Shown here one piece after another: positions 1 to 64,000 of a DNA stretch of 64,000 nucleotides (positions within the stretch are counted from its first letter, which is position 1; each line of letters starts with the position of its first letter). Source of the DNA: Calditrichota bacterium (lineage in GTDB: Bacteria; Zhuqueibacterota; Zhuqueibacteria; Zhuqueibacterales; Geothermadaptataceae). The stretch covers positions 434,001 to 498,000 of the forward strand of contig QQUE01000007.1 in assembly GCA_008501765.1 (NCBI GenBank), read 5' to 3'. The notes beneath the pieces were generated by a model. It was given only the letters and a program-made list of their open reading frames with translations, made no database searches and had not been told where the DNA came from. The translations under genes were made by a program, and so were the position numbers.

Positions 1-292
1 GTCGTTCATACACAGTCACCCGGCCTTCAACCCGGACTTTTAATCCATCCACAGGCTTGAAGCGCAACGTCGAATTTCGTCCGGCCCACATAACGCAGGG
101 CATCTGTGCTTTTTTATCTTTGATCGAAAAGTACATGTGGCCGGAATTGTGGTGCAGAAAATTGGAGATTTCGCCTTCGATTTGCAATGGCGGCAATTCG
201 GTCTCAAGTATAAATTTTATGCGCTGTGTGGCCTCAAATACCGAAAGGCATTCTTCGCTATTTTGTGTTAGAAAATCTTCAAAATCATTCAT
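1..292 (-). CDS. xseA: Exodeoxyribonuclease VII large subunit, N-terminal part (cut by window edge)
   Basis: The first 97 codons are present; the gene runs off the left edge. Translation from the ATG at 292 gives MNDFEDFLTQNSEECL, then an OB-fold with IEGEISNF, HNSGHMYFSIKD, MPCVMWAGR and GLKVRVEGRVTVYE. This is the nucleic-acid-binding N-terminal OB domain of XseA, which with XseB degrades single-stranded DNA in the cytoplasm. In XseA this domain reads roughly [21 protein letters not shown], so the match is close. The ATG at 292 is the only in-frame methionine before the domain. The catalytic domain lies outside the window. A plus-strand frame over the same bases is only a shadow. Confidence 0.9.
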   Translation of the reverse strand, partial: MNDFEDFLTQNSEECLSVFEATQRIKFILETELPPLQIEGEISNFLHHNSGHMYFSIKDKKAQMPCVMWAGRNSTLRFKPVDGLKVRVEGRVTVYER

Positions 293-438
293 CAATCATA
301 TTCTGGTAAATTAAATTGTGGTATTTTTATAGTGGCAGCCCGAAAAACGATCGGTTAAATTTTAGTTGGAATGAACCCGCATAAATAATGTTGGCTCTAT
401 TTAAATAAATATTAAGGTGATTTATAGCCTGATATCAT

Positions 439-516
439 TCTCTCGCAGAGAGCCGCAGAGAATGACTTAAAGATATTAAAAATAAAACTCTGTGGGCTCC
501 GTGGCTTTGTGAGAGT
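439..516. repeat. Imperfect inverted repeat, CAGAGA/TCTCTG type
   Basis: Left arm about 439-462 (TCTCTCGCAGAGAGCCGCAG) and right arm about 487-516 (CTCTGTGGGCTCCGTGGCTT) are imperfect reverse complements around an AT-rich centre of about 25 bp. The left arm also holds a smaller palindrome (ATTCTCT...AGAGAAT). Such 'gcagagagccgcagag' hairpins occur scattered in genomes of environmental bacteria. It is probably a small non-coding mobile repeat, not a gene. Confidence 0.55.
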
Positions 517-727
517 TGTTGCCTGAATAATATTTCATTCCAGGCTGTTGGATAATTCATACCGATTCTTTAACAGCACGATAATGTTTCGATTCAGCTA
601 AATTTATTAAAAGTTAAGGCATTTACAATAATGAATTGATTAATTCCAAAAAAACTGATCTTGATGTTTAAAGAATTGAATTCAGGAATGGGTGATACAG
701 AAATTTTTAACAGGATGACCGGAAAAG

Positions 728-752
728 AAAAAAGCGACCGAAGCCGCTTTTT
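728..752 (-). terminator. Rho-independent terminator of the response-regulator transcript
   Basis: On the minus strand the RNA reads AAAAAGCGGC-UUCG-GUCGCUUUUU: a ten-pair stem (one G-U pair) closed by a stable UUCG tetraloop and followed by a U-run. It starts 18 bases past the stop codon at 771. Layout and position fit an intrinsic terminator for the kinase/response-regulator operon. Confidence 0.85.
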
Positions 753-770
753 GGATAAAAATGAGCCAAA

Positions 771-1136
771 TTAATTTGCGTTGCGTGGGAGAAATTGTTG
801 AACTGTCTTTTTAAGCTCGGTCAGGTCGGAAGATTTAATAATGTAGGCATCCGCCATTTTTCCACGAAAATTATCCTTCCATGCACTATAGGCTGAGTGC
901 AAAATGACCGGCATATTTTTATCAATTTGCATGAGTTGTCCCATTAAATCCAGCCCATCCTCACCGGAAAGACGGATGTCAAGAATCGCTAAATCAGGCT
1001 GATGTTCTTTGACAACATCGATAGCCTGATGGCTGGTTTCGACATCAAAAACAATGTATCCGTCATCGCTTAAAACTTGTTTGTACAAAAGTCGCTGGCT
1101 ATTTTCATCTTCGACAAGTAAAATTTTTGCCTTCAT
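771..1136 (-). CDS. CheY-like single-domain response regulator
   Basis: This 121-residue protein is one receiver (REC) domain with no output domain. Visible landmarks are the acidic pair E9/D10, phospho-acceptor D53 in LAILDIRLS, S81 in VILHSAYS at the usual Thr/Ser position, and K101 in YIIKSS. It starts 27 bases after the stop of the sensor kinase gene and is followed by a strong terminator, so the two form one operon. It probably accepts phosphate from that kinase and acts by protein contact. The target is not evident from the sequence. Confidence 0.9.
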   Translation of the reverse strand: MKAKILLVEDENSQRLLYKQVLSDDGYIVFDVETSHQAIDVVKEHQPDLAILDIRLSGEDGLDLMGQLMQIDKNMPVILHSAYSAWKDNFRGKMADAYIIKSSDLTELKKTVQQFLPRNAN

Positions 1137-1163
1137 CTAAGTTCTCCGTCATCATCCTCTGAT

Positions 1164-3389
1164 TTAAACAATCACAGCATTTACAACACTATTTTTGTTC
1201 TCCTGAGTTCCGGATCCGAAATTTACCGGCAATAAAATATCGAACCGGGTCCCCTGTCCCAATTTAGTTTTTACCCGAATTTCCCCTCCATGGCCATGGA
1301 CAATTCGTTGTGATATTGCCAACCCCAGGCCGGTCCCATGTTTTTTGGTTGTATAAAATGGATTAAAAATATCAGTTAACATATCGGATGCAATGCCCGG
1401 GCCGTTATCTTCAATTCTGATAAGAACGATTTCATTTTCCAAAAATGAAGTGATGCGGATAATACCTGGTTTTTCAAAAGATTGCTGGCTATTCTGCAAT
1501 AAATTTATCAGCACCTGCTTCAATTGCCCCTGATCAAAATATTGATCCGGGCAGTTGCTTTGCAAATTGGTTTGTATTGTAATTTCGCTATTCTCGAGCA
1601 CAGGTTTTATCTGTTCAACAACGTCTTCAATCAATTTATTGATATTGTTGATACTTGGCTCCGGGTCAGGCAACTTAGTAAAGTTAAGGACATTTTCAAG
1701 GATTTTCTCAAGTCGCAGGACCTCGTCAGCAATAATCTGAGCAGGATTGGTCTCATTGTTTTCAAAATTTGTTTTCTTTTGCAATTGCGATGCAAATCCA
1801 CCTATCGTCACCAACGGGTTGCGGATTTCATGGGCAACATGCGCAGCCATTTCACCGATTGCAGCCAATTTTTCAGCATGTACAAGCTTCTCCTGTGCAC
1901 GATGTAATTCATCGTAGGCTTGTTCAAGTTTTTGTTTTTCTTCGTGTAATTGCTCGTAAGAATGCGCTTTTTCAATGCCGTGGGCAGCTTGTGATGCAAT
2001 TAAGGATAGCAAATGAATCCGGTCTTCCAAAATTGGTTGATTGCCGAATTTATTATCTGCTATAATAACACCCAATAATCGATCGTTTGCCACAACAGGC
2101 ATGGCGATAAAATCTTCCAATTGCAAAGGATTTAAACAGGCGGGGAAAGCGGCATCGTTTTTACCGGCCTGATTGTCAATCTTGTACCTGAATGATCGTT
2201 TTTCCTGCAAGACTTTTGTCAATTCTGTTTTTGCATTTAAAGGGATTGCGATCGCTAAAACATGTAAATTGAGTTTCTCATTTTCACCGGGCAACGTGGG
2301 GCCATAGTTAAACAGATATTGCTCCATATTCAGATTTTCTCGGTTCAGACGATTCCAAATTTGCATGGCATCTTCGGATGACATCGGGCCAACGCCCATA
2401 GCGCCTTTTAACTCGGATTCAGTTTCATCGACCATAAAAATCATCGCGCGTGTAAAACTTAAAGCCGGGCCGGCAGTGATCGCCGTCAGCAATAAATGCA
2501 ACAGTTTTCGCAGGCCCATCGTTTGTTGCATGGCCGAAGAAACCTGTGACAAAAGTTTGAGCTGAAAATTCTTCCTTTCCCACTCTGTCACATCCTCGAT
2601 AATTCCCATAACACTTTTCGAATCTTCACGGTCGTCTTTTTCAACCTGAATAGGCACAAAATGTACATTTAAAATCAATTTTTTCATCTGCCCGCTTGCC
2701 CAGGGAATCAATTCCTTTTTCCAGCTTTGGCCGGTTTCGAGAACATACCGAACCCCGGTCGTGAAGAAGGAGTCTTTGAAAAACTCGTTATGCAACACAT
2801 TTATAAATTGATTTTCGTAGGATAGCTCAGGCAGGATTTGCAAAAGATATTGATTAACTTGCAGCAATTCCCCATGGCTATTGCAGGAAAATATTCCAAC
2901 AGGTGCATTATGAAAAATGGAGGAAAGGTGCTGCTTGGTCGATTTCACTTCAATCTCAAGCAGCCGGTGCGAATGGCGAATATCCCGCAAGGTAATAATA
3001 TTATTGATTACATCGCTCAATTCCCGCAAGCCGAATGGCTTTTGCAAATAAGCGACGATCCCCTGTTTCAGCAAGCGCGTTTTTAAACTATCATCACTTC
3101 CGCGCGCTGTGAGCAAAATGACAGGGGTATCCCGGACTTCTTCGTAGGCTGGATTTTGGCGTAATTCTGAAAAAACCTGTTCGCCATCCATTCGGGGCAA
3201 CATATAGTCAAGCAAAACGATATCAGGGCGCAGGTCTTTAATTGTTTCAAGACCGGATACGCCCGTATATGCGGATTGTAGTGTGAATCCTTCACGCTCT
3301 AAATATGCACGCGCCAGGTCGTGCATAATCTGCTCATCGTCGACGAGCAATACTGTTTTTTGTTGACCCATTACGCTTTGTATTTCCAC
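1164..3389 (-). CDS. REC-PAS-GAF sensor histidine kinase
   Basis: 741 residues with no membrane segment, so a cytosolic kinase. Domain order: receiver at about 12-130 with acceptor D61 (DIVLLDYMLPRMDG); PAS-like region at about 150-270; GAF at about 280-450; a short coiled coil (LHEEKQKLEQAYDELHRAQ); HisKA with phospho-His H520 in AHEIRNP; HATPase with N-box, G1 (IRIEDNGPGI) and G2 (KHGTGLGLAI) boxes. A receiver placed before the sensor domains suggests the kinase is itself controlled by an upstream phosphodonor. Start: GTG at 3389 or ATG at 3371; neither has a strong ribosome site. The downstream REC protein is the likely partner. The signal is unknown. Confidence 0.9.
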   Translation of the reverse strand: MEIQSVMGQQKTVLLVDDEQIMHDLARAYLEREGFTLQSAYTGVSGLETIKDLRPDIVLLDYMLPRMDGEQVFSELRQNPAYEEVRDTPVILLTARGSDDSLKTRLLKQGIVAYLQKPFGLRELSDVINNIITLRDIRHSHRLLEIEVKSTKQHLSSIFHNAPVGIFSCNSHGELLQVNQYLLQILPELSYENQFINVLHNEFFKDSFFTTGVRYVLETGQSWKKELIPWASGQMKKLILNVHFVPIQVEKDDREDSKSVMGIIEDVTEWERKNFQLKLLSQVSSAMQQTMGLRKLLHLLLTAITAGPALSFTRAMIFMVDETESELKGAMGVGPMSSEDAMQIWNRLNRENLNMEQYLFNYGPTLPGENEKLNLHVLAIAIPLNAKTELTKVLQEKRSFRYKIDNQAGKNDAAFPACLNPLQLEDFIAMPVVANDRLLGVIIADNKFGNQPILEDRIHLLSLIASQAAHGIEKAHSYEQLHEEKQKLEQAYDELHRAQEKLVHAEKLAAIGEMAAHVAHEIRNPLVTIGGFASQLQKKTNFENNETNPAQIIADEVLRLEKILENVLNFTKLPDPEPSINNINKLIEDVVEQIKPVLENSEITIQTNLQSNCPDQYFDQGQLKQVLINLLQNSQQSFEKPGIIRITSFLENEIVLIRIEDNGPGIASDMLTDIFNPFYTTKKHGTGLGLAISQRIVHGHGGEIRVKTKLGQGTRFDILLPVNFGSGTQENKNSVVNAVIV

Positions 3390-3444
3390 ATGAAATAAGG
3401 AAGAAAGTCTGCCGCCTAAGTTCCATATTAAACAGCAGCCACTT

Positions 3445-3474
3445 CTTATAATTCAGAAAACTCGAAATTATAAG
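3445..3474 (-). terminator. Possible hairpin terminator after the mini-protein gene
   Basis: CTTATAATT and AATTATAAG form a 9-bp perfect inverted repeat around a 12-base loop, directly after the stop codon at 3475. The stem is AT-only and the U-run is poor, so termination strength is doubtful. Confidence 0.35.
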
Positions 3475-3570
3475 TTATTTATTTTTCTTCTTATGTCGAT
3501 TTTTTCTCAGACGTTTCTTTCGCTTGTGGGTTGCGATCTTATGACGTTTTCTCTTTTTACCGCTCGGCAA
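3475..3570 (-). CDS. AURKAIP1/COX24-domain mini-protein (31 aa, very basic), TTG start
   Basis: Reading from a TTG at 3570 gives (M)PSGKKRKRHKIATHKRKKR and then LRKNRHKKKNK before a stop. This matches the short bacterial AURKAIP1/COX24-domain family, whose Bacteroidota members begin MPSGKKRKRHKMATHKRKKR; mitochondrial relatives (mS38) are ribosomal. A ribosomal role is therefore likely (inference). The start is set by an excellent Shine-Dalgarno AGGAGGTGAG just upstream; TTG is the only usable start codon. About 19 of 31 residues are Lys or Arg. It lies 64 bases after the HU gene, in the sppA-HU transcript. Confidence 0.85.
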   Translation of the reverse strand: MPSGKKRKRHKIATHKRKKRLRKNRHKKKNK

Positions 3571-3634
3571 TAGAACTCACCTCCTTCAAGTGTAAATTTG
3601 TACAGCTGCTCTTTGAGCTGCTCAAGTTTGTCTT

Positions 3635-3937
3635 TTATGTTTCTAAATTCGCTACGTTTATGCCACCTTCAACCGACCGCCGCAACTCTTTTGAAGATTT
3701 AAAAACAGGCGCTTTGTGTGGTGGAACATTCATCGCTTTGCCTGTTTTTGGATTTATACCGTTGCGACCACTGCGCTCGACAACCCGAAAGCTGCCAAAT
3801 CCACGTAGTGTTACATGATTTCCGGTCGCCAGTGAATAACTAATCGTTGCTAAAAATCCGTCTACGACTGCAGCTGTTTCCACCTTTGTCAGGCCGGTGC
3901 CTTCGGCTACAATTCCGATGATTTCTGATTTTGTCAC
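3635..3937 (-). CDS. HU/IHF-family DNA-binding protein
   Basis: A 100-residue histone-like protein: helical dimer part TKSEIIGIVAEGTGLTKVE, then beta-arm segment GFGSFRVVERSGRNGINPKTGK with the conserved GFG.F and R.GRNP-like motifs (here RNGINPKTG), and a C-terminal helix. It bends and compacts DNA as a dimer. The start is GTG at 3937 with AGGAGG five bases upstream. It follows sppA by 18 bases and precedes the COX24-like mini-gene. A proline-bearing arm tip (NP) is kept. I cannot separate HU from IHF subunits by eye. Confidence 0.93.
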   Translation of the reverse strand: MTKSEIIGIVAEGTGLTKVETAAVVDGFLATISYSLATGNHVTLRGFGSFRVVERSGRNGINPKTGKAMNVPPHKAPVFKSSKELRRSVEGGINVANLET

Positions 3938-3955
3938 AGATGCCTCCTACATTGA

Positions 3956-4837
3956 TTAGTACACAAGTTGATATCTCAGCACGGGTAAACTCGTCAAACT
4001 TTGCGCTAATTCTTCCAAATCCCCAAACAAAAGGTCAAAAAAAGTGCGCTTTCGAACGTATGGGCGGACGAGAACAGGGCGATCAACTATGCCGGCCATG
4101 TCAGCCAACAAATGAACAGCATCGTCAAAAGTGCCCAATCGATCGACCAATCCGTTTTCAAAAGCCTGCTGCCCGGTGTAAACCCGTCCATCAGCCAGCT
4201 TTTTAACCTGAGTTTTATTCATACGACGCGCTTCAGCAACAACATCGACAAACTGAATGTATGCGTCGTTAATAAATTGCTGAAAATAGGCTTTATCTTT
4301 CGAGGTTAATTTGCGACTCCCACGGCCAGCATCCTTATATTGACCGCTCTGAATGACATTTACCTTGACGCCAATTTTTTGTAAAAGTAAAGAATAGTCC
4401 ATCAGTTCCATGATTACGCCGATGCTTCCTGTCGTCGTTCCGGGATTGGCAACGATAGAATCGACACCGCAGGCGATATAATAACCCCCTGACGCGGCTA
4501 CGGATGCCATACTCGCCACCACCGGTTTCCCGGTTTCGATGCGGTAATCGTTTAATGCTTCGTATATTTCCTGGCTCGCTGCAACGCCGCCACCAGGGCT
4601 GTTAATCCGCACAACGAGTCCCTGAATGGAAGAATTATCCTGAAATTTATGTATTCTTTCGACTGTATTTTCGCTGTCGAGAATGACCCCTTTGACTTCA
4701 ATCAAGCCGATCTTGTTTTTTGATACAGAAATTGAAGGCACTGAATCAAAAAACAATTCCGAAACGATGCTGTAAATAAATACCAGCACTGCCACAACGA
4801 GTAATAATATCACAATTTTTTCTGAGAATCGCTTCAT
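3956..4837 (-). CDS. sppA: Signal peptide peptidase SppA (short, 36K type)
   Basis: 293 residues with one N-terminal membrane segment (about 8-28) and a ClpP/crotonase-like serine protease domain. The Ser/Lys dyad is visible: S116 in MASVAASGGYY and K168 in QSGQYKDAGRG; oxyanion-region motif NSPGGG at 79-84. It cuts leftover signal peptides in the cytoplasmic membrane, with the catalytic part outside. The length fits the single-domain (Bacillus-like) form and not the 600-residue E. coli form. It is first in a likely operon with HU (18-base gap). Confidence 0.92.
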   Translation of the reverse strand: MKRFSEKIVILLLVVAVLVFIYSIVSELFFDSVPSISVSKNKIGLIEVKGVILDSENTVERIHKFQDNSSIQGLVVRINSPGGGVAASQEIYEALNDYRIETGKPVVASMASVAASGGYYIACGVDSIVANPGTTTGSIGVIMELMDYSLLLQKIGVKVNVIQSGQYKDAGRGSRKLTSKDKAYFQQFINDAYIQFVDVVAEARRMNKTQVKKLADGRVYTGQQAFENGLVDRLGTFDDAVHLLADMAGIVDRPVLVRPYVRKRTFFDLLFGDLEELAQSLTSLPVLRYQLVY

Positions 4838-4997
4838 CTAAGGACCATATCAATAAAAACAATAAGATAACGAAAAGAGTAATGATTAATTCAGTGAAAG
4901 TCAACGATATTTGGTTATTCTGACTTCACCCCGGTCAGCAAATTGTTTAATTTTTTACTGCGTAATTTAGCATGCGATGCTGAAATATTCTCACTTT

Positions 4998-6659
4998 TTA
5001 CCGCACGACAGCTAACTTTAATACTTTAGATCCATTTTTATTTTTTTCAGGGACGACCACAAAATAAACACCGCTGGGAACAAAGTTTCCATCCAAATCT
5101 CTGCCTGACCAGGTTTCTACAAATAGATTACTGGTATCTTTCTTCCAAACCAAACGCCCCGTTTCCGAAAAAATTTTTATTTCAACCGGGCCTGAATTTG
5201 GCGCTTCGTAATTAATAGCTACTGTTTCGACAGCGCCCCCCGGTTTGAATGGATTTGGCGCCAGTGAAAACTTTGTAACATCGTCATCCGTTTCTTTAAT
5301 ATTTAAAACAACTCGCAAGTCATCTGTATCGTACGGCTGCCCCTGGCTTTGGGGAATTTTGCCATTGACGATAGCCATTAACGCCCCTCCCTCATTAAAG
5401 GAAGATCCCAACTTGAAGGAAGTCCCACTTGATAGATCCCACAATTTTCCGGTTATTTTTTCGCCTGCAACAGCAATTCTTCCATCAGCAGGGCCATTTT
5501 CAATTATCGAAGTAAATACCATGCCTTCGGTTAAGTTCAGCTTAACATATTGTGCGCTCAGGGCATTGGTTTTTGCACTTACGGCTGACCGTTGCGTTAT
5601 TTGCAATGTATCGATAACCTTTATCATTGGATAATTGCCACCCTCTTCAAAATACTTTTCCGGCTCCGCGCGAAATCCGGTGTACAAACACCAGCCGTAA
5701 AATTCAGCGAGAGCCGATGCGAAGGTCTTTCCTTGAGCATTTATTTCAGTCTCTAACGCTTCCAGTCCGCGCATATTTCTAAAATTATCCCACATGCGGG
5801 TCAGCCCGATATCATCTCGATTTTTAAACCAATATTTAAAAAATATGGCGATCGCATATATTCGTGTATCGACGGGTGAGACCCTCTCTGGCAGCTCAAA
5901 CGGAGGTAATTCCGGGTTATTGAAGAAGTAACTGAGATAGCCATAATAATCATTAATTTCATCGTAGGCCCGGTCTTCAAACCAGGTTGAACTCATCTCA
6001 TAAAAAAAGATTTCATCGAACTCATCCAGGCGAATAGCATATGCAAAATGCACTGCATGAAAATATTCATGTGCCACCGTGACCCGGACGGCATCCAGAC
6101 CTTCAGTGAAAAATCCTTCGCTGAAATCATTTTCAACCTCCAAGTACGGATGCGCTTTGCCACCAATTTCGTCCGGATAGGTCAAACCGTAATAAAGAGA
6201 TAAATTTTTAAAATAAATATCATATTCCGGTCCGTCAATATTGTTGTCTGCGGGTGGTGGTGAAAAACCGAGTGTATCCACAAGCAACGCATGAGCGTGC
6301 TCGGCTGCCAATCCAGCTTCATAGACCCAATCCGGTACACCGGCGTTGTTGGTGATTTCTGCTGGAATTTTATTAACACCTGTCAACGTATAGTGCAAGC
6401 GGAATCTGCCACTCGGTGTAACATAGGAATGGGGTAACGTCGATCTGCTGGTCTGGGCCAAAATTTCATCTTTCCGGTCTTTGTTAATGTGCAGCAGATG
6501 AGCAAAAGCCGGCAAACCACATTTTATTGGCGCGTCATTTAACGATAATAATTCTGCGAGAGTCGAGGGTCTCTCAGAGCTCGTTGTCTGATTCTGGGCA
6601 AAAGAAAGATTATAAAAAAGAACAAAAAGAACACTAAGTTTCAGGGTAAATTTCCCCAT
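4998..6659 (-). CDS. Secreted zinc metalloprotease with C-terminal type IX-style sorting domain
   Basis: 553 residues. Sec signal peptide at 1-21 (LSVLFVLFYNLSFAQ). A metalloprotease-like core holds HEYFH at 197-201 followed by EMSSTWFED (221-229), the pattern of the MXAN_6640-type putative metalloproteases. The last ~90 residues (from SLAPNPFKPGG through GRDLDGNFVPSGVYFVVV) are a FlgD-like Ig domain used as a sorting domain in FCB bacteria, so the protein is probably sent to the cell surface or released. Substrate unknown. It stands between sppA (160-base gap) and der (8-base gap), so it may share a transcript with der. Peptidase activity is inferred from the zinc motif. Confidence 0.8.
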   Translation of the reverse strand: MGKFTLKLSVLFVLFYNLSFAQNQTTSSERPSTLAELLSLNDAPIKCGLPAFAHLLHINKDRKDEILAQTSRSTLPHSYVTPSGRFRLHYTLTGVNKIPAEITNNAGVPDWVYEAGLAAEHAHALLVDTLGFSPPPADNNIDGPEYDIYFKNLSLYYGLTYPDEIGGKAHPYLEVENDFSEGFFTEGLDAVRVTVAHEYFHAVHFAYAIRLDEFDEIFFYEMSSTWFEDRAYDEINDYYGYLSYFFNNPELPPFELPERVSPVDTRIYAIAIFFKYWFKNRDDIGLTRMWDNFRNMRGLEALETEINAQGKTFASALAEFYGWCLYTGFRAEPEKYFEEGGNYPMIKVIDTLQITQRSAVSAKTNALSAQYVKLNLTEGMVFTSIIENGPADGRIAVAGEKITGKLWDLSSGTSFKLGSSFNEGGALMAIVNGKIPQSQGQPYDTDDLRVVLNIKETDDDVTKFSLAPNPFKPGGAVETVAINYEAPNSGPVEIKIFSETGRLVWKKDTSNLFVETWSGRDLDGNFVPSGVYFVVVPEKNKNGSKVLKLAVVR

Positions 6660-6666
6660 AAGTTGC

Positions 6667-7992
6667 TTACTTTTTTTTATATATAAATGTTAGCGGCACA
6701 CCCGTGAACGGATAACGTGCCCGGAATTGATTTTCGATGTATTGCCGGTAATTTGACTTAATCGACTTTGGGTGATTGGCATAAAGCGCAAAAACCGGAG
6801 GCGGAGATTTTACCTGCGTGATATACTTTATTTTAACTTCTTTTTTATCATTTGAAGGCGGTGGATATTTCGCAACAATTTCCTCGAGAAATTTATTTAA
6901 GGCATTGGTTGCTACCGTTTTCTGGCGCTCGAGATAGAGTTCTTTGGCTATATCTATCACTTTGTAAATGCGTTTCTTTTCCAGCGCAGAAATAAATATA
7001 ACCGGAATGTAGCGCAAAGTATGCAATAACTCAGTGATCGCTCTTTCAAATTCCCGCGCTGTTTTGGCATCTTTTTCGACCAAATCCCACTTGTTCACCG
7101 CAATGAGGATGCCTTTGTTAAATTTCACTACATCCAAAATTATTCGAATATCCTGGTCGACGAGCCCCTCTGTTGCGTCGATCATAACGACCGCCACATC
7201 GGAGCGGCGAATTGCCTCCTGCGTACGCACTGTACTAAAATATTCGAGTCTGTCTGTCACTTTTGCCCGTCGGCGCAATCCGGCGGTATCAACGAGAATT
7301 ATTTCTTCCCCCTGATATTTGAACAAAGTATCGACAGCATCCCGCGTCGTGCCGGGAATTTCGGTGACAATGTGTTTTTCTTCCCCCAACAATGAATTAA
7401 TCAAAGATGATTTCCCGGCATTTGGTTTACCCACGATGGCCAATTGCATGCGCGTTTCAATTTCTTTATCGAAATCGACTTTTTGTTTTTTATTCTCGGG
7501 AATATTCTCCACGATCGCATCCAAAAAATCACCGATATTCCGCCCATTGGAGGAAGCAATTGCATAGGGTTCGCCCAAACCGAGCCGGTAAAATTCATGA
7601 ATATTTATATCCAGCTCCCGGCTATCGAGTTTGTTGACGCATAATAAAATTGGCTTACCCCATTTTTTTAAAATTGGCGCAATATCCTCATCCATGGGTG
7701 TTCGCCCTGCCCTGCCATCCACCATGTAAATAATGACATCGGCTTCATCAATACTGATATCCACCTGCTTGAGAATGGCTTTGCCAATTTTATCACTAAC
7801 ACCTGGAAAATAGCCGCCGGTATCGACAAGATTGAATTCGACACCACACCACTCCGTTTCGGCATATTTCCGGTCACGGGTAACCCCGGCAAAATCATCG
7901 ACGATCGCTTCCCGTTTTTCGATTATCCGGTTAAAAAATGTGGATTTCCCAACATTAGGTCTCCCCACAATTGTTACAAGCGCTTTGCTCAT
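6667..7992 (-). CDS. der: Ribosome-associated GTPase Der (EngA)
   Basis: 441 residues with tandem G domains and a KH-like C-terminus. First P-loop GRPNVGKST at 10-18, DTGG at 57-60, NKLD at about 120; second P-loop GKPNAGKSS at 188-196, DTAGLR, NKWD further on. Der is needed for late maturation of the 50S subunit. The ATG at 7992 overlaps the stop of the DUF512 protein gene by four bases (ATGA), so translation of the pair is coupled. The length is normal and all G motifs are intact. Confidence 0.97.
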   Translation of the reverse strand: MSKALVTIVGRPNVGKSTFFNRIIEKREAIVDDFAGVTRDRKYAETEWCGVEFNLVDTGGYFPGVSDKIGKAILKQVDISIDEADVIIYMVDGRAGRTPMDEDIAPILKKWGKPILLCVNKLDSRELDINIHEFYRLGLGEPYAIASSNGRNIGDFLDAIVENIPENKKQKVDFDKEIETRMQLAIVGKPNAGKSSLINSLLGEEKHIVTEIPGTTRDAVDTLFKYQGEEIILVDTAGLRRRAKVTDRLEYFSTVRTQEAIRRSDVAVVMIDATEGLVDQDIRIILDVVKFNKGILIAVNKWDLVEKDAKTAREFERAITELLHTLRYIPVIFISALEKKRIYKVIDIAKELYLERQKTVATNALNKFLEEIVAKYPPPSNDKKEVKIKYITQVKSPPPVFALYANHPKSIKSNYRQYIENQFRARYPFTGVPLTFIYKKK

Positions 7993-9287
7993 TTATTGGC
8001 ACTCATCTGCTTAATTTCTTCTAAAATGATGCTAAAATCGTTCGAGGCTAATTCTATGGGGATTTGCAATTTTTCCGATAATCCATCCAGCGTCCAATCA
8101 TCGAGAAATTTCCGGTCATCATTGACACAATTTTTGGGTAGATAAAGACGTGTACCTAAATCTCGATCTGCACAATTTTTATAAATGTCCTGTCCGGTTA
8201 ATAGCCCGGTTGTGCGAATAGTTTCACCGTAAAAATCATTTTTTACTACGACCAGATCTAATCTTAAATTTTTAATAGCACGAAATGCATTCACTATTTC
8301 TCTCTCAAGAATTTCGTGCATCATCATTCCAGTGACAAATGAAATGTGAACAGGTTGATCCAGGTGATCAGGAAATTTGCTTTTGAGTTCCGAAAAATCA
8401 TCCAGCAACGTCCGCAGCATTCCGACGCCATTTTCAAATTGCTCAAAAGTGTCGTAGCGTTCGCGTCCGGGAATCGGCTCCTGAGCACGGATATAAAATT
8501 CATCCGACGGGTAGATAAAAAATATGCCCAATTCTTTTTTATACTTTTGCGCCAATTCATCCGCATGAATCAAATAATCCTTGGCATATTCTGTGGTCAC
8601 GGGCTTCATTTTTAACAGTCCCTCGCGATGTTTTGTGAGCCCCAAAGGCACCGTGGCCACGCTGCCAATTTTCGGGTAGAATGAAGCCAAAGCTGCCACT
8701 GTTTCTTCGAGGACTTTGCCGTCATTTATATCGGGAGAGACGACTATTTGTGTGTGTAATTCGATTCCGTTTTCAGTCAAATATTTCAGTTTTTCCAGCA
8801 AGCGGTCGTCTTTTTTTAATCCCAGCAAAAACGTGCGAATTTCCAGGTCGATGGCATGGACGGAAACGTAAAGCGGAGATAAACGCTGCTCAACAATGCG
8901 TTCGAGATCGCGGTTTGACAGATTGGTAAGCGTTACGAAATGGCCCGCAAGGAATGAAAGTCGAAAATCTTCGTCGCGAAAATAAAGCGTTTTTCGCATC
9001 CCGGCCGGATTTTGGTCAACGAAACAAAAGGGGCAGTCATTGCCGCACATGCGTACTTTAATCGGCTCAAAACTGAGACCGAGGGCATCGTCTGTTTCTT
9101 TTTCAATATCGAAGATAACGCGCTCTTTGTCGCGCTCGATTTCAAGGGCAATCTCTTCATCTGTGATGAAGAATCGGAAATCGAGGATATCGCGGATTCG
9201 ACGCCCGTTTATTTTCCATATTTTATCGCCCGGCAGCAGACCAATGTCCTGTCCGGTACTATATTCATCGATTGCAGTTATTTTCAT
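7989..9287 (-). CDS. DUF512 family radical-SAM-like protein with N-terminal PDZ domain
   Basis: 432 residues. An N-terminal PDZ-like part (EYSTGQDIGLLPGDKIWKIN) is followed by a cysteine cluster C81-X3-C85-X2-C88 (CGNDCPFCFVDQ) that looks like a radical-SAM 4Fe-4S site, then the DUF512 region with PSDEFY and SFVTG. Proteins of this family are widespread next to der in anaerobes and FCB-type bacteria; the reaction is unknown. The four-base overlap with der supports a link to ribosome assembly or RNA maturation (inference). The ATG at 9287 gives the usual family start. Confidence 0.9.
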   Translation of the reverse strand: MKITAIDEYSTGQDIGLLPGDKIWKINGRRIRDILDFRFFITDEEIALEIERDKERVIFDIEKETDDALGLSFEPIKVRMCGNDCPFCFVDQNPAGMRKTLYFRDEDFRLSFLAGHFVTLTNLSNRDLERIVEQRLSPLYVSVHAIDLEIRTFLLGLKKDDRLLEKLKYLTENGIELHTQIVVSPDINDGKVLEETVAALASFYPKIGSVATVPLGLTKHREGLLKMKPVTTEYAKDYLIHADELAQKYKKELGIFFIYPSDEFYIRAQEPIPGRERYDTFEQFENGVGMLRTLLDDFSELKSKFPDHLDQPVHISFVTGMMMHEILEREIVNAFRAIKNLRLDLVVVKNDFYGETIRTTGLLTGQDIYKNCADRDLGTRLYLPKNCVNDDRKFLDDWTLDGLSEKLQIPIELASNDFSIILEEIKQMSANK

Positions 9288-9438
9288 AATCTATAAAATT
9301 TAGATAAATTTCATGGTTGCACTTAATTATAATGCTCGAAAAAAAAGATTTTCAGTATACGAAGATTTGTGGGGAAATCAAACAGGAATTTATTTGTTTT
9401 CGAATGAGCGCATTTGGTAAAATCCTGAGATGAGGCGC

Positions 9439-9471
9439 AAACCTGCCAGGTTTTAAAAACCTGGCAGGTTT
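9439..9471. repeat. REP-like palindrome, copy 1 (downstream of RAYT)
   Basis: AAACCTGCCAGGTTTT (9439-9454) and AAAACCTGGCAGGTTT (9456-9471) are perfect reverse complements around one base. It lies 11 bases past the stop of the transposase gene and is preceded by TGAGG. A near-identical palindrome lies on the other side of the gene, also preceded by TGAGG. It can also act as a terminator. Confidence 0.9.
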
Positions 9472-9481
9472 ATTAGGTAAT

Positions 9482-10060
9482 TCATCGAAAATCATGCTCA
9501 AGCATAAATTGATTGACAGTGCTATTTTCCAGGCCAATACTATGAAATTTCACAAATTCATGCCGGCCTCCAAACCAATCAAGAATAGAATCACGTTGTA
9601 AATTAGTCATCTTATCAGAAATTATCGCCCGATAAGAAGAATGGATGTAGGTGTCGAACCTATCATGGATTTTGTGGTGTTTTGGATTACTGTGAATGTA
9701 AAAAATAAGTCGATAAAGGTAAGCATCATTTGATATTAATTTTCTCCGGAATGGCTTTTCAAATAAACTCCCATGCCGGTTTTCTCTCTTATTGATTGCT
9801 TTGGCATAAGAATTAAACATATTTGAAAATTGCCGTGAAATGTTCACGAAAGAATCATCCCTAATTCGAATTAACAAATGAAAATGATTTGGCAAAAGGC
9901 AATATGCAAATATGTCAACAAACTCGAGTACATACTTTGCAAAACAATCAAGAAAAAATTGATAATTATCCTGTGAGAAAAAGATTAAACCGCTATTAAT
10001 TCCGCGATTATAAATGTGGAAAAAATTTCCTGGGGTTAGTGGTGCTATAATTGAACTCAT
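9482..10060 (-). CDS. REP-associated tyrosine transposase (RAYT, Y1/IS200-like)
   Basis: 192 residues of the HUH-endonuclease Y1 transposase fold. Start region FFHIYNRGIN; metal-binding HUH motif as HFH at 59-61 (LLPNHFHLLI); RHGSLFEKPFRR at 96-106; YIHSNP at 121-126, where Y121 is the best candidate for the catalytic tyrosine. RAYTs are domesticated single-strand transposases that act on REP palindromes. That fits the two flanking palindromes (9439-9471 and 10137-10168). The frame is intact and the length is normal, so the protein may be active. Confidence 0.9.
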   Translation of the reverse strand: MSSIIAPLTPGNFFHIYNRGINSGLIFFSQDNYQFFLDCFAKYVLEFVDIFAYCLLPNHFHLLIRIRDDSFVNISRQFSNMFNSYAKAINKRENRHGSLFEKPFRRKLISNDAYLYRLIFYIHSNPKHHKIHDRFDTYIHSSYRAIISDKMTNLQRDSILDWFGGRHEFVKFHSIGLENSTVNQFMLEHDFR

Positions 10061-10136
10061 TTTTTCACTTAGCTATAAATTCATTAGTTAAATCGAGTAT
10101 GAATTTCAGAAAATAAAATGATGAGACTATCGTGAG

Positions 10137-10168
10137 GAAACCTGCCAGGTTTAAAAAACCCGGCAGGG
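10137..10168. repeat. REP-like palindrome, copy 2 (upstream of RAYT, after the M64 gene)
   Basis: AAACCTGCCAGGTTT (10137-10151) and AAACCCGGCAGGGT (10155-10168) form an imperfect palindrome matching copy 1 at 9439-9471, again preceded by TGAGG. It begins nine bases after the stop of the M64 peptidase gene (transcribed leftwards) and could serve as its terminator. Confidence 0.85.
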
Positions 10169-10176
10169 TAAAGAAA

Positions 10177-11592
10177 TCAATCTACATAAAGCTCAATTAT
10201 ATCCTTAATACCTTCAGAACACACCCGGCAAAACTTGTGGTAACGCGTGAACATCAGGCAGTTCATTTCGGAGCGGTAATAACCATTTGCATCATAATAG
10301 GCTCCTTCGAAAGCCCCGACTTTTGTGTGATTGGGGGATTTTTTAAACAAGCTTTCAGAAAATTTCTGTTCTTTGCGGAACAATTCGCTCATTTCACTTT
10401 CCGGTCGATTGTCTTTGCGTAGTTGTTTCCGGTGGGCTTGATTTTTCTTTTGAAAAGCTTCAAACTCGGCTTTTGGCCAGTCGGTTGGCAGGATCGTGCC
10501 TGATTTTACAAACTTCTTCCATTTTACATTTTCTGGATCATGCAGGGCTGTTACGTTGGGTTCCCAGGGTTCGGCTTTGAGGGAATTTGATTCATTGTAT
10601 GCGACTGGCGATGTGTAATACTCGTCGGCAAGCGCTGCGAAATGATGCCCGAATTCATGAATCATCAAATAGTTACGCCATTCATTTTTGGCCGCGACTG
10701 TGGTGTACAAGCCGAAAATTCCACCGCCCCCGTAAGTCTCACTGTTGGTCAAAATAATGACAAATTCATTGGGCGCATATTGGGCTATTTCGCGCAATCC
10801 AAGGTTATCAAAAGCCAATACATACCTTTCAGAACGAAATGCATCGTAAGTTGCGCCGATTCGGCTCCAGCGAAAAGTACCGTTGGAAGGGCGATTGGTT
10901 CCAGATTCCGGCGCGGGAACATTTACAGCCCAAATATTAAAATCATTTTTGTGATCTTTAAAAGGAGAAACAGCAAACATGTCTTCGGTCAATTCCCGTG
11001 CGTGCTTTTCAAACTCAGGTGCTTCAGATTCAGTGAAGCCATCCCCAATTATCAGAACGTCGACTTTTTTCGAGGCGGGACCACTTTTAAATATTGGCAG
11101 AATTTTGGTACTGGGAGGGCGTGTTTTACGCACAACAAGTATGTCGTCCGGATCGATTATCACACTCCACACGGATGAAAATAGATTTGCGTCATTCCGT
11201 TTGGATATGCGCAGGCGAACCGGGTGCTCCGGAAAGGGAAATCGCACAGATTCATGAAATGTACGGTGCATTTTCTTCGCTTCACCAGTAAATTGCCATT
11301 CGCCAAAAATCGAGCTGTATCCCCGGGAGTACAGGACCTTATTTGAAACCGGTTCGACGATTTCAAACAAATAGAGTCCGCGGTTCGTGTTATCGATCGG
11401 TTTATTCAAATTTCCCGGCCAGGGCAATGGTTCGCTAACGACCTGATGCAGACTGAAAATCTCGGTCAGGGCATTGCCGGTGTGATAATAGTCAACACGC
11501 ATTGTGGCGGTATCTTCGCCAGCACGAATTGATGATGAGAAGGTGATAAAGAGAACAACTATTAATATTAAAATTTTTGAAAGATTCTGCAT
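10177..11592 (-). CDS. Secreted M64-family metallopeptidase
   Basis: 471 residues. Signal peptide at 1-24 (ILILIVVLFITFSSSIRAG). An N-terminal beta domain (about 28-150) of the M64_N type precedes the peptidase core, which begins with VDVLIIGDGFTE (177-188). Zinc site HEFGH at 312-316 followed by ALADEYY (320-326), the M64 signature. The family is named after a Clostridium ramosum IgA protease, but most members have unknown substrates. The gene is divergent from the MarR-GNAT gene with about 208 bases between. No C-terminal sorting domain, so a periplasmic or released enzyme. Confidence 0.9.
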   Translation of the reverse strand: MQNLSKILILIVVLFITFSSSIRAGEDTATMRVDYYHTGNALTEIFSLHQVVSEPLPWPGNLNKPIDNTNRGLYLFEIVEPVSNKVLYSRGYSSIFGEWQFTGEAKKMHRTFHESVRFPFPEHPVRLRISKRNDANLFSSVWSVIIDPDDILVVRKTRPPSTKILPIFKSGPASKKVDVLIIGDGFTESEAPEFEKHARELTEDMFAVSPFKDHKNDFNIWAVNVPAPESGTNRPSNGTFRWSRIGATYDAFRSERYVLAFDNLGLREIAQYAPNEFVIILTNSETYGGGGIFGLYTTVAAKNEWRNYLMIHEFGHHFAALADEYYTSPVAYNESNSLKAEPWEPNVTALHDPENVKWKKFVKSGTILPTDWPKAEFEAFQKKNQAHRKQLRKDNRPESEMSELFRKEQKFSESLFKKSPNHTKVGAFEGAYYDANGYYRSEMNCLMFTRYHKFCRVCSEGIKDIIELYVD

Positions 11593-11735
11593 AATCTACC
11601 CCATTCTGGAAGTAAAAATAGAAATTGAACATTTAAAAAACAGCACTCCGTGAAAGCACTAATTATTACATTAATGCTAAAAAAAAATAGCTATTAAACA
11701 AGTAATTTTATCGCTGCTAAAATAAAATTTTCCAC

Positions 11736-11763
11736 TTGCATAATTATGGAAAAGTATTAAAAT
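11736..11763 (+). promoter_or_regulatory. Candidate promoter for the MarR-GNAT/hut transcript
   Basis: TTGCAT (11736-11741) and TAAAAT (11758-11763) are separated by 16 bases, a plausible sigma70 pair 38 bases before the ATG at 11801. The region is AT-rich so chance matches are likely. Confidence 0.35.
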
Positions 11764-11800
11764 AACTGTAAACGTAAGCACTAACACAAGCAACTAACAG

Positions 11801-12769
11801 ATGAATATTTATAACGATGCAGGCGAGCTACTTTTTGGCACACGCCTGAAGAGATTGAGCGAACGCTTTCTCTTCAATATCACAAAAATATACAAAACCC
11901 TCGATATCCCATTCGAGCCGGCCTGGTTTCCCATGTTTTTTATTCTTTATAGATACGGGCCAAAATCGGTCACGGAAATCGCTGAACTTCTTGACATCAC
12001 ACATTCCGCTGTCAGCCAACAGGCGACCATTTTAGAAAGAAAAGGATTGCTGCATTTTATACCATCCGATTCCGATCGCCGAAAACGATTACTCAATTTC
12101 ACCAAAGACGGCCTCGCATTGCTGGAACAAATTCAGCCCGTTTGGCAATCAATCAAACGCAATATGCAAAGATTACTTTTGGATAACCCTAACAGTGTCA
12201 ATATCTTACCAGCACTAACGGAAATTGAGGAAACCAGCGTCAACAAGGACTTGTTTGCCCGGGTGTTGCAAGATTTACGTGAACACCATTTTACAATAAT
12301 GGATATAATTCCTTTTTCCAGCGAATATGAAACCGAATATAAAGCCTTGATATTGGACTGGATGATCAACAATGAAAACACAAAATTTGAAGATGCTGAT
12401 TTCCTGAATAAACCAGGCTCGGTTAAAAAAAACAACAGCGGTTCGATAACTTTAGCCAAGCCGGAACAGGAAATTGCCGGAACTGTCGTGACGAAATACC
12501 TGAATGCAGCCGACGCACAGATATTATTTCTTATGGTAAAAAAAGACTGGCAACAACGGCAAATTGGCCGGATTTTATTGATGGATGCAATCAAAAATTT
12601 ACGCAATGACGGCTTCACATCAGTTACCGCCTATTTTGATCGCAAACATATTGCAGCCTTAAAAGTGTTAAAATCATGTGGATTTAAACTTTTTGCCATG
12701 CATCACGGGCTGGAAAAGAATCATGCAGATAAAACAATCCTCCAATTTACACTGAATTTAAAAGAATAA
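11801..12769 (+). CDS. MarR-type regulator fused to a GNAT acetyltransferase
   Basis: 322 residues. Residues about 20-145 form a MarR winged helix: KSVTEIAELLDITHSAVSQQATILERKGLL is the recognition part and SDSDRRKRLLNFT the wing. Residues about 165-320 are a GNAT fold with an acetyl-CoA loop of the type QQRQIGRILL and a final strand CGFKLF. It sits nine bases before hutH on the same strand and likely regulates histidine use or the whole amino-acid island (inference). Whether the GNAT part acetylates a small ligand or a protein is unknown. MarR-GNAT fusions are known elsewhere but are seldom tied to hut genes. Confidence 0.88.
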   Translation: MNIYNDAGELLFGTRLKRLSERFLFNITKIYKTLDIPFEPAWFPMFFILYRYGPKSVTEIAELLDITHSAVSQQATILERKGLLHFIPSDSDRRKRLLNFTKDGLALLEQIQPVWQSIKRNMQRLLLDNPNSVNILPALTEIEETSVNKDLFARVLQDLREHHFTIMDIIPFSSEYETEYKALILDWMINNENTKFEDADFLNKPGSVKKNNSGSITLAKPEQEIAGTVVTKYLNAADAQILFLMVKKDWQQRQIGRILLMDAIKNLRNDGFTSVTAYFDRKHIAALKVLKSCGFKLFAMHHGLEKNHADKTILQFTLNLKE

Positions 12770-12778
12770 CCGAAGACG

Positions 12779-14353
12779 ATGCGAATAAAAGAATTCAATT
12801 TTGGAATAGATAAATTAAGCGTTGGCCTGGCGCTGGAAATTGCCCGCAGTGAACGCATTGGCCGCCTATCATCCGAAACAATAAAAAAGGTAACCGGAAG
12901 CAGGCAGGCCGTGGAAAAGATCGTCCGAGATGGGAAAATTGTCTACGGAATAAATACGGGATTCGGCTCCCTTTGTACGACACTAATCTCTGAAGAAGAC
13001 ACACAAAAACTGCAACACAATATTTTGCGCAGTCACAGCGTTGGCATGGGAGAAAATATCCCGGATGAAGTTGCGATGCTTATGCTTGTCCTCAAAATTC
13101 ATGCACTTGCTCAAGGTTTTTCCGGCGTTGCATTAACCACCTTAGAACGCATTCTCTGGCATATCGATAATAAAATCATTCCGGTAGTTCCTTCGCAGGG
13201 CTCTGTGGGCGCATCGGGTGACTTGGCCCCGTTGGCCCATCTTTTTCTTCCATTAATCGGATTGGGTGAAGTAATTTACAAGGGCAAAAAAGTTGAAACA
13301 GCTGCTGTGCTGCAAGCGGAAAATATGGAACCTTTGCAGTTGGGGCCTAAAGAAGGATTGGCTCTGATAAACGGCACGCAGTTCATGGCAGCCTATGCGA
13401 TAAAAGCTGTGGAACGCATGCACAATTGCCTCGAAACGGCAGATATTATCGGCGCCATGACACTGGAATCCATGCTGGGATCAGTGAAACCATTCGAAGA
13501 AAAATTGCATCAATTGCGTGCATACGAAGGCAATTTGCACGTCGCACACCGCCTGCGTGTCATGCTGGAAAAGTCAGAAATGGTGCATTCACATCAAAAT
13601 TGTCAGCGGGTCCAGGATCCCTATTCGCTGCGATGTATGCCGCAGGTTCACGGAGCATCCCGCAATGCCTGGCTGCATTTAAAAGATACGACAACCACCG
13701 AAATCAATTCTGTAACGGATAATCCCATAATTTTTGATGAAAACAATACGATCAGTGGCGGCAATTTCCACGGTCAGCCAATCGCCCTGCCGCTGGATTA
13801 TGCCGTATTGGCTATTAGTGAATTGGGCAATATATCCGATCGACGAACATTTTTATTACTTGAAGGCGCTGTCGGTGGATTACCCAAATTATTAATGAAA
13901 AATACCGGCATCAATTCCGGATTTATGATGCCACAATATACATCTGCGGCCCTGGTGACGGAGAATAAAAGTTTGTGCTTCCCCGCCAGCGCCGACAGTA
14001 TTCCAACCTCCCTTGGGCAGGAAGATCACGTCAGTATGGGTGCGATCAGCGGCCGGCGCACCGGGCAGGTTCTGGATAATCTGGAAAAAATTCTTGCTGT
14101 CGAGCTTCTCTGTGCAGCGCAGGCATTTGACTATCGCCGCCCGTTAAAATCGAGTAAAATTCTCGAATCATGCCACCAGCTCATCCGGAAACATATCGAC
14201 CATGCAGAAGAAGACCGTGTTTTTTCCCGCGATCTTGAGATTGCCCGGGAGCTCATTGCCAATAAATCATTAGCACAGGTTGCAAACAAGGCTGCAGTAA
14301 AAGATAATATTAAATTTAAGGGTGAATCAGATGAATACTTCGGAATTTATTAA
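12779..14353 (+). CDS. hutH: Histidine ammonia-lyase
   Basis: 524 residues. It deaminates L-histidine to urocanate in the cytoplasm. The MIO prosthetic group forms from A145-S146-G147 in [14 protein letters not shown]. Also seen: YGINTGFG (56-63), QDPYSLRC, and [10 protein letters not shown] near the end. Phe/Tyr ammonia-lyases share the fold; pairing with hutU directly downstream (overlapping ends) makes histidine the substrate. The hutI and hutG/ftcD functions are not in the window. Confidence 0.95.
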
Positions 14354-16001
14354 AAAATATGCGACCCATCCTAATTATAAAGCACCGACCGGCACCAAAA
14401 TTAACGCAAAATCCTGGCAAACGGAAGCACCGCTGCGCATGTTGCTCAACAATCTCGATGCTGAGGTAGCCGAAAATCCGCAAGAGCTGGTTGTTTACGG
14501 TGGTACCGGGCAGGCTGCACGAAACGTTGAATCGGTTCAAAAAATTATCGCAAATCTGCTCGAATTGGATGAGAATCACAGTCTGCTTGTTCAATCCGGA
14601 AAACCGGTCGGCATCGTTCGTAGCCATCCACAGGCTCCCCGTGTTTTAATTGCAAATTCCAATCTGGTACCACAATGGGCCACCTGGGATCATTTTAACA
14701 AACTCAAAGAAAATGGTCTCATGATGTACGGACAAATGACGGCGGGCAGCTGGATTTATATCGGATCGCAGGGAATTTTACAGGGCACGTACGAAACTTT
14801 TGTTGCTTGCGGGCAGAAATATTTTAAGGGTGATTTAAGAGGAAAATTGCTCGTTTCGGGTGGACTCGGCGGGATGGGCGGCGCGCAACCGTTGGCCGCG
14901 ACCATGGCAGGAGCAACTTTTCTGGGTGTGGATGTTGACCCAACGCGCATCCAAAAACGGCTGGACACGAAGTATATCGATAAAATGACCTATTCCTACA
15001 AGGAAGCCCGAGATTGGGCGCTGGCTGCAAAAAAACAGGGTCAAGCAATCTCAATCGGACTCGTAGCAGATATCGGTGACACACTAAAAAATTTACTGAC
15101 AGATAATATAGTTCCAGATATTTTAACGGACCAAACATCGGCGCACGATCCGATTAATGGATATGTGCCAAACGGATTAACGTTAGACGCAGCCATCGAA
15201 CTGCGATCAAAAACACCGAAAGATTATCAATCACGGTCGTTGAAAAGCATGGCGCGCCATGTTGGATTTATGCTCGAAATGCAGAACCGCGGCAGCCGTA
15301 CTTTTGATTATGGCAATAATTTACGAGAATTTGCCCGGCAAGGAGGCGAAGCGCGAGCATTTGATTTCCCGGGCTTTGTCCCTGAGTATATCCGGCTATT
15401 ATTCTGCGAAGGAAAAGGCCCGTTCCGCTGGGCTGCCCTTTCGGGTGATCCGAAGGATATTTATACTACAGATCAGGCGCTCATTGAAGCTTTTCCCGAA
15501 AACAAGCATATGATTAACTGGCTGCAGGAAGCGCAGAAAAAAGTCGCATTCCAGGGTCTGCCCTGCCGTATCTGCTGGTTGGGCATGGGTGAAAGAGAAA
15601 AAGCCGGCTTAATTTTTAATGAACTCGTGAAGAGTGGTAAAGTAAAAGCGCCCCTGGTGATCGGCCGCGATCATTTGGATTGTGGCTCGGTTGCCTCCCC
15701 AAACCGTGAAACAGAAGGAATGCGCGACGGGACAGATGCCGTTTCCGACTGGCCGCTGCTCAACTTAATGTCAAACGCAAGTGGCGGAGCAACATGGATT
15801 TCGTTTCACCACGGTGGTGGTGTTGGAATTGGATTTTCACAGCACGCGGGAATGGTCGTTTTAGCCGATGGCAGTGATCGAGCCGAGGAATGCCTGAAAC
15901 GCGTACTTTTTAACGATCCCGCCTTGGGAATAATGCGTCACGCTGATGCCGGCTATGAAAAAGCCTTAGCGATGGGAGAAAAATTTGGCGTGAAGATCTG
16001 A
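14331..16001 (+). CDS. hutU: Urocanate hydratase
   Basis: From the ATG at 14331 the protein has 556 residues, the usual family length. An upstream GTG at 14322 falls inside the ribosome site AAGGGTG, so the ATG is preferred. Motifs: [10 protein letters not shown] and [14 protein letters not shown] (tightly bound NAD), DQTSAHDP, and [16 protein letters not shown]. It hydrates urocanate to imidazolonepropionate using NAD+ as an electrophile. The start overlaps hutH by 23 bases. The next plus-strand gene (HPPD) begins about 860 bases later behind its own promoter. Confidence 0.95.
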
Positions 16002-16047
16002 ATACATTCAGCAAAAAGACCAGTACACATTTGCACCACTTTATTTG

Positions 16048-16121
16048 TGCCCCTACCAGGAATTGAACCTGGGGCACATGGTTTAGGAAACCACTGCTCT
16101 ATCCGACTGAGCTATAGGGGC
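16048..16121 (-). tRNA. tRNA-Arg (anticodon CCU)
   Basis: On the minus strand: acceptor GCCCCTA pairs with TAGGGGC; D arm GCTC-AGTCGGATAG-GAGC-like; anticodon arm GTGGT-TTCCTAA-ACCAT with anticodon CCT; T arm CCAGG-TTCAATT-CCTGG; discriminator A. 74 bases, CCA not encoded. Arg-CCU reads AGG codons. It lies on the opposite strand between hutU and HPPD. Fifteen bases beyond its 5' end begins a terminal repeat of a MITE-like element, so its promoter lies at or in that element. Confidence 0.93.
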
Positions 16122-16136
16122 AAGTTTCAAGTATCA

Positions 16137-16403
16137 CCCGTTGTACAGAATTCAATCTGATCTGTCACAGAGCGAGCTTTTCTCGTTATTTTACTGCATA
16201 TAACAAAAAACGATTTACTTCGTCGGCCTTTCGGCGCGTCACACTTTTAGACGAAATCTACAATTTTACAGTCTACATCCATTTGGACTCGCGCCGAGAT
16301 CATGCGCCACCGAAGGCCGGCGCCAGCAAAATGACGAAAATAGATGAATTTTTAAGAATATTTGCCGACTAACTTTGAAAATATTTCTATTCTGCACAAC
16401 GGG
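16137..16403. mobile_element. MITE-like element, copy 1 (267 bp, CCCGTTGT ends)
   Basis: Ends are CCCGTTGTACAGAAT (16137-16151) and ATTCTGCACAACGGG (16389-16403), reverse complements but for one base. Inside, 16314-16341 reads AGGCCGGCGCCAGCAAAATG and continues ACGAAAAT; the same block occurs with two changes in copy 2 at 54515-54542. A second imperfect inverted repeat (CGGCCTTTCGGCGCG / GCGCCACCGAAGGCCGG) is nested within. No coding potential. The ends lie in a gene-free region next to tRNA-Arg. Confidence 0.7.
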
Positions 16404-16730
16404 AAGGTATGTAATTTTTTTATTTCAAAGGGTGAGAAAGTAAGCACTCAAAGGTATTAAATCAATAAAAATGATTGGGTCAAAAGTGACCTTCGCAAAT
16501 TTCTTCATATTATCCGATAACTCTTCGTGGATTTCTATCCCGTTATTTGTTCCAACTTAACTTTTGTGTTTGATTTGTATCCAACAGCATACAAATCTGA
16601 ATCGACGATTGTCGAAAAAATTAAATTTCTCCACAGCTAACCTTTTCGTTTATCTCGCCTTACCGAAATTGTAATTTTGCTCGCACTTCCCGCTTAGAAC
16701 AGACAAATTTAAAAATCTCAATTGTTATCT
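16404..16730. other. Gene-free leader region before the tyrosine-operon promoter
   Basis: AT-rich; no open frame with coding character. It contains a perfect 9-bp inverted repeat at 16572-16597 and right after it TCGAC-GATT-GTCGA (16602-16615) followed by an A-run. These may be operator or processing sites for the tyrosine operon. Confidence 0.5.
16572..16597. promoter_or_regulatory. Possible operator: GATTTGTAT-N8-ATACAAATC
   Basis: Perfect 9-bp arms with an 8-base spacer, a span typical of dimeric regulator sites, about 134 bases before the -35 box of the Phe/Tyr operon. No regulator can be assigned from sequence; the MarR-GNAT protein is one candidate. It could also just be an RNA hairpin. 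Confidence 0.35.
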
Positions 16731-16759
16731 TTGACATCAAAATAAAATTTAATTATATT
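16731..16759 (+). promoter_or_regulatory. Sigma70-type promoter of the Phe/Tyr degradation operon
   Basis: TTGACA (16731-16736), a 17-base spacer, then TATATT (16754-16759): a near-consensus sigma70 promoter. The expected start point near 16766 leaves a leader of about 95 bases before the HPPD ATG, which has the ribosome site AAGGAG. The -35/-10 form differs from the Bacteroidota -33/-7 type. Confidence 0.7.
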
Positions 16760-16859
16760 CTTCTGAAATAAAATTCATAGTAAGTAAGTTAGCTAATTAC
16801 GCTTTTTTGAAAATCACCCGGATTTCTTGATTTAATTTTAGAAATTTAAGGAGAAAACA

Positions 16860-17996
16860 ATGCCTGACATTCTCGGAATTAGAGGATATGATTATGTGGA
16901 ATTTTATGTCGGCTCAGCCAAAATGGTAGCCTATTGGTACGCAAAATCACTCGGCATGAATATTACTGGTTTTTCCGGCCCGGAAACCGGAGTTCGTGAT
17001 CGCATCTCTTATTATCTGACGAAGAACAATCTGAAAATTGTGATAACATCGGCCGTACAACCGAGTACGTATGATATCTTTGGATTTGTTAATCGTCATG
17101 GTGACGGTGTAAAAAGATGGGCTATCGAAGTGGATGATGTGGAGAAAACATTTAATTACGCCACACAAAACGGCGCCGTGATGGTGCAGCGGCCCCACAA
17201 ATTGGAAGACAAACACGGCTATGTCATGGAGGCGGCAATTCGCCTTTACGATGATACGGAGTTGGTCTACGTAAATCGCGATAACTTCAACCACATCTTT
17301 CGTCCGGGATATTGCGAACCACGCCAGGAACTGAATCTCGAATTTGAAGAAACCGGCATCATTGGGATTGATCATATCGTCGGCAATGTGCGGGAAAATG
17401 AAATGAATCTCTGGGCTGGTTATTTTAACAAAACCATGAATTTTGACACTTTCATCGATTTTAAAGCTGGGGATATCGGTACAAAATATTCAGCCTTGCT
17501 TTCGAAAGTCGTGCGTTCAAAAGATTCTGTCATAAAAAATCCCATCAACGAGCCGTACGTTGCTGAGAAAAAATCGCAAATCGAAGAGTATATCGAGCAG
17601 TATTACGGCTCCGGCGTTCAGCATATTGCCATCCAAACAGAGGATATTGTAAAAACGATTGCCGCACTGCGAAAAAATGGAGTGGAATTTTTAACCGTTC
17701 CAGACACCTATTACGATATGCTGCGTGAACGGGCAGATTTAAACATTGATGAAAATATCGATGATCTGCAAAAACACAAAATTTTATGTGACAAAGAATC
17801 AACAGGTTATTTGCTGCAATTGTTTACCAAACCCATTGGCGACCGGCCGACATTTTTCTTTGAATTTATTCAGCGAAAAGGTGCTGAAGGCTTTGGCAAA
17901 GGTAATTTTCAAGCTCTATTCGAGTCCATCGAATTGGATCAGAAGCTGCGTGGCAATCTGGACAAAACACCGGAAGAACTTCTGCCACCCTGCTAA
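16860..17996 (+). CDS. hppD: 4-Hydroxyphenylpyruvate dioxygenase
   Basis: 378 residues, two vicinal-oxygen-chelate halves. The iron ligands are all present: H172 (IIGIDHIVGNV), H255 (GVQHIAIQTED) and E335 (FFFEFIQRKG). It turns 4-hydroxyphenylpyruvate into homogentisate with O2 in the cytoplasm. Ribosome site AAGGAG lies seven bases before the ATG. First gene of the aromatic amino acid operon, 27 bases before homogentisate dioxygenase. O2 use here and in the next gene implies at least microaerobic life. Confidence 0.96.
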   Translation: MPDILGIRGYDYVEFYVGSAKMVAYWYAKSLGMNITGFSGPETGVRDRISYYLTKNNLKIVITSAVQPSTYDIFGFVNRHGDGVKRWAIEVDDVEKTFNYATQNGAVMVQRPHKLEDKHGYVMEAAIRLYDDTELVYVNRDNFNHIFRPGYCEPRQELNLEFEETGIIGIDHIVGNVRENEMNLWAGYFNKTMNFDTFIDFKAGDIGTKYSALLSKVVRSKDSVIKNPINEPYVAEKKSQIEEYIEQYYGSGVQHIAIQTEDIVKTIAALRKNGVEFLTVPDTYYDMLRERADLNIDENIDDLQKHKILCDKESTGYLLQLFTKPIGDRPTFFFEFIQRKGAEGFGKGNFQALFESIELDQKLRGNLDKTPEELLPPC

Positions 17997-18023
17997 AAGA
18001 ATCTTTTAATTTTTGAGGTTGCA

Positions 18024-19181
18024 ATGCCTTTTTATCATAAACTGGGTGAAATTCCCCGTGTTAAACACACAACTTTTTTTAAGCCAGATGGGAAATCGCT
18101 ATACCGAGAAGAACTGGTTTCGAGCAAAGGATTTTCCGGGATTTATTCAAATATTTATCACCACCATTTGCCGACGGCGGTAAAATCTGTAAAGGAAATC
18201 CCCGCGAAGCCGGATACAAATTGGCCTGAAGCGCCGCTGCTTTATTTTCATTTTTTTACCGACGACTCTACGGTCGAAGGCAATTTCATCGATAGCCGTG
18301 TCGCTTATTTGAACAATCCGCACTGCGAAATTATTACTGCAAAAGTTACAAAAGACAGCGACAAATTTTATCGCAACGCACAAGCTGCAGAGTATATTTT
18401 TGTTCATCGCGGTTCCGGCGTCTTGCTAACGCAATTTGGGATAAATCCGTTTGGCCCCGGCGATCAATTAATTATCCCACGCGCGACGACCTACCAGCTT
18501 AAGTTTGATAATTTTGAAAGCAACAAACTGCTTATAATTGAATCAGACACGGCTTTTGAAATTCCGAACCACTATAAAAATGAATACGGGCAGATGGAAG
18601 AACACGCCCCTTATTGCGAGCGCGATTTTCGCCCACCGGAATATTGCGCACCACATTCCGATTCTGGAGAGTTTCAGATTATCGTTAAAGCAAAAAACCG
18701 TGTGTTTGATCACATTGTTCCGCACCACCCTTTTGGGGTTGTCGGGTGGGATGGCTATTTGTACCCATACGTATTCAATATTAAAGATTACCACCCAAAA
18801 GTTGGTCGCATTCACCTGCCTCCACCGGTTCATCTTGCTTTCAAGACGAGCCATTTCATCATCTGTAATTTCGTTCCAAGGTTATTTGATTTTCATGAAT
18901 CCGCGATTCCGGCGCCTTATTTTCATTCCAATATCGACAGCGATGAGGTGCTCTATTATGTCGAGGGTGATTTTATGTCGCGCAAAGGCGTTAAGGAAGG
19001 ATCGATAACCCACCATCCCGGCGGCATGCCACACGGCCCGCAACCCGGAAAAACGGAGGCATCCATAAATGTCAAAAAAACAGAGGAATATGCCGTCATG
19101 ATCGACACTTATTCTCCACTGTTGCCGACACTGCATGTGAAAGATGTTTTGGACAAAGATTACGCACAATCATGGCTTTGA
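18024..19181 (+). CDS. hmgA: Homogentisate 1,2-dioxygenase
   Basis: 385 residues, cupin fold. Family landmarks: REELVSSKGFSGIYSN-type N-terminus, a central VHRGSGVLLTQFG cupin strand pair, and the iron region DEVLYYVEGDFMSRKG with HHPGGMPHGPQPG near the end. It opens the homogentisate ring to maleylacetoacetate. The protein is shorter than the ~430-residue proteobacterial enzymes and resembles the Bacteroidota-type form. GAGG sits a few bases before the ATG. Confidence 0.93.
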   Translation: MPFYHKLGEIPRVKHTTFFKPDGKSLYREELVSSKGFSGIYSNIYHHHLPTAVKSVKEIPAKPDTNWPEAPLLYFHFFTDDSTVEGNFIDSRVAYLNNPHCEIITAKVTKDSDKFYRNAQAAEYIFVHRGSGVLLTQFGINPFGPGDQLIIPRATTYQLKFDNFESNKLLIIESDTAFEIPNHYKNEYGQMEEHAPYCERDFRPPEYCAPHSDSGEFQIIVKAKNRVFDHIVPHHPFGVVGWDGYLYPYVFNIKDYHPKVGRIHLPPPVHLAFKTSHFIICNFVPRLFDFHESAIPAPYFHSNIDSDEVLYYVEGDFMSRKGVKEGSITHHPGGMPHGPQPGKTEASINVKKTEEYAVMIDTYSPLLPTLHVKDVLDKDYAQSWL

Positions 19182-19249
19182 ATGGAATCTGTTGTAATTA
19201 GCGATCAATAGAATTTTGGATATAAAAATTTCAGAATTGGATTTTTAAC

Positions 19250-20359
19250 GTGATAAGAATACCCTCATTTGTAAAAAATTTGAAACCATATAAAGCCGGT
19301 AAACCGATTGACGAACTGGTGCGGGAAAAAAATCTCGACCGTATTGTTAAACTGGCGTCAAATGAAAATCCAATCGGGCCATCACCCACAGCCATCAAAG
19401 TTATACAAAAGCATGTTTTGGGGCTAAATCGTTACACAGATCCCGCATCCCACGATCTGGTACAGGCGATTTCCCGGAAATACAGTGTGCAACCAAATCA
19501 TATTATTTGCGGGCATGGCACCGACAGCCTTTTAGCCTATATTATCAATGCATTTACCACTGAATCGGACGAGGTTTTAACATCCGAGGGCACATTTATT
19601 GGCATTTATGTGAGTGTCCGGAAAAAAGGGCGAAAACTGGTACAAGTCCCGCTGAAAAATTATGGTTTCGATCTCGATGGAATTTACAATGCCATCACAG
19701 AAAAAACAGCGATGATTTACCTGGCAAATCCCAATAATCCCACCGGAACCATGTTTGAGCGAACTGAGTTTGAGGCATTTATGGCGAAAGTGCCAAATCA
19801 TATCATGGTTATTCTCGATGAGGCCTATACAGTTTATGCCGAGCACAATCCCGAATATCCGAATGGTGTTGGTTATGAGTATGAAAACATGGTAGTTACG
19901 CGTACATTTTCCAAAGCCTATGGCCTGGCGGGTTTACGAATTGGATTTGCTGTTGGTCCGGATGCTGTCATCGAATCGCTCTATAAAGTGAAACTGCCTT
20001 TTGAACCGGGACTTCTCGCGCAACATGCTGCTGTTGCTGCATTAAATGATGATGATTTTTTGGACCAGACCACCGCCCTGAACAAAAAATCACTGGAATT
20101 ATTGGAAAAAGGATTCACCGAAATCGGAATTCAACAGGTGCCATCAGCGGCCAATTTTATTCTAACGATTATGCCAAATGAACAGTTTGCAGCAACTTTT
20201 TGTGAGGAATGTTTAAATCATGGTCTGATCCTGCGCCACGTGAATACTTTTGGAATTCCCGCCGGAGTGCGGATAAATTCCGGCACTTTAGACGAAACAA
20301 ATTTCGCGTTGACAGTTATCAAAAATGTTTATCAAAAGCTGAGTGGGAATTTAAATTGA
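19250..20359 (+). CDS. HisC-like aminotransferase, probably the tyrosine/phenylalanine transaminase of this operon
   Basis: 369 residues, class-I PLP aminotransferase of the histidinol-phosphate type: LASNENPIGPSP (35-46), NPNNPTG, DEAY (YTVY follows), and the PLP-lysine motif RTFSKAYGLAGLRIG. By sequence it would be called HisC, but no other his gene is near and it lies between homogentisate dioxygenase and the FAH hydrolase. HisC-type enzymes often accept aromatic amino acids, so conversion of tyrosine to 4-hydroxyphenylpyruvate is the likely job (inference). Start GTG at 19250; ribosome site weak. Stop overlaps the next gene's TTG start. Confidence 0.85.
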   Translation: MIRIPSFVKNLKPYKAGKPIDELVREKNLDRIVKLASNENPIGPSPTAIKVIQKHVLGLNRYTDPASHDLVQAISRKYSVQPNHIICGHGTDSLLAYIINAFTTESDEVLTSEGTFIGIYVSVRKKGRKLVQVPLKNYGFDLDGIYNAITEKTAMIYLANPNNPTGTMFERTEFEAFMAKVPNHIMVILDEAYTVYAEHNPEYPNGVGYEYENMVVTRTFSKAYGLAGLRIGFAVGPDAVIESLYKVKLPFEPGLLAQHAAVAALNDDDFLDQTTALNKKSLELLEKGFTEIGIQQVPSAANFILTIMPNEQFAATFCEECLNHGLILRHVNTFGIPAGVRINSGTLDETNFALTVIKNVYQKLSGNLN

Positions 20360-21369
20360 AATTGGTTTCATATTATCAGAATTCGCAAGCGCGTGCGGCG
20401 ATTTATCACGATGGCAAAATTTTTGACATTGCTGAAAACGGAAAAGCACTCTCCATTGATCTGCCACCAACAATGCTCGAGCTATTAAATTTGGATGCAG
20501 GGCTCGTTAAAACACAGGAAATATACAAAGCGATTACCGAAGGTCGAACGAATATCCATATTTCAGATAGTACACTCACCGCGCCAATCACCAATCCTCC
20601 CTCCTGCCGCGATGCGTACGCTTTTCGTCAGCACGTGGCTACCGCACGCCGTAACCGCGGTGTTCCAATGATTCCCGAGTTTGACAGCTACCCCGTCTTC
20701 TATTTTACCAACCACAATGCCATTTATGGGAGTGGGGAAATAATCGTTGAAAATGATCATTTATTAAATCTCGATTTTGAACTTGAAGCGGCTGTCGTGA
20801 TCGGAAAAAAAGGCAAAAATATTCAGTCTGCTGATGCGGACAAATATATTGCCGGATACACCATTATGAATGATTTTTCAGCGCGACAATTACAAATGGA
20901 AGAGATGAAACTCAGCCTCGGGCCAGCCAAAGGAAAAGATTTTGCGACTGCGATTGGGCCGTATATTGTCACCCCGGATGAGCTCGAGAAACAGAAAATT
21001 ACGACCGATTTTGGTGATAAATATAACCTGAAAATGCAAGCGTTTCACAATGGGAAAAAAATATCCAGCGGCAATTTAAAAGATATGAACTGGACATTCG
21101 CTGAAATCATCGAGCGCGTTTCATACGGAGCTGAAATTTACCCCGGCGACGTCATCGGTTCTGGCACTGTTGGTACCGGTTGTTATCTGGAATTAAATGG
21201 AACTGCGGCGCTCGAAGCGCAGGAAAACGGAGAAAATTTCACACCCATCTGGTTGCAGGCTGGCGATAAAATTGAATTAACGATCGAAGGCTTGGGGCGG
21301 CTTTCGAATACCATCAAAAAATCAGATGCCAATCATTCAATTCTGGCAAAAAAGAAGGATGTAATCTAA
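20356..21369 (+). CDS. Fumarylacetoacetate hydrolase family protein
   Basis: 337 residues from a TTG at 20356 that overlaps the HisC-like stop (TTGA); the reading frame is open further upstream but that part lies inside the previous gene. FAH fold motifs: LNLDFELEAAVVIGKKGKN with the metal-binding acidic residues, MNDFSARQLQ, GKDFATAIGPYIVTPDEL, and GDVIGSGTVGTGC near the end. In this operon it should split fumarylacetoacetate into fumarate and acetoacetate. The second TTG at 20362 is an alternative start. Translational coupling to the aminotransferase is likely. Confidence 0.88.
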   Translation: MKLVSYYQNSQARAAIYHDGKIFDIAENGKALSIDLPPTMLELLNLDAGLVKTQEIYKAITEGRTNIHISDSTLTAPITNPPSCRDAYAFRQHVATARRNRGVPMIPEFDSYPVFYFTNHNAIYGSGEIIVENDHLLNLDFELEAAVVIGKKGKNIQSADADKYIAGYTIMNDFSARQLQMEEMKLSLGPAKGKDFATAIGPYIVTPDELEKQKITTDFGDKYNLKMQAFHNGKKISSGNLKDMNWTFAEIIERVSYGAEIYPGDVIGSGTVGTGCYLELNGTAALEAQENGENFTPIWLQAGDKIELTIEGLGRLSNTIKKSDANHSILAKKKDVI

Positions 21370-21373
21370 TTCG

Positions 21374-22363
21374 ATGCCTGATAATAAAAAGCGAGACTTT
21401 CTTTCGATAAATGCTGCAGACGCGACCGTAATGAAAGTGCAGAAATTTCTTGCCGGCGGCATTGCACCGCGGCCCATTGCCCTGGTTTCTACAATCGCAG
21501 CCGATGGAACAGGCAATTTATCGCCTTTTTCCTATTTCAATACATTTGGCGCCAATCCGCCCATGGTTGGCTTCTCAGCGCTGCGGCGTGTGCGCGATGG
21601 CAGCACCAAGGACACCCTCAATAATGTGCAGGCAACCAGGGAATGCGTCATTCACGCGGTTTCTTACGCCATGGTTCAGCAAACGAGTTTATCCTCAACA
21701 GAATACGATTCCAGCGTTGATGAATTTCAGAAAAGTGGATTCACAGCCGTCAATTCCGACGTGGTGAAACCGAAGCGCGTTTTGGAATCGCCGTTTCACA
21801 TGGAATGTATCGTAAAACAAATTATTCCCTTGGGAAATGACGGCGGATCGGGAAATTTAGTCCTGTGTGAAGTCGTTAAATTTCATATTGACAAGTCTAT
21901 ATTTAACAGTGACGTAATAGAGCCACAACTGATCGACCTTGTGGGGCGCAACTCAGCAAATTATTACACCCGGGCCTCCGGCACCGCAGTTTTTGAAGTC
22001 GAAAAACCACGTGCAAAAAAGGGCATCGGCGTCGACCAGCTACCGAGTGAAATCAGAAATTCACATATTCTCAGCGCCAACAATCTCGGGCAGTTAGGAA
22101 ATATCGAAAACCTGCCAACCGAAACTGAAATTAAACACTTTCTCGACACCTTCGAAGATAACAATGCTTCCGAATCTATTTCGGAAGATTGCAAGTATTT
22201 TACAATTTTCAGGGCCGCTCTTTCGTTTGTAAATTCTGATTCAAATAAAGTTGACGAGCTCATTGAAACCGCAGCACAAATTGCACTTGAAAACAAGGAC
22301 ACCGACTTTGCGATCAAAGCATTATGTGCAGGCATAAATTTAATTCGTCAAAAGGCAGAATGA
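21374..22363 (+). CDS. Flavin reductase-like FMN-binding protein with helical C-terminal extension
   Basis: 329 residues. Residues about 18-210 match the flavin reductase-like split barrel: GIAPRPIALVSTIAADGTGNLSPFSYFN, then DTLNNVQATRECVIHAVS. The last ~105 residues are an extra, mostly helical part (ENLPTETEIKHFLDTFED...). The gene is translationally coupled to acetoacetyl-CoA synthetase (ATGA overlap). Its job in tyrosine breakdown is unknown: it does not resemble the glutathione-dependent maleylacetoacetate isomerase that is missing from the operon. Confidence 0.85.
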   Translation: MPDNKKRDFLSINAADATVMKVQKFLAGGIAPRPIALVSTIAADGTGNLSPFSYFNTFGANPPMVGFSALRRVRDGSTKDTLNNVQATRECVIHAVSYAMVQQTSLSSTEYDSSVDEFQKSGFTAVNSDVVKPKRVLESPFHMECIVKQIIPLGNDGGSGNLVLCEVVKFHIDKSIFNSDVIEPQLIDLVGRNSANYYTRASGTAVFEVEKPRAKKGIGVDQLPSEIRNSHILSANNLGQLGNIENLPTETEIKHFLDTFEDNNASESISEDCKYFTIFRAALSFVNSDSNKVDELIETAAQIALENKDTDFAIKALCAGINLIRQKAE

Positions 22364-24330
22364 CAAAACCCGCAGTAAAAAAACCACTTTGGCGTCCATC
22401 TAAAGAACGCATGGCAGCTTCGAACATGACAGCTTTCATGAAATTTTTGGAGAGGTCAAATCGCGGAATTTTTAATGACTACTCGCAATTATTTAACTGG
22501 TCAATCGAGAATTCCAGTGAATTTTGGGAAGCTGTCTGGCAATTTACCGAAGTCATCCATTCAAAAAAATACACCTCAATATTGCAAGGCGACAATATTC
22601 GTACTGCCCGCTGGTTTACGGGTGCAAGGCTGAATTTTGCCGAGAATTTACTCCGGTTGCGTTCGGCTAAAGAAGCGCTGGTTTACTGGTCAGAAAATCA
22701 GGAAGTTGAGCGCATTACCTTTGCTGAACTTTATGAAAAAGTAGCATCGCTTGCGCAGGCTTTAAAAGAAGCAGGCGTCCAACCCGGCGATCGCGTTGCA
22801 GCATTTATTTCCAACAGGCCTGAAGCCATAATTGGCATGTTAGCCACTGCGGCCATTGGCGCCACCTGGTCTTCCTGCTCGCCGGACTTTGGGTTCAAAG
22901 GTGTACTCGATCGATTCGGGCAAATCAAGCCGAAAATCCTCATCGCCACCAACGGTTATCGCTACAATGGCAAAATATTCGATTCGAGACAAACCATTCG
23001 CGAACTTGCCGAGTCAATCCCGGAAATCGAGAAAGTTATTGTTGTAAATTCAGTTCCCGGCCATTCCTTAGATTCATCCGACAAATTCATTAATTGGCAG
23101 GAATTTTTGATCGAACAACCGGATGAATTATCTTTTGCACAAGTGCCGTTCGACCACCCTTTGTACATCCTTTTTTCTTCTGGCACCACCGGCAAACCGA
23201 AGTGCATTGTGCACGGTGCAGGCGGCACACTTTTGCAGCATCTCAAAGAGCTGATTTTACACACAGATTTAAAGATGAATGATAAAATCACTTATTTTAC
23301 AACCTGCGGCTGGATGATGTGGAACTGGATGGTGTCCTCATTGGCCGTTGGAGCCCCTGTTTTTTTATACGACGGCTCCCCTTCAGCACCAGATTTAGAT
23401 ATCTTGTTCAGAGCCATTGAAGAAGAAAAAATCACGATTTTCGGAACATCGCCGAAATTTTTATCCGCCTGTGAGAATCAAGGATTGCAACCAAAAGACC
23501 GTTTTGATTTATCATCACTGCGTACCATTTTATCAACCGGCTCCCCGCTTGCACATGCAAATTTTAAATATGTTTATCGCGAGATTAAACCGGATGTTCA
23601 GCTTGCTTCCATTTCCGGCGGCACTGATATCATTTCCTGTTTCATGCTCGGAAATCCACTTTTACCGGTTTATTCCGGAGAGTTGCAGTGCCGCGGTTTG
23701 GGGATGGACGTACAAACTTTCAACGTGAAGAAGGAAGCGGTAACAAACCAAGTCGGCGAGCTGGTCTGTGTTTCCCCCTTTCCATCGCGGCCAATCTATT
23801 TTTGGGATGATGAAAACGGTGACAAATACAAGCAGGCCTATTTTGATTTTCACGGTGAGAATTGGTATCATGGCGACTATGTAAAAATAAACGACGATGG
23901 CAGTTGCATCGTTTATGGCCGCTCTGATGCAACACTTAATCCTGGCGGTGTCCGCATCGGCACTGCAGAAATTTATGAGCCGGTTGAGGCGATGGACGAG
24001 ATTTTCGACTCGATCGTCATCGGGCGTCAATTTGCTGGTGATACGGAAATTGTGCTTTTCGTTGTCTTAAAAAACAGAGGTGAACTAACGAAAGAATTGC
24101 AGCTAAAAATTAAGAATACAATTCGTTCAGAACGGACTCCCCGGCATGTGCCTGCCGAGATTTATGCGGTTGATGACATTCCCCACACACGCAGCGGCAA
24201 AAAAGTAGAAATGGCAATTACTCGACTTCTGCACAACCAGAAAATTACGAATTATGATGCACTCGCGAATCCGCAGTCGCTGAAGCATTTTGAAAAATAC
24301 AAACTGCCTGAGACTTATGAAAAATTGTGA
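22360..24330 (+). CDS. Acetoacetyl-CoA synthetase (acetoacetate-CoA ligase)
   Basis: 656 residues from the ATG at 22360, which overlaps the previous stop by four bases. ANL-superfamily adenylating enzyme: A3 motif LFSSGTTGKPKCIVHG, A5 region SISGGTDI, A8 GDYVKINDDGSCIVYGRSD, hinge and A10 lysine RSGKKVEMAI. N-terminal ACS_N segment (FMKFLERSNRGIFNDYSQL). It activates the acetoacetate released from fumarylacetoacetate to acetoacetyl-CoA, sending tyrosine carbon to acetyl-CoA. The pathway position supports acetoacetate over acetate as substrate. Confidence 0.92.
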   Translation: MTKPAVKKPLWRPSKERMAASNMTAFMKFLERSNRGIFNDYSQLFNWSIENSSEFWEAVWQFTEVIHSKKYTSILQGDNIRTARWFTGARLNFAENLLRLRSAKEALVYWSENQEVERITFAELYEKVASLAQALKEAGVQPGDRVAAFISNRPEAIIGMLATAAIGATWSSCSPDFGFKGVLDRFGQIKPKILIATNGYRYNGKIFDSRQTIRELAESIPEIEKVIVVNSVPGHSLDSSDKFINWQEFLIEQPDELSFAQVPFDHPLYILFSSGTTGKPKCIVHGAGGTLLQHLKELILHTDLKMNDKITYFTTCGWMMWNWMVSSLAVGAPVFLYDGSPSAPDLDILFRAIEEEKITIFGTSPKFLSACENQGLQPKDRFDLSSLRTILSTGSPLAHANFKYVYREIKPDVQLASISGGTDIISCFMLGNPLLPVYSGELQCRGLGMDVQTFNVKKEAVTNQVGELVCVSPFPSRPIYFWDDENGDKYKQAYFDFHGENWYHGDYVKINDDGSCIVYGRSDATLNPGGVRIGTAEIYEPVEAMDEIFDSIVIGRQFAGDTEIVLFVVLKNRGELTKELQLKIKNTIRSERTPRHVPAEIYAVDDIPHTRSGKKVEMAITRLLHNQKITNYDALANPQSLKHFEKYKLPETYEKL

Positions 24331-24342
24331 TAGGAATTAAAA

Positions 24343-26124
24343 ATGAAGAAAAAGATGGATGCTAATTTGACTGAGACAACAAACAATGTCATTTTAGACA
24401 ACTTGCCCAACCATTTGAAACAGTTCATCATTGATCAAAATTATGAAGCCTACACACCGATCGATCATGCAGTCTGGCGCTACGTAATGCGGCAAAATCA
24501 TCGATTTTTGATTGACCACGCCTACGATATCTATCTTGAAGGACTGGAAAAAACCGGCCTGAAAGTTGAAGCCATCCCATCGATTGATGACATGAACACG
24601 ATTTTAGCAAAAATTGGCTGGGCAGCCGTGGCCGTTAACGGCTTTATTCCGCCATCAGCATTTATGGAATTTCAACAACACCGGGTGCTGCCAATTGCGG
24701 CCGATATTCGGCAAATCGAACATATCGAATACACCCCGAGCCCTGATATCGTTCATGAAGCAGCCGGCCACGCCCCGGTTATCGCCGATCCGGAATACGC
24801 TGAGTATTTGCGGCAAATTGGCGCTGTTGGCGCAAAAGCTATGTCGTCCAAAGAAGATTTTGAATTGTACGAAGCCATCCGCAAATTATCGATATTAAAA
24901 GAAATTCCCGGCGCAGAGCCGGCTGCCATTGAAGCCGCAGAAAAGGATGTTTTGTTGAAACAGGATATGCTTGGCGAGCCATCCGAAATGGCGCTTTTAT
25001 CGCGGTTGCACTGGTGGAGCGTCGAATATGGTTTAATTGGTACAATGGACGAGCCGAAAATTTACGGCGCGGGTCTGCTTTCTTCTATTGGGGAAGCAGC
25101 CACATGTTTATCACCGGAAGTGCAAAAAATTCCTTACAGCATCAATGCTGCCAGCTATGCGTTTGGTATCACTTCGAAACAACCACAGCTATTTGTAACT
25201 CCTGATTTTAAAAAATTAAGTGAAGTTTTAGAAGAATTCGCTGACGGTATGGCTTTCCGTGTTGGTGGCATCGACGGGCTAAATAAAGCAATCGCCTGCA
25301 GAAATACTTCAACTGCTGTTTACAGTTCCGGATTGCAGGTTTCCGGTATTTTTTCCGAGATTTTAACCCAAAATAAAGTGCCAATTTACCTGAAAACACA
25401 CGGAAAAACCAACCTTTCATTTCAGGACAAAGAGCTGCCGGGACACGGGATTGATTATCATCATGAAGGTTTTGGCTCTCCGGTTGGAAAACTGAAAAAT
25501 TTCTCTACGCCACTTGAAGATTTGTCAGAAGAGCAATTGGCCGCCGCAAATTTAATTGTTGGTGAGACTGCAAAAATCTCTTTTGAATCAAATGTCACAC
25601 TTACCGGTCAATGCAAATATATCGAGAGGATAAATGGCAAAATCGTGCTCATCGGTTGGGATGATTGTACCGTCATCTATGAAAACTCGATTTTATTCAA
25701 CTCAGAATGGGGCACTTTTGACATGGCCGTTGGGGAAAAGATAACCTCCGTTTTTTCCGGCGCTGCTGACAAAGACGCCTATGATCAGCCATCTGCAGTG
25801 TCGAACATGCGAATAGTAAAAATTAAGTACAGTGAAGAAACAAAGAAATTACAAGGCTTATATCAAAATATTCGGGACTACAGAACAACAGGTGGTTTTG
25901 ATAAAGTTATTTCTGATGTTTGGCAGGCATTAAAAAAAGACCACGAATACGATTGGCTGTTGGCTGTTGAAATTCTGGAGATTTTAATAGCAACGAAAAG
26001 CTATCCCCGGTTAAAAACAGAAATTGAATCATTTCTCAATGCAAAGGCAAAAAGCCAAAATGAATACCATAAATTAATTCATGACGGCATCTATTTGGCT
26101 TATAATCCGCTGGTGTATTCGTGA
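24343..26124 (+). CDS. Large aromatic amino acid hydroxylase (phenylalanine 4-monooxygenase type)
   Basis: 593 residues, about twice the usual bacterial PhhA. Catalytic domain at about 30-300 with iron ligands H138 and H143 (VHEAAGHAP) and E228 (WWSVEYGL). It hydroxylates Phe to Tyr with a pterin cofactor and O2. Residues about 300-593 form an extension without a match I recognise; it includes beta-rich parts (ANLIVGETAKISFESNVTL) and a helical end. It ends the operon, 12 bases after acetoacetyl-CoA synthetase. No pterin carbinolamine dehydratase gene is near. Similar long forms exist in Bacteroidota-type genomes. Confidence 0.9.
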   Translation: MKKKMDANLTETTNNVILDNLPNHLKQFIIDQNYEAYTPIDHAVWRYVMRQNHRFLIDHAYDIYLEGLEKTGLKVEAIPSIDDMNTILAKIGWAAVAVNGFIPPSAFMEFQQHRVLPIAADIRQIEHIEYTPSPDIVHEAAGHAPVIADPEYAEYLRQIGAVGAKAMSSKEDFELYEAIRKLSILKEIPGAEPAAIEAAEKDVLLKQDMLGEPSEMALLSRLHWWSVEYGLIGTMDEPKIYGAGLLSSIGEAATCLSPEVQKIPYSINAASYAFGITSKQPQLFVTPDFKKLSEVLEEFADGMAFRVGGIDGLNKAIACRNTSTAVYSSGLQVSGIFSEILTQNKVPIYLKTHGKTNLSFQDKELPGHGIDYHHEGFGSPVGKLKNFSTPLEDLSEEQLAAANLIVGETAKISFESNVTLTGQCKYIERINGKIVLIGWDDCTVIYENSILFNSEWGTFDMAVGEKITSVFSGAADKDAYDQPSAVSNMRIVKIKYSEETKKLQGLYQNIRDYRTTGGFDKVISDVWQALKKDHEYDWLLAVEILEILIATKSYPRLKTEIESFLNAKAKSQNEYHKLIHDGIYLAYNPLVYS

Positions 26125-26184
26125 GATGATCACAGATCGTACACGATCATCGCATCCAAAATATTTGAATTACTGCGTGATACG

Positions 26185-27381
26185 CTACCTGATAAGCAGC
26201 ATTTCAGTCACTTTTTTCGCTCCACCGGCATTCAGAACTGCAAAATATATTCCGCTTGACAACGGTTGTCCGGCGACATTTTTCGCATTCCAATAATAAA
26301 CATGGTGCCCTGCAATCAATTTACTATCAACCAATTGACCAACTTCTTCTCCGAGAATATTAAAAACAGATAAATTGACTGGCACAGATTGGTCGAGATA
26401 AAAACCGATTTTGGTTTGCGGATTAAAAGGATTTGGATAATTTTGATACAAAATCACGGACTCCGTCGCAGGCAGAATTTCAAGCTGGTCATCGGCGACA
26501 GCCGTTGGCATTGGCACAACTGAGTAGCGAAAAGACGCCGCGGTATCTGATCCCCAAACTGATTTTGACCCGGGCGTGTATCCGGCTTTTGCGGCTTGTT
26601 CGGAAAGCTCGCCGCTCGCTTCCAGTGAGGCTGAAACAATAATATCCTGACCGGTAGCGATAATCGGAACACCCTCCGGTGTTTTCAGAAATCCCCACAT
26701 TGGTGCCACCATTTCGGCTTCGTGGCCATCTTCTGAAACTGCAATCTGAATTATTCCATGGTAAACTGGCCCTTTGTCAGAAACCATCACAAAACTTGAA
26801 TCTTCAAAGGTCACCCATTGTGTATAATGATCGTACGTGCCCGGCGCCAGACGCACGACACCATCGTTTAAATCTTGCACGCCCTGGGTGTTCAATTGCT
26901 GTTCGGTCAGAAATTCATGATTAATATAATGTCCGGTATTATACCCTCCATTATAAAATTCAGCCTCCATATTCATATCAAAACCGAATCCATCCGGATA
27001 ATAACCGCCATGTTTGAGTTGGTATCCCGTCGTCGTATCGTCATCGACATCAATTGTAAAAATAAAATAATAGCGGCCAAGTTTCGTGTGACCTAAAGTG
27101 TCAGACGAAGTGCGGCCAATGGCTCCGGTCGCTTTAATATAGCCATACAAGTTTGCTTCATCATTGGTAAATTTTACTTCGAGAATATCGACATCGGTGT
27201 ATTCAACATAAGCAGGCTGAAGTCCTGTTGGATAACCATCCGTATCATGCACATCATCTGCGGGATCCGTCACCGCAACCGGGACATCCGACCAATCTGC
27301 AAAATCCCCATCAATTGTTATCGTTTTTTGAGCATAAATCAGAGTGGGGAACAAAACTAATAAAATAAATAACCGGCTCAT
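26185..27381 (-). CDS. Secreted beta-rich protein with type IX-style sorting domain
   Basis: 398 residues. Signal peptide at 1-17 (FILLVLFPTLIYAQ). The body (IDGDFADWSDVPVAVTDPADD...) resembles the carbohydrate-binding-like beta-sandwich domains that begin 'IDGDFSDW'. The C-terminal ~85 residues are a textbook sorting domain: LYQNYPNPFNPQTKIGF, LSVFNILGEEV, SSGIYFAVL, and a basic tail (MLLIR). Surface or released protein; function unknown. It converges with the aromatic hydroxylase gene 60 bases away. Confidence 0.85.
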   Translation of the reverse strand: MSRLFILLVLFPTLIYAQKTITIDGDFADWSDVPVAVTDPADDVHDTDGYPTGLQPAYVEYTDVDILEVKFTNDEANLYGYIKATGAIGRTSSDTLGHTKLGRYYFIFTIDVDDDTTTGYQLKHGGYYPDGFGFDMNMEAEFYNGGYNTGHYINHEFLTEQQLNTQGVQDLNDGVVRLAPGTYDHYTQWVTFEDSSFVMVSDKGPVYHGIIQIAVSEDGHEAEMVAPMWGFLKTPEGVPIIATGQDIIVSASLEASGELSEQAAKAGYTPGSKSVWGSDTAASFRYSVVPMPTAVADDQLEILPATESVILYQNYPNPFNPQTKIGFYLDQSVPVNLSVFNILGEEVGQLVDSKLIAGHHVYYWNAKNVAGQPLSSGIYFAVLNAGGAKKVTEMLLIR

Positions 27382-27424
27382 TATCTTCCTCTTTCATCAT
27401 TAGATTACAAATGCAAATACATTA

Positions 27425-27567
27425 TTAACTCGATGTGCATAATTCGTTCAGTCTGCACACAGTGTCGATTTTTTCGTCATCGGTCATGAATTTTGACGGA
27501 ATCCACCAACCAAAATCTTGAATATATTGCAGATCCAAACTAAAACGCTATTTTGAACAACGGGTTA
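27425..27567. mobile_element. MITE-like element, copy 3 (143 bp, decayed)
   Basis: Left end TTAACTCGATGTGCA (27425 on) and right end TTTGAACAACGGGTTAA (27551-27567) match the terminal repeats of copy 2 (TTAACCCGTTGTGCAAA) with a few changes. It fills the gap between the sorting-domain protein and the PpiC lipoprotein gene. The interior is shorter and not clearly like copies 1 and 2. Confidence 0.5.
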
Positions 27568-27578
27568 ATTTTCAAAAT

Positions 27579-29012
27579 TTACTTATTCTGTTTTTTGGGG
27601 ATGTCAGACTTTAACTTCAATTTATTATTTCGCTCATCAACCTTCTCCCGGGCAAGTACGAGAGCAGCCGCAAAGTTTTCTGTTATAAATTTGAAGTTAT
27701 AGTGCTCTTTTAGCGTGCGATCAAATTCATCCCGCACCATTTCTTCAATGCGCGTTTTATTTTTCGGCAGGCTGTTTATTGTATCATTGCCGGCTGTTGC
27801 AAACAAAAACTGTGTCCGGTCGGTGATTTTTCGTTGCACCAATATTGTTCGCAAAGTCTGAGTTTCGATTTCCTGAATGCGTTCAGCGAGATCCGCATCG
27901 TTGGGCATGCCCATTTCGCGTGCGTGGAGAACGAAAACGCGATCCTGAGCCACGTTTTTGAGTTGCGCTTTGAATTCATTCACATTTTCAAGAATCTTTG
28001 GCGAGACAGCAAATACATCCGCCACTGTAATCACACCGCCGCGGAATTTGGCCAATTCCATTTGCATATCAATATTGCTGTATTTTAGTTTGGGCGGCAA
28101 TTTGGAATGCGGATCTTTAGTTGAGGATCCGAGTTTTTCTTCGAGCTGGGAAATGTTGTTTTCGTTTTCTTCATAAGCATAGCGCCCGGCAATTTCAATA
28201 AAGCGTTGTTCTGCGAACAGTTTGCGTTCGATACTGCGCAGGCGATAAACTGATTGCCGAATTTTTGCCTCAACTTTCTCGAATGGCGGCACCTTTGAAT
28301 TTATTCCTTTGCCCTTGCGAATAATATAAAACCCGGTTATCCCCCGTATGGGTTTGGAAGTTCCTTTTACATTCAGATTCCGCATGGCTTTCCGTAGATT
28401 CGGTTCATCCATCGCTTCACTGATCATGAATCCCAGATCACCACCTTTAAAAGCTGTTCTAAAATCTTGCGAGTACTTTTTAGCTAAAATTTGGAAGCTA
28501 CCACCATTTTCAAGCTGCTCGGAAATAAAATCGATGGTGTCTTTTTGAGCTGCAATCTCCTCTGGGGTGGAGAATTCTGAAAAGGCACGTTTTATCAAAC
28601 TCATACGAAAGAGCGGCGATGATTCTGCATAAACTTTTGCAACCAATGAATCCGTGACGACCTTATCAACTATCTCTTGCTGAATATATTTATTCAACAA
28701 AACCTGATCGACCTTCTTTCGAACTATTTCCAGATAGAGTGAATCTTCATCCATGCGAGCATCAATTGCCGCTAATACTGCAATTTGCGTCATTGCCTGA
28801 TTCGTGATAATCTCTTTGAGACCATCCGCTGTCGGCTCTGTATTCGGCTTATTTCGTGTCGATTGAAGAAATTCGGCAATGTAATCGTTTTGAGAGACGC
28901 GGCCCCCATCAAACGAAACGAGTGTCGGGCTGTCCTCCTTTTGTTTTTCGCACGCAAACATAATTGGAATTATCATAATTAGTGTAAATCGAAAAATCTT
29001 TGTCACCACCAC
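27579..29012 (-). CDS. PpiC/SurA-type peptidyl-prolyl isomerase lipoprotein
   Basis: 477 residues. Lipoprotein signal with the cysteine at 21 (IMIIPIMFAC). SurA-like helical N-part (YIAEFLQSTRNKP...), parvulin domain with ENGGSFQILAKKYSQD and KGGDLGFM at about 175-220, then a long helical C-part. Likely an outer-envelope folding chaperone of the periplasm. Start GTG at 29012 just after AAGGAG. It stands alone: a 160-base gap to the transporter gene upstream. Confidence 0.87.
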   Translation of the reverse strand: MVVTKIFRFTLIMIIPIMFACEKQKEDSPTLVSFDGGRVSQNDYIAEFLQSTRNKPNTEPTADGLKEIITNQAMTQIAVLAAIDARMDEDSLYLEIVRKKVDQVLLNKYIQQEIVDKVVTDSLVAKVYAESSPLFRMSLIKRAFSEFSTPEEIAAQKDTIDFISEQLENGGSFQILAKKYSQDFRTAFKGGDLGFMISEAMDEPNLRKAMRNLNVKGTSKPIRGITGFYIIRKGKGINSKVPPFEKVEAKIRQSVYRLRSIERKLFAEQRFIEIAGRYAYEENENNISQLEEKLGSSTKDPHSKLPPKLKYSNIDMQMELAKFRGGVITVADVFAVSPKILENVNEFKAQLKNVAQDRVFVLHAREMGMPNDADLAERIQEIETQTLRTILVQRKITDRTQFLFATAGNDTINSLPKNKTRIEEMVRDEFDRTLKEHYNFKFITENFAAALVLAREKVDERNNKLKLKSDIPKKQNK

Positions 29013-29174
29013 GGTACTCCTTCCAAACTGCGTTGTAACTTGTTTCTGCTTTAAATACTATTTTTTATTGATGATTATGATACCAAAATTATTCTAAAAT
29101 TCAAACTCAAAACTTAGATTTTTACATTAAAATAGGCAAATCAATAATTAATCCGACGCACGGATAAAGGTGGT

Positions 29175-30533
29175 TCATTCAGAAACTGATTTCGGTTTAA
29201 AATTCCAGGTGAATCCCAGGAGAACTATCGCACAAATTGTGCATGCTAAAATCGCAAAAATCACATAATTCCAGCCAGTCTCCAATCCATAAAGATTCCC
29301 GTAATGGTGCACGATCCAGCCAAAACCCTTTGCTTGAACGGTGCGACCGATATAACCAAATAAACCGATAAAACCGGCTGCTGTGCCCACCGCCTTTTTC
29401 GATGTCAGGTCCAGGCCAAATACTCCGAGCAACATAACAGGTGGGTATATAAAAAAACCAATTATCGCCAGAAAAGTCAAATCCAGCCATAAATGTCCAG
29501 CCGGATTTAGGTAGATGCCGGTAAATGCCATAAAAATTGGAATCATGCACAACAGGCTGACCATTCCCCGGCGGCCGCCAACTTTGTCTGAAATCCAGCC
29601 CATGAGTAGTGTCGAAGGAATGCCACCAAACTCGATAATCAATACCGCGATGCCACCGTCAGTCAGTGTGGCATTTTTAATTTCTCGCAAATAAGTTGGC
29701 CCCCAGTCCAGCATGCTGTACCGGACGATATAAACAAAAAAATTGGCGATGGCGACAATCCATAAAGCTTTGTTCGTTAAAACAGAGTCAAGAAAAAGCT
29801 CTCTGCTGCTCAATTCTTTTTCCGGCAGATTGTCGAATTCACTATTTTGAATATCGTGCTTGTAGACCTCGATAGCGGGCAGGCCAAGGGACTGCGGGGT
29901 ATCATTTAATCGCCAAAAAAGATACACCGATCCGATCGTCGCCAGCGCTGCCGGAAAATAGAACGCAGCCTGCCAGCCATAATGGGATGCTGCATAAGCG
30001 GCTAAAATTCCCGCCAGACCACCACCTATATTGTGCGCAACATTCCAAATAGCGAAGATCGTTCCACGTTCTCTCAGGCCAAACCAGTGCCCGATTGAAC
30101 GTCCGCACGGTGGCCAGCCCATCCCCTGGATAAAACCATTCAGTGCCCACAAACTCAAGTGAACACTATAATTAGCCACACTGCCGAAAGCAAAATTAAG
30201 CATTGCGGTCAGCAACAGACCAAAGGCCATAAATTTACGCGGATTGCTCCTGTCGGACAGCGAGCCCATGAGAAATTTACCCAATCCATAGGCAATCGCG
30301 GTAATTGCGAGGATACTGCCAATCATGTTGTGGTCGTAGTGCAGCGCTTTTTCTATATCCTTGGCAACCGTGGAAAGATTGTTGCGCACGAGATAAAAAG
30401 TGGCATAACCAAGAAATGTTGATTCCAGCGTACTCCAGCGATATTTTGTGTATAATTGGGTGATCTGATTTTCAGGAAGCTGGTTTATTGGCGGCGAAGG
30501 ACGGAAAAAGTCTCGAAATCGGGTAAAAAGCAT
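29175..30533 (-). CDS. GlpT/UhpC-like organophosphate:phosphate antiporter (MFS)
   Basis: 452 residues with 12 predicted membrane segments. Family landmarks: GKFLMGSLSDRSNPR (85-99), NGFIQGMGWPPCGRSIGHW (132-150), ERGT and WNVAHNIGGG (163-172). The two phosphate-binding arginines of GlpT are present as R50 (FYLVRNN) and R271 (YIVRYSML). Closest in motif to glycerol-3-phosphate and hexose-phosphate carriers; it could also be a UhpC-like sensor, but no two-component genes adjoin. It begins 13 bases after a small lipoprotein gene and probably shares its transcript. Confidence 0.88.
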   Translation of the reverse strand: MLFTRFRDFFRPSPPINQLPENQITQLYTKYRWSTLESTFLGYATFYLVRNNLSTVAKDIEKALHYDHNMIGSILAITAIAYGLGKFLMGSLSDRSNPRKFMAFGLLLTAMLNFAFGSVANYSVHLSLWALNGFIQGMGWPPCGRSIGHWFGLRERGTIFAIWNVAHNIGGGLAGILAAYAASHYGWQAAFYFPAALATIGSVYLFWRLNDTPQSLGLPAIEVYKHDIQNSEFDNLPEKELSSRELFLDSVLTNKALWIVAIANFFVYIVRYSMLDWGPTYLREIKNATLTDGGIAVLIIEFGGIPSTLLMGWISDKVGGRRGMVSLLCMIPIFMAFTGIYLNPAGHLWLDLTFLAIIGFFIYPPVMLLGVFGLDLTSKKAVGTAAGFIGLFGYIGRTVQAKGFGWIVHHYGNLYGLETGWNYVIFAILACTICAIVLLGFTWNFKPKSVSE

Positions 30534-30546
30534 GAACGCCTCGGAT

Positions 30547-30948
30547 TTAGTGTCGGATTTTCAGTAAACCATTTTCGCAGGATAAAATTTTAAAGGAAAA
30601 TTGGGGTGTGTTCGTTAAGGGAAATTGTGCGACTACCGAATCTGAGCCGGCATAGTGCCAGGTACCGACCTGACGATTTTGGCCATCTGCCGCTGCAATC
30701 GCGTAAAGGACAAATTCACCATCTTTGCTAATTTCAAAACCCAGCCGCCCGCGTGACCGGGGAAATGCGTAATTATGCAAACGATAGTAACTTAAACCCT
30801 CACTGTCTTCCTCATGCGAATGAACCCAATGATTGAATAGAGCGGCTTGTGTGGTGCTGGTTTTCTGAGTTGCCTGGCAGGATAAAAGTAATATCGAAAT
30901 GAAAACCAGATGAAAGTGTTTTTGAAATAACTGAATTTTATTGATCAT
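30547..30948 (-). CDS. Small lipoprotein of unknown function
   Basis: 133 residues with a lipoprotein signal (FISILLLSCQATQ; Cys at 24). The mature part is short and beta-rich: ALFNHWVHSHEEDSEGLSYYR, then FEISKDGEFVLYAIAAADG and GTWHYAGSD. The pattern 'W-x-S...D-G-x-F...G-T-W' resembles small lipocalin-like lipoproteins that measure a 'residual' barrel, but I do not recognise a named family. It precedes the GlpT-like transporter gene (13-base gap). Confidence 0.7.
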   Translation of the reverse strand: MINKIQLFQKHFHLVFISILLLSCQATQKTSTTQAALFNHWVHSHEEDSEGLSYYRLHNYAFPRSRGRLGFEISKDGEFVLYAIAAADGQNRQVGTWHYAGSDSVVAQFPLTNTPQFSFKILSCENGLLKIRH

Positions 30949-31258
30949 TTTAAGTTTCCCAAAATTCTGAGAATGCCTGTTCCAAACAGTAGAAACATAG
31001 TTTTTAAGAATTAAAAAAACAAGTAACTGGCTTAAGTTTTAAAAGGTAATTTTTTAATTGCACATATCCAACGAAAACATCGCTGCACTTGCATTAATCA
31101 GCCAACTTGTGTAAGTTAATTCCACTACAAAATCGAGTCCAAATACGATAACATCCTGAGATTGAATAACAAAATTATTACTGTTAATCAGTTGGATCAA
31201 TTGTGAAATCTGTCACCATCAATCAAAATACCTCCTGGCCATTTGGAAGGAAAATATC
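30949..31258. other. Divergent intergenic region (about 310 bp)
   Basis: AT-rich, no coding frame. It must carry the promoters for the lipoprotein/GlpT-like pair (left) and the DPP-IV-like gene (right). I see several TTGxAT-like hexamers but no convincing -35/-10 pair and no strong inverted repeat. Confidence 0.5.
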
Positions 31259-33532
31259 GTGAAAAAGAAAATAATCAATTCTGTTATTGTGGGATTATCA
31301 TGCCTGCTATTTTCTTCACAATCCCAGATCACTTTTGCTCAGGAGCACTTGGAAAACGACTCCTTGCTTACGTTAAAGCGAATATTTGCAGACGGAGAAT
31401 TTGCTGCCAACCGTTTATCGCCCTCAAAATGGTTAGCTGACGGCGATGGCTATACAACTCTCGAAACTGGAGCCGAAGGCAAAGGAAGGGATATTGTTCG
31501 CTACGACTGCAAAACTGGTAAAAAAACGATCCTCATTCCGGCATCAAAACTCATCCCTGCAGGCAAGGACGAGCCATTATCGATACGTGATTATAGCTGG
31601 TCGGTTGATGCCCAAAAGCTGCTTGTTTTTACCAATACCAAACGTGTCTGGCGCTATCACACCCAGGGAGATTTTTGGGTAGTTGACTTGAAATCATGGG
31701 AAATGCATAAAATTGGTGGTGATGCCAAACCATCAACTTTAATGTTTGCCACTTTCTCTCCCGACGGCAAAAAGATCGCTTATGTGTGTGAAAAAAATGT
31801 TTATGCAGAAGATCTCAAAAGTAAAAAAATCACCCAATTAACCAAGTCGCCCTCGGAAAATATCGTCAATGGAACTTCAGACTGGGTTTATGAGGAAGAA
31901 TTTGGGTTACGAAATGGGATACGCTGGAGCCCGGATAGCGAGAAATTGGCTTATTGGCAATTCGACACAGATGGTGTCGGAACTTTTAATCTTATCAACA
32001 ATATCGATTCAGTTTATTCGCAAATAATTCCTTTGCCCTATCCAAAAGTCGGCACAACAAATTCAGCCTGTCGCGTAGGTGTTGTTGCTGCAACCGGTGG
32101 CGAAACGACCTGGTTTGACGTTCCTGGCGATCCACGCAATCATTATATCCCGAGAATGGAATGGGCTGCATCTTCGGATGAAATAATTTTGCAGCAAATC
32201 AACCGGTTGCAGAACACCAATATCGTCATGCTCGGCAATGTAAATAGCGGCAATGTACATCCAATTTTTACAGATAGAGATAGCGCCTGGGTGGTCGTCG
32301 TTGACGACTGGAAGTGGCTCGACAGCGGGGAAGAATTTACCTGGGTGAGCGAAAAAGATGGCTGGAGGCATATTTATCGCATTCATCGATCCGGAGAAAA
32401 GGTTAAACTTGTCACCAACGGAAAATATGATGTTGTCAGCATTGTCGGCATTGATAGTAAAAATGGATGGATTTATTTTATGGCCTCGCCCGACAATCCA
32501 ACACAGCGGTATCTTTATCGCATTTCCTTGGATGGTAATAGCCGGCCTGAGCGGCTTTCGCCGGCACAAAAATCCGGGACACATTCCTACAATATTTCCA
32601 CAAACTTTAAGTGGGCATTTCATACTTATTCCAACATGGATTCTCCACCGGTCACCAGTCTGATAGACCTGCCCAATCACAAGGTAATTCGCGAGATGGT
32701 GTCAAACGATGAATTACGGAAGAAATTAGGGCCAATTAAACGCCAACCGACCAAATTCTTCGACATGCCGATTCAAAAGAATGTCACGTTACAAGGGTAT
32801 CAAATTTTGCCTTTTAATTTTGACAAAAGTAAAAAATATCCTGTTCTCTTTTTTGTCTACGGGGAACCCGCCGGGCAAACCGTTCTTGATCGCTGGGGTG
32901 GTGCGCGCTATTTGTGGCATACAATGCTCGCACAAAACGGCTATGTCATCATCAGTGTCGATCCCCGCGGTACTCCGGGTCCCAAAGGCCGTGCATGGCG
33001 AAAAAGTATCTACGGCCAGATTGGAATTTTGGCATCGGCAGACCACGCGGCAGCAAACCGAGTCATTCGAAAATGGAGTTATGTCGACTCGACGCGAATC
33101 GGAATCTGGGGGTGGAGCGGCGGCGGTAGCATGAGCTTGAACGCCATTTTCAGATATCCTGATTTGTACCAGACGGCGATGGCCATTGCTTTCGTCAGCA
33201 ACCAAATGTTGTACGATACTATTTATCAGGAGCGTTACATGGGGCTACCTGACACAAATCCGGATGGTTTCAGGGATGGCTCCCCGATCAATTTTGCGAA
33301 AAATTTAACGGGAAATTTATTGCTCATGCATGGCACCGGCGATGATAACGTGCATTATCAGAGTGCCGAACTTTTGGTCGATGAGCTGATTAAACACAAC
33401 AAAATGTTCACGATGGTTCCCTACCCAAACCGGTCCCATGGCTTAAGTGAGAGAACCAATTCGTACAGGCATGTCTTTGAAACGCTAACCTGGTATTTGA
33501 AGAACAACATGCCGCCGGGAGCCATAGAATAA
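31259..33532 (+). CDS. Dipeptidyl peptidase IV-like serine peptidase (S9B)
   Basis: 757 residues. Signal peptide at about 1-26 (ending ITFAQ). Beta-propeller N-part with the double-Glu motif DWVYEEEFGLR that binds the free N-terminus in DPP-IV, then an alpha/beta hydrolase domain. The catalytic triad is S620 (GWSGGG), D695 (HGTGDDNVHY) and H727 (NRSHGL), with the S9B oxyanion region VDPRGTPGPKG. It removes X-Pro or X-Ala dipeptides, probably in the periplasm. Start GTG at 31259 after GGAAGG. Confidence 0.93.
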   Translation: MKKKIINSVIVGLSCLLFSSQSQITFAQEHLENDSLLTLKRIFADGEFAANRLSPSKWLADGDGYTTLETGAEGKGRDIVRYDCKTGKKTILIPASKLIPAGKDEPLSIRDYSWSVDAQKLLVFTNTKRVWRYHTQGDFWVVDLKSWEMHKIGGDAKPSTLMFATFSPDGKKIAYVCEKNVYAEDLKSKKITQLTKSPSENIVNGTSDWVYEEEFGLRNGIRWSPDSEKLAYWQFDTDGVGTFNLINNIDSVYSQIIPLPYPKVGTTNSACRVGVVAATGGETTWFDVPGDPRNHYIPRMEWAASSDEIILQQINRLQNTNIVMLGNVNSGNVHPIFTDRDSAWVVVVDDWKWLDSGEEFTWVSEKDGWRHIYRIHRSGEKVKLVTNGKYDVVSIVGIDSKNGWIYFMASPDNPTQRYLYRISLDGNSRPERLSPAQKSGTHSYNISTNFKWAFHTYSNMDSPPVTSLIDLPNHKVIREMVSNDELRKKLGPIKRQPTKFFDMPIQKNVTLQGYQILPFNFDKSKKYPVLFFVYGEPAGQTVLDRWGGARYLWHTMLAQNGYVIISVDPRGTPGPKGRAWRKSIYGQIGILASADHAAANRVIRKWSYVDSTRIGIWGWSGGGSMSLNAIFRYPDLYQTAMAIAFVSNQMLYDTIYQERYMGLPDTNPDGFRDGSPINFAKNLTGNLLLMHGTGDDNVHYQSAELLVDELIKHNKMFTMVPYPNRSHGLSERTNSYRHVFETLTWYLKNNMPPGAIE

Positions 33533-33574
33533 GGAAGTTTTTTTAACAAAAAATATTTATCCGGGAGAACCCAT

Positions 33575-33997
33575 GTGAATACACGACCGTCTTTTGATAA
33601 AGTTTACATGCAATTTGCAGAAACCATCGCCCAGCGTTCAACATGCAAAAGATTGCAAGTTGGGACAGTGATCACCTCCAGCGATTATCGCAAGGTGTTG
33701 GCTGTGGGTTACAACGGCAATGCCACAGGCCTGCCAAATACCTGTGACAGTGAAATCCCCGGCAATTGTGGCTGTCTGCATTCCGAAGAAAATGCCGTGA
33801 TTAACTGTGACTCGCCTCGGGAGACTGAAAAATATGTTTTCGTCACGCATTTACCCTGCACGATGTGTGCAAAACGACTGATTAATTTGGGCAACGTCAG
33901 GAAGATATTTTACAAAAATGAGTACCGCAAACGAGAAGCGCTTGATATATTTGAAAAAGCCAAAATTCCTGTTGCAAGGTTTGAATCGGAGAGATGA
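33575..33997 (+). CDS. dCMP deaminase-like cytidine deaminase family protein
   Basis: 140 residues. Zinc site H69-S-E71 (LHSEENAVI) and P94-C95-T-M-C98 (PCTMCAKR): the deoxycytidylate deaminase/ComEB arrangement. Extra cysteines (CGCLHSEE, CDSEIPGNCG) just before the active site resemble the structural metal site of dCMP deaminases. It likely makes dUMP from dCMP for thymidylate supply. Start GTG at 33575; an out-of-frame ATG lies at 33573. It lies 42 bases after the peptidase gene, probably co-transcribed by chance. Confidence 0.88.
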   Translation: MNTRPSFDKVYMQFAETIAQRSTCKRLQVGTVITSSDYRKVLAVGYNGNATGLPNTCDSEIPGNCGCLHSEENAVINCDSPRETEKYVFVTHLPCTMCAKRLINLGNVRKIFYKNEYRKREALDIFEKAKIPVARFESER

Positions 33998-34037
33998 AAG
34001 TGGGAAAATTGTTCGGAGAATATTTTAAAAGTTCAGC

Positions 34038-35411
34038 TTAATAGACCTGCTTTAGGTGGGCACCACGGTAATACTGCATTAAAATATCTTCAAAAGAAAT
34101 TCCCTGATTGGCCTGAGATATAGCTCCGGATTGGCACATGCCGACTCCGTGTCCCCACCCTGCTCCATTTAAAATAAAATAGCCATCTTTTTTATTCGCC
34201 GTGAAACAGGCGCTGCGCAACGGTGGCTGCCAAATTTGCCGGATTGCAAGCTCAGATTGAACATCCAGGGTATCTTTGGTGCCGATGAATTGCACATGAG
34301 AAATGCGACCAGAAACACCGCGATTAAGTGGTTTAATTTCAATCAGATTGCCAATATCTTTGTTTCTTGCAATGAGGCGTGTCAATGCCGCAGTACTAAA
34401 ACTTTGAGACCAACGAAAGTTTTTAGCACTCCATTCTGGCAATTGCGGATTAAAATCCGGATTGCAATAGACATCGGGGCGGCTGGCGAGCCATCGTGAA
34501 ATCAATTTTTCACTGCTTAAGTCAACCGGATAAATATTTTTTGAGTCGAAATAGCCATTCTGATACGGCAAAGGCCTTTTACGATCAGGCCATACATTTT
34601 CGATTTTTTCCGAATGCCCACCGCAGTTGGAGGAATAATAAGCGTGCATTGGTTTTTCATTCGCAAATAAGACGATTCCCTGCGTCATTTTAACAGCTGT
34701 ATCCGATTTTTTCGTTCTCTTATTATTTCCTGCAAAAACCTGGCATTCAACATCGGAGGTCAAATCATAATGCGGACCACTGTACACAGCCGAACGCAGT
34801 GCCATTACTGCCTCTGATCGAGCCGCAACTGCCTGTGCCTGCAATGCCGCAATTGGAGAATCTGCACCCATTTCATAGGGCACGACACCGCATAAATAAT
34901 CTTCGAGAAGCACATCAATCACAACTTCAATATTGCCGTCTGCGAGGGGATAAAAACTGATGTCTCCCGAATATTTTCGGTTTTCCCTGCCGCCCCACCA
35001 CCAACCAATTCCAAAAGGGACGCCTTCTATTTCCAGTTCACCGAATCGTGTGCTACTGGACATTTTTATCGAATCAGACTGCACAATTGCTGCATGTGCA
35101 CCCCCTCGCAAGATAAGTTGGCTCTTCTCGGTTTCAACAGTCAAACGCGATCCTTTTTCAGCGTCGGTTGCAGTTTTTCTATCGCCGGTCGTGATATGCC
35201 ATTTGTCGTTAAAATTGATATGTATTGAGGAGAGTGAGTTGATAATTCGAACGCGGATCCGTGGTTCTTCGAAGCTAAAAATATCTTGTTCAACAGGAGT
35301 TCCCGGCTGATGCAGTGCATTGTAAACATAAATCCAATAAACAATGGAAAAAACAAGCAGCAGGATCAGAACATAGATTATCCCTCGGTATTTCTGCATA
35401 ACGATTCCCAT
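34038..35411 (-). CDS. SpoIID/LytB-domain protein (putative lytic transglycosylase)
   Basis: 457 residues with an N-terminal membrane anchor (about 10-30: IIYVLILLLVFSIVYWIYVY). SpoIID core: VLLEDYLCGVVPYEMGADSPIAALQAQAVAARSEA with the conserved catalytic Glu, then YYSSNCGGHSE, and the C-terminal GAGWGHGVGMCQSGA. SpoIID cleaves denuded glycan strands of peptidoglycan; in non-sporulating bacteria such proteins act in wall turnover. A longer N-terminal beta region precedes the core. ATG at 35411; an inner ATG at 35399 is possible. Confidence 0.88.
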   Translation of the reverse strand: MGIVMQKYRGIIYVLILLLVFSIVYWIYVYNALHQPGTPVEQDIFSFEEPRIRVRIINSLSSIHINFNDKWHITTGDRKTATDAEKGSRLTVETEKSQLILRGGAHAAIVQSDSIKMSSSTRFGELEIEGVPFGIGWWWGGRENRKYSGDISFYPLADGNIEVVIDVLLEDYLCGVVPYEMGADSPIAALQAQAVAARSEAVMALRSAVYSGPHYDLTSDVECQVFAGNNKRTKKSDTAVKMTQGIVLFANEKPMHAYYSSNCGGHSEKIENVWPDRKRPLPYQNGYFDSKNIYPVDLSSEKLISRWLASRPDVYCNPDFNPQLPEWSAKNFRWSQSFSTAALTRLIARNKDIGNLIEIKPLNRGVSGRISHVQFIGTKDTLDVQSELAIRQIWQPPLRSACFTANKKDGYFILNGAGWGHGVGMCQSGAISQANQGISFEDILMQYYRGAHLKQVY

Positions 35412-35450
35412 CCGTTAATCTGTCAGTTCAGCCGATTATATTTTTTGCAA

Positions 35451-36140
35451 TTAAACATTAAACCGGATTTCAATAACGTCCCGTGGCTGAACAATATAAT
35501 CCCGGTCAACCAGTTTTGCGGCCCCTTTTGAAATGCACTCTTTAAAATTATGAAATTTGAAATACTCTTCAAATGGAACGACATCTCCTTTAATAAATCC
35601 GCGCGCGAGGTCCGTGTGAATGGCACCGGCGCAAGTGACAATATCCGAACCACTTTTAACCAACCAGGCGTGGGATTCCGTCGGCCCGGAAGTATAAAAA
35701 AACATGTAATTTGCTGCCGCCAATGCCATTGCAATTATTTCATTTACCTCCTCATTGCCCGTTAATTTCACCACCGGTTTGTAGCTGTGGGGGGCGACTT
35801 CTTTTAAAACAGCATCCTCATCATCAGTGAATTGAAGTTCACATAAGGGGATTTCCTGCTCCAATTTTTCCAGGCATCGTTGCAACAGCACTTTTTCCGA
35901 GTCCTCGGTGAGACGATTAAGGCGGACTTCGATTTTCTCCATATCGAGGATTAATAAATCGAGAATATCGTTCGCCGGAATCACAATCACATCCGATTGT
36001 ACGAATTCATCCTGGATAAATTCGGCAAAAAATGGCGAGACTTTCTTGGGATTATCTTTTTCCTGCAGCGCAAGCAGGGCTTCATCATTATATTTTACTT
36101 TTCCTTCAGGAAGTTCAATTCCGGTAAAACCAATTTTCAT
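35451..36140 (-). CDS. YchF-related protein without a functional GTPase domain (DUF933/TGS)
   Basis: 229 residues from the ATG at 36140 (ribosome site GGAG six bases upstream). The C-terminal ~90 residues match the YchF/Obg-type TGS (DUF933) domain: NYMFFYTSGPTESHAW, AGAIHTDLARGFIKGDVV, YIVQPRDVIEIRFNV. Upstream is the helical stretch of YchF (DMEKIEVRLNRLTED). The start MKIGFTGIELPEGKVKY keeps the first strand of YchF but jumps to the region after switch I: no P-loop, no DxxG, no NKxD. So it cannot bind nucleotide in the YchF way. A regulator or decoy at YchF's ribosome site is conceivable. Confidence 0.82.
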   Translation of the reverse strand: MKIGFTGIELPEGKVKYNDEALLALQEKDNPKKVSPFFAEFIQDEFVQSDVIVIPANDILDLLILDMEKIEVRLNRLTEDSEKVLLQRCLEKLEQEIPLCELQFTDDEDAVLKEVAPHSYKPVVKLTGNEEVNEIIAMALAAANYMFFYTSGPTESHAWLVKSGSDIVTCAGAIHTDLARGFIKGDVVPFEEYFKFHNFKECISKGAAKLVDRDYIVQPRDVIEIRFNV

Positions 36141-36194
36141 CCAATACTCCAACTCATTAAATATTTATGCAACACAAGCGGTGCAATTTCTTCT

Positions 36195-36346
36195 AATTAG
36201 TGTCCATCCGGAAACGCTCCATCTTTCGTCATTCCTAAATGTTTTTATCGGGAATCCATAACCAGCTGAAGCCAAAAAACGATGAATTCCGTCTAAAAGC
36301 ATGACGGAATGACGCCGACTCAGGCATTTCCGGATGGACACTAATT
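36195..36346. mobile_element. 152-bp element with perfect 20-bp terminal inverted repeats
   Basis: AATTAGTGTCCATCCGGAAA (36195-36214) and its exact reverse complement (36327-36346) bound a non-coding core that holds a second inverted repeat (CGTCATTCC ... GGAATGACG). Size, ends and lack of coding frame fit a MITE. It lies 55 bases upstream of the YchF-like gene's start, so it may affect that promoter. Confidence 0.75.
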
Positions 36347-36473
36347 AATCTGCTGTTAGCGCAAATAATAAGAACAAAAATTAGCTAAGGTGCAAGGTTT
36401 AAATAAGAAAATGGTTTTGAAATTTAAACTGCTGATTTTACCTGCTATTTAAACAGAAATAGCAAAGCGCAGC

Positions 36474-37667
36474 TCAAAAATAATTCTTGATAATTTCTTT
36501 CCATGCTGCATAACCAGCACCCGTCAAGTGCAATCCATCATTTGTATATTTGGGATTGAGTTTGTTCTCATCGACAACAAATTTGCTGTGCAAATCCACA
36601 TACTGAGCTTTGAATTCTTTGGTCAAATTTTGTAGTTCACTATTCAATTTGAGAATCGCTTCCGTTTTATTGACATGATTTTTAAATCGATTGAACTCTG
36701 GATTTACCGGTAAAATACTCTGCACAAAAATTTTTGTTTTTGGTGAAGCATCTTTTATCCTTTGCACTATTTTTCGGTAGTTCGCAGTGATATATTCTAC
36801 CGATCGACCTCGTGCCAAATCATTGACTCCAATCATAATAAAAACCATCTTTGGTTTTGATGCTGTAACTTCATCCAGCCGAAAAAGCACACCATCCGTA
36901 ACATCGCCGCTAATGCCGCGATTTTTAATGCGCAGATTGCCGAACATCTCACTCCACTGGCCGCCGTCTGTAATGCTGTTGCCAAGAAAAATGATTTCAT
37001 TTTTTTCATCGGGCAGATTTTCGAATAACGACTTTTTTTGTAAATAATAGGTGCCAAATTTCGGCATTTTCGACAAATCTTTATAAAACAACTCTTTGGC
37101 CTCGATTGTCATTCCCGGATTATGCCCCTGAATGGCGATGAATCCTTTTTTGTACTCGGCATCGTGATAATCGGTCATCAGCTTTTCGTTGACCCAAATC
37201 TGAATATGGTCCCCCACAACCCGAACGCGCATTGAAAACCATTCGTTATCTTTTGTGATGAGCGCAGCGGCTTTTGCCGTCGGGGTGCCCGGTTTCCACA
37301 GCCAGCCCGTGTGCGCTTCCGCATGATTATCAATTTGCGCCTCAAAGCCGCGCGGATAACCGTCCGGATTTTCGGCTGGTGGATTGCATCTAAAATAGAG
37401 GCCACTATTACCTTTTTCACTTACTTTGAACATGCCTTTTACTTCGCAGTCCGTCACTACCGGATCCGCATAAATATGGCCGACGCCGCCTGTTCCAATG
37501 AGCACACCATCTTTAACTTCCCAGGTTGTTTTTCCACGCACAGTCCAGCCCTCAAGATTTTTGCCGTTGAACAAAGATTGCCACGAATCCGATTTTTGAG
37601 CAAAAACTTGCGTTGCTGATAAAAATGCAACCAAAATTGCCAGGAGACCGATTTGTACTTTTTTCAT
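36474..37667 (-). CDS. DUF1080 (3-keto-glycoside hydrolase family) fused to SGNH/GDSL hydrolase
   Basis: 397 residues. Signal peptide at 1-23 (ending TQVFAQ). Residues about 28-185: DUF1080/3-keto-disaccharide hydrolase jelly roll (WQSLFNGKNLEGWTVRG, GNSGLYFRCNP, GFEAQIDNHAEAHTG). Residues about 210-397: SGNH esterase with block I GNSITDGG (catalytic Ser), GISGD, GVNDLARGRS, and a C-terminal D-x-x-H (NDGLHLTGAGY). The joint suggests removal of an ester (acetyl) and cleavage of an oxidised glycoside by one exported protein. Last gene of the saccharide island in transcription order. Confidence 0.88.
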   Translation of the reverse strand: MKKVQIGLLAILVAFLSATQVFAQKSDSWQSLFNGKNLEGWTVRGKTTWEVKDGVLIGTGGVGHIYADPVVTDCEVKGMFKVSEKGNSGLYFRCNPPAENPDGYPRGFEAQIDNHAEAHTGWLWKPGTPTAKAAALITKDNEWFSMRVRVVGDHIQIWVNEKLMTDYHDAEYKKGFIAIQGHNPGMTIEAKELFYKDLSKMPKFGTYYLQKKSLFENLPDEKNEIIFLGNSITDGGQWSEMFGNLRIKNRGISGDVTDGVLFRLDEVTASKPKMVFIMIGVNDLARGRSVEYITANYRKIVQRIKDASPKTKIFVQSILPVNPEFNRFKNHVNKTEAILKLNSELQNLTKEFKAQYVDLHSKFVVDENKLNPKYTNDGLHLTGAGYAAWKEIIKNYF

Positions 37668-37696
37668 AATACACCCATTTATTTTTGAAATTTCAA

Positions 37697-39571
37697 TTAT
37701 TTGTCCCGTTTAATCCACATACGGCTGCGCGGGGGTAGCTCGTATTTAAATATCCCATTGTCCGGTGTGATGGTTTCGCCGGTAAATCCATTGCGCCACG
37801 ATTGACCGGCAGCACTTTCTGCTTGCAAGGTAAACTCTGTTTTTGATTGATTATAATTGTGAATAACCCAACCATTTTCACCCAGAGGTTGCAGACAAAT
37901 CCGGGATGGGGCATCAAGCTGTACCTTCGATTTTTGATTAAAAACACCTCGAAAAGTATTGGCCCAGCTCTGGGGAATTTCCAGCAAACCAAGTGGTTTT
38001 GGGCATAACAAGACTTCTTTCACTTTATCAAAATCAGCCTGTGAAAATGTGTGCACATTGAGAATGTAAACTGAATTTTCACCGAATTTTTGCTCAGTTA
38101 AAAAAGGAATTTTTTCGAAGCCATGTTGAACAGCGAGCAGCGTTTGCGCCGTTGTTGACTTAATATTTGCTTCCAAATCAAGGCCGTGTTTAATCTCTTT
38201 CCTGTTCCCACTTTCAAGCAAAATCGGGCTATTAAATGGCGTCGATTTAAAAGGCCAGGTAATTCCGGCCATCTCGGCCAATTTTTCGCCATTTGGGGCG
38301 TTTGCTAAAAATCCGGTTGTAAATATGAGCGTAGCATTGCGCGACAGCGAAGATTCGATCTTCTGTAAAATATTAGAATCTGCAGCAGCCTGCGTTGGCA
38401 ATAAAATAACATCGCTGTCAGCGGGATAAGTGGAGTGCGGAATTAACGGCGCCCCCAACATGCCGATGAAATCCATTAAATACAGGTCACTGCCGGCATC
38501 GCTGTGGGCAGGTTTGTAAGCGGCTGCTCCCTGCACCGGATTGAGCGCTATTTCCCTGGCGAGGTCGGCCAATTGATCAAACTGCATGCGCAACAAATGA
38601 TGCCCTTTGTGACCGTTTACAAATGAAAAATAGTTAAAAATGACGATTTCCTGCGCTCCAGCCAGTACGGTCTGATAGGCTTGCTCGATAAAATCATCGT
38701 CATCGCAATCGCCATGATCAAACCAGGCACCGCTAATTTTCCCTTGCGATAGCGTGCTCAACCAGCGGTAATTTACGAATCCCTCGTAAGGCTGTACAAA
38801 TCCGTAACGCTGCGTGTACTGCCCGCGGGATTCGGTGCCGACCCACACTTTATCATAAAGCGCCGGCTCGCGTTCGACGTCATAACCGAACAGGTGAAAT
38901 CGATCATACCACTGTGGGTATTTAATTATAATTGAAATATCCGGATTAATTTCTTTTGCTGGCTTGATAAATAATTCCTGCGAAAGCTGCGTTAATAAAT
39001 CCCGGCGGTATTGCGACCAACTGCGACCTGCACGGGCATTTTTTGATTCCTCGCTGGTGTCGGCAGTGCAGAGAAAATCATCGACTATTATTTCATCGAA
39101 AACAGCGGCCGCCATTTGCATCACTTCTTTTAAATCTTTTTGTGTTTTTGGATTTTGCCAGTTAAACCAGCCAAGCTGAGCCTGCTGCCGCACGCCAAAA
39201 TTCGTGCCCGGCACAGTTGCAATCCCTCCGACGACATCGATCTGATTCGAAATGAAAAACTGCTGTACTTTTTCCAACAACGGTTGTTGAATAACCAGGC
39301 CACCACGATAAAATTCGACGTATGCTTTGGTGATGCCGTTGCTGCGAAAAAGAGAAATTGCTTCGCGGCGTCCCGCATCAGTGGATAATAAATCATTGAC
39401 GGCATGCGCTGTGATATAAACGCTCAATCGTAAATCATCGCTCCTTTTTTGAGCATGACTGAACAGATCATTCACCTCGGAATTTTGATTTGTGCACGAA
39501 TAAAAAAAGAGGCTAAAACTGAAAATCACCAACAAAATGCGGAGTATGGTTTTATTAATTTTGTGGTCCAT
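37697..39571 (-). CDS. Lipoprotein, putative glycosidase-like (TIM-barrel plus beta domains)
   Basis: 624 residues with a lipoprotein signal (Cys at 26 in LFFYSC). The N-terminal half reads like an (alpha/beta)8 barrel: ITKAYVEFYRGGL, FDEIIVDDFLC (paired acidic residues), ISIIIKYPQWYD, GAWFDHGDCDDDD. A middle part (DVILLPTQAAADSNILQKIES, then TLIFTTGF) looks like the amidotransferase-like trimer domain seen in GH42-type enzymes, and a beta domain closes it. I do not recognise a named CAZy family. It lies 62 bases after the GH78 gene and 29 before the DUF1080-SGNH gene, so a sugar-cleaving role is likely. Confidence 0.65.
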   Translation of the reverse strand: MDHKINKTILRILLVIFSFSLFFYSCTNQNSEVNDLFSHAQKRSDDLRLSVYITAHAVNDLLSTDAGRREAISLFRSNGITKAYVEFYRGGLVIQQPLLEKVQQFFISNQIDVVGGIATVPGTNFGVRQQAQLGWFNWQNPKTQKDLKEVMQMAAAVFDEIIVDDFLCTADTSEESKNARAGRSWSQYRRDLLTQLSQELFIKPAKEINPDISIIIKYPQWYDRFHLFGYDVEREPALYDKVWVGTESRGQYTQRYGFVQPYEGFVNYRWLSTLSQGKISGAWFDHGDCDDDDFIEQAYQTVLAGAQEIVIFNYFSFVNGHKGHHLLRMQFDQLADLAREIALNPVQGAAAYKPAHSDAGSDLYLMDFIGMLGAPLIPHSTYPADSDVILLPTQAAADSNILQKIESSLSRNATLIFTTGFLANAPNGEKLAEMAGITWPFKSTPFNSPILLESGNRKEIKHGLDLEANIKSTTAQTLLAVQHGFEKIPFLTEQKFGENSVYILNVHTFSQADFDKVKEVLLCPKPLGLLEIPQSWANTFRGVFNQKSKVQLDAPSRICLQPLGENGWVIHNYNQSKTEFTLQAESAAGQSWRNGFTGETITPDNGIFKYELPPRSRMWIKRDK

Positions 39572-39633
39572 AAAAACTCCTGAATTTAATTGACAAATCG
39601 TTATCCTGTTTACTCAAACTTTTGCGCAAGGGA

Positions 39634-42600
39634 TCAGAATTTATCCAGAAACATATTTGAGCCCGGAATCACTTGCCGTGCCGTCCCGGGGCCTTGATAA
39701 AAAGCATTTAATGCAGTCGAACCGCCACTTTGAAAATACGTCACTTTAAGAGGGATGTAGCCTTTTGACAAATTTATTTTAGCGCTTAGTTGTTTGGGGC
39801 CATGCTCGCCATCATTATTTATCAGAAGACTATTATTAACAAAGAGTTGACTGCCATCATTCGAGTTGATCGAGAAAATATATTCACCCGGCAGATCAAT
39901 TTTCAGGAATGTCGAAAAGACGAGCGCAAAATATTCATCGGGCAGAGGCAAATTCTCCAAAGTTATTTGATACGATTTTCCAATCCGGGCTGGTTTTAGT
40001 TTGGAAAAATCCGGCAATTTCCGGAAGGCGCCTTCATAAAATTGCCATTCAACCCCATTTTTGCCCGGATCAACAAAATCGTAAAACACGGATCGTGATA
40101 CGCTCGGCAGGGAATTGGTTTTAAATGCTTTTGCTTTAATAACTGTCGCATGGTCAACCGGAAACGATGATTTGTAAATAATAGAATTTTCAGTTGGTTC
40201 ACTGCCGTCTGTAGTATAAAAAACACGTGCATCCGGCGTTTTCGAAATGATGACGACATCCACTTTATCTCCGGAATTTAACAACGTATCTCCAGGAGTG
40301 ATGGTTGGCGACAAAACAAATCCCTGAAATTTATCATATTCAAATTTATCGGATTTGAAGCTGTAAGCTCCGGATTCAATCTGATAAACAGCCCGTCCAT
40401 CACGCTGTTCAATAAATTTGATTCCGGCAGATTCCAAAATCGGTTGCCCGTTTTCATAAACATGTTTCTGATCTGCTGCCGGAATGGAAACAGTTGCAGT
40501 CGTATTGGCCGGGATTTTAATATCCCACTGAAAGGTATTTTTCTTAACTTTCCAGCTCGATTCTATTTTTCCATACATCGAATTATAGGTCGCTGTCACG
40601 AACTCCAGGCCTTCGGGAATTTCAGGTTTCATTTTGATATGTTTGAACGCCGGCTGATCCAAATCAGACTGAATTCCAGCAAGATTTTCATAAAACCAAA
40701 CGAGCAAATCTCCCAAAAGCATCACGTGATTGCCGGAGTTCATGCCGGGTGCTCCCGTGTCACCATTCCACAATTCCCAAATTGTGGTCGCCCCTTTTTC
40801 AGCCATATATCCCCAGCTCGGATATGTTTTTTGCGAGGCTAAAGTATAGGCAATATCGGCTCTGCCATTGTTTGTGAGCACCCGCATGAGCCATTGGCAG
40901 CCGATTAGTCCCGTGCCGATATGGCCCTCGTTTTCGCCAAGAATTTTATCAACAAGATTGTTAAATATCCGCTTTTTGTGTTTTTCGGGAACCAGATCAA
41001 AAGCCAAAGCTAACACGTTGGATGTTTGCGAATTATTGCCGTACTGCTCTGATTTCGTGTCAAAGAAATTCCTATTGAATGCCGAGTAGGTTTCACCGGC
41101 TGTTTGTTGAAAGACTTTGGCATCATCGTTCTTTTCAAGCAGGACTGCGTAATCATGCATTAAATTTAACAGCGCAAAATAATAGGCCGTTCCGATGAGA
41201 TCTGAACTCGTCATTCGCCTGGGATCACTGGTGTGAATGGCGTGGATATCAAGCGGGGGGACACACCAGTCGCCGTAAGTATCTTTTGTCATTATACCGT
41301 CTTTGACATATTTCCCCATGTAATCAAGCCACTTTTTCATTGAATCGTAGTGAATTTCTATACTTTCGATATCCCCGTATTGCTTGTAAAGCATGCCGGG
41401 GAAAATGACATAAGCTCCCGGCCACGTCAGATTATCACTGTAAATTGGCCAGTAAGATGGGGCGACATCGGGAAGGCTGCCGCTACTTAATTGCGTGTCT
41501 TGAATATCGATCATCCATTTACTGTAAAGTCCAGCAATATTAAAGAGATAGCTCTCACCCCAGGATTCCACGGCCCGATCGCCCAACCAGCCCTGGCGTT
41601 CGTCACGCTGCGGGCAATCGGTCGGCACACTGCGATAATTGCCGCGAATGCCCCAATAGGCATTTTTGTAAACTCGATTCATGGTTTCGTTGGATGATTT
41701 AAAGGTGCCGGTAGTGGCGACGGCATCGTAAACAACCTGCCCTGTGATAGCCGACAGTTTTGGCATAGCTGCACTTCCAGTCATTTCGACGAAACGAAAT
41801 CCATGGTAGGTAAAACGAGACTGCCAAATCTCGGTGCCCGAGCCTTTCAGAATGTATGTATCCGTCACTTCGGCGCCACGTATATTCTCCAGATAAAGAT
41901 GGCCGTCCTCTTTTAAAGTTTCTGCAAAACGCAGGCTAACTTTGTCGCCCTTTTTCCCTTTTGCGGTCAGTTCTACCCAGCCGACCATGTTCTGTCCCAT
42001 ATCAAAAATAAATATTCCCGGCGCCACTTCATTGACAGAAACCGGTTTGATCGTTTCCATAATTTTGATCGGTTCAGCCATTTGGGCGCCTATTTTTTCA
42101 CCGGGTTTATCGACGAGTTCAGCATTTCGCCATTTCAAATCATCAAAGCCCGGTTCTGACCAGCCGGCAATTTCCATTCGTGCATCATAATATTCGCCAT
42201 CGTATTCATTATTCGCCCGAATAGGCCCATCCGTCGTCAATTTCCAGGTTTCGTCACTGAAAATAGTTCGGCGGGTTCCATCTTCAAAAAGAAGATTGAG
42301 CTGTAAAAGCAGTTTTGGGAAGCCATAAGTTCTTGTTTTTGTAGGCTCGGAAGTCCGCGGCGCAAAATAGCGGCCATTGCCAAGAATCACACCTATGGCG
42401 TTATGTTTCTGCACGTATTCGGTCACATCAAATGTATTGTAAAAAGTTCGTTTGTCGTATTCCGTCATTCCCGGAGCAAGTACATGATCGCCAATTTTTT
42501 GCTTGTTAATGTAAAGTTCGTACAGGCCTAACCCGGAAACGAAAACAGTGGCACGACTTACCTTTTTATCAATTGTAAATTCATTGCGCAGCATGCGGGC

Positions 42601-43095
42601 GGAAAGTTTTCTGTGCGCAGTATCCGGATCGTCTTCACCGACTGCTTTATCAAGACCGATCCATTTTGCCTGCCAGTTCGATTCTTCGAGCAGCCCGGTA
42701 GACCAATTTGCAGGAGCGCTCCAATCCGATGGCTGAGATTTTTTATTCCAAACTCGCACTTTCCAAAAATAATCCTGATCACTTTTGAGGGGAATTCCGT
42801 CAAATTTGATATGTACAGATTGCGATGATTGCACCTGCCCCGAATCCCAGGCATCGCCAATATCTTTATTCAGATTTTCCATGCTGGTGGCGACTATAAT
42901 TTGGTATGCTGTCTGCAAATCACCGCGTTGAACAGAACTACAAATCCAGCTTAAACGCGGCGTCAGCACATCAATGCCGAGCGGATTGATGCGGTATTCA
43001 CAACTTAATTTTTCGGCTGTCATTCTGTGGATAGTTGAGCATTGGAACGTCATCAGAACGGCGATTAAAAATATAAAAATGGAGACCAGTTTCAT
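39634..43095 (-). CDS. Alpha-L-rhamnosidase, GH78, with C-terminal PA14-type module
   Basis: 1153 residues. Lipoprotein signal (Cys at 19 in LMTFQC). Domain order: Ig-like N-domain (LTPRLSWICSS); rhamnosidase beta domains (about 140-450, with WIGLD and FDMGQNMVGW); (alpha/alpha)6 catalytic domain from about 460 with the acid motif DCPQRDERQGWLGD at 493-506 (general acid within D498/E499); C-terminal beta domain; a chitobiase-C-like strand set (ARVFYTTDGSEPTENS); and a PA14-like module at about 1030-1150 (YIFSINSNDGSQLFVNN). It releases terminal L-rhamnose. The extra C-terminal modules are probably for sugar binding. Confidence 0.93.
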   Translation of the reverse strand: MKLVSIFIFLIAVLMTFQCSTIHRMTAEKLSCEYRINPLGIDVLTPRLSWICSSVQRGDLQTAYQIIVATSMENLNKDIGDAWDSGQVQSSQSVHIKFDGIPLKSDQDYFWKVRVWNKKSQPSDWSAPANWSTGLLEESNWQAKWIGLDKAVGEDDPDTAHRKLSARMLRNEFTIDKKVSRATVFVSGLGLYELYINKQKIGDHVLAPGMTEYDKRTFYNTFDVTEYVQKHNAIGVILGNGRYFAPRTSEPTKTRTYGFPKLLLQLNLLFEDGTRRTIFSDETWKLTTDGPIRANNEYDGEYYDARMEIAGWSEPGFDDLKWRNAELVDKPGEKIGAQMAEPIKIMETIKPVSVNEVAPGIFIFDMGQNMVGWVELTAKGKKGDKVSLRFAETLKEDGHLYLENIRGAEVTDTYILKGSGTEIWQSRFTYHGFRFVEMTGSAAMPKLSAITGQVVYDAVATTGTFKSSNETMNRVYKNAYWGIRGNYRSVPTDCPQRDERQGWLGDRAVESWGESYLFNIAGLYSKWMIDIQDTQLSSGSLPDVAPSYWPIYSDNLTWPGAYVIFPGMLYKQYGDIESIEIHYDSMKKWLDYMGKYVKDGIMTKDTYGDWCVPPLDIHAIHTSDPRRMTSSDLIGTAYYFALLNLMHDYAVLLEKNDDAKVFQQTAGETYSAFNRNFFDTKSEQYGNNSQTSNVLALAFDLVPEKHKKRIFNNLVDKILGENEGHIGTGLIGCQWLMRVLTNNGRADIAYTLASQKTYPSWGYMAEKGATTIWELWNGDTGAPGMNSGNHVMLLGDLLVWFYENLAGIQSDLDQPAFKHIKMKPEIPEGLEFVTATYNSMYGKIESSWKVKKNTFQWDIKIPANTTATVSIPAADQKHVYENGQPILESAGIKFIEQRDGRAVYQIESGAYSFKSDKFEYDKFQGFVLSPTITPGDTLLNSGDKVDVVIISKTPDARVFYTTDGSEPTENSIIYKSSFPVDHATVIKAKAFKTNSLPSVSRSVFYDFVDPGKNGVEWQFYEGAFRKLPDFSKLKPARIGKSYQITLENLPLPDEYFALVFSTFLKIDLPGEYIFSINSNDGSQLFVNNSLLINNDGEHGPKQLSAKINLSKGYIPLKVTYFQSGGSTALNAFYQGPGTARQVIPGSNMFLDKF

Positions 43096-43146
43096 GATTT
43101 CCTCCGCAATTCAAAAAACTATTTTAATATTTGCAGGTTGGATTTT

Positions 43147-43179
43147 GTAATTCCGTGGGAGCCGCGGACGTGGAATTAC
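43147..43179. repeat. Inverted repeat between the Tat oxidoreductase and GH78 genes
   Basis: GTAATTCC (43147-43154) and GGAATTAC (43172-43179) are exact reverse complements; the GC-rich centre (GTGGGAGCCGCGGACGT) can pair further. It follows the stop of the oxidoreductase gene (43299) by about 120 bases and lies upstream of GH78. Without a U-run it may be a repeat or an RNA-processing hairpin. Confidence 0.4.
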
Positions 43180-43298
43180 AGCCGAAGCGTCGATCAAAAT
43201 AAATTGCCGGATTGTGTGATTGAATCAGAATTTCAGCATTTTAATTGAACGGATCGCTCCGATTTCATCCCCCCTTTCTAAGCGACTATTGAAACTCT

Positions 43299-44876
43299 TT
43301 ACACAATCTTTCTTCGAACCGGATCCCATTCTACCCGGCGTTTTTCGAGGTATGATTTATTGGCCATTTGACAGGTTATATTTTCCTCGAAGGCAATATC
43401 GATGTTGCAGCTTGTTTCGCCATTTCCACGAATGGCATCAAGCCATTCTTTGAAATGCAAATGTGTTACATCTACTGCTTTGCCAGCCTTCTGCGTATAA
43501 ACCAGACCACGTTGGGCAAAGTATTTTTCGGAAGCTGAAGAGACGGCATCAATGCCGGAACTTGATTGCGGAAATTTATACAATGGCTCTCCGCTTTGCA
43601 GCAATCCGGCGTCAACTTTGGCTTCATATTGCGTCGAATTGCGGTCGATCGTCAGGGCTAAAGTTCCGCCGAGATTCATCGTTGCGTCATGGCCCATAAA
43701 TCGGCGTCCGCGGGAATTGCTGCTTGCCAAAGATGCGCTATAGAGAAGCGTAAACTCGTGATCCGGATATTCGCACACAATATGAAAAATATCAGGAATT
43801 TCACGATTGTCTTTATGAAAATAAATCCCGCCGGACGCAACGACGGATTTTGGGATTCCCATTCCCAATACCTGATTTACAGCATCGTATTCGTGGGAAA
43901 ATAACTGGCCTGTCAAACCCGTTGCATAGTCGAACCATTTTGTCCAATTGTAATAACGGTCGATATCGAAAGGAATTTTAGGCCGGGATCCGAGCCATTG
44001 CTGCCAATCGATTGTCTCAGGGCTGCCCGGTTTCGGGTTGCCGTTTCCGTCCAGATGCCGCACCCAGGCGCCACCGGTCGTATTGCGATTGGTGGTCGTT
44101 TCAACCAATGTAACCTTGCCTAAAACGCCATCATTTATCAATTCCTTCGCCTTTTTGAAAGATTCATTTTGACGATTTTGATGCCCCAACTGAAAAATCA
44201 AATCACTGTTTTTCACGGCATTATAAACCTGATAGACTTCATCTTCCGTACGCGTTAAACTCTTTTCACAATAAACATGTTTGCCGGCGTTAATAGCATC
44301 AATGGTCATTTGCGAGTGATGAAAATCCGGTGTTGCGATAATGACGGCGTCAATTTCATTGCTGGCAAGCAAATCCTGATAGCTGCGGAAACGATTGGTT
44401 TTGTAGGCCCTTTCCGCCTCACCCCAAGGTGTTATTCCTTTGGAAATGATATCCATCATTTGTTCAGCGTGCAGGTCAAAAACATCACAAATTCCGGTAA
44501 TTTGAATATTCAAGTTTTCACTATTCAGAAATGATTGCAGCCGTTGGTCATTGGGGATTTTACTTCTTTCTTCGAGCCATTCGGGCAAGACAAATCCCAG
44601 CGAGCGCAGATGTCCACCCTTGCAACGGGCGCCGGTGCCTATTAATCCAAGCCGAATCACCTCCCCTGCCGGTTTTTTATCTTTTATAAATTGAACAGTT
44701 TGCGCTTTCTCTACCAGGCCAAGCTCGGCTCGAATGGCATTGTTTTTAATTTTTGCCAGCGCCTTTTTACGATAAAAATCAAAGGATAAAAAACCTAAAA
44801 TCGGGGTTGTTGCCAGGCCTTTGAGAATATCCCGGCGGCTGATGCGGGATTTTTTATTTTCGTTATTATCTACCAT
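43299..44876 (-). CDS. Tat-exported Gfo/Idh/MocA-family oxidoreductase
   Basis: 525 residues. Twin-arginine signal: SRRDILKGLATTPILGFLSF at about 14-33. The Rossmann domain begins IRLGLIGTGARCKGGHL (NAD(P)-binding G-x-G-x-x), with the family Lys in CEKSLTR (usual EKP) and a C-terminal beta-sheet domain (VRHLDGNGNPKPGSPETIDWQQWLG, typical of exported members). Such proteins are folded with cofactor inside and exported by Tat. Likely action: oxidation of a glycoside (C3) or NAD-assisted glycosidase (GH109-like). The DoxX gene ends two bases upstream and a DUF1080 gene precedes that. Confidence 0.88.
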   Translation of the reverse strand: MVDNNENKKSRISRRDILKGLATTPILGFLSFDFYRKKALAKIKNNAIRAELGLVEKAQTVQFIKDKKPAGEVIRLGLIGTGARCKGGHLRSLGFVLPEWLEERSKIPNDQRLQSFLNSENLNIQITGICDVFDLHAEQMMDIISKGITPWGEAERAYKTNRFRSYQDLLASNEIDAVIIATPDFHHSQMTIDAINAGKHVYCEKSLTRTEDEVYQVYNAVKNSDLIFQLGHQNRQNESFKKAKELINDGVLGKVTLVETTTNRNTTGGAWVRHLDGNGNPKPGSPETIDWQQWLGSRPKIPFDIDRYYNWTKWFDYATGLTGQLFSHEYDAVNQVLGMGIPKSVVASGGIYFHKDNREIPDIFHIVCEYPDHEFTLLYSASLASSNSRGRRFMGHDATMNLGGTLALTIDRNSTQYEAKVDAGLLQSGEPLYKFPQSSSGIDAVSSASEKYFAQRGLVYTQKAGKAVDVTHLHFKEWLDAIRGNGETSCNIDIAFEENITCQMANKSYLEKRRVEWDPVRRKIV

Positions 44877-44878
44877 TT

Positions 44879-45340
44879 TCAGGATTTCCTTGCTTTGTGT
44901 ATAAAATAATCGAGGCCAATTAACTGGCTGGTCGGGAAAAGTGCCAAAATAAGAAGGGCCAATAACTCGATCAGATTTCCATCAATAAATAAATTGCCGC
45001 TCAAAAATGGCGGGATTGCACTGTAATACAGCAATAGTATCAGCGCGCCGGCGAAACTAGCGGTTCGTGCGAATAATCCGGCAATCAGACCGACACCGAT
45101 CAGTATTTGTCCCCAAATATTGCATAAATCTACCATGGCTAATTTGTTCGCATTTTCGACGACAGAGTGATAAAAATCTGCAAATAAACCATTCGATTGC
45201 AACAAAAATCCGGCTGATGTCCAGTCAGGATTGAAAAACTTTTCCAGTCCAAGAAAAAGAAAATGATAGCCGATCACCACTCTCAAAAGGACAAGAATTG
45301 TGAGTTGGCTTTTGGTGAATTGATTCGAGTTTTCGTGCAT
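44879..45340 (-). CDS. DoxX-family membrane protein
   Basis: 153 residues from the ATG at 45340 (AAGG nine bases upstream; a TTG at 45358 is an alternative). Four membrane segments: ILVLLRVVIGYHFLFLGLEKF, the NIWGQILIGVGLIAGLFAR pair, AGALILLLYYSAIPPFL, and LLALLILALFP. DoxX members are linked to thiosulfate:quinone oxidoreductase in archaea and to redox complexes elsewhere. It lies two bases before the Tat-exported oxidoreductase gene: strong coupling. A role as electron outlet for that enzyme is an inference. Confidence 0.85.
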   Translation of the reverse strand: MHENSNQFTKSQLTILVLLRVVIGYHFLFLGLEKFFNPDWTSAGFLLQSNGLFADFYHSVVENANKLAMVDLCNIWGQILIGVGLIAGLFARTASFAGALILLLYYSAIPPFLSGNLFIDGNLIELLALLILALFPTSQLIGLDYFIHKARKS

Positions 45341-45516
45341 TTTGAAATGCCTTATCAAAATATTATTAAATGAGAATCGAACTGTTAAACAATAAATCGT
45401 TTTATCCTGTTTAATTCACTGTTTACAAATTATAACAGAATATGAATAACACAAATATGCATTTAAATTTTTCACGACTATCAGACCTGATTTTCTAAAA
45501 ATATTTATTCGTGAAA

Positions 45517-46188
45517 TTATCGAACAATCTTTTGGGGAAACTCAGTGGTAGTACCCAGGTCTAAAATCCTGATATTCCGCCACTTCACTTCAACGCCATC
45601 TTTGGGCTTTGAATGCACCTGCAAAGCGATAAATCCCTCGGCGGTCATCGAATCAACCAGATTTACTGCAGGAACGCCGTTTAACCAGGTGCGAATGGAA
45701 GAACCCATCGCTTCGATGTGAAGCATGTTCCATTCCCCGTGCTTAAAAGCGCTCCGTGCGGCTTCGTTATTACGTAAATCATAGAGCCAGCCACGGCGGC
45801 CCTCTTCGTAAATTCCCGCGGTCCAGGCTCGACTTGAGGGATCGATTTCAACTTGATAGCCGTGGACGCGGCCGTTTTTGTAGGATTCCAAGCTATTGCT
45901 GCGTATTTGAATACCGGAATTCATCTCATCATCAACCAGGAATTCGACTTCAAGTATAAAATTGCTATAGGTTTTTTCGGTGCATAAAAAACTGTTCGGC
46001 GTTCCTTTTACAGAAATGCCAACGATAGTGCCGTTTTCGACTTTATATTGTGCTTCGCCTCCGCGCTGCTGCCAGCCGGCCAGCGTTTTGCCATCGAACA
46101 AATATTCCCATTGAGAATTGAGACGGTTTCCTGCAAATACAGCAACGCTGATCAAACAAAGTCCAATTGATATAATTTTTTTGTACAT
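45517..46188 (-). CDS. DUF1080 protein (3-keto-glycoside hydrolase family)
   Basis: 223 residues, a single exported jelly-roll domain. Signal peptide at 1-20 ([15 protein letters not shown]). Family landmarks: [64 protein letters not shown], and a closing [16 protein letters not shown]1080 members include enzymes that split 3-keto-disaccharides. It is followed, after about 175 bases, by the DoxX and Tat oxidoreductase genes. Full family length. Confidence 0.88.
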
Positions 46189-46315
46189 ACAATTTTGCCT
46201 TTTTCAAATTAGTGAAAATTATACTATTTTGATGTAAATTTTTGTAATTATTCCAACCTGATTTGTTTTCTTACAAATGTAGCTGTTAGCAAGCGGCTTG
46301 GGTTGTCCGCCGCCA

Positions 46316-47260
46316 TCAAAGTTTGAATGATTTCCAATCTATCTCTGTTATTCTTCCATTTATTATTTTTTCAAATGCAAAACCAGTTTCTTGCAATTCC
46401 CTTGAATCATTTTTTGTCCGTTGATATTGCACAACCATTCTTGTTGGATGTTTAAATACATGGACTTGAATAAATCCGCTGTCGCTACTATTGCCAATGG
46501 CACCGGTATTAATCGCCAGTGCACCTGAATCTCCCCCATCACCTAAATAATTATATTTATTGTACGTGTGGGTATTTGCATCTAAGACCAAATCTGCCTT
46601 TTTGAGTATTTTTAATTTTCTTTCTTCACTAAGTTTTTCCACCCAGAAGTGTGTGTGCGCAAGGATAACAATTATATCATTGTCTGTCTTGTGTATGCTA
46701 TCCAAGGTGTCCATGAGATATTTTCTTGAACTTTCGTTAAATGCAATGACAGGGTCCGTCGGGGTGTCTGAATAATGCAGCTGAATTATATGAACTTTTA
46801 TGCCCTCATATTCTTCAATGGCATAATACTCACTTTTATTGTTTCTGATCTTTACATTTTTTCTACTGGATAAATCAACATATTCCAGAATTGCAGCCCC
46901 AGCGAACAAGTCAGCTTGCTCTTCACCCCAAAATTCATTTTCACCATCGGCAACATTGGGATAAAAATGATTATGCCACAAACTGTCATCGGTCATTAAA
47001 GATAGAAACGGATTGGCCCTGTTATCTTTTACATGATCTCCAAGGCCAAGAATAAAGCGATCTCCAGCATCTCTTATCCAATTATCGCATTTAGCCATGT
47101 GTGGATTTTCTATTGAATAACCTTTATTATCACTCATTACCGAAAAACTGAACGCAGCTGTCCTGTCAAGTTCTCGTATATTGGTTTGTGCCGATAATTG
47201 GACAATCGAAGTGAACAATATAAAAAGCAAGAATTTAATAATCTTCTCTAAAATCTGCAT
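46316..47260 (-). CDS. Exported divergent metallophosphoesterase-like protein
   Basis: 314 residues from the ATG at 47260 (AAGGGAAGT right upstream; the open frame extends further but inside the neighbouring gene). Signal peptide at 1-24 (FLLFILFTSIVQLSAQ). Calcineurin-like metal motifs are recognisable but altered: MSDNKG in place of D-x-H, GLGDHVKD for GD, ADGENE for GNHE, VILAHTHFW and DANTHTYNK for GHxH. Its start overlaps the anchor protein's stop by 26 bases. Activity is uncertain because several ligands differ. Confidence 0.65.
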   Translation of the reverse strand: MQILEKIIKFLLFILFTSIVQLSAQTNIRELDRTAAFSFSVMSDNKGYSIENPHMAKCDNWIRDAGDRFILGLGDHVKDNRANPFLSLMTDDSLWHNHFYPNVADGENEFWGEEQADLFAGAAILEYVDLSSRKNVKIRNNKSEYYAIEEYEGIKVHIIQLHYSDTPTDPVIAFNESSRKYLMDTLDSIHKTDNDIIVILAHTHFWVEKLSEERKLKILKKADLVLDANTHTYNKYNYLGDGGDSGALAINTGAIGNSSDSGFIQVHVFKHPTRMVVQYQRTKNDSRELQETGFAFEKIINGRITEIDWKSFKL

Positions 47261-47828
47261 ACTTCCCTTCGATTTTAAGCGTGAGTACCATCGGTTTTTG
47301 GGTTCGGTTTTTATACCACCAGCCATGCCTTCCATCACAAAACGCTTTGAGAATTCCTTTATCTTCATTTTTTGAGCCTTCGCTGTATGTAAACTCTTCT
47401 CCCGAATCGGTGTGCGCGCTGAAGTAAACAGCCTCACCATCTGTGGACCATTCGTAGCTAATTTGGTCACCCTTTTTCATAAAAACTTTCAGTTCTCTGC
47501 CTTCGTTCGCTTTCAGAGCAATTTTTATTTCACCCTTTTGTGAAATATAATTTGTTGGTTTTGCATCACTCTGGGCAATTGACATTTGTTCCACTTTGGC
47601 GTTTTTATCGGACTCTGCTGCAATTCGTTCCTGTGCAAGTTCAGTCTTAATATCTCCCATCCGTTTTAAGCCGAGCATTTCTCCAATCCCGGAAGGATCG
47701 ATCCCATATTCGGCAGGAAGCACAGTCGTTACGAGAATAACTCCCGCAATAACTATTGCTAAAACTGTTGATTTTAAAAGTTTTACTGCAGAAGGAAGTT
47801 CACTATTTGTGCTATGATTATTTTCCAT
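47235..47828 (-). CDS. Transmembrane anchor protein associated with HupE/UreJ-like protein
   Basis: 197 residues with one membrane segment (about 22-40: VLAIVIAGVILVTTVLP) and then AEYGIDPSGIGEMLGLKRMG, a hallmark of the 'transmembrane anchor protein' family that accompanies HupE/UreJ-type genes. The outer part is a small beta domain (IKIALKANEGRELKVFMKKGDQ). Function unknown. It lies 22 bases after the HupE-like gene and overlaps the phosphoesterase-like gene. The outer domain could sense or bind a ligand at the membrane face. Confidence 0.75.
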   Translation of the reverse strand: MENNHSTNSELPSAVKLLKSTVLAIVIAGVILVTTVLPAEYGIDPSGIGEMLGLKRMGDIKTELAQERIAAESDKNAKVEQMSIAQSDAKPTNYISQKGEIKIALKANEGRELKVFMKKGDQISYEWSTDGEAVYFSAHTDSGEEFTYSEGSKNEDKGILKAFCDGRHGWWYKNRTQKPMVLTLKIEGKYADFREDY

Positions 47829-47850
47829 TGTTATTTTCCTGGTCTTTAGT

Positions 47851-48564
47851 TTATGAAATAAAATATCCGGCTAATTGGTACCCTACGAATACAAACCCAC
47901 CAGCCATCAAAGCAACATTTGCCCTGTACGCATGCTGAATAAAATTACCAAAACGACGCCAATAGCTAATTAAAATAAAAATAACAATCAGTCCCAAAAT
48001 TTGACCGATCTCAACTCCAACGTTAAAAGCGATAAGGTTTGGGATTAATCCATCCGGTGAAACTTGATATTCAATAATTTTGGTGGCCAGTCCAAATCCG
48101 TGAATGAGGCCAAAAACGTGCGTCGCTAATTTGGTGCTGGGCTGAAAGCCAAACCATCGTTCGTAGGCACCCATATTGTCGAGTGCTTTATAGACGATTG
48201 AAAATCCTATAATTGCATCAATGATGTATGCATTTATTGAGACTTCAAAAAGAACACCGGAAATAAGGGTAATCGAGTGTCCAACAGCAAAAAGAGTGAC
48301 ATAGATGCTGATATCTTTTAGCCGGTACAAAAAGAATATCACCCCAAATAAGAACGATAAATGGTCGTAGCCGGTAATCATATGTTTGGCGCCAAGATAG
48401 ATAAATGCCATGAGCATTCTTCCGGAGCTGGCCTGGATAAATCCTTTATCGCCATCAGTTACGCCATGAGCTAAAGCATCGACTGCAAGAAGAAACAGCA
48501 GCAGAACCCAGAAAAACACAAATGAATTCTTTCGCTTAAATACTTGTTTTATAAAATCTACCAC
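47851..48564 (-). CDS. HupE/UreJ-family membrane protein
   Basis: 237 residues, about six to seven membrane segments. Motifs: GYDHLSFLFGV (64-74), FAVGHSITL, HVFGLIHGFGLATKI, and FNVGVEIGQILGL. Conserved His and Asp residues lie within the membrane, as in HupE/UreJ nickel or cobalt transporters. No hydrogenase or urease genes are near, so the metal (if any) is unknown. First gene of the HupE - anchor - phosphoesterase set. Confidence 0.82.
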   Translation of the reverse strand: MVDFIKQVFKRKNSFVFFWVLLLFLLAVDALAHGVTDGDKGFIQASSGRMLMAFIYLGAKHMITGYDHLSFLFGVIFFLYRLKDISIYVTLFAVGHSITLISGVLFEVSINAYIIDAIIGFSIVYKALDNMGAYERWFGFQPSTKLATHVFGLIHGFGLATKIIEYQVSPDGLIPNLIAFNVGVEIGQILGLIVIFILISYWRRFGNFIQHAYRANVALMAGGFVFVGYQLAGYFIS

Positions 48565-48629
48565 AAAATAACCTCCTGTTGATTCTTAATTTTGGCATAT
48601 CAGGCAAAATTCCCTGGCATGCCGGATTT

Positions 48630-51272
48630 TTATTGCAATTCAAATGTCTCTGATAGTCGAATATCCCTTGACGAGCGGCCGATTAATATCTCAAATTCAC
48701 CTGGTTCAGCAACCCATTTTTTTGCTTTTTCATCATAAAACGAGAGCGCTGATTTATCGATTTTCAGGGTGACTGTTCTGCTCTCGCCTGCTTTCAGACT
48801 GACACGGGCCATACCTTTTAAAGCTTTAACTTCCCGTTTCACACTCGCTTTTTTATCGCGCACGTAGAGTTGTGCTACTTCATCGGCATCGATTTTTCCC
48901 GTGTTCGACAGGCTAAATGAAATTTCCAGTGTATCTGACTTACTTATTTTATTGGCGGATAGATTTAAATTTGAATAGGCAAAAGATGTATAAGAAAGTC
49001 CGTAGCCAAATGGAAATAAAGGCTCAATATTTTCCTTATCAAAATGGCGGTAGCCGACAAATATACCTTCGGAATACTCGGCTTTGTCTCTGTCCCCGGG
49101 ATAGGTTTTCGCTACAGCGGAATCTTCCCATTTCCGGGGAAAAGTGATTGGCAGTTTCCCGGATGGAGAAATATCGCCGAATAATATATCAGCCAGGGCA
49201 TTGCCACCCTCCTGCCCGGGATAGAGCGCATCGAGCACGACCGGGACCTGATTCAGCCACGGATCCATCGTAATTGGTGTGGCGCCATAAAGAACGACAA
49301 TCGTATTTTTATTGACAGCAGCCACTGCTTGAATCAAATCGATTTGTGCTTTTGGCAAGCTCAGTCTATCACGATCTTTTGCCTCGCCTTCCATTTCTTT
49401 GTTCAAACCCATGCACATAAAAACCACATCCGATTTTTTGGCCAATGCCACAGCTTTTTGCGATGAATTTCCCGGTTTAAATCTTTCCATGCCGAGAATG
49501 CAGCGGCAACTGCCCCAATTTTCATAAAATTCGATTCGCAAATCATATTTTCTGTTTTTCTCAAGCTCGATCTGAGAAATCTTGTATTTTCCCGGAGCCT
49601 GGTCTGTCCAGGCATCGATTACCAAGGCGCCATCGAGATAAAGACGCACACCGTTGTCGGCTTTTAATCCGATATCGTACCAGCCGTCACCGGGAGATTG
49701 CAATTGTCCGGTCCACCGTGCCGACCACGTATCGGTGTCGATAATTTCCGGATCGGGCGATCCTTTTTCATTGGGATTTCGAAAGGCGCCATACCCCCAA
49801 TCGAAATTTATTTGCTTTTCTTTTTGCGTTAAATCCGGCGTGCCTTCGAGGTCACGATTGTTAAAATATTCAGCCCAAAGGCCCTGTCCACCGCCCTTTT
49901 CGTTCGGTAAAAAGAAAGCAGATTCTGGCACCACAGGAAGCTCCATTTTCGCCTCAGCAATGCCACGTTCAAATTGAATATCTGAACATTCATCAAATTT
50001 ATTTTTTATGCCCTGCAGCGGAGAAATTCCGTAATGTCCGCCGTTGGAGCCACTGCCGCCACCATGCTGTTGTGCCACTGCTCCATTCGGGCCGATTACA
50101 GCAATCTTTTTAAAATTGTCCCGGTTTAAAGGCAACAGATTGTTTTCATTTTTAAGCAAAACTATGCTCTTTCGCGCGACCTTCAAGGCTAATTTTCGTC
50201 GAAATTCCGTGTTTGCTTGTCCTCCGTAAGAGGCAACAGATTCGTCGAATAGGCCAGCTTTGAACATGACTTGCAGAATCCGGCGTACTTTATCGTCAAT
50301 CAGCGACAGTGGCACCAATCCTCCATCCACTGCTTTGAGTAGATCAGCTCCGAAAAACCGACCGGTTGGCATCTCCAGATCGAGTCCATTTAACGCCGAC
50401 TTCACAGTACTGTGGGTGCCGCCCCAGTCAGAAACCACCACGCCGTCGAAGCCGATATCATCTTTCAAAACATCCATGAGCAAATATTTGTTTTCACCAT
50501 TAAATTCGCCCAATGTCTGATTGTAAGCCGACATAATCGTCCAGCCATCCGCTTCCTGCACCACAGCTTTGTACGCAGGCAAATAGATTTCCCGCAAGGC
50601 CCGTTCGCCCAAATTGACGTCGACACTCATTCGATTCCATTCCTGATTATTGGCGATATAGTGTTTTGTACACGTCGCAACCCGCTGACTTTGCACGCCT
50701 TTGACAAAAGCGACACCCATGCGGGACATCAAATAGGGGTCTTCGCCATAGGCCTCAAATGTTCGCCCGTTGTGCGGCGCTCTGGCGATATTTATGCAAG
50801 GAGCCAAAATCATGTTATATCCCAAGTCCCGGGTTTCCGCGCCGATAGATTGTGCCACTTCTTCCATAAGCGTCTCGTCAAATGTCGCGGCAAGATTTAT
50901 GGCAGCCGAATAATTTGTGGCGCCACCTTTCCCGTTCGGTCCGAGCGGGCCGTCAGTCATCACAAGTTGCGGGATGCCCAAACGAATATTTTTGCGTGTT
51001 TTTGAGAGAAAATTGACAGCCCGCAGGATTTTAGCCGGGCTTTCGATTGAAAGATTGTTGTTGGTGGCCTCCGCACTCTCTTCTCCAGATTCGCCACTCA
51101 ACATTTTTATTTTCTCCTCAAGTGTCATGCGTTGCATAAGATCGGCAACGCGCTCAACCATTGGTATTTTATAATTTTTGTATGGCGGGATGGCGCTTTC
51201 TTGCCCCAAAATTGCCGTGTTGGCTGCTAAAGTGAAAATAAGTACAATCAATTTCAGAGAAGATTTTTTCAT
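48630..51272 (-). CDS. GH3 beta-glycosidase with PA14 insert
   Basis: 880 residues from the ATG at 51272; an in-frame GTG at 51290 lacks a ribosome site. Signal peptide at 1-24 (ending AILGQ). N-terminal GH3 barrel with the nucleophile D282 in GVVVSDWGGTH; second domain (KSIVLLKNENNLLPL, NKNTIVVLYGATP); a PA14 insertion at about 440-570 (GLWAEYFNNRDLEG, DNGVRLYLDGALVIDAW); C-terminal fibronectin-like domain (GEFEILIGRSSRDI). It removes terminal beta-sugars, probably glucose. PA14 inserts are typical of exported GH3 enzymes acting on plant polymers. Confidence 0.94.
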   Translation of the reverse strand: MKKSSLKLIVLIFTLAANTAILGQESAIPPYKNYKIPMVERVADLMQRMTLEEKIKMLSGESGEESAEATNNNLSIESPAKILRAVNFLSKTRKNIRLGIPQLVMTDGPLGPNGKGGATNYSAAINLAATFDETLMEEVAQSIGAETRDLGYNMILAPCINIARAPHNGRTFEAYGEDPYLMSRMGVAFVKGVQSQRVATCTKHYIANNQEWNRMSVDVNLGERALREIYLPAYKAVVQEADGWTIMSAYNQTLGEFNGENKYLLMDVLKDDIGFDGVVVSDWGGTHSTVKSALNGLDLEMPTGRFFGADLLKAVDGGLVPLSLIDDKVRRILQVMFKAGLFDESVASYGGQANTEFRRKLALKVARKSIVLLKNENNLLPLNRDNFKKIAVIGPNGAVAQQHGGGSGSNGGHYGISPLQGIKNKFDECSDIQFERGIAEAKMELPVVPESAFFLPNEKGGGQGLWAEYFNNRDLEGTPDLTQKEKQINFDWGYGAFRNPNEKGSPDPEIIDTDTWSARWTGQLQSPGDGWYDIGLKADNGVRLYLDGALVIDAWTDQAPGKYKISQIELEKNRKYDLRIEFYENWGSCRCILGMERFKPGNSSQKAVALAKKSDVVFMCMGLNKEMEGEAKDRDRLSLPKAQIDLIQAVAAVNKNTIVVLYGATPITMDPWLNQVPVVLDALYPGQEGGNALADILFGDISPSGKLPITFPRKWEDSAVAKTYPGDRDKAEYSEGIFVGYRHFDKENIEPLFPFGYGLSYTSFAYSNLNLSANKISKSDTLEISFSLSNTGKIDADEVAQLYVRDKKASVKREVKALKGMARVSLKAGESRTVTLKIDKSALSFYDEKAKKWVAEPGEFEILIGRSSRDIRLSETFELQ

Positions 51273-51296
51273 TGGATTTTTCTTTCGCACTAAAAT

Positions 51297-53231
51297 TTAT
51301 TGGGCATCTAATTTGTAAATATGCACATCGAGTGGATTAAATGTATCCGTTAACACGCCTTGCTTTAATTGAATATTCCGATTTTCGCCAACAACTTCAA
51401 CCGCACTACTGAAACCGGATGGCAATTTAAAAGCGGGCAAATGTGTTTTAGTTTTAGATTGGTTTGCGGCCAGCAGGAAAGTACCGATTGGGCTCGATTT
51501 CAAGATATGTTCGATATTTTCGTTTTCCTGTTTCAATTTAACCTGCACCCCAAAACCTTCGGCCATAAAAAGTGGCGCTAATTGATTAATTTCAGATAAC
51601 ATATTTTTGTGTGCCTGCCATAATTCCGGATCATCGGCCGGCAAATATTGGCCATATCCCTTGTAAGTATACCACAACAGTCCACGCGCTCCTTTTATGA
51701 GCGAAATATAAGTCATGAACCGATGTTCATGCGGCGTTGGACGCCGTTGTCCCGGCCATTTAAACATTTGTCCGCAATGCCACACCGGCTGGTCACCATC
51801 GGAGGCAGCGTAGGCATCGGCGATGTTTTTTCCCACGTGGGTTATATTTCCGTGAGCGACCGGATAGGTGTCCACGGATAAAATATCGCAGCAGCGACCG
51901 AACGTTTTGTAAACGTCCGGATTTGTGATGACTAAATAAGATGGATGAACAGAATCGGCCGCAAAAGCTGCATTATATAAATTATAAATGTAAAGCAAAT
52001 CCGCCCGGTTATAACCCGGTTCATCGAATAACATCCACGAAAGTACGGCGGGGTGATCTTTATGTATGGTGATTTTATCACGCACTTCTTCGATTGTTCC
52101 GTGAACAGGAACCGTAGCTAGCAATCCGGCTGCATGCACTTTGTCAAGATTTTCAACAGAGGCAACTACGAAATTATACCCAGCATTTCGCAGTTTCGAA
52201 TAGTCTTCGACCGGGGCGCCATAAGTACCAATCGGCAAAAATGGTTTGCCATTCTTAGCAATGGGTAAAAGGCGTTTTCCGAGATTGGCCGGGCGTGCAT
52301 GCCTTTCCAATTTTCCTTTGAAATGCCTTGTTTCGGAGACAATTAAACCAGCACTCTTTGCCGGAAAAGTGGCCTTTGCAGTAAAAAAACCTGGTGGAAT
52401 TTCATTCAACGGGAAGGCCGCTTCAAATCCTGGATTTACAGATTTTTCAGCCACTTTTCCGGCTTTCTCATGAAATATCTCAATCTTTACCTCTTGTCCG
52501 GGATTAAATGTGCTGATTTTATAAGCTTCGCCAAAGCGGGTGACTAACGAATCTTTGAGGGAAACCACAGATAAAATTTTATGCTTTTCAATGTCATTTC
52601 TAAGCGTGGAAAGCGTTGAATCATAATGTAAAAATCGGGCGACGAAACCAAAGTCGCCGGCTCCTTCATCAATTTTTAGCAGGAGATTATTTAAACCTTT
52701 ATTCAGCATGACCGGCACAAAATCATCATCTTTTTTTAACCAGCGGCCATTGCGGGGATGGTGCTCATGAATTTTCTCTCCATTGAGAAATACCTGAATT
52801 CCATCGTTGCTGCCCACCGCGAGAATGGTCTTTTGCTTCACAGGACTTTTTACCTGCGTGAAAGCATAAGCAACAACCAGATCGTTGGGTGAAAGTATGT
52901 CATTTAACGGTATTTTATCTGATTTACTTTCGTATAAAAACCAGCTTGATTTTGAACCGCTTTCTTTATGATGGAATCCCTGGCCTGCTGTCGGCTGTGC
53001 TTTAGATTCTCCGCCCATATCACTTAAATAATCTGTGTAAAATCCAACACATTCGACGCCGTGTTTATAATCGACTTTAGCACAAATCGTGCAATTGGGG
53101 AAAGGCGTGCTCAACAACCAGTTTTTAATGTATTTACCAGACTCATAATTGAAAACTAAATTTTCACTTGTAAAAGCTGTAGTTGACCACAGAATCAGCA
53201 GCAGGCAATAGCACAATATCTTTCGAAACAT
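51297..53231 (-). CDS. Exported glycoside hydrolase-like protein (clan A-type barrel with N-terminal jelly roll)
   Basis: 644 residues from the ATG at 53231 (GGAG about 12 bases upstream; a GTG at 53249 is possible). Signal peptide at 1-21. N-terminal jelly-roll module at about 25-190 (VGSNDGIQVFLNGEKIHEHH, LNKGLNNLLLKIDEG), related to the protein cut by the right window edge. Barrel part at about 320-560: FLPIGTYGAP, FVVASVENLD, AVLSWMLFDEP (candidate acid/base Glu), ILSVDTYPV, ARGLLWYTYKG. No CAZy family recognised. It lies 24 bases before GH3 and 34 after the propeller protein. Confidence 0.65.
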   Translation of the reverse strand: MFRKILCYCLLLILWSTTAFTSENLVFNYESGKYIKNWLLSTPFPNCTICAKVDYKHGVECVGFYTDYLSDMGGESKAQPTAGQGFHHKESGSKSSWFLYESKSDKIPLNDILSPNDLVVAYAFTQVKSPVKQKTILAVGSNDGIQVFLNGEKIHEHHPRNGRWLKKDDDFVPVMLNKGLNNLLLKIDEGAGDFGFVARFLHYDSTLSTLRNDIEKHKILSVVSLKDSLVTRFGEAYKISTFNPGQEVKIEIFHEKAGKVAEKSVNPGFEAAFPLNEIPPGFFTAKATFPAKSAGLIVSETRHFKGKLERHARPANLGKRLLPIAKNGKPFLPIGTYGAPVEDYSKLRNAGYNFVVASVENLDKVHAAGLLATVPVHGTIEEVRDKITIHKDHPAVLSWMLFDEPGYNRADLLYIYNLYNAAFAADSVHPSYLVITNPDVYKTFGRCCDILSVDTYPVAHGNITHVGKNIADAYAASDGDQPVWHCGQMFKWPGQRRPTPHEHRFMTYISLIKGARGLLWYTYKGYGQYLPADDPELWQAHKNMLSEINQLAPLFMAEGFGVQVKLKQENENIEHILKSSPIGTFLLAANQSKTKTHLPAFKLPSGFSSAVEVVGENRNIQLKQGVLTDTFNPLDVHIYKLDAQ

Positions 53232-53283
53232 CTTCTCAATTCTCCTCACTTTTCACTTTTTCTGTGCTCAATAAATATCCACT

Positions 53284-54336
53284 TCATGACATCTTTATTC
53301 GATACAGGCGTACTTCATGGGAATTATTCGGCCTGGCGACTTCGGCATAAACCCAGATTTCACCATCAACCCACATCCAGTGAGAGTAACGAAATGTGTG
53401 AAAATCGCCAGGAGTCGAGCTGAGCGCCAGTGGCGATTCACGGGTCAGGTCTGTGATTTTATGCAAATCAAAAGTAAAACCGAAACCTGTCCCTACATTG
53501 TAAACCGGATCAAACCATTGGCTGCTCGAGCCTTCATAAACGAATAAATATCCCACACTCAGCGGCAGCACTGAAGCCGGGCGGATAAAAAAATTATGCC
53601 AGTTATGCAGGTCCATCACCGGCTGATTTATATCCCCAACCGGCAACCACTTTTCACCGTCGATGCTTTCGAAATGAAATATGCGCTCGTTTTGGCGGAT
53701 ATAGCCGATGACAAAACAGTGGTATTTTCCGTCCGTAAAAATAATAAACGGATCTTTGTACTCCTTCACCGAAACGTCCCGGGGGTAGCGACGTGCGGGC
53801 GCTTTGATGACAACCCGAGCAGTCGAAGGGTCAATTTTAGTCAAGTCTACAACATCATCGAATTTCATTATTGCCCACGGACCTCCCTGCCACGGGCCGC
53901 AAAAATACAATTTGAACTTGTTTGTTTGTGGATCCAGAACGAGCGCAGGGCGCTCAAAACCAGGAATGGGAATTTGTGTTCGGTGGATGAAGTGAACTTG
54001 TGTGAAATCAATTCCATTTTTGCTTTTCAAAATACGCAGCTCGTATCCACGCAGGCCGCGGGGGAATTCCGGTGAACGCATTCGACAAACCATCCAGAAA
54101 GTCCCATTTTTATCTCGAGCAACTGTCGGCGCCCCTGCCCACCATTCAGCTTCATTTTTGTCAGGTTCGAGGACAACTTCGAAATCATAAAATTTTGCTG
54201 AAAAATTTTCCAATGAGGGTGCAATTTGCGGGATTGGGCCATCCCATTTTTGTTCCTGTGCACACAGCAAAACCGGCAGCGCTAACAGGAGAAAAACAAG
54301 GTATAGTGAATTATTTTCACGCATATTTTCCCTCAT
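53284..54336 (-). CDS. Exported five-bladed propeller protein (GH43/GH117-like)
   Basis: 350 residues. Signal peptide at about 9-26 (LVFLLLALPVLLCAQ). Repeated blade pattern of glycosidases of the GH43/GH130 kind: WAGAPTVARDKNGTFWMVCR, RPALVLDPQTNKFKLYFCGP, YKDPFIIFTDGKYHCFVIG, FESIDGEKWLPVG. Acidic residues at the blade starts (AP, ERP, KDP) would be in the active site. The sugar is unknown; arabinan or a galactan side chain is conceivable in this cluster. Downstream of the DUF6807 gene across a MITE-like element. Confidence 0.6.
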   Translation of the reverse strand: MRENMRENNSLYLVFLLLALPVLLCAQEQKWDGPIPQIAPSLENFSAKFYDFEVVLEPDKNEAEWWAGAPTVARDKNGTFWMVCRMRSPEFPRGLRGYELRILKSKNGIDFTQVHFIHRTQIPIPGFERPALVLDPQTNKFKLYFCGPWQGGPWAIMKFDDVVDLTKIDPSTARVVIKAPARRYPRDVSVKEYKDPFIIFTDGKYHCFVIGYIRQNERIFHFESIDGEKWLPVGDINQPVMDLHNWHNFFIRPASVLPLSVGYLFVYEGSSSQWFDPVYNVGTGFGFTFDLHKITDLTRESPLALSSTPGDFHTFRYSHWMWVDGEIWVYAEVARPNNSHEVRLYRIKMS

Positions 54337-54385
54337 CGATCGGAATAATCAGGGCAATTTAACCATCGAAGTTATCTGCATAATT

Positions 54386-54586
54386 TTAACCCGTTGTGCA
54401 AATTTGATTTTAATTACTCTATTTCGCCTACTTCAACCGTCATTCCCGCAGGCATTTAGCGGGAATCAATATTTGTTCAAGTATTGGATCCCCGATTAAA
54501 GCATTCGGAGCCGTAGGCCGGCGTCAGCAAAATGACAAAAATTGGCAGTTTAAAGTGGATTACTTTCATTTTGCACAACGGGTTAA
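54386..54586. mobile_element. MITE-like element, copy 2 (201 bp, perfect 17-bp ends)
   Basis: TTAACCCGTTGTGCAAA (54386-54402) and its exact reverse complement (54570-54586) bound a non-coding core. The core contains a dRS3-like palindrome (ATTCCCGCAGGCATTTAGCGGGAAT, near 54442-54466) and, at 54515-54542, the AGGCCGGCGTCAGCAAAATG block shared with copy 1. It occupies most of the gap between the DUF6807 and propeller genes, so it interrupts the saccharide gene row. Confidence 0.8.
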
Positions 54587-54647
54587 TTTTACAATTTTAA
54601 GCAGACAACTCCGCTTTAACTGCAAACTTATTGAATTCAGGAAAAAA

Positions 54648-55712
54648 TTAGTTGGCAAATTCATCCCACATTTTATTAAGCTTTTCAGCGCTGGAGTCAC
54701 CAGACAGAATCAGAATCCGGTATTTGAATGAAACAGATTCACCCGGTTCGAGAGTTAAATCCATACTTTCTTTTCCTTTGCTGAATGTGCGCATACCGAG
54801 TGGATTAATGGAAAAGAGGCCGTAACCCCGGGCATGCCAATAGCTCGGATGCCCAACGTTTTGTGGGTGGTCGAAAATGACGACAGACACTTTTTCCTCA
54901 TTGATCTCGCCAGAAAGGGCAACCCATTTGGCCCGTTTGGCCCAAACATCCATTCCTTCGATGCCGTTGCTATTGAGATAATGCCCGGACACGCCTGTAT
55001 TATCGAGCACAGGGACTGCTGTTTTATCGCCATGGCTATCGCTCAAAACGATGGGTTTTTCACTCGGATGTTCCAATTCCCGGGTCACACGAATGGCCAT
55101 CATGCCTTCTTTGGTATCATTAAAATGCACTTTTTCGCTCAACGCTGTCAGCGTTGTAGTGCGGTCGATTATTCGTGAATTTTTATCCGCATAAAATACG
55201 AAACGGGTTTTTTCCAACAATAGTGTGGACTGATCCGGTTTCAACCAGTTATCTTCAACTTCCAGCATACCTTTGCCATTTCCACTTTTACTGGCAACAA
55301 TCTTGTTGTTGCGGATGACACCCATTTCGTTAAAACGGGACGCTGAAATTGAGTTGGAATTTCCCCAGTAATCAAGTTCGTTCACTTCGCCATAATTCAA
55401 CCATAATCCAATGTGATGCGGGTGATCGACACGTTCGCCTGCTCGAGGTTGCAGTGGAAATCCTCGCGTAATCACGGTTCCGTTTGCCGTTGTTAGCGGA
55501 AATAAAACCGTTTTTTTAAGATCAGGAATTGTATCTGTGTACAAAAACGAAGTAAATAATTTATTGTCGACGAGCACGTCAACGCGTTGTTCACTATCCA
55601 CAGAAACAACTTCCACTTGCAGTTTGTTTTGTTCATCGGCTTGCTCGGTGCAGGAGAAAAAATGCACGCTGAAAAGCAGAAGAATTATTATGGTTTTAAG
55701 AGTAGTTTGCAT
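54648..55712 (-). CDS. DUF6807 (PmoA-like) lipoprotein
   Basis: 354 residues from the ATG at 55712 (GAGG ten bases upstream; TTG at 55727 is worse). Lipoprotein signal (Cys in VHFFSC). Family landmarks: LFPLTTANGTVITRGFP, DHPHHIGLWLNYGEVNELDYWGNS, WVALSGEINEEKVSVVIFDHPQN and a closing GESVSFKYRILIL. These proteins are often labelled 'methane oxygenase PmoA' but have nothing to do with methane oxidation here; the beta-sandwich fold resembles sugar-processing enzymes. They co-occur with Gfo/Idh and DUF1080 genes, as in this window. Function unknown. Confidence 0.82.
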   Translation of the reverse strand: MQTTLKTIIILLLFSVHFFSCTEQADEQNKLQVEVVSVDSEQRVDVLVDNKLFTSFLYTDTIPDLKKTVLFPLTTANGTVITRGFPLQPRAGERVDHPHHIGLWLNYGEVNELDYWGNSNSISASRFNEMGVIRNNKIVASKSGNGKGMLEVEDNWLKPDQSTLLLEKTRFVFYADKNSRIIDRTTTLTALSEKVHFNDTKEGMMAIRVTRELEHPSEKPIVLSDSHGDKTAVPVLDNTGVSGHYLNSNGIEGMDVWAKRAKWVALSGEINEEKVSVVIFDHPQNVGHPSYWHARGYGLFSINPLGMRTFSKGKESMDLTLEPGESVSFKYRILILSGDSSAEKLNKMWDEFAN

Positions 55713-55818
55713 TTTGTTTAGCCTCAATATTCAATTAAGGTTTATTCAAAACAGCCTAATAATTTGAGAATTCTGATGGACTGTTTTTATTAAACCAGGA
55801 TAACAATCTGGCATTATA

Positions 55819-55959
55819 TGTCATCCCGGTTCGCACTTTTTGCGATACCGGGATCTCCTTGTGTAAAATTCGTGTTTGTCGAGAGGAGATTCCGGTATTT
55901 CATCACTGCTTCATAGTGCTAAAAAACATGAAAACCGTAGTGATGAAAACCGGAATGAC
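55819..55959. repeat. Nested inverted-repeat element, CCCGGT/ACCGGG type
   Basis: Outer arms TGTCATCCCGGTT (55819-55831) and AACCGGAATGACA (55947-55959) match with one mismatch. Inside are a hairpin ATCCCGGT...ACCGGGAT (55823-55852 region) and ATCACT...AGTGAT. It lies in the gap between the DUF6807 gene and the Tat oxidoreductase gene. No coding frame. Confidence 0.6.
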
Positions 55960-56014
55960 AAAAATGGCTGGATTATTTTCAAATCCAACCGCGACTGGTT
56001 TTACCCAACTTTAA

Positions 56015-57502
56015 TCAGACCTTTTCAGGCACAATATATGGCTCGCGGTATTTTCGTGTTAACATGGCGTTGGCTTCTTTGTCATCACCAAAATTTTCAT
56101 TTTTTCCGTCGATGGCAAGATCACGTTTTAGTCGATAGGAAACGTTGGCGATTATCGGCAAAGCACTGGATTTGTGCCCCTCCTCGATATCGCAGGTCAA
56201 ATCACTGCGTTTTCCACTTTTTACAGCCGCGATGAAATTATTAAAGTGGCCACCCCCACCTGCGCCTGCCAAATTCATTGGATCGTAAGAATCATCATTT
56301 GTATCACCGGAAGTTGGGCCAGGTTCATTATTACGTCCAAAAAATGTCTGCCAATTACCACCCGAATCCATCTGCATCCAGCCTTCAGTACCGAGAAAAA
56401 CATTACCAATTGTTACTGGTTTTGCTTTAGTGGAAGAAGAAATTTGACCTGTCGAGCTGATTTGGATATCGGGCAGTAGAACACCTTCCGGATTCGTGAA
56501 AAGACCACGAGTTCCAAATTCGAGAATACAACCATCGGCATATTCGAATATAGAAGTCTGGGTATTTGGCGTTTCCTGGGCGCCATCGTAAGCGAAATAG
56601 CCACCGTATGACCGAACACTCACCGGATATTCGTCTTTGCCCAATCCCCAGCGTGCAATATCAAACTGATGCGGTCCCTGGTTTCCGGTGTCACCATTGC
56701 CGTAATCCCAATGCCAATGCCAGTTGTAGTGGAATCTGTTGCGGTTAAAAGCACGATCGGGAGCCGGTCCGAGCCACATTTCGTAATGGACTTTTTTCAA
56801 ATATTCCTCAGTGTAAGGGGGTTGATAACCACTGGTTTCCAGATTCATACGGAATTTTTCACCCGGTTTCAGGGGGCCATCCGGGTATTTACCGATATCT
56901 GCCCGAGGCTTAAAACACAACCCTCTGGCCATATAAATTTTGCCTAATTTGCCGTCGCGCATAAACTTGATTCCCCTGTTTGTGCTAACGCGCGACCGGT
57001 TTTGGAAACCGACCTGCACAAGCACGTTGTATTTGCGCGATGCTTCCACCATTTTGCGGCCTTCGAAAACATTATGGGACGATGGCTTCTCGACGTAAAC
57101 GTGTTTGCCAGCCTGTGCAGCCCAGATCGTAGCCAGAGCATGCCAATGATTTGGAGTGGCGATACCGACGGCATCGATTTCTTTGTCGTCAAACGCTTTG
57201 CGCATATCCCAGACGGTTTTTGGTTTATATCCGGCCATTTCTTCAACTTTTTTAACCCGATCAGCGAATAGATTTTCATCAATATCGACCAGTGTTTTCA
57301 CTCTAACGTTTTTCATCCCGGCAAAATTTTCTATCAAACTGCGACCACGACCACGAATACCAACTACAGCCAAATTGAGTCGTTCATTCGATCCAATAAT
57401 TCTTGCATAAGATGCTGCGTTTGAAGTTAACAACGCGCTACCGGCAGCGACCCCGATCGATCCACGTTTGATAAAATCACGGCGTGTTATTTTTTTTGAC
57501 AT
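56015..57502 (-). CDS. Tat-exported Gfo/Idh/MocA oxidoreductase (GH109-like)
   Basis: 495 residues. Classic twin-arginine start: TRRDFIKRGSIGVAAGSALL. Rossmann domain LNLAVVGIRGRGRSLIENF, catalytic-site Lys in YVEKPSSHNVFEG, then HYNWHWHWDYGNGDTGNQG and NTQTSIFEYADG in the C-terminal domain, the form usual for exported members. It probably oxidises a sugar or works as an NAD-assisted glycosidase in the periplasm. It follows a cytosolic relative (57618-58607) by 115 bases that contain an inverted repeat. Confidence 0.88.
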   Translation of the reverse strand: MSKKITRRDFIKRGSIGVAAGSALLTSNAASYARIIGSNERLNLAVVGIRGRGRSLIENFAGMKNVRVKTLVDIDENLFADRVKKVEEMAGYKPKTVWDMRKAFDDKEIDAVGIATPNHWHALATIWAAQAGKHVYVEKPSSHNVFEGRKMVEASRKYNVLVQVGFQNRSRVSTNRGIKFMRDGKLGKIYMARGLCFKPRADIGKYPDGPLKPGEKFRMNLETSGYQPPYTEEYLKKVHYEMWLGPAPDRAFNRNRFHYNWHWHWDYGNGDTGNQGPHQFDIARWGLGKDEYPVSVRSYGGYFAYDGAQETPNTQTSIFEYADGCILEFGTRGLFTNPEGVLLPDIQISSTGQISSSTKAKPVTIGNVFLGTEGWMQMDSGGNWQTFFGRNNEPGPTSGDTNDDSYDPMNLAGAGGGGHFNNFIAAVKSGKRSDLTCDIEEGHKSSALPIIANVSYRLKRDLAIDGKNENFGDDKEANAMLTRKYREPYIVPEKV

Positions 57503-57534
57503 AAGTCCTCCTTGTGAATGAAATTCGAAAAAAA

Positions 57535-57608
57535 TTGGATATAGCTTTTGGTTTTAGCTGCTAACTTTTTATGCTTTTGCTAAAAGCCGATAGCTAATAG
57601 CCAATATC
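57535..57608. repeat. Imperfect inverted repeat between the two oxidoreductase genes
   Basis: Left arm TAGCTTTTGGTTTTAGC (from 57542) and right arm GCTAAAAGCCGATAGCTA (57579-57596) pair with few mismatches, flanked by GGATAT/ATATC. Possible RNA hairpin or dispersed repeat in the intercistronic gap; it could set differential stability of the two cistrons. Confidence 0.45.
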
Positions 57609-57617
57609 TGATTTTGA

Positions 57618-58607
57618 TCACTTTTTATCATTTGGATATCTAAAACTCCAGGGAGCGCGAATTTTGTCCATGGTTTGCATTATTTGCAGGGATTCATGCA
57701 GCGGCATGCGCGGACTTTCGAGTAAGCCTTCGCGCAAACAGCGATGCACTTCATGCACCTGATAGTTTAATCCATTGCCTTTAATCTTATCGTTAAATAC
57801 GACTTCTTTCTCGCCCTTTACATGCAGACGTGCGCAGGTTGGCACAGCAAAAAGTTCAGGCAACTTAATATGCCCTTTTGTGCCGTAAATATAGGCTTCA
57901 TTGACGGCCTCAGTCCGCAATGCAAAGGTCAGAACACCGAGAGCGCCATTTTCATATTCAAGAATCGTCGCGCCCTGTTCATCAGAACCGAACTCACCAA
58001 CATGCCCGAATCCAACAACTTTTTTGGGCGTTTGCTGGTAAATCATCGAGGAAAAACTGATAACATAAATCCCAACATCCAAAAGACTGCCGCCACCAAG
58101 TTCCGGATTAAGATGGCGTTGTTCTGGCCTGAAACTTCCACGCGCACATCGATTGGCTTGCACAATTCGCACCTCGCCGATCAAACCAAGATTTATCCAC
58201 TCGAGTACTTTGTGTATAACGGGAAAGTGCCGCGTCACCAGCGCTTCCATCAGAAATACTTTTTCTCTGCGAGCGACCGCTATCATTTTCTCCGCTTCAC
58301 CGGCTGTGATACAAAATGCTTTTTCGCACAAGACAGCTTTGCCGGCTTCCATGCACATAATGCTGTTTTCAGCATGCATTGAGTGCGGCGTTGCCACATA
58401 AATTACATCCACTTCAGGATCATTGGCCAGTGCGTGGTAGGAATCATAACGATTGGGAATGTTGTGTTTGTCACCAAATTTGTCTGCCACTGCCTGTTTC
58501 CTCGATCCCACCGCAATAACTTCCGCATCGGGAACAAATTTCAGGTCTTCGACAAAACTGTTGGCGATGGAGCCGGTGCTGAGAATGCCCCAGCGTATTT
58601 TATCCAT
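57618..58607 (-). CDS. Cytosolic Gfo/Idh/MocA-family oxidoreductase
   Basis: 329 residues, no signal peptide. MDKIRWGILSTGSIANSFVEDL is the NAD(P) Rossmann start; YVATPHSMHAENS and CEKAFCITAGEAEKM carry the conserved core (Lys of the EKP motif as EKA). The C-terminal sheet domain (GGGSLLDVGIYVISF) is like that of trans-dihydrodiol/1,5-anhydrofructose and glucose-fructose type members. Probable role: reduction or oxidation of an imported keto-sugar. It lies between DUF1080 (113 bases) and the Tat-exported relative. Confidence 0.88.
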   Translation of the reverse strand: MDKIRWGILSTGSIANSFVEDLKFVPDAEVIAVGSRKQAVADKFGDKHNIPNRYDSYHALANDPEVDVIYVATPHSMHAENSIMCMEAGKAVLCEKAFCITAGEAEKMIAVARREKVFLMEALVTRHFPVIHKVLEWINLGLIGEVRIVQANRCARGSFRPEQRHLNPELGGGSLLDVGIYVISFSSMIYQQTPKKVVGFGHVGEFGSDEQGATILEYENGALGVLTFALRTEAVNEAYIYGTKGHIKLPELFAVPTCARLHVKGEKEVVFNDKIKGNGLNYQVHEVHRCLREGLLESPRMPLHESLQIMQTMDKIRAPWSFRYPNDKK

Positions 58608-58670
58608 TTGAGCCTCATTTAAATTATTTGAACACGGGTTGAACGGATTTGGCTGGCTGGTAAAAATGTC

Positions 58671-58698
58671 CCTGGCACTAATTCAAAAAAGTGCCAGG
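58671..58698 (-). terminator. Hairpin with repeat character after the DUF1080 gene
   Basis: CCTGGCACT (58671-58679) and AGTGCCAGG (58690-58698) are exact reverse complements with a 10-base, T-rich (minus strand) loop, 23 bases past the DUF1080 stop. It may terminate or shield the message. The AGTGCCAGGCACT core also looks like a dispersed repeat. Confidence 0.45.
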
Positions 58699-58720
58699 CA
58701 CTTCACCGCTATATTTTTTT

Positions 58721-59503
58721 TCAATCCAATTTTCGTATTTTCAAGTTGCGATACCACACAGCATCTGCATGATCCTGCAAAACGATATGGCCTGTTTTTT
58801 TCTCTTTAAATCCTTCGATATTGCGGTATTTGCTCTTCTGGAAAAGGGAATCAAAACTAGCGCTTTCCGTATCGTATTCAACCACTTTTACCCCGTTTAA
58901 CCAATGCTCGCCATGGGTGCCGTTGACGACAATTTTCGAGTGGTTAAACTGGCCAACCGGTTTCAGCGTTTTGCCTTTTGCAGGCAAAACATCATAAAGT
59001 GCGGCCGCCCGGTGTGTCGGGTTAGCGTTGTCACTGTGATTGGCGTCATCAAGTACCTGATATTCCCAGCCCAAAGCAGCGTGGGCCGGTTTGCGAGAGA
59101 CAGAAATTTCTTCAGACACATTGTATTTTATGCCGCTATTCCCTGCTGAGGAAATCATCCAGTCGAACTTAAATTCATAGTTCTCAAATGCAGCATCTGT
59201 AATGAGGTCGCCACCTTGAACTGGCTGACCATCCGGCATTTTTGGCCCTTCGGATTGGGCGATTTTTTTTATCGCATCCCCATCGATAACCCAATAATCA
59301 GCAGGGAAATCATCCCGACCAAGGCCATGCCAGCCATCAAACGATTTTCCGTCGAAAAGCAAAATCCAGCCTGCTGCTTTTTCTTCCTCACTTAACGAAT
59401 TATTCGCCATTTTTTGTGATTGTCCACATGCAAATAATAGCAACATCATTGTGATTGCTACGCCCAAACTCAGGGCGGAAATACAGTTTTTCATCGATTT
59501 CAC
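58721..59503 (-). CDS. DUF1080 lipoprotein (3-keto-glycoside hydrolase family)
   Basis: 260 residues from the GTG at 59503, seven bases after the ribosome site GGAGGA (59511-59516); the upstream ATG at 59518 overlaps that site and is rejected. Lipoprotein signal (Cys in MMLLLFACG). Jelly-roll landmarks: WILLFDGKSFDGWHGLGRDD, GDLITDAAFENYEFKFDW, SAGNSGIKYNV, LGWEYQVLDDANH, HIVLQDHADAVWYRNLKIRK. The ALGWEYQVLDD and HGEHWLNG motifs resemble the best-studied 3-keto-disaccharide hydrolases. It lies nine bases after a DoxX-like gene. Confidence 0.9.
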   Translation of the reverse strand: MKSMKNCISALSLGVAITMMLLLFACGQSQKMANNSLSEEEKAAGWILLFDGKSFDGWHGLGRDDFPADYWVIDGDAIKKIAQSEGPKMPDGQPVQGGDLITDAAFENYEFKFDWMISSAGNSGIKYNVSEEISVSRKPAHAALGWEYQVLDDANHSDNANPTHRAAALYDVLPAKGKTLKPVGQFNHSKIVVNGTHGEHWLNGVKVVEYDTESASFDSLFQKSKYRNIEGFKEKKTGHIVLQDHADAVWYRNLKIRKLD

Positions 59504-59527
59504 TAAACCATCCTCCATTTATAATTT

Positions 59528-59902
59528 TTATTCTATTTTGAAAAGATCACTGAATTTTCGTGGTAATCCGGCCAAAAAAAGTAAAGCAAGCGGGACGGCC
59601 CAGTTGGAACTCCGCTCGACAAAATCCCAGATTGGCAACCCGACAACAGGCCGCATAATTGCTGTAGCCAGCGCCCAAATGAACGCGTAAATAAGAACGA
59701 CACGCATCGGTTTTACGAGCGCGAGTACCGCAATAATTATATCAATAACACCAATAACGGGCATCAATTTTACCGCCATTTCGCCCGAAAACCCAACTGT
59801 TGTCAAAAAAACAACCCATGCCGGTTTTACGGAGAAAGCAAAAATACCATGTCCCAGAAATGTCCCAAAAACTCCGATTCGTAAAATCCACTGTACCTGC
59901 AT
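59528..59902 (-). CDS. Small DoxX-like membrane protein
   Basis: 124 residues, four membrane segments: ILRIGVFGTFLGHGIFAF, VKLMPVIGVIDIIIAVLALV, VVLIYAFIWALATAIMRPVVG, WAVPLALLFLAGL. The pattern, size and G-x-x-x-G-H element resemble DoxX proteins, though it is more divergent than the one at 44879-45340. Its neighbours (DUF1080 nine bases downstream, oxidoreductase genes next) repeat the earlier module. Role in electron transfer is an inference. Confidence 0.65.
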   Translation of the reverse strand: MQVQWILRIGVFGTFLGHGIFAFSVKPAWVVFLTTVGFSGEMAVKLMPVIGVIDIIIAVLALVKPMRVVLIYAFIWALATAIMRPVVGLPIWDFVERSSNWAVPLALLFLAGLPRKFSDLFKIE

Positions 59903-59911
59903 ATTTTCCTC

Positions 59912-60799
59912 TTAATTTTTGTAATAATAAAGCCGGGCAGGAATCGCATCCTGCTCCTCACTTAAAGTAAAATAGCCAGTGCCATCGGCCGACCAACAAA
60001 TAGCCTCTCCCAAAGGTTCCACCACATACGGCATAGTACGTGGCACCAATTGCAAAGCGTATTCAATAGAACTCTCAGGATCAAGCGGCCATAAAAAAAC
60101 AGCATCATCAGTTTTTATCAGCAGTGATTTTCCATCTGGTGAGATATCCCCGGCCGTTACCCAGCTCAGCTCTATCTCAGTGATAAATTCTACTATTGTA
60201 ATGCTGTGAAAATTCTTCTTTGTAAATGCCTGCGGCCAGGGCGCACAGTAGACACGTACTTTTTCTTCCCGTTTGGAAATGATATAAATATCTTTTGTCA
60301 TTGGATGAACCAGCAAGGCTTCTGCGTCGCGATTGCCATCCGGATACTGGAAGGCGAAAGTTTCGACCTCGCTGATTTGATGCAATACTGGTGGCCTTCC
60401 CTTTGCAATTTCCGGCTCCGGGACACGATAAATGTATTTTGTATATTTTTGCGCATTGTTATCACCAATATCACCAATGTAAATATAGGAATCCTTTTTA
60501 TTGGGACCCGGCCCCACAGCGATGTCTTCCCAATCGCGATTTTCTGCTCCGACGAGCAAAAATGTGCCCCGGTGTTCTCCTTTTGTATTGATTGCAAATA
60601 TCCGGTTTTTGTCGCCGGAATCGTTGTGCGTCCAGAGAATATTCGCATTTTTTCTGCTGGCGGCAATCCCGGATGCTTCGGTAATTTCATTATTTTCAAT
60701 CAGACCACAATCGACCCGTGCAGCGTCGAAGCCTGCCTGTGCAATGACTGAATTCTTAACCAGAAAAAGAAGTGCGGCGGAGACAACAATTTTTATCAC
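59912..60799 (-). CDS. Exported beta-propeller-like protein
   Basis: 295 residues. Signal peptide at 1-20 (IVVSAALLFLVKNSVIAQ). Blade-like repeats: NANILWTHNDSGDKNRIFAIN, DWEDIAVGPGPNKKDSYIYIGDIGDN, RDAEALLVHPMTKDIYIISKR, WVTAGDISPDGKSLLIK. The pattern (HNDSG, WEDIA.GP, D-A-E) resembles phytase-like/SdiA-regulated six-bladed propellers. Function unknown. ATG overlaps the GH106 stop by four bases (ATGA), so translation is coupled to the rhamnosidase. Confidence 0.7.
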   Translation of the reverse strand: MIKIVVSAALLFLVKNSVIAQAGFDAARVDCGLIENNEITEASGIAASRKNANILWTHNDSGDKNRIFAINTKGEHRGTFLLVGAENRDWEDIAVGPGPNKKDSYIYIGDIGDNNAQKYTKYIYRVPEPEIAKGRPPVLHQISEVETFAFQYPDGNRDAEALLVHPMTKDIYIISKREEKVRVYCAPWPQAFTKKNFHSITIVEFITEIELSWVTAGDISPDGKSLLIKTDDAVFLWPLDPESSIEYALQLVPRTMPYVVEPLGEAICWSADGTGYFTLSEEQDAIPARLYYYKN

Positions 60800-63768
60800 A
60801 GATTAATCTCCACTATTTTTTGCACTTTTATTTCAACCGGGCCCAATAATCCGGACGCCGGCAGCGGCTTGAAGCCATATTCGCGCGGCAGCCTGTCAGA
60901 AACACCCTGTCCCAATTGGGGAATCAAATCATTTGGAACAGGATTATTTTTTTTCATGGCGGCAACCCGATTTATCAGTGTGTTTGTCACCAAAACAACC
61001 AGCGTGTTCTGCCCTTTTCGTACTAATTTCGTGATATCGAGAGACTGCCCCGGCATCCAAATAATGCCAGATTTTTCGGTATTCACATAAACTTCTGCCA
61101 CATTGCAAACACGTCCTAAATCGAGCAGAAGGCGATTATCCGATTGTAAAAAAGTTCCAGTGAGAGAAAAATCAGTTTCGTATTTTCCAGTGCCACTAAA
61201 ATTTTTAGTCAGGGAATCGGTTGTCCACGATGTCAAGTGATGAAGTTTTTTATCGATTATTGGGTGACTACCATTTTTAAGGGTGAGCTGCCAGGGGCCA
61301 GCAATTTTCATAACAGCGGGAATCCCGTTAACGACCGATTCTTTGGTTAAAGATTTATTGCCAATTCGAATTGTAATTTGATGGATTCCATTTTTCTCAG
61401 CAACAACGCTAATTTTTTCCCTGGTCAGAGAAAGAATTTGACTGAAATCGCTGGCTGTTACATGCATGCCATTCTTGCGTGGATGAAAAATATAAATCGT
61501 CGATTCATAAGCCTGCAGGTTGACCGGCAATTGAATCCCTGAGTTCTTTTTAACGAAATGATGTACTTTTTCAATATAGCCTGTAAGCGGATTCCACTTT
61601 TCCACAAGGCTATTTTGAACACGAAAAATAACAGGCAAAGAAACGGGTGTGTCCTGAATATTGGCGACAAAATAAATATCGCTGCCGTTGAATTTACGAT
61701 GATAAAACGTTAATCCATCGTTTTTTCGCAAACCGTGCTGGGCAAAATCAATCGAAAAATCCGGGGCGATAATACCACGCAAAATAGTGAGGAATGGATC
61801 AAAAGCACTGGCGTAATTATCCCACCAGATTGGCCGATGAATTACATTTTCAACAAACCATGTTGTGCCCTTCCCGACATTCTTTTTTCCGTTTTGATCA
61901 AAAACGCGCTGCACAATTTCCTGAACTGCACTATCGTTTTCCTTCGAATTTTCAAATCCGACCGCCGCATTTGGCAAATTATCCAGCGTAATGACCTGCC
62001 CGCCACTTTTGATATATTTCTCTATTTTATTCAATGTTTTAAGCGGCATGCTTTCGATATTTGGCAGCAGAAGAGCCTGGTACTGCAAATTTCCAACTTT
62101 CAACTTCCCGTCTGCAACACTGGCCATATTCTGCAATGCATCATCATTCAATAGATCAAAATCGTAGCCATTTGAAATCAGCAAGTGTCCCAGTTCGCCC
62201 CAATCGAACTCGCGCGTCCATTTTCGTGCATTGAGAACAACTTTAGTCCATTGGTTAGCCAGCGGAGAATAAATAGCGATGTCCGGCGCGAAATCACCTT
62301 TTTGCAGCAGCACGGCGCAACGGGCAACGTATTCAGCGAGCAATGGATAATATTTCCACAGAATATTTTGATGATTGAGCAAAGCTGCAAAACCGATGGT
62401 GCGCGAAGGCGCAATATCCCGCTCCGGACTGTAACTGTAACCGTGATTGTAGAATTTTGTCGCACCCGAGCGCAGATAGCCATCGCTGGCGATTTTCAAT
62501 TCTTGAAGCGTCGAACGGTACCGTTCCCAATGCATAAAAGTATAGGCCTCGGTGGTAATTATTTTCCGCCCGTAAATGTGCGCACCGGAGGCGACATATT
62601 TTTTCGGTCCAATGCGCGTGTCGAACCAGGGGTGCTGATCTTTCTCTCCCGGAGTGATTTCCATCTCAGGGATGTGCGTCATGCCCGCGGCTTCAATATT
62701 GTCTGTTGTCAATCCATAGGGCTGAATCCGGGCTTTAACATTGTGTTGCGCGCACCAATTTGTAAAAGTCTTGAAAAACGCATTCAATCCTTGCTGATGT
62801 AAAAATTCGTTTACATCAAATCGAATTTTTGGTGAAATATCACCAACATCCCACCAAATTGCTGGCAGATATTTGGTTACATCGTATTTTTTGGATTTTT
62901 GGAATTGCTCCAGCAAATCATCGCTCCAATAAATTCCGGAAGCGGAGTTGGGCAATTCAAAACTATCGGCAAACATCGACTCAACCGTTTTACCGAATTC
63001 AGCGCCAAATGCCTGGTACAGTTTGCCGCCAAAGTCTTCGCAGTAATGCTGCATGGCTTTTTCGCTAAAATGATCGACGGCTTCACCGGGATTGGTTTTA
63101 AGCCAGAACGCCATGATACGCCATTGGCCATCTGGAATCTGCCATTTCAGTAAATTTTGGCTATCGTAATCGGTTAAAATCTGTAGCGATTTTTCATCAA
63201 TTTTTTTGTTTTCAATTTTCCCTGCAACGACTGCGAGTAATTTTTCATCTCCACTTAATTTAGGTGTAAACTTCTCCCATGAACGCTTCGTTTTAGTTAA
63301 TTTTGTTGGGAGTTTCTGGTCAAATAATGCTGGTCCCGTAACGATGATTGATGTTGGCACAATATCTTTGCTGCGCTCATTTTCCGGAACCCAGTCCCCC
63401 CCGATTATCCAGCCCGGGCCGCCAAAATTGATCGAAACTTTCATACCGAGCCGCTTGGCCTCAAAAACCATATGCTTTAGCAAATCGATGAACTCAGCAG
63501 ACATGAACGACACATTGCCCTTTTCATAAAAACGCTGCATTGTAATCTGCTCGACGCCACCGATGCCGTGGGCGTGCATTTGCTCCAACTCCCAGGTAAT
63601 CTCTTCTTTGGTCACTGACATCGGCCACCACCAGCGGGTGTGCGGACGGTATTCTATGGGTGGATCGCGAAATTCCGTCATCAGCGTTTCCCAATCAGCC
63701 TGAGCTGCGAGATCACTGAAGAAACTGCAAAAAAGAAAAAGCATCGCAATTTTGCTGAGCTTAACCAA
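60796..63768 (-). CDS. Alpha-L-rhamnosidase, GH106 family
   Basis: 990 residues. Signal peptide at 1-22 (LFLFCSFFSDLAAQ). Family start motif PPIEYRPHTRWWWPMSVTKE, then GIGGVEQITM, GMKVSINFGGPGW, and further on VESMFADSFELPNSASGIYW, EMEITPGEKDQHPW and TTEAYTFMHWERY with the conserved acidic residues of the barrel. Beta-sandwich C-part ends KYETDFSLTGTF... It removes alpha-L-rhamnose from rhamnogalacturonan-type or similar glycans. It lies four bases after the gene that enters from the right edge. Confidence 0.87.
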   Translation of the reverse strand: MVKLSKIAMLFLFCSFFSDLAAQADWETLMTEFRDPPIEYRPHTRWWWPMSVTKEEITWELEQMHAHGIGGVEQITMQRFYEKGNVSFMSAEFIDLLKHMVFEAKRLGMKVSINFGGPGWIIGGDWVPENERSKDIVPTSIIVTGPALFDQKLPTKLTKTKRSWEKFTPKLSGDEKLLAVVAGKIENKKIDEKSLQILTDYDSQNLLKWQIPDGQWRIMAFWLKTNPGEAVDHFSEKAMQHYCEDFGGKLYQAFGAEFGKTVESMFADSFELPNSASGIYWSDDLLEQFQKSKKYDVTKYLPAIWWDVGDISPKIRFDVNEFLHQQGLNAFFKTFTNWCAQHNVKARIQPYGLTTDNIEAAGMTHIPEMEITPGEKDQHPWFDTRIGPKKYVASGAHIYGRKIITTEAYTFMHWERYRSTLQELKIASDGYLRSGATKFYNHGYSYSPERDIAPSRTIGFAALLNHQNILWKYYPLLAEYVARCAVLLQKGDFAPDIAIYSPLANQWTKVVLNARKWTREFDWGELGHLLISNGYDFDLLNDDALQNMASVADGKLKVGNLQYQALLLPNIESMPLKTLNKIEKYIKSGGQVITLDNLPNAAVGFENSKENDSAVQEIVQRVFDQNGKKNVGKGTTWFVENVIHRPIWWDNYASAFDPFLTILRGIIAPDFSIDFAQHGLRKNDGLTFYHRKFNGSDIYFVANIQDTPVSLPVIFRVQNSLVEKWNPLTGYIEKVHHFVKKNSGIQLPVNLQAYESTIYIFHPRKNGMHVTASDFSQILSLTREKISVVAEKNGIHQITIRIGNKSLTKESVVNGIPAVMKIAGPWQLTLKNGSHPIIDKKLHHLTSWTTDSLTKNFSGTGKYETDFSLTGTFLQSDNRLLLDLGRVCNVAEVYVNTEKSGIIWMPGQSLDITKLVRKGQNTLVVLVTNTLINRVAAMKKNNPVPNDLIPQLGQGVSDRLPREYGFKPLPASGLLGPVEIKVQKIVEINL

Positions 63769-63771
63769 TGC

Positions 63772-64000
63772 CTAAAACCCTTTCACCTCAATTTCATCTT
63801 CCGGATCAATTAAACGAACGTAAAGCCCCCAATTGGCGCCCAGATTTTCCACTTTCACCAGGAGTTTGTTCGTGCCTTTTTTCAGGTGAATATCCAAAAA
63901 CTCGTTATCTGCAAAAGCACGCCTGCCAATGTGTTTGTTGTAAATAATAGTATCATTGAGCCAAATTTTTGCGCCATCATTGCTGCCAAGTGACATACGA
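63772..64000 (-). CDS. C-terminal end of a sugar-enzyme jelly-roll module (gene cut by window edge)
   Basis: Only the last ~75 codons are inside. They read SLGSNDGAKIWLNDTIIYNK, then KGTNKLLVKVENLGANWGLYVRL, ending DPEDEIEVKGF. The same motif (GSNDG-x-x-x-x-LN ... K-G-x-N-x-LL-x-K) sits at the N-terminus of the 51297-53231 protein, and similar modules occur at the ends of exported glycosidases. The catalytic part lies beyond the edge. It is followed four bases later by the GH106 gene. Confidence 0.7.
   Translation of the reverse strand, partial: RMSLGSNDGAKIWLNDTIIYNKHIGRRAFADNEFLDIHLKKGTNKLLVKVENLGANWGLYVRLIDPEDEIEVKGF

Follow-up and report, generated by a model that had tools for sequence, protein, structure and literature searches.

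YchF/OLA1 is called universally conserved, and YchF is known as a near-universal ribosome-linked ATPase with a role in translation. In a 2021 review (PMC8779481), the N-terminal ATPase domain of E. coli YchF is described as a major ribosome contact, the protein as redox-regulated through cysteines, and the exact roles of the helical and TGS domains as unknown. Hydrogen peroxide resistance and the translation of leaderless mRNA are traits that have been reported for the E. coli ychF deletion (PMC8138138 and PMC10502375). Among the matches listed in the open-access literature, no description of a YchF without its G domain was found.

The locus described here lies in a stretch of 64,000 nucleotides (hereafter, the window), which belongs to contig C14 of a 5.9 Mb draft genome of 98.9% completeness (G000). 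An open frame at 35451–36140 on the minus strand encodes a shortened YchF of 229 residues plus a stop codon, approximately 140 residues shorter than YchF. Its start ATG is at 36140, and GGAG is found six bases upstream. The window also contains an imperfect inverted repeat upstream of the gene, at 36194–36347, which matches itself at 66% over 154 bases; no other copy was found within the window. The features of the gene are as follows.

35451..36140, minus strand: short YchF gene, 229 aa, stop codon within the coordinates; open frame with a DUF933 match
35979..36140, minus strand: G-domain remnant (residues 1–54) that retains strand-like stretches but has neither P-loop nor switch I nor DxxG, according to alignments and a low-confidence model
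35793..35978, minus strand: helical hairpin (residues 55–116), strongly acidic and some 10 residues short of its counterpart in full-length YchF, according to alignment and AlphaFold2
35706..35792, minus strand: link (residues 117–145), the former strand before NxxE (KPVVKLTGN), with the later G domain deleted, according to alignments
35454..35705, minus strand: TGS/DUF933 domain (residues 146–229), with a PF06071 match (E 2.5e-23) and superposition on 3hvz_A

Loss of the nucleotide-binding domain

A sequence-only reading of this DNA had proposed that the gene encodes a YchF paralogue that lost its GTPase motifs and kept the TGS/DUF933 end. The presence of a YchF form without G motifs at 35451–36140 was confirmed. 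In the window protein, PF06071 (YchF-GTPase_C/DUF933) was matched above the Pfam cut-off at residues 147–228 (E 2.5e-23), the TGS match was below the cut-off, and no Pfam GTPase domain was found. The NCBIfam profile of YchF, TIGR00092, gave 87.7 bits and did not reach its curated cut-off of 279.2; the best stretch corresponded to profile positions 265–368, i.e., mainly the C-terminal end.

On alignment with full-length relatives, residues 1–8 of the short form matched the first strand of YchF and were followed by a gap over the P-loop and switch I, after which ELPEGKVKYNDEALLAL aligned with the YchF stretch after switch I, in agreement with the sequence-only reading. Another in-frame gap covered DxxG and what comes after it, and further in-frame gaps removed approximately 10 hairpin residues and the whole span from NxxE up to the final helix ahead of the TGS domain. 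The same features were determined in 26 short forms, namely, 24 strict short forms and a divergent pair (G742 and G558). The Walker A motif or P-loop GxxxxGK[ST] (G1) was found in 0 of the 26, among which G002 is partial and without its N-terminus, and a Pfam GTPase domain was likewise found in none at E 0.01. DxxG (G3) and NxxE (G4) were missing at their places by alignment, with scattered matches elsewhere in some sequences. DUF933 was present in all 26. The helical domain between the G-domain halves was also present by alignment and prediction and was about 10 residues shorter. As the hairpin measured 58–59 residues in the 26 short forms versus 67–71 in 18 full-length proteins, the earlier description of the helical part as complete did not hold.

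The leftover pieces of the G domain look like strand-forming stretches of YchF. Judged by these alignments, the protein is the descendant of a GTPase that has lost its nucleotide-binding motifs, which is one mark of a pseudoGTPase; a retained G fold is another. Because the G motifs that define YchF were tested and were absent, the short form was considered a YchF derivative and not YchF proper.

Structure, charge and conserved cysteines

The window protein was modelled with AlphaFold2 from a shallow alignment of 8 sequences, with a mean pLDDT of 69.6. The helical hairpin (helices at 56–74, 80–94 and 106–115) and the TGS domain were modelled with fair to confident scores, and the N-terminus was uncertain, with pLDDT below 50 at residues 1–16 and 32–51. 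All top structural matches of the model were YchF/OLA1 entries, including 8kie, which is YchF on the 50S subunit. In the case of 1jal_B, 217 residues were aligned with a Z score of 17.3 and an rmsd of 10.8. The rmsd values of the YchF/OLA1 matches were large (about 9 to 14), and the arrangement of the domains was therefore not reproduced. A solved TGS domain, 3hvz_A, superposed with a Z score of 9.0 and an rmsd of 1.1 over 64 residues.

The net charge of the arm of the window protein was −10 over residues 55–116 and −9 over residues 59–116. Across the 26 short forms, it ranged from −11 to −3 (mean −7.9), versus −5 to +1 (mean −1.7) in the 18 full-length proteins, so that the two ranges overlap. 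An RNA-binding cleft formed by the arm was considered as a candidate and is disfavoured because the helical arm is acidic. Positions conserved specifically in the short forms included, among others, C100, C170 and parts of the LPEGK stretch. C100 was kept in 22 and C170 in 24 of the 26 short forms, and a cysteine was found at either position in 0 of 18 full-length rows. Serine was found at position 100 of G591 and G688, and the divergent pair lacked C100 as well as C170.

Distribution and ancestry of the short form

Two other species of the window's genus, represented by G001 (97% complete) and G002 (67%), were found to carry the short form, which the sequence-only reading had suggested looking for in sister genomes. 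The proteins were 77% and 73% identical to the window protein, respectively, the latter over a partial sequence at a contig edge. Gene order around the short gene was conserved in all three genomes, and the contig of G002 ends inside the gene. When each species was represented by a single genome, the search yielded seven short-form loci that matched over their whole length, with record titles of Candidatus Scalindua (two), Neomarinimicrobiota, uncultured bacterium, Lentisphaerales, Calditrichaeota and bacterium isolate. Together with the identities and the gene order, these whole-length matches place the short form far above chance. The strict short form was then counted phylum by phylum. Of 392 genomes in the Scalindua phylum, 7 carry it, a number that includes the centre genome and G067. 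The phylum of the Lentisphaerales record gave 12 of 387 genomes (the centre genome included) and also the divergent pair. In the window's phylum, it was present in 3 of 82, all three in the window's genus. With G065 and G066, which came from the one-per-species scan alone, the strict short forms amounted to 24 different genomes. A full-length relative, G238, was also matched in the search of the 392 Scalindua-phylum genomes. The Neomarinimicrobiota record (G066) has, on contigs C42 and C65 (L111, L115), a short form nearly identical to the Scalindua one and a canonical YchF; one contig may be mis-binned.

No conserved neighbour that would name a pathway was found. Neighbour clusters, counted apart from the short gene itself and from opposite-strand frames overlapping it, extended to at most 3 of 18 groups, several loci having short flanks. 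The operon or conserved-neighbour reading was rejected on this count, as the three groups of the widest cluster (G620, G688 and G697) are close relatives of each other. As for mobile elements, no relative was found in viral contigs with search patterns suited to close relatives. Matching plasmid records numbered 71 and matching phage records 21, all under 60% identity; among five rows of each, the annotated ones were YchF or EngD.

A maximum-likelihood tree was computed from 66 rows, and all 24 strict short forms grouped in one clade with a support of 100/100. The trio of the window's genus (100/98) fell within a clade of 13 rows (100/100) together with eight Scalindua-type rows and with G511 and G514, both from the phylum of the Lentisphaerales record. 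Since the genus is nested inside a multi-phylum clade of short forms, the short form was likely transferred into it, and acquisition from another phylum is the simplest account because the other 79 of the 82 genomes of the window's phylum had no match at the threshold used. As a general picture, a local offshoot of the resident YchF is not supported, as the short form belongs to a clade of its own that is common to other phyla. The sister row of the short clade was G238 (99/88), but the length of its branch means that this position does not establish it as the parent. The divergent pair, made up of L143 in G742 and L152 in G558 (the latter on a contig of 5.96 Mb), has almost the same cut points and was placed outside the main clade, a placement in which well-supported branches force two changes. 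Two origins of the short form are thus favoured by the tree, with uncertainty from long branches and gaps.

The short form is under purifying selection. In the eight-member Scalindua-type group, omega was 0.040–0.085 in 22 of 28 pairs, the other six being dS-saturated, and in two Scalindua-type pairs examined by segment, residues 1–60 gave 0.07 and 0.11. The dS between the window gene and G001 was saturated, and the omega figures are those of the Scalindua-type group. In addition, no stop codon was found inside any short-form match or in the 14 short genes that were translated. The earlier view that the clean frame is not simply decaying thus agrees with the dN/dS check it had called for.

Carriers with and without full-length YchF

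The short form was the only YchF-family match in 19 of the 24 carriers, as counted by the YchF C-terminal domain: G001, G002, G064, G065, G067 and 14 of the 17 further carriers. Both the short form and a full-length YchF were found in five carriers (G000, G066, G102, G390 and G413). The divergent pair, which is outside the 24, also has a canonical YchF. For comparison, 40 genomes free of the short form, the first listed in the searches of the Scalindua phylum and of the phylum of the Lentisphaerales record, were analysed; 39 had one PF06071 match and G083 had none. The frame with the match in G075 was just 137 aa long. A Fisher test of 14 of 17 against 1 of 40 gave p of about 1e-9 with relatedness ignored. 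The 19 carriers are not independent because carriers cluster in few clades, and they are mostly draft assemblies of unknown completeness. Genomes without any YchF match also occur as a background: 6 of 60 relatives had none, nor did 14 of the 197 genomes that make up the class of G697, in which 11 known carriers have one YchF match each. Assembly gaps may therefore account for a few, but hardly for most, of the 19 absences.

A split gene, with the G domain in a separate protein, was rejected, since a TIGR00092 search (E 1e-12) of the 19 carriers with the short form alone revealed no YchF G domain on its own; a very divergent domain could escape this search. Besides the short form, 10 of the 19 showed one TIGR00092 match of 50–65 bits at the N-terminus of frames of 331–367 aa, and these matches were taken to be Obg.

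In the window's own genome, a full-length YchF, which the sequence-only reading had also suggested looking for, was found on contig C15. It is canonical, with GLPNVGKS, DIAGL and NVDE. The flanks on C15 match both sister species at 65–81%; thus, the contig belongs to G000, and an assembly gap or contamination was rejected as the source of this gene. Beside the homologous right flank, the sisters carry other sequence (G001:C58:1-639 and G002:C340:1-2224). At the corresponding place, no canonical YchF was found in the assemblies of G001 and G002, where the short form alone was found. As the contigs of G001 end near that place, a copy may lie in an assembly gap of G001. The canonical gene may have been gained in G000 or lost in the sisters. 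For a repeat of approximately 176 bases, the list of matches in G000 has about 40 entries, almost all with an identity of 91–97%; copies occur at L095:8727-8904 and L095:14525-14702, one of them directly upstream of the canonical YchF gene.

Interpretation

In our best explanation, which has about as much chance of being right as of being wrong, the short form is derived from YchF, works independently of nucleotides through the TGS end and the helical stalk, and in most carriers takes the place of YchF. Several in-frame deletions would have pared the nucleotide-binding domain to a small remnant and left the helical stalk and the TGS domain. Replacement of YchF by the short form is well supported and is more likely than regulation of YchF, whereas the molecular action is what we infer. 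Judged by its motifs, the protein would bind and hydrolyse neither ATP nor GTP and would still perform the part of YchF's work that belongs to the TGS and helical end; because it would have no nucleotide switch, it would be on whenever it is made. The main contact would be expected through the TGS face and not the arm, since full-length YchF has a longer and far less acidic arm, and the partner may be a protein rather than RNA. The idea that the short form occupies the same ribosomal site is weakened because the part that was lost is described as a major ribosome contact in E. coli (PMC8779481). In G000, which keeps both forms, the short form may be something other than a replacement. A broader reading is offered tentatively, and we would sooner doubt it than assert it: the core job of YchF would need no ATPase, and in several phyla selection would have taken away the nucleotide switch in its entirety, so that the TGS and helical end was left as the sole YchF of the cell and was then passed between phyla. 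The position of G742 and G558 outside the main clade, with nearly the same cut points, would mean that the switch was removed twice.

The remaining explanations were weighed against the same evidence. The short form may have left YchF function altogether, its TGS and helical parts serving as a binding module in a new job, in carriers that also lost YchF. The positions conserved only in short forms (C100, C170 and parts of the LPEGK stretch), the more acidic arm and the five genomes with both forms agree with such a change. However, a full-length YchF was missing from the matches of 19 of 24 carriers and a match was present in 39 of 40 non-carriers, a pattern that makes unrelated jobs hard to credit, and we consider this explanation rather unlikely. 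The same 19 carriers, in which no YchF to regulate was found, tell against a dominant-negative or regulatory paralogue that occupies the site of YchF without switching. This regulator had been the proposal of the sequence-only reading; it could apply in the five genomes with both forms (G000, G390, G413, G102 and G066), to which it is limited, and as a general account it is improbable.

Still on the side of control, the conserved cysteines could have taken the place of the nucleotide in a redox- or partner-controlled switch. Their frequencies in short forms, their absence from the 18 full-length rows and the redox regulation of E. coli YchF through cysteines (PMC8779481) point this way, but serine replaces C100 in G591 and G688 and the divergent pair has neither cysteine; such a switch seems quite improbable. 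A recent deletion allele or a decaying gene has nothing but the deletions themselves in its favour. It is contradicted by an architecture that recurs in 24 genomes from several phyla, united in a single supported clade, by omega values that indicate purifying selection and by the lack of internal stops, and it is hardly credible. The sequence-only reading had linked such an allele to a genome without full-length YchF and to a lack of conserved short homologues, and both the full-length gene and the homologues were found.

Comparison with known systems

Compared with YchF/OLA1, the short form has the TGS/DUF933 C-terminus, the helical hairpin and the first strand, so that common descent is clear. 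It differs in having no nucleotide-binding motif, in its shorter and more acidic arm and in being usually the sole family member found. A conserved and usually sole short form suggests that YchF can do something useful without enzyme activity, and a family that lacks the ATPase and persists, usually alone, offers a direct way to find out on which of its parts YchF depends.

Full-length YchF also occurs as another type, whose P-loop is GLPxSGKT-like (e.g., in G004 and G034, with G238 as the neighbour in the tree), and this type too bears comparison: every short form gives a better score with a protein of this type, G057, than with the canonical YchF of G000. Unlike the short form, this type has its full length and its P-loop. 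The relatives examined extended to the class of the window's genome, and of their 61 non-short rows, fragments included, 46 also score higher against a protein of the GLPxSGKT-like type than against canonical YchF. In a neighbouring family, f2, two rows were aligned and showed EYVKVQG or EYVKVPG in the DxxG region, and the weakening of G motifs is therefore wider than the short form.

Other TGS proteins, namely, RelA/SpoT, ThrRS and DRG/Rbg1, share the TGS fold (Rbg1, 4a9a_B: Z 8.3, rmsd 2.5, 73 residues), but the short form has no attached synthetase, ligase or GTPase domain. The p190RhoGAP domains and degenerate septins, which are pseudoGTPases, keep the G fold with changed residues. They share with the short form a descent from a G domain with nucleotide binding lost. 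In contrast to them, most of the G domain has been deleted in the short form, which seems to be a stand-in for its own ancestor.
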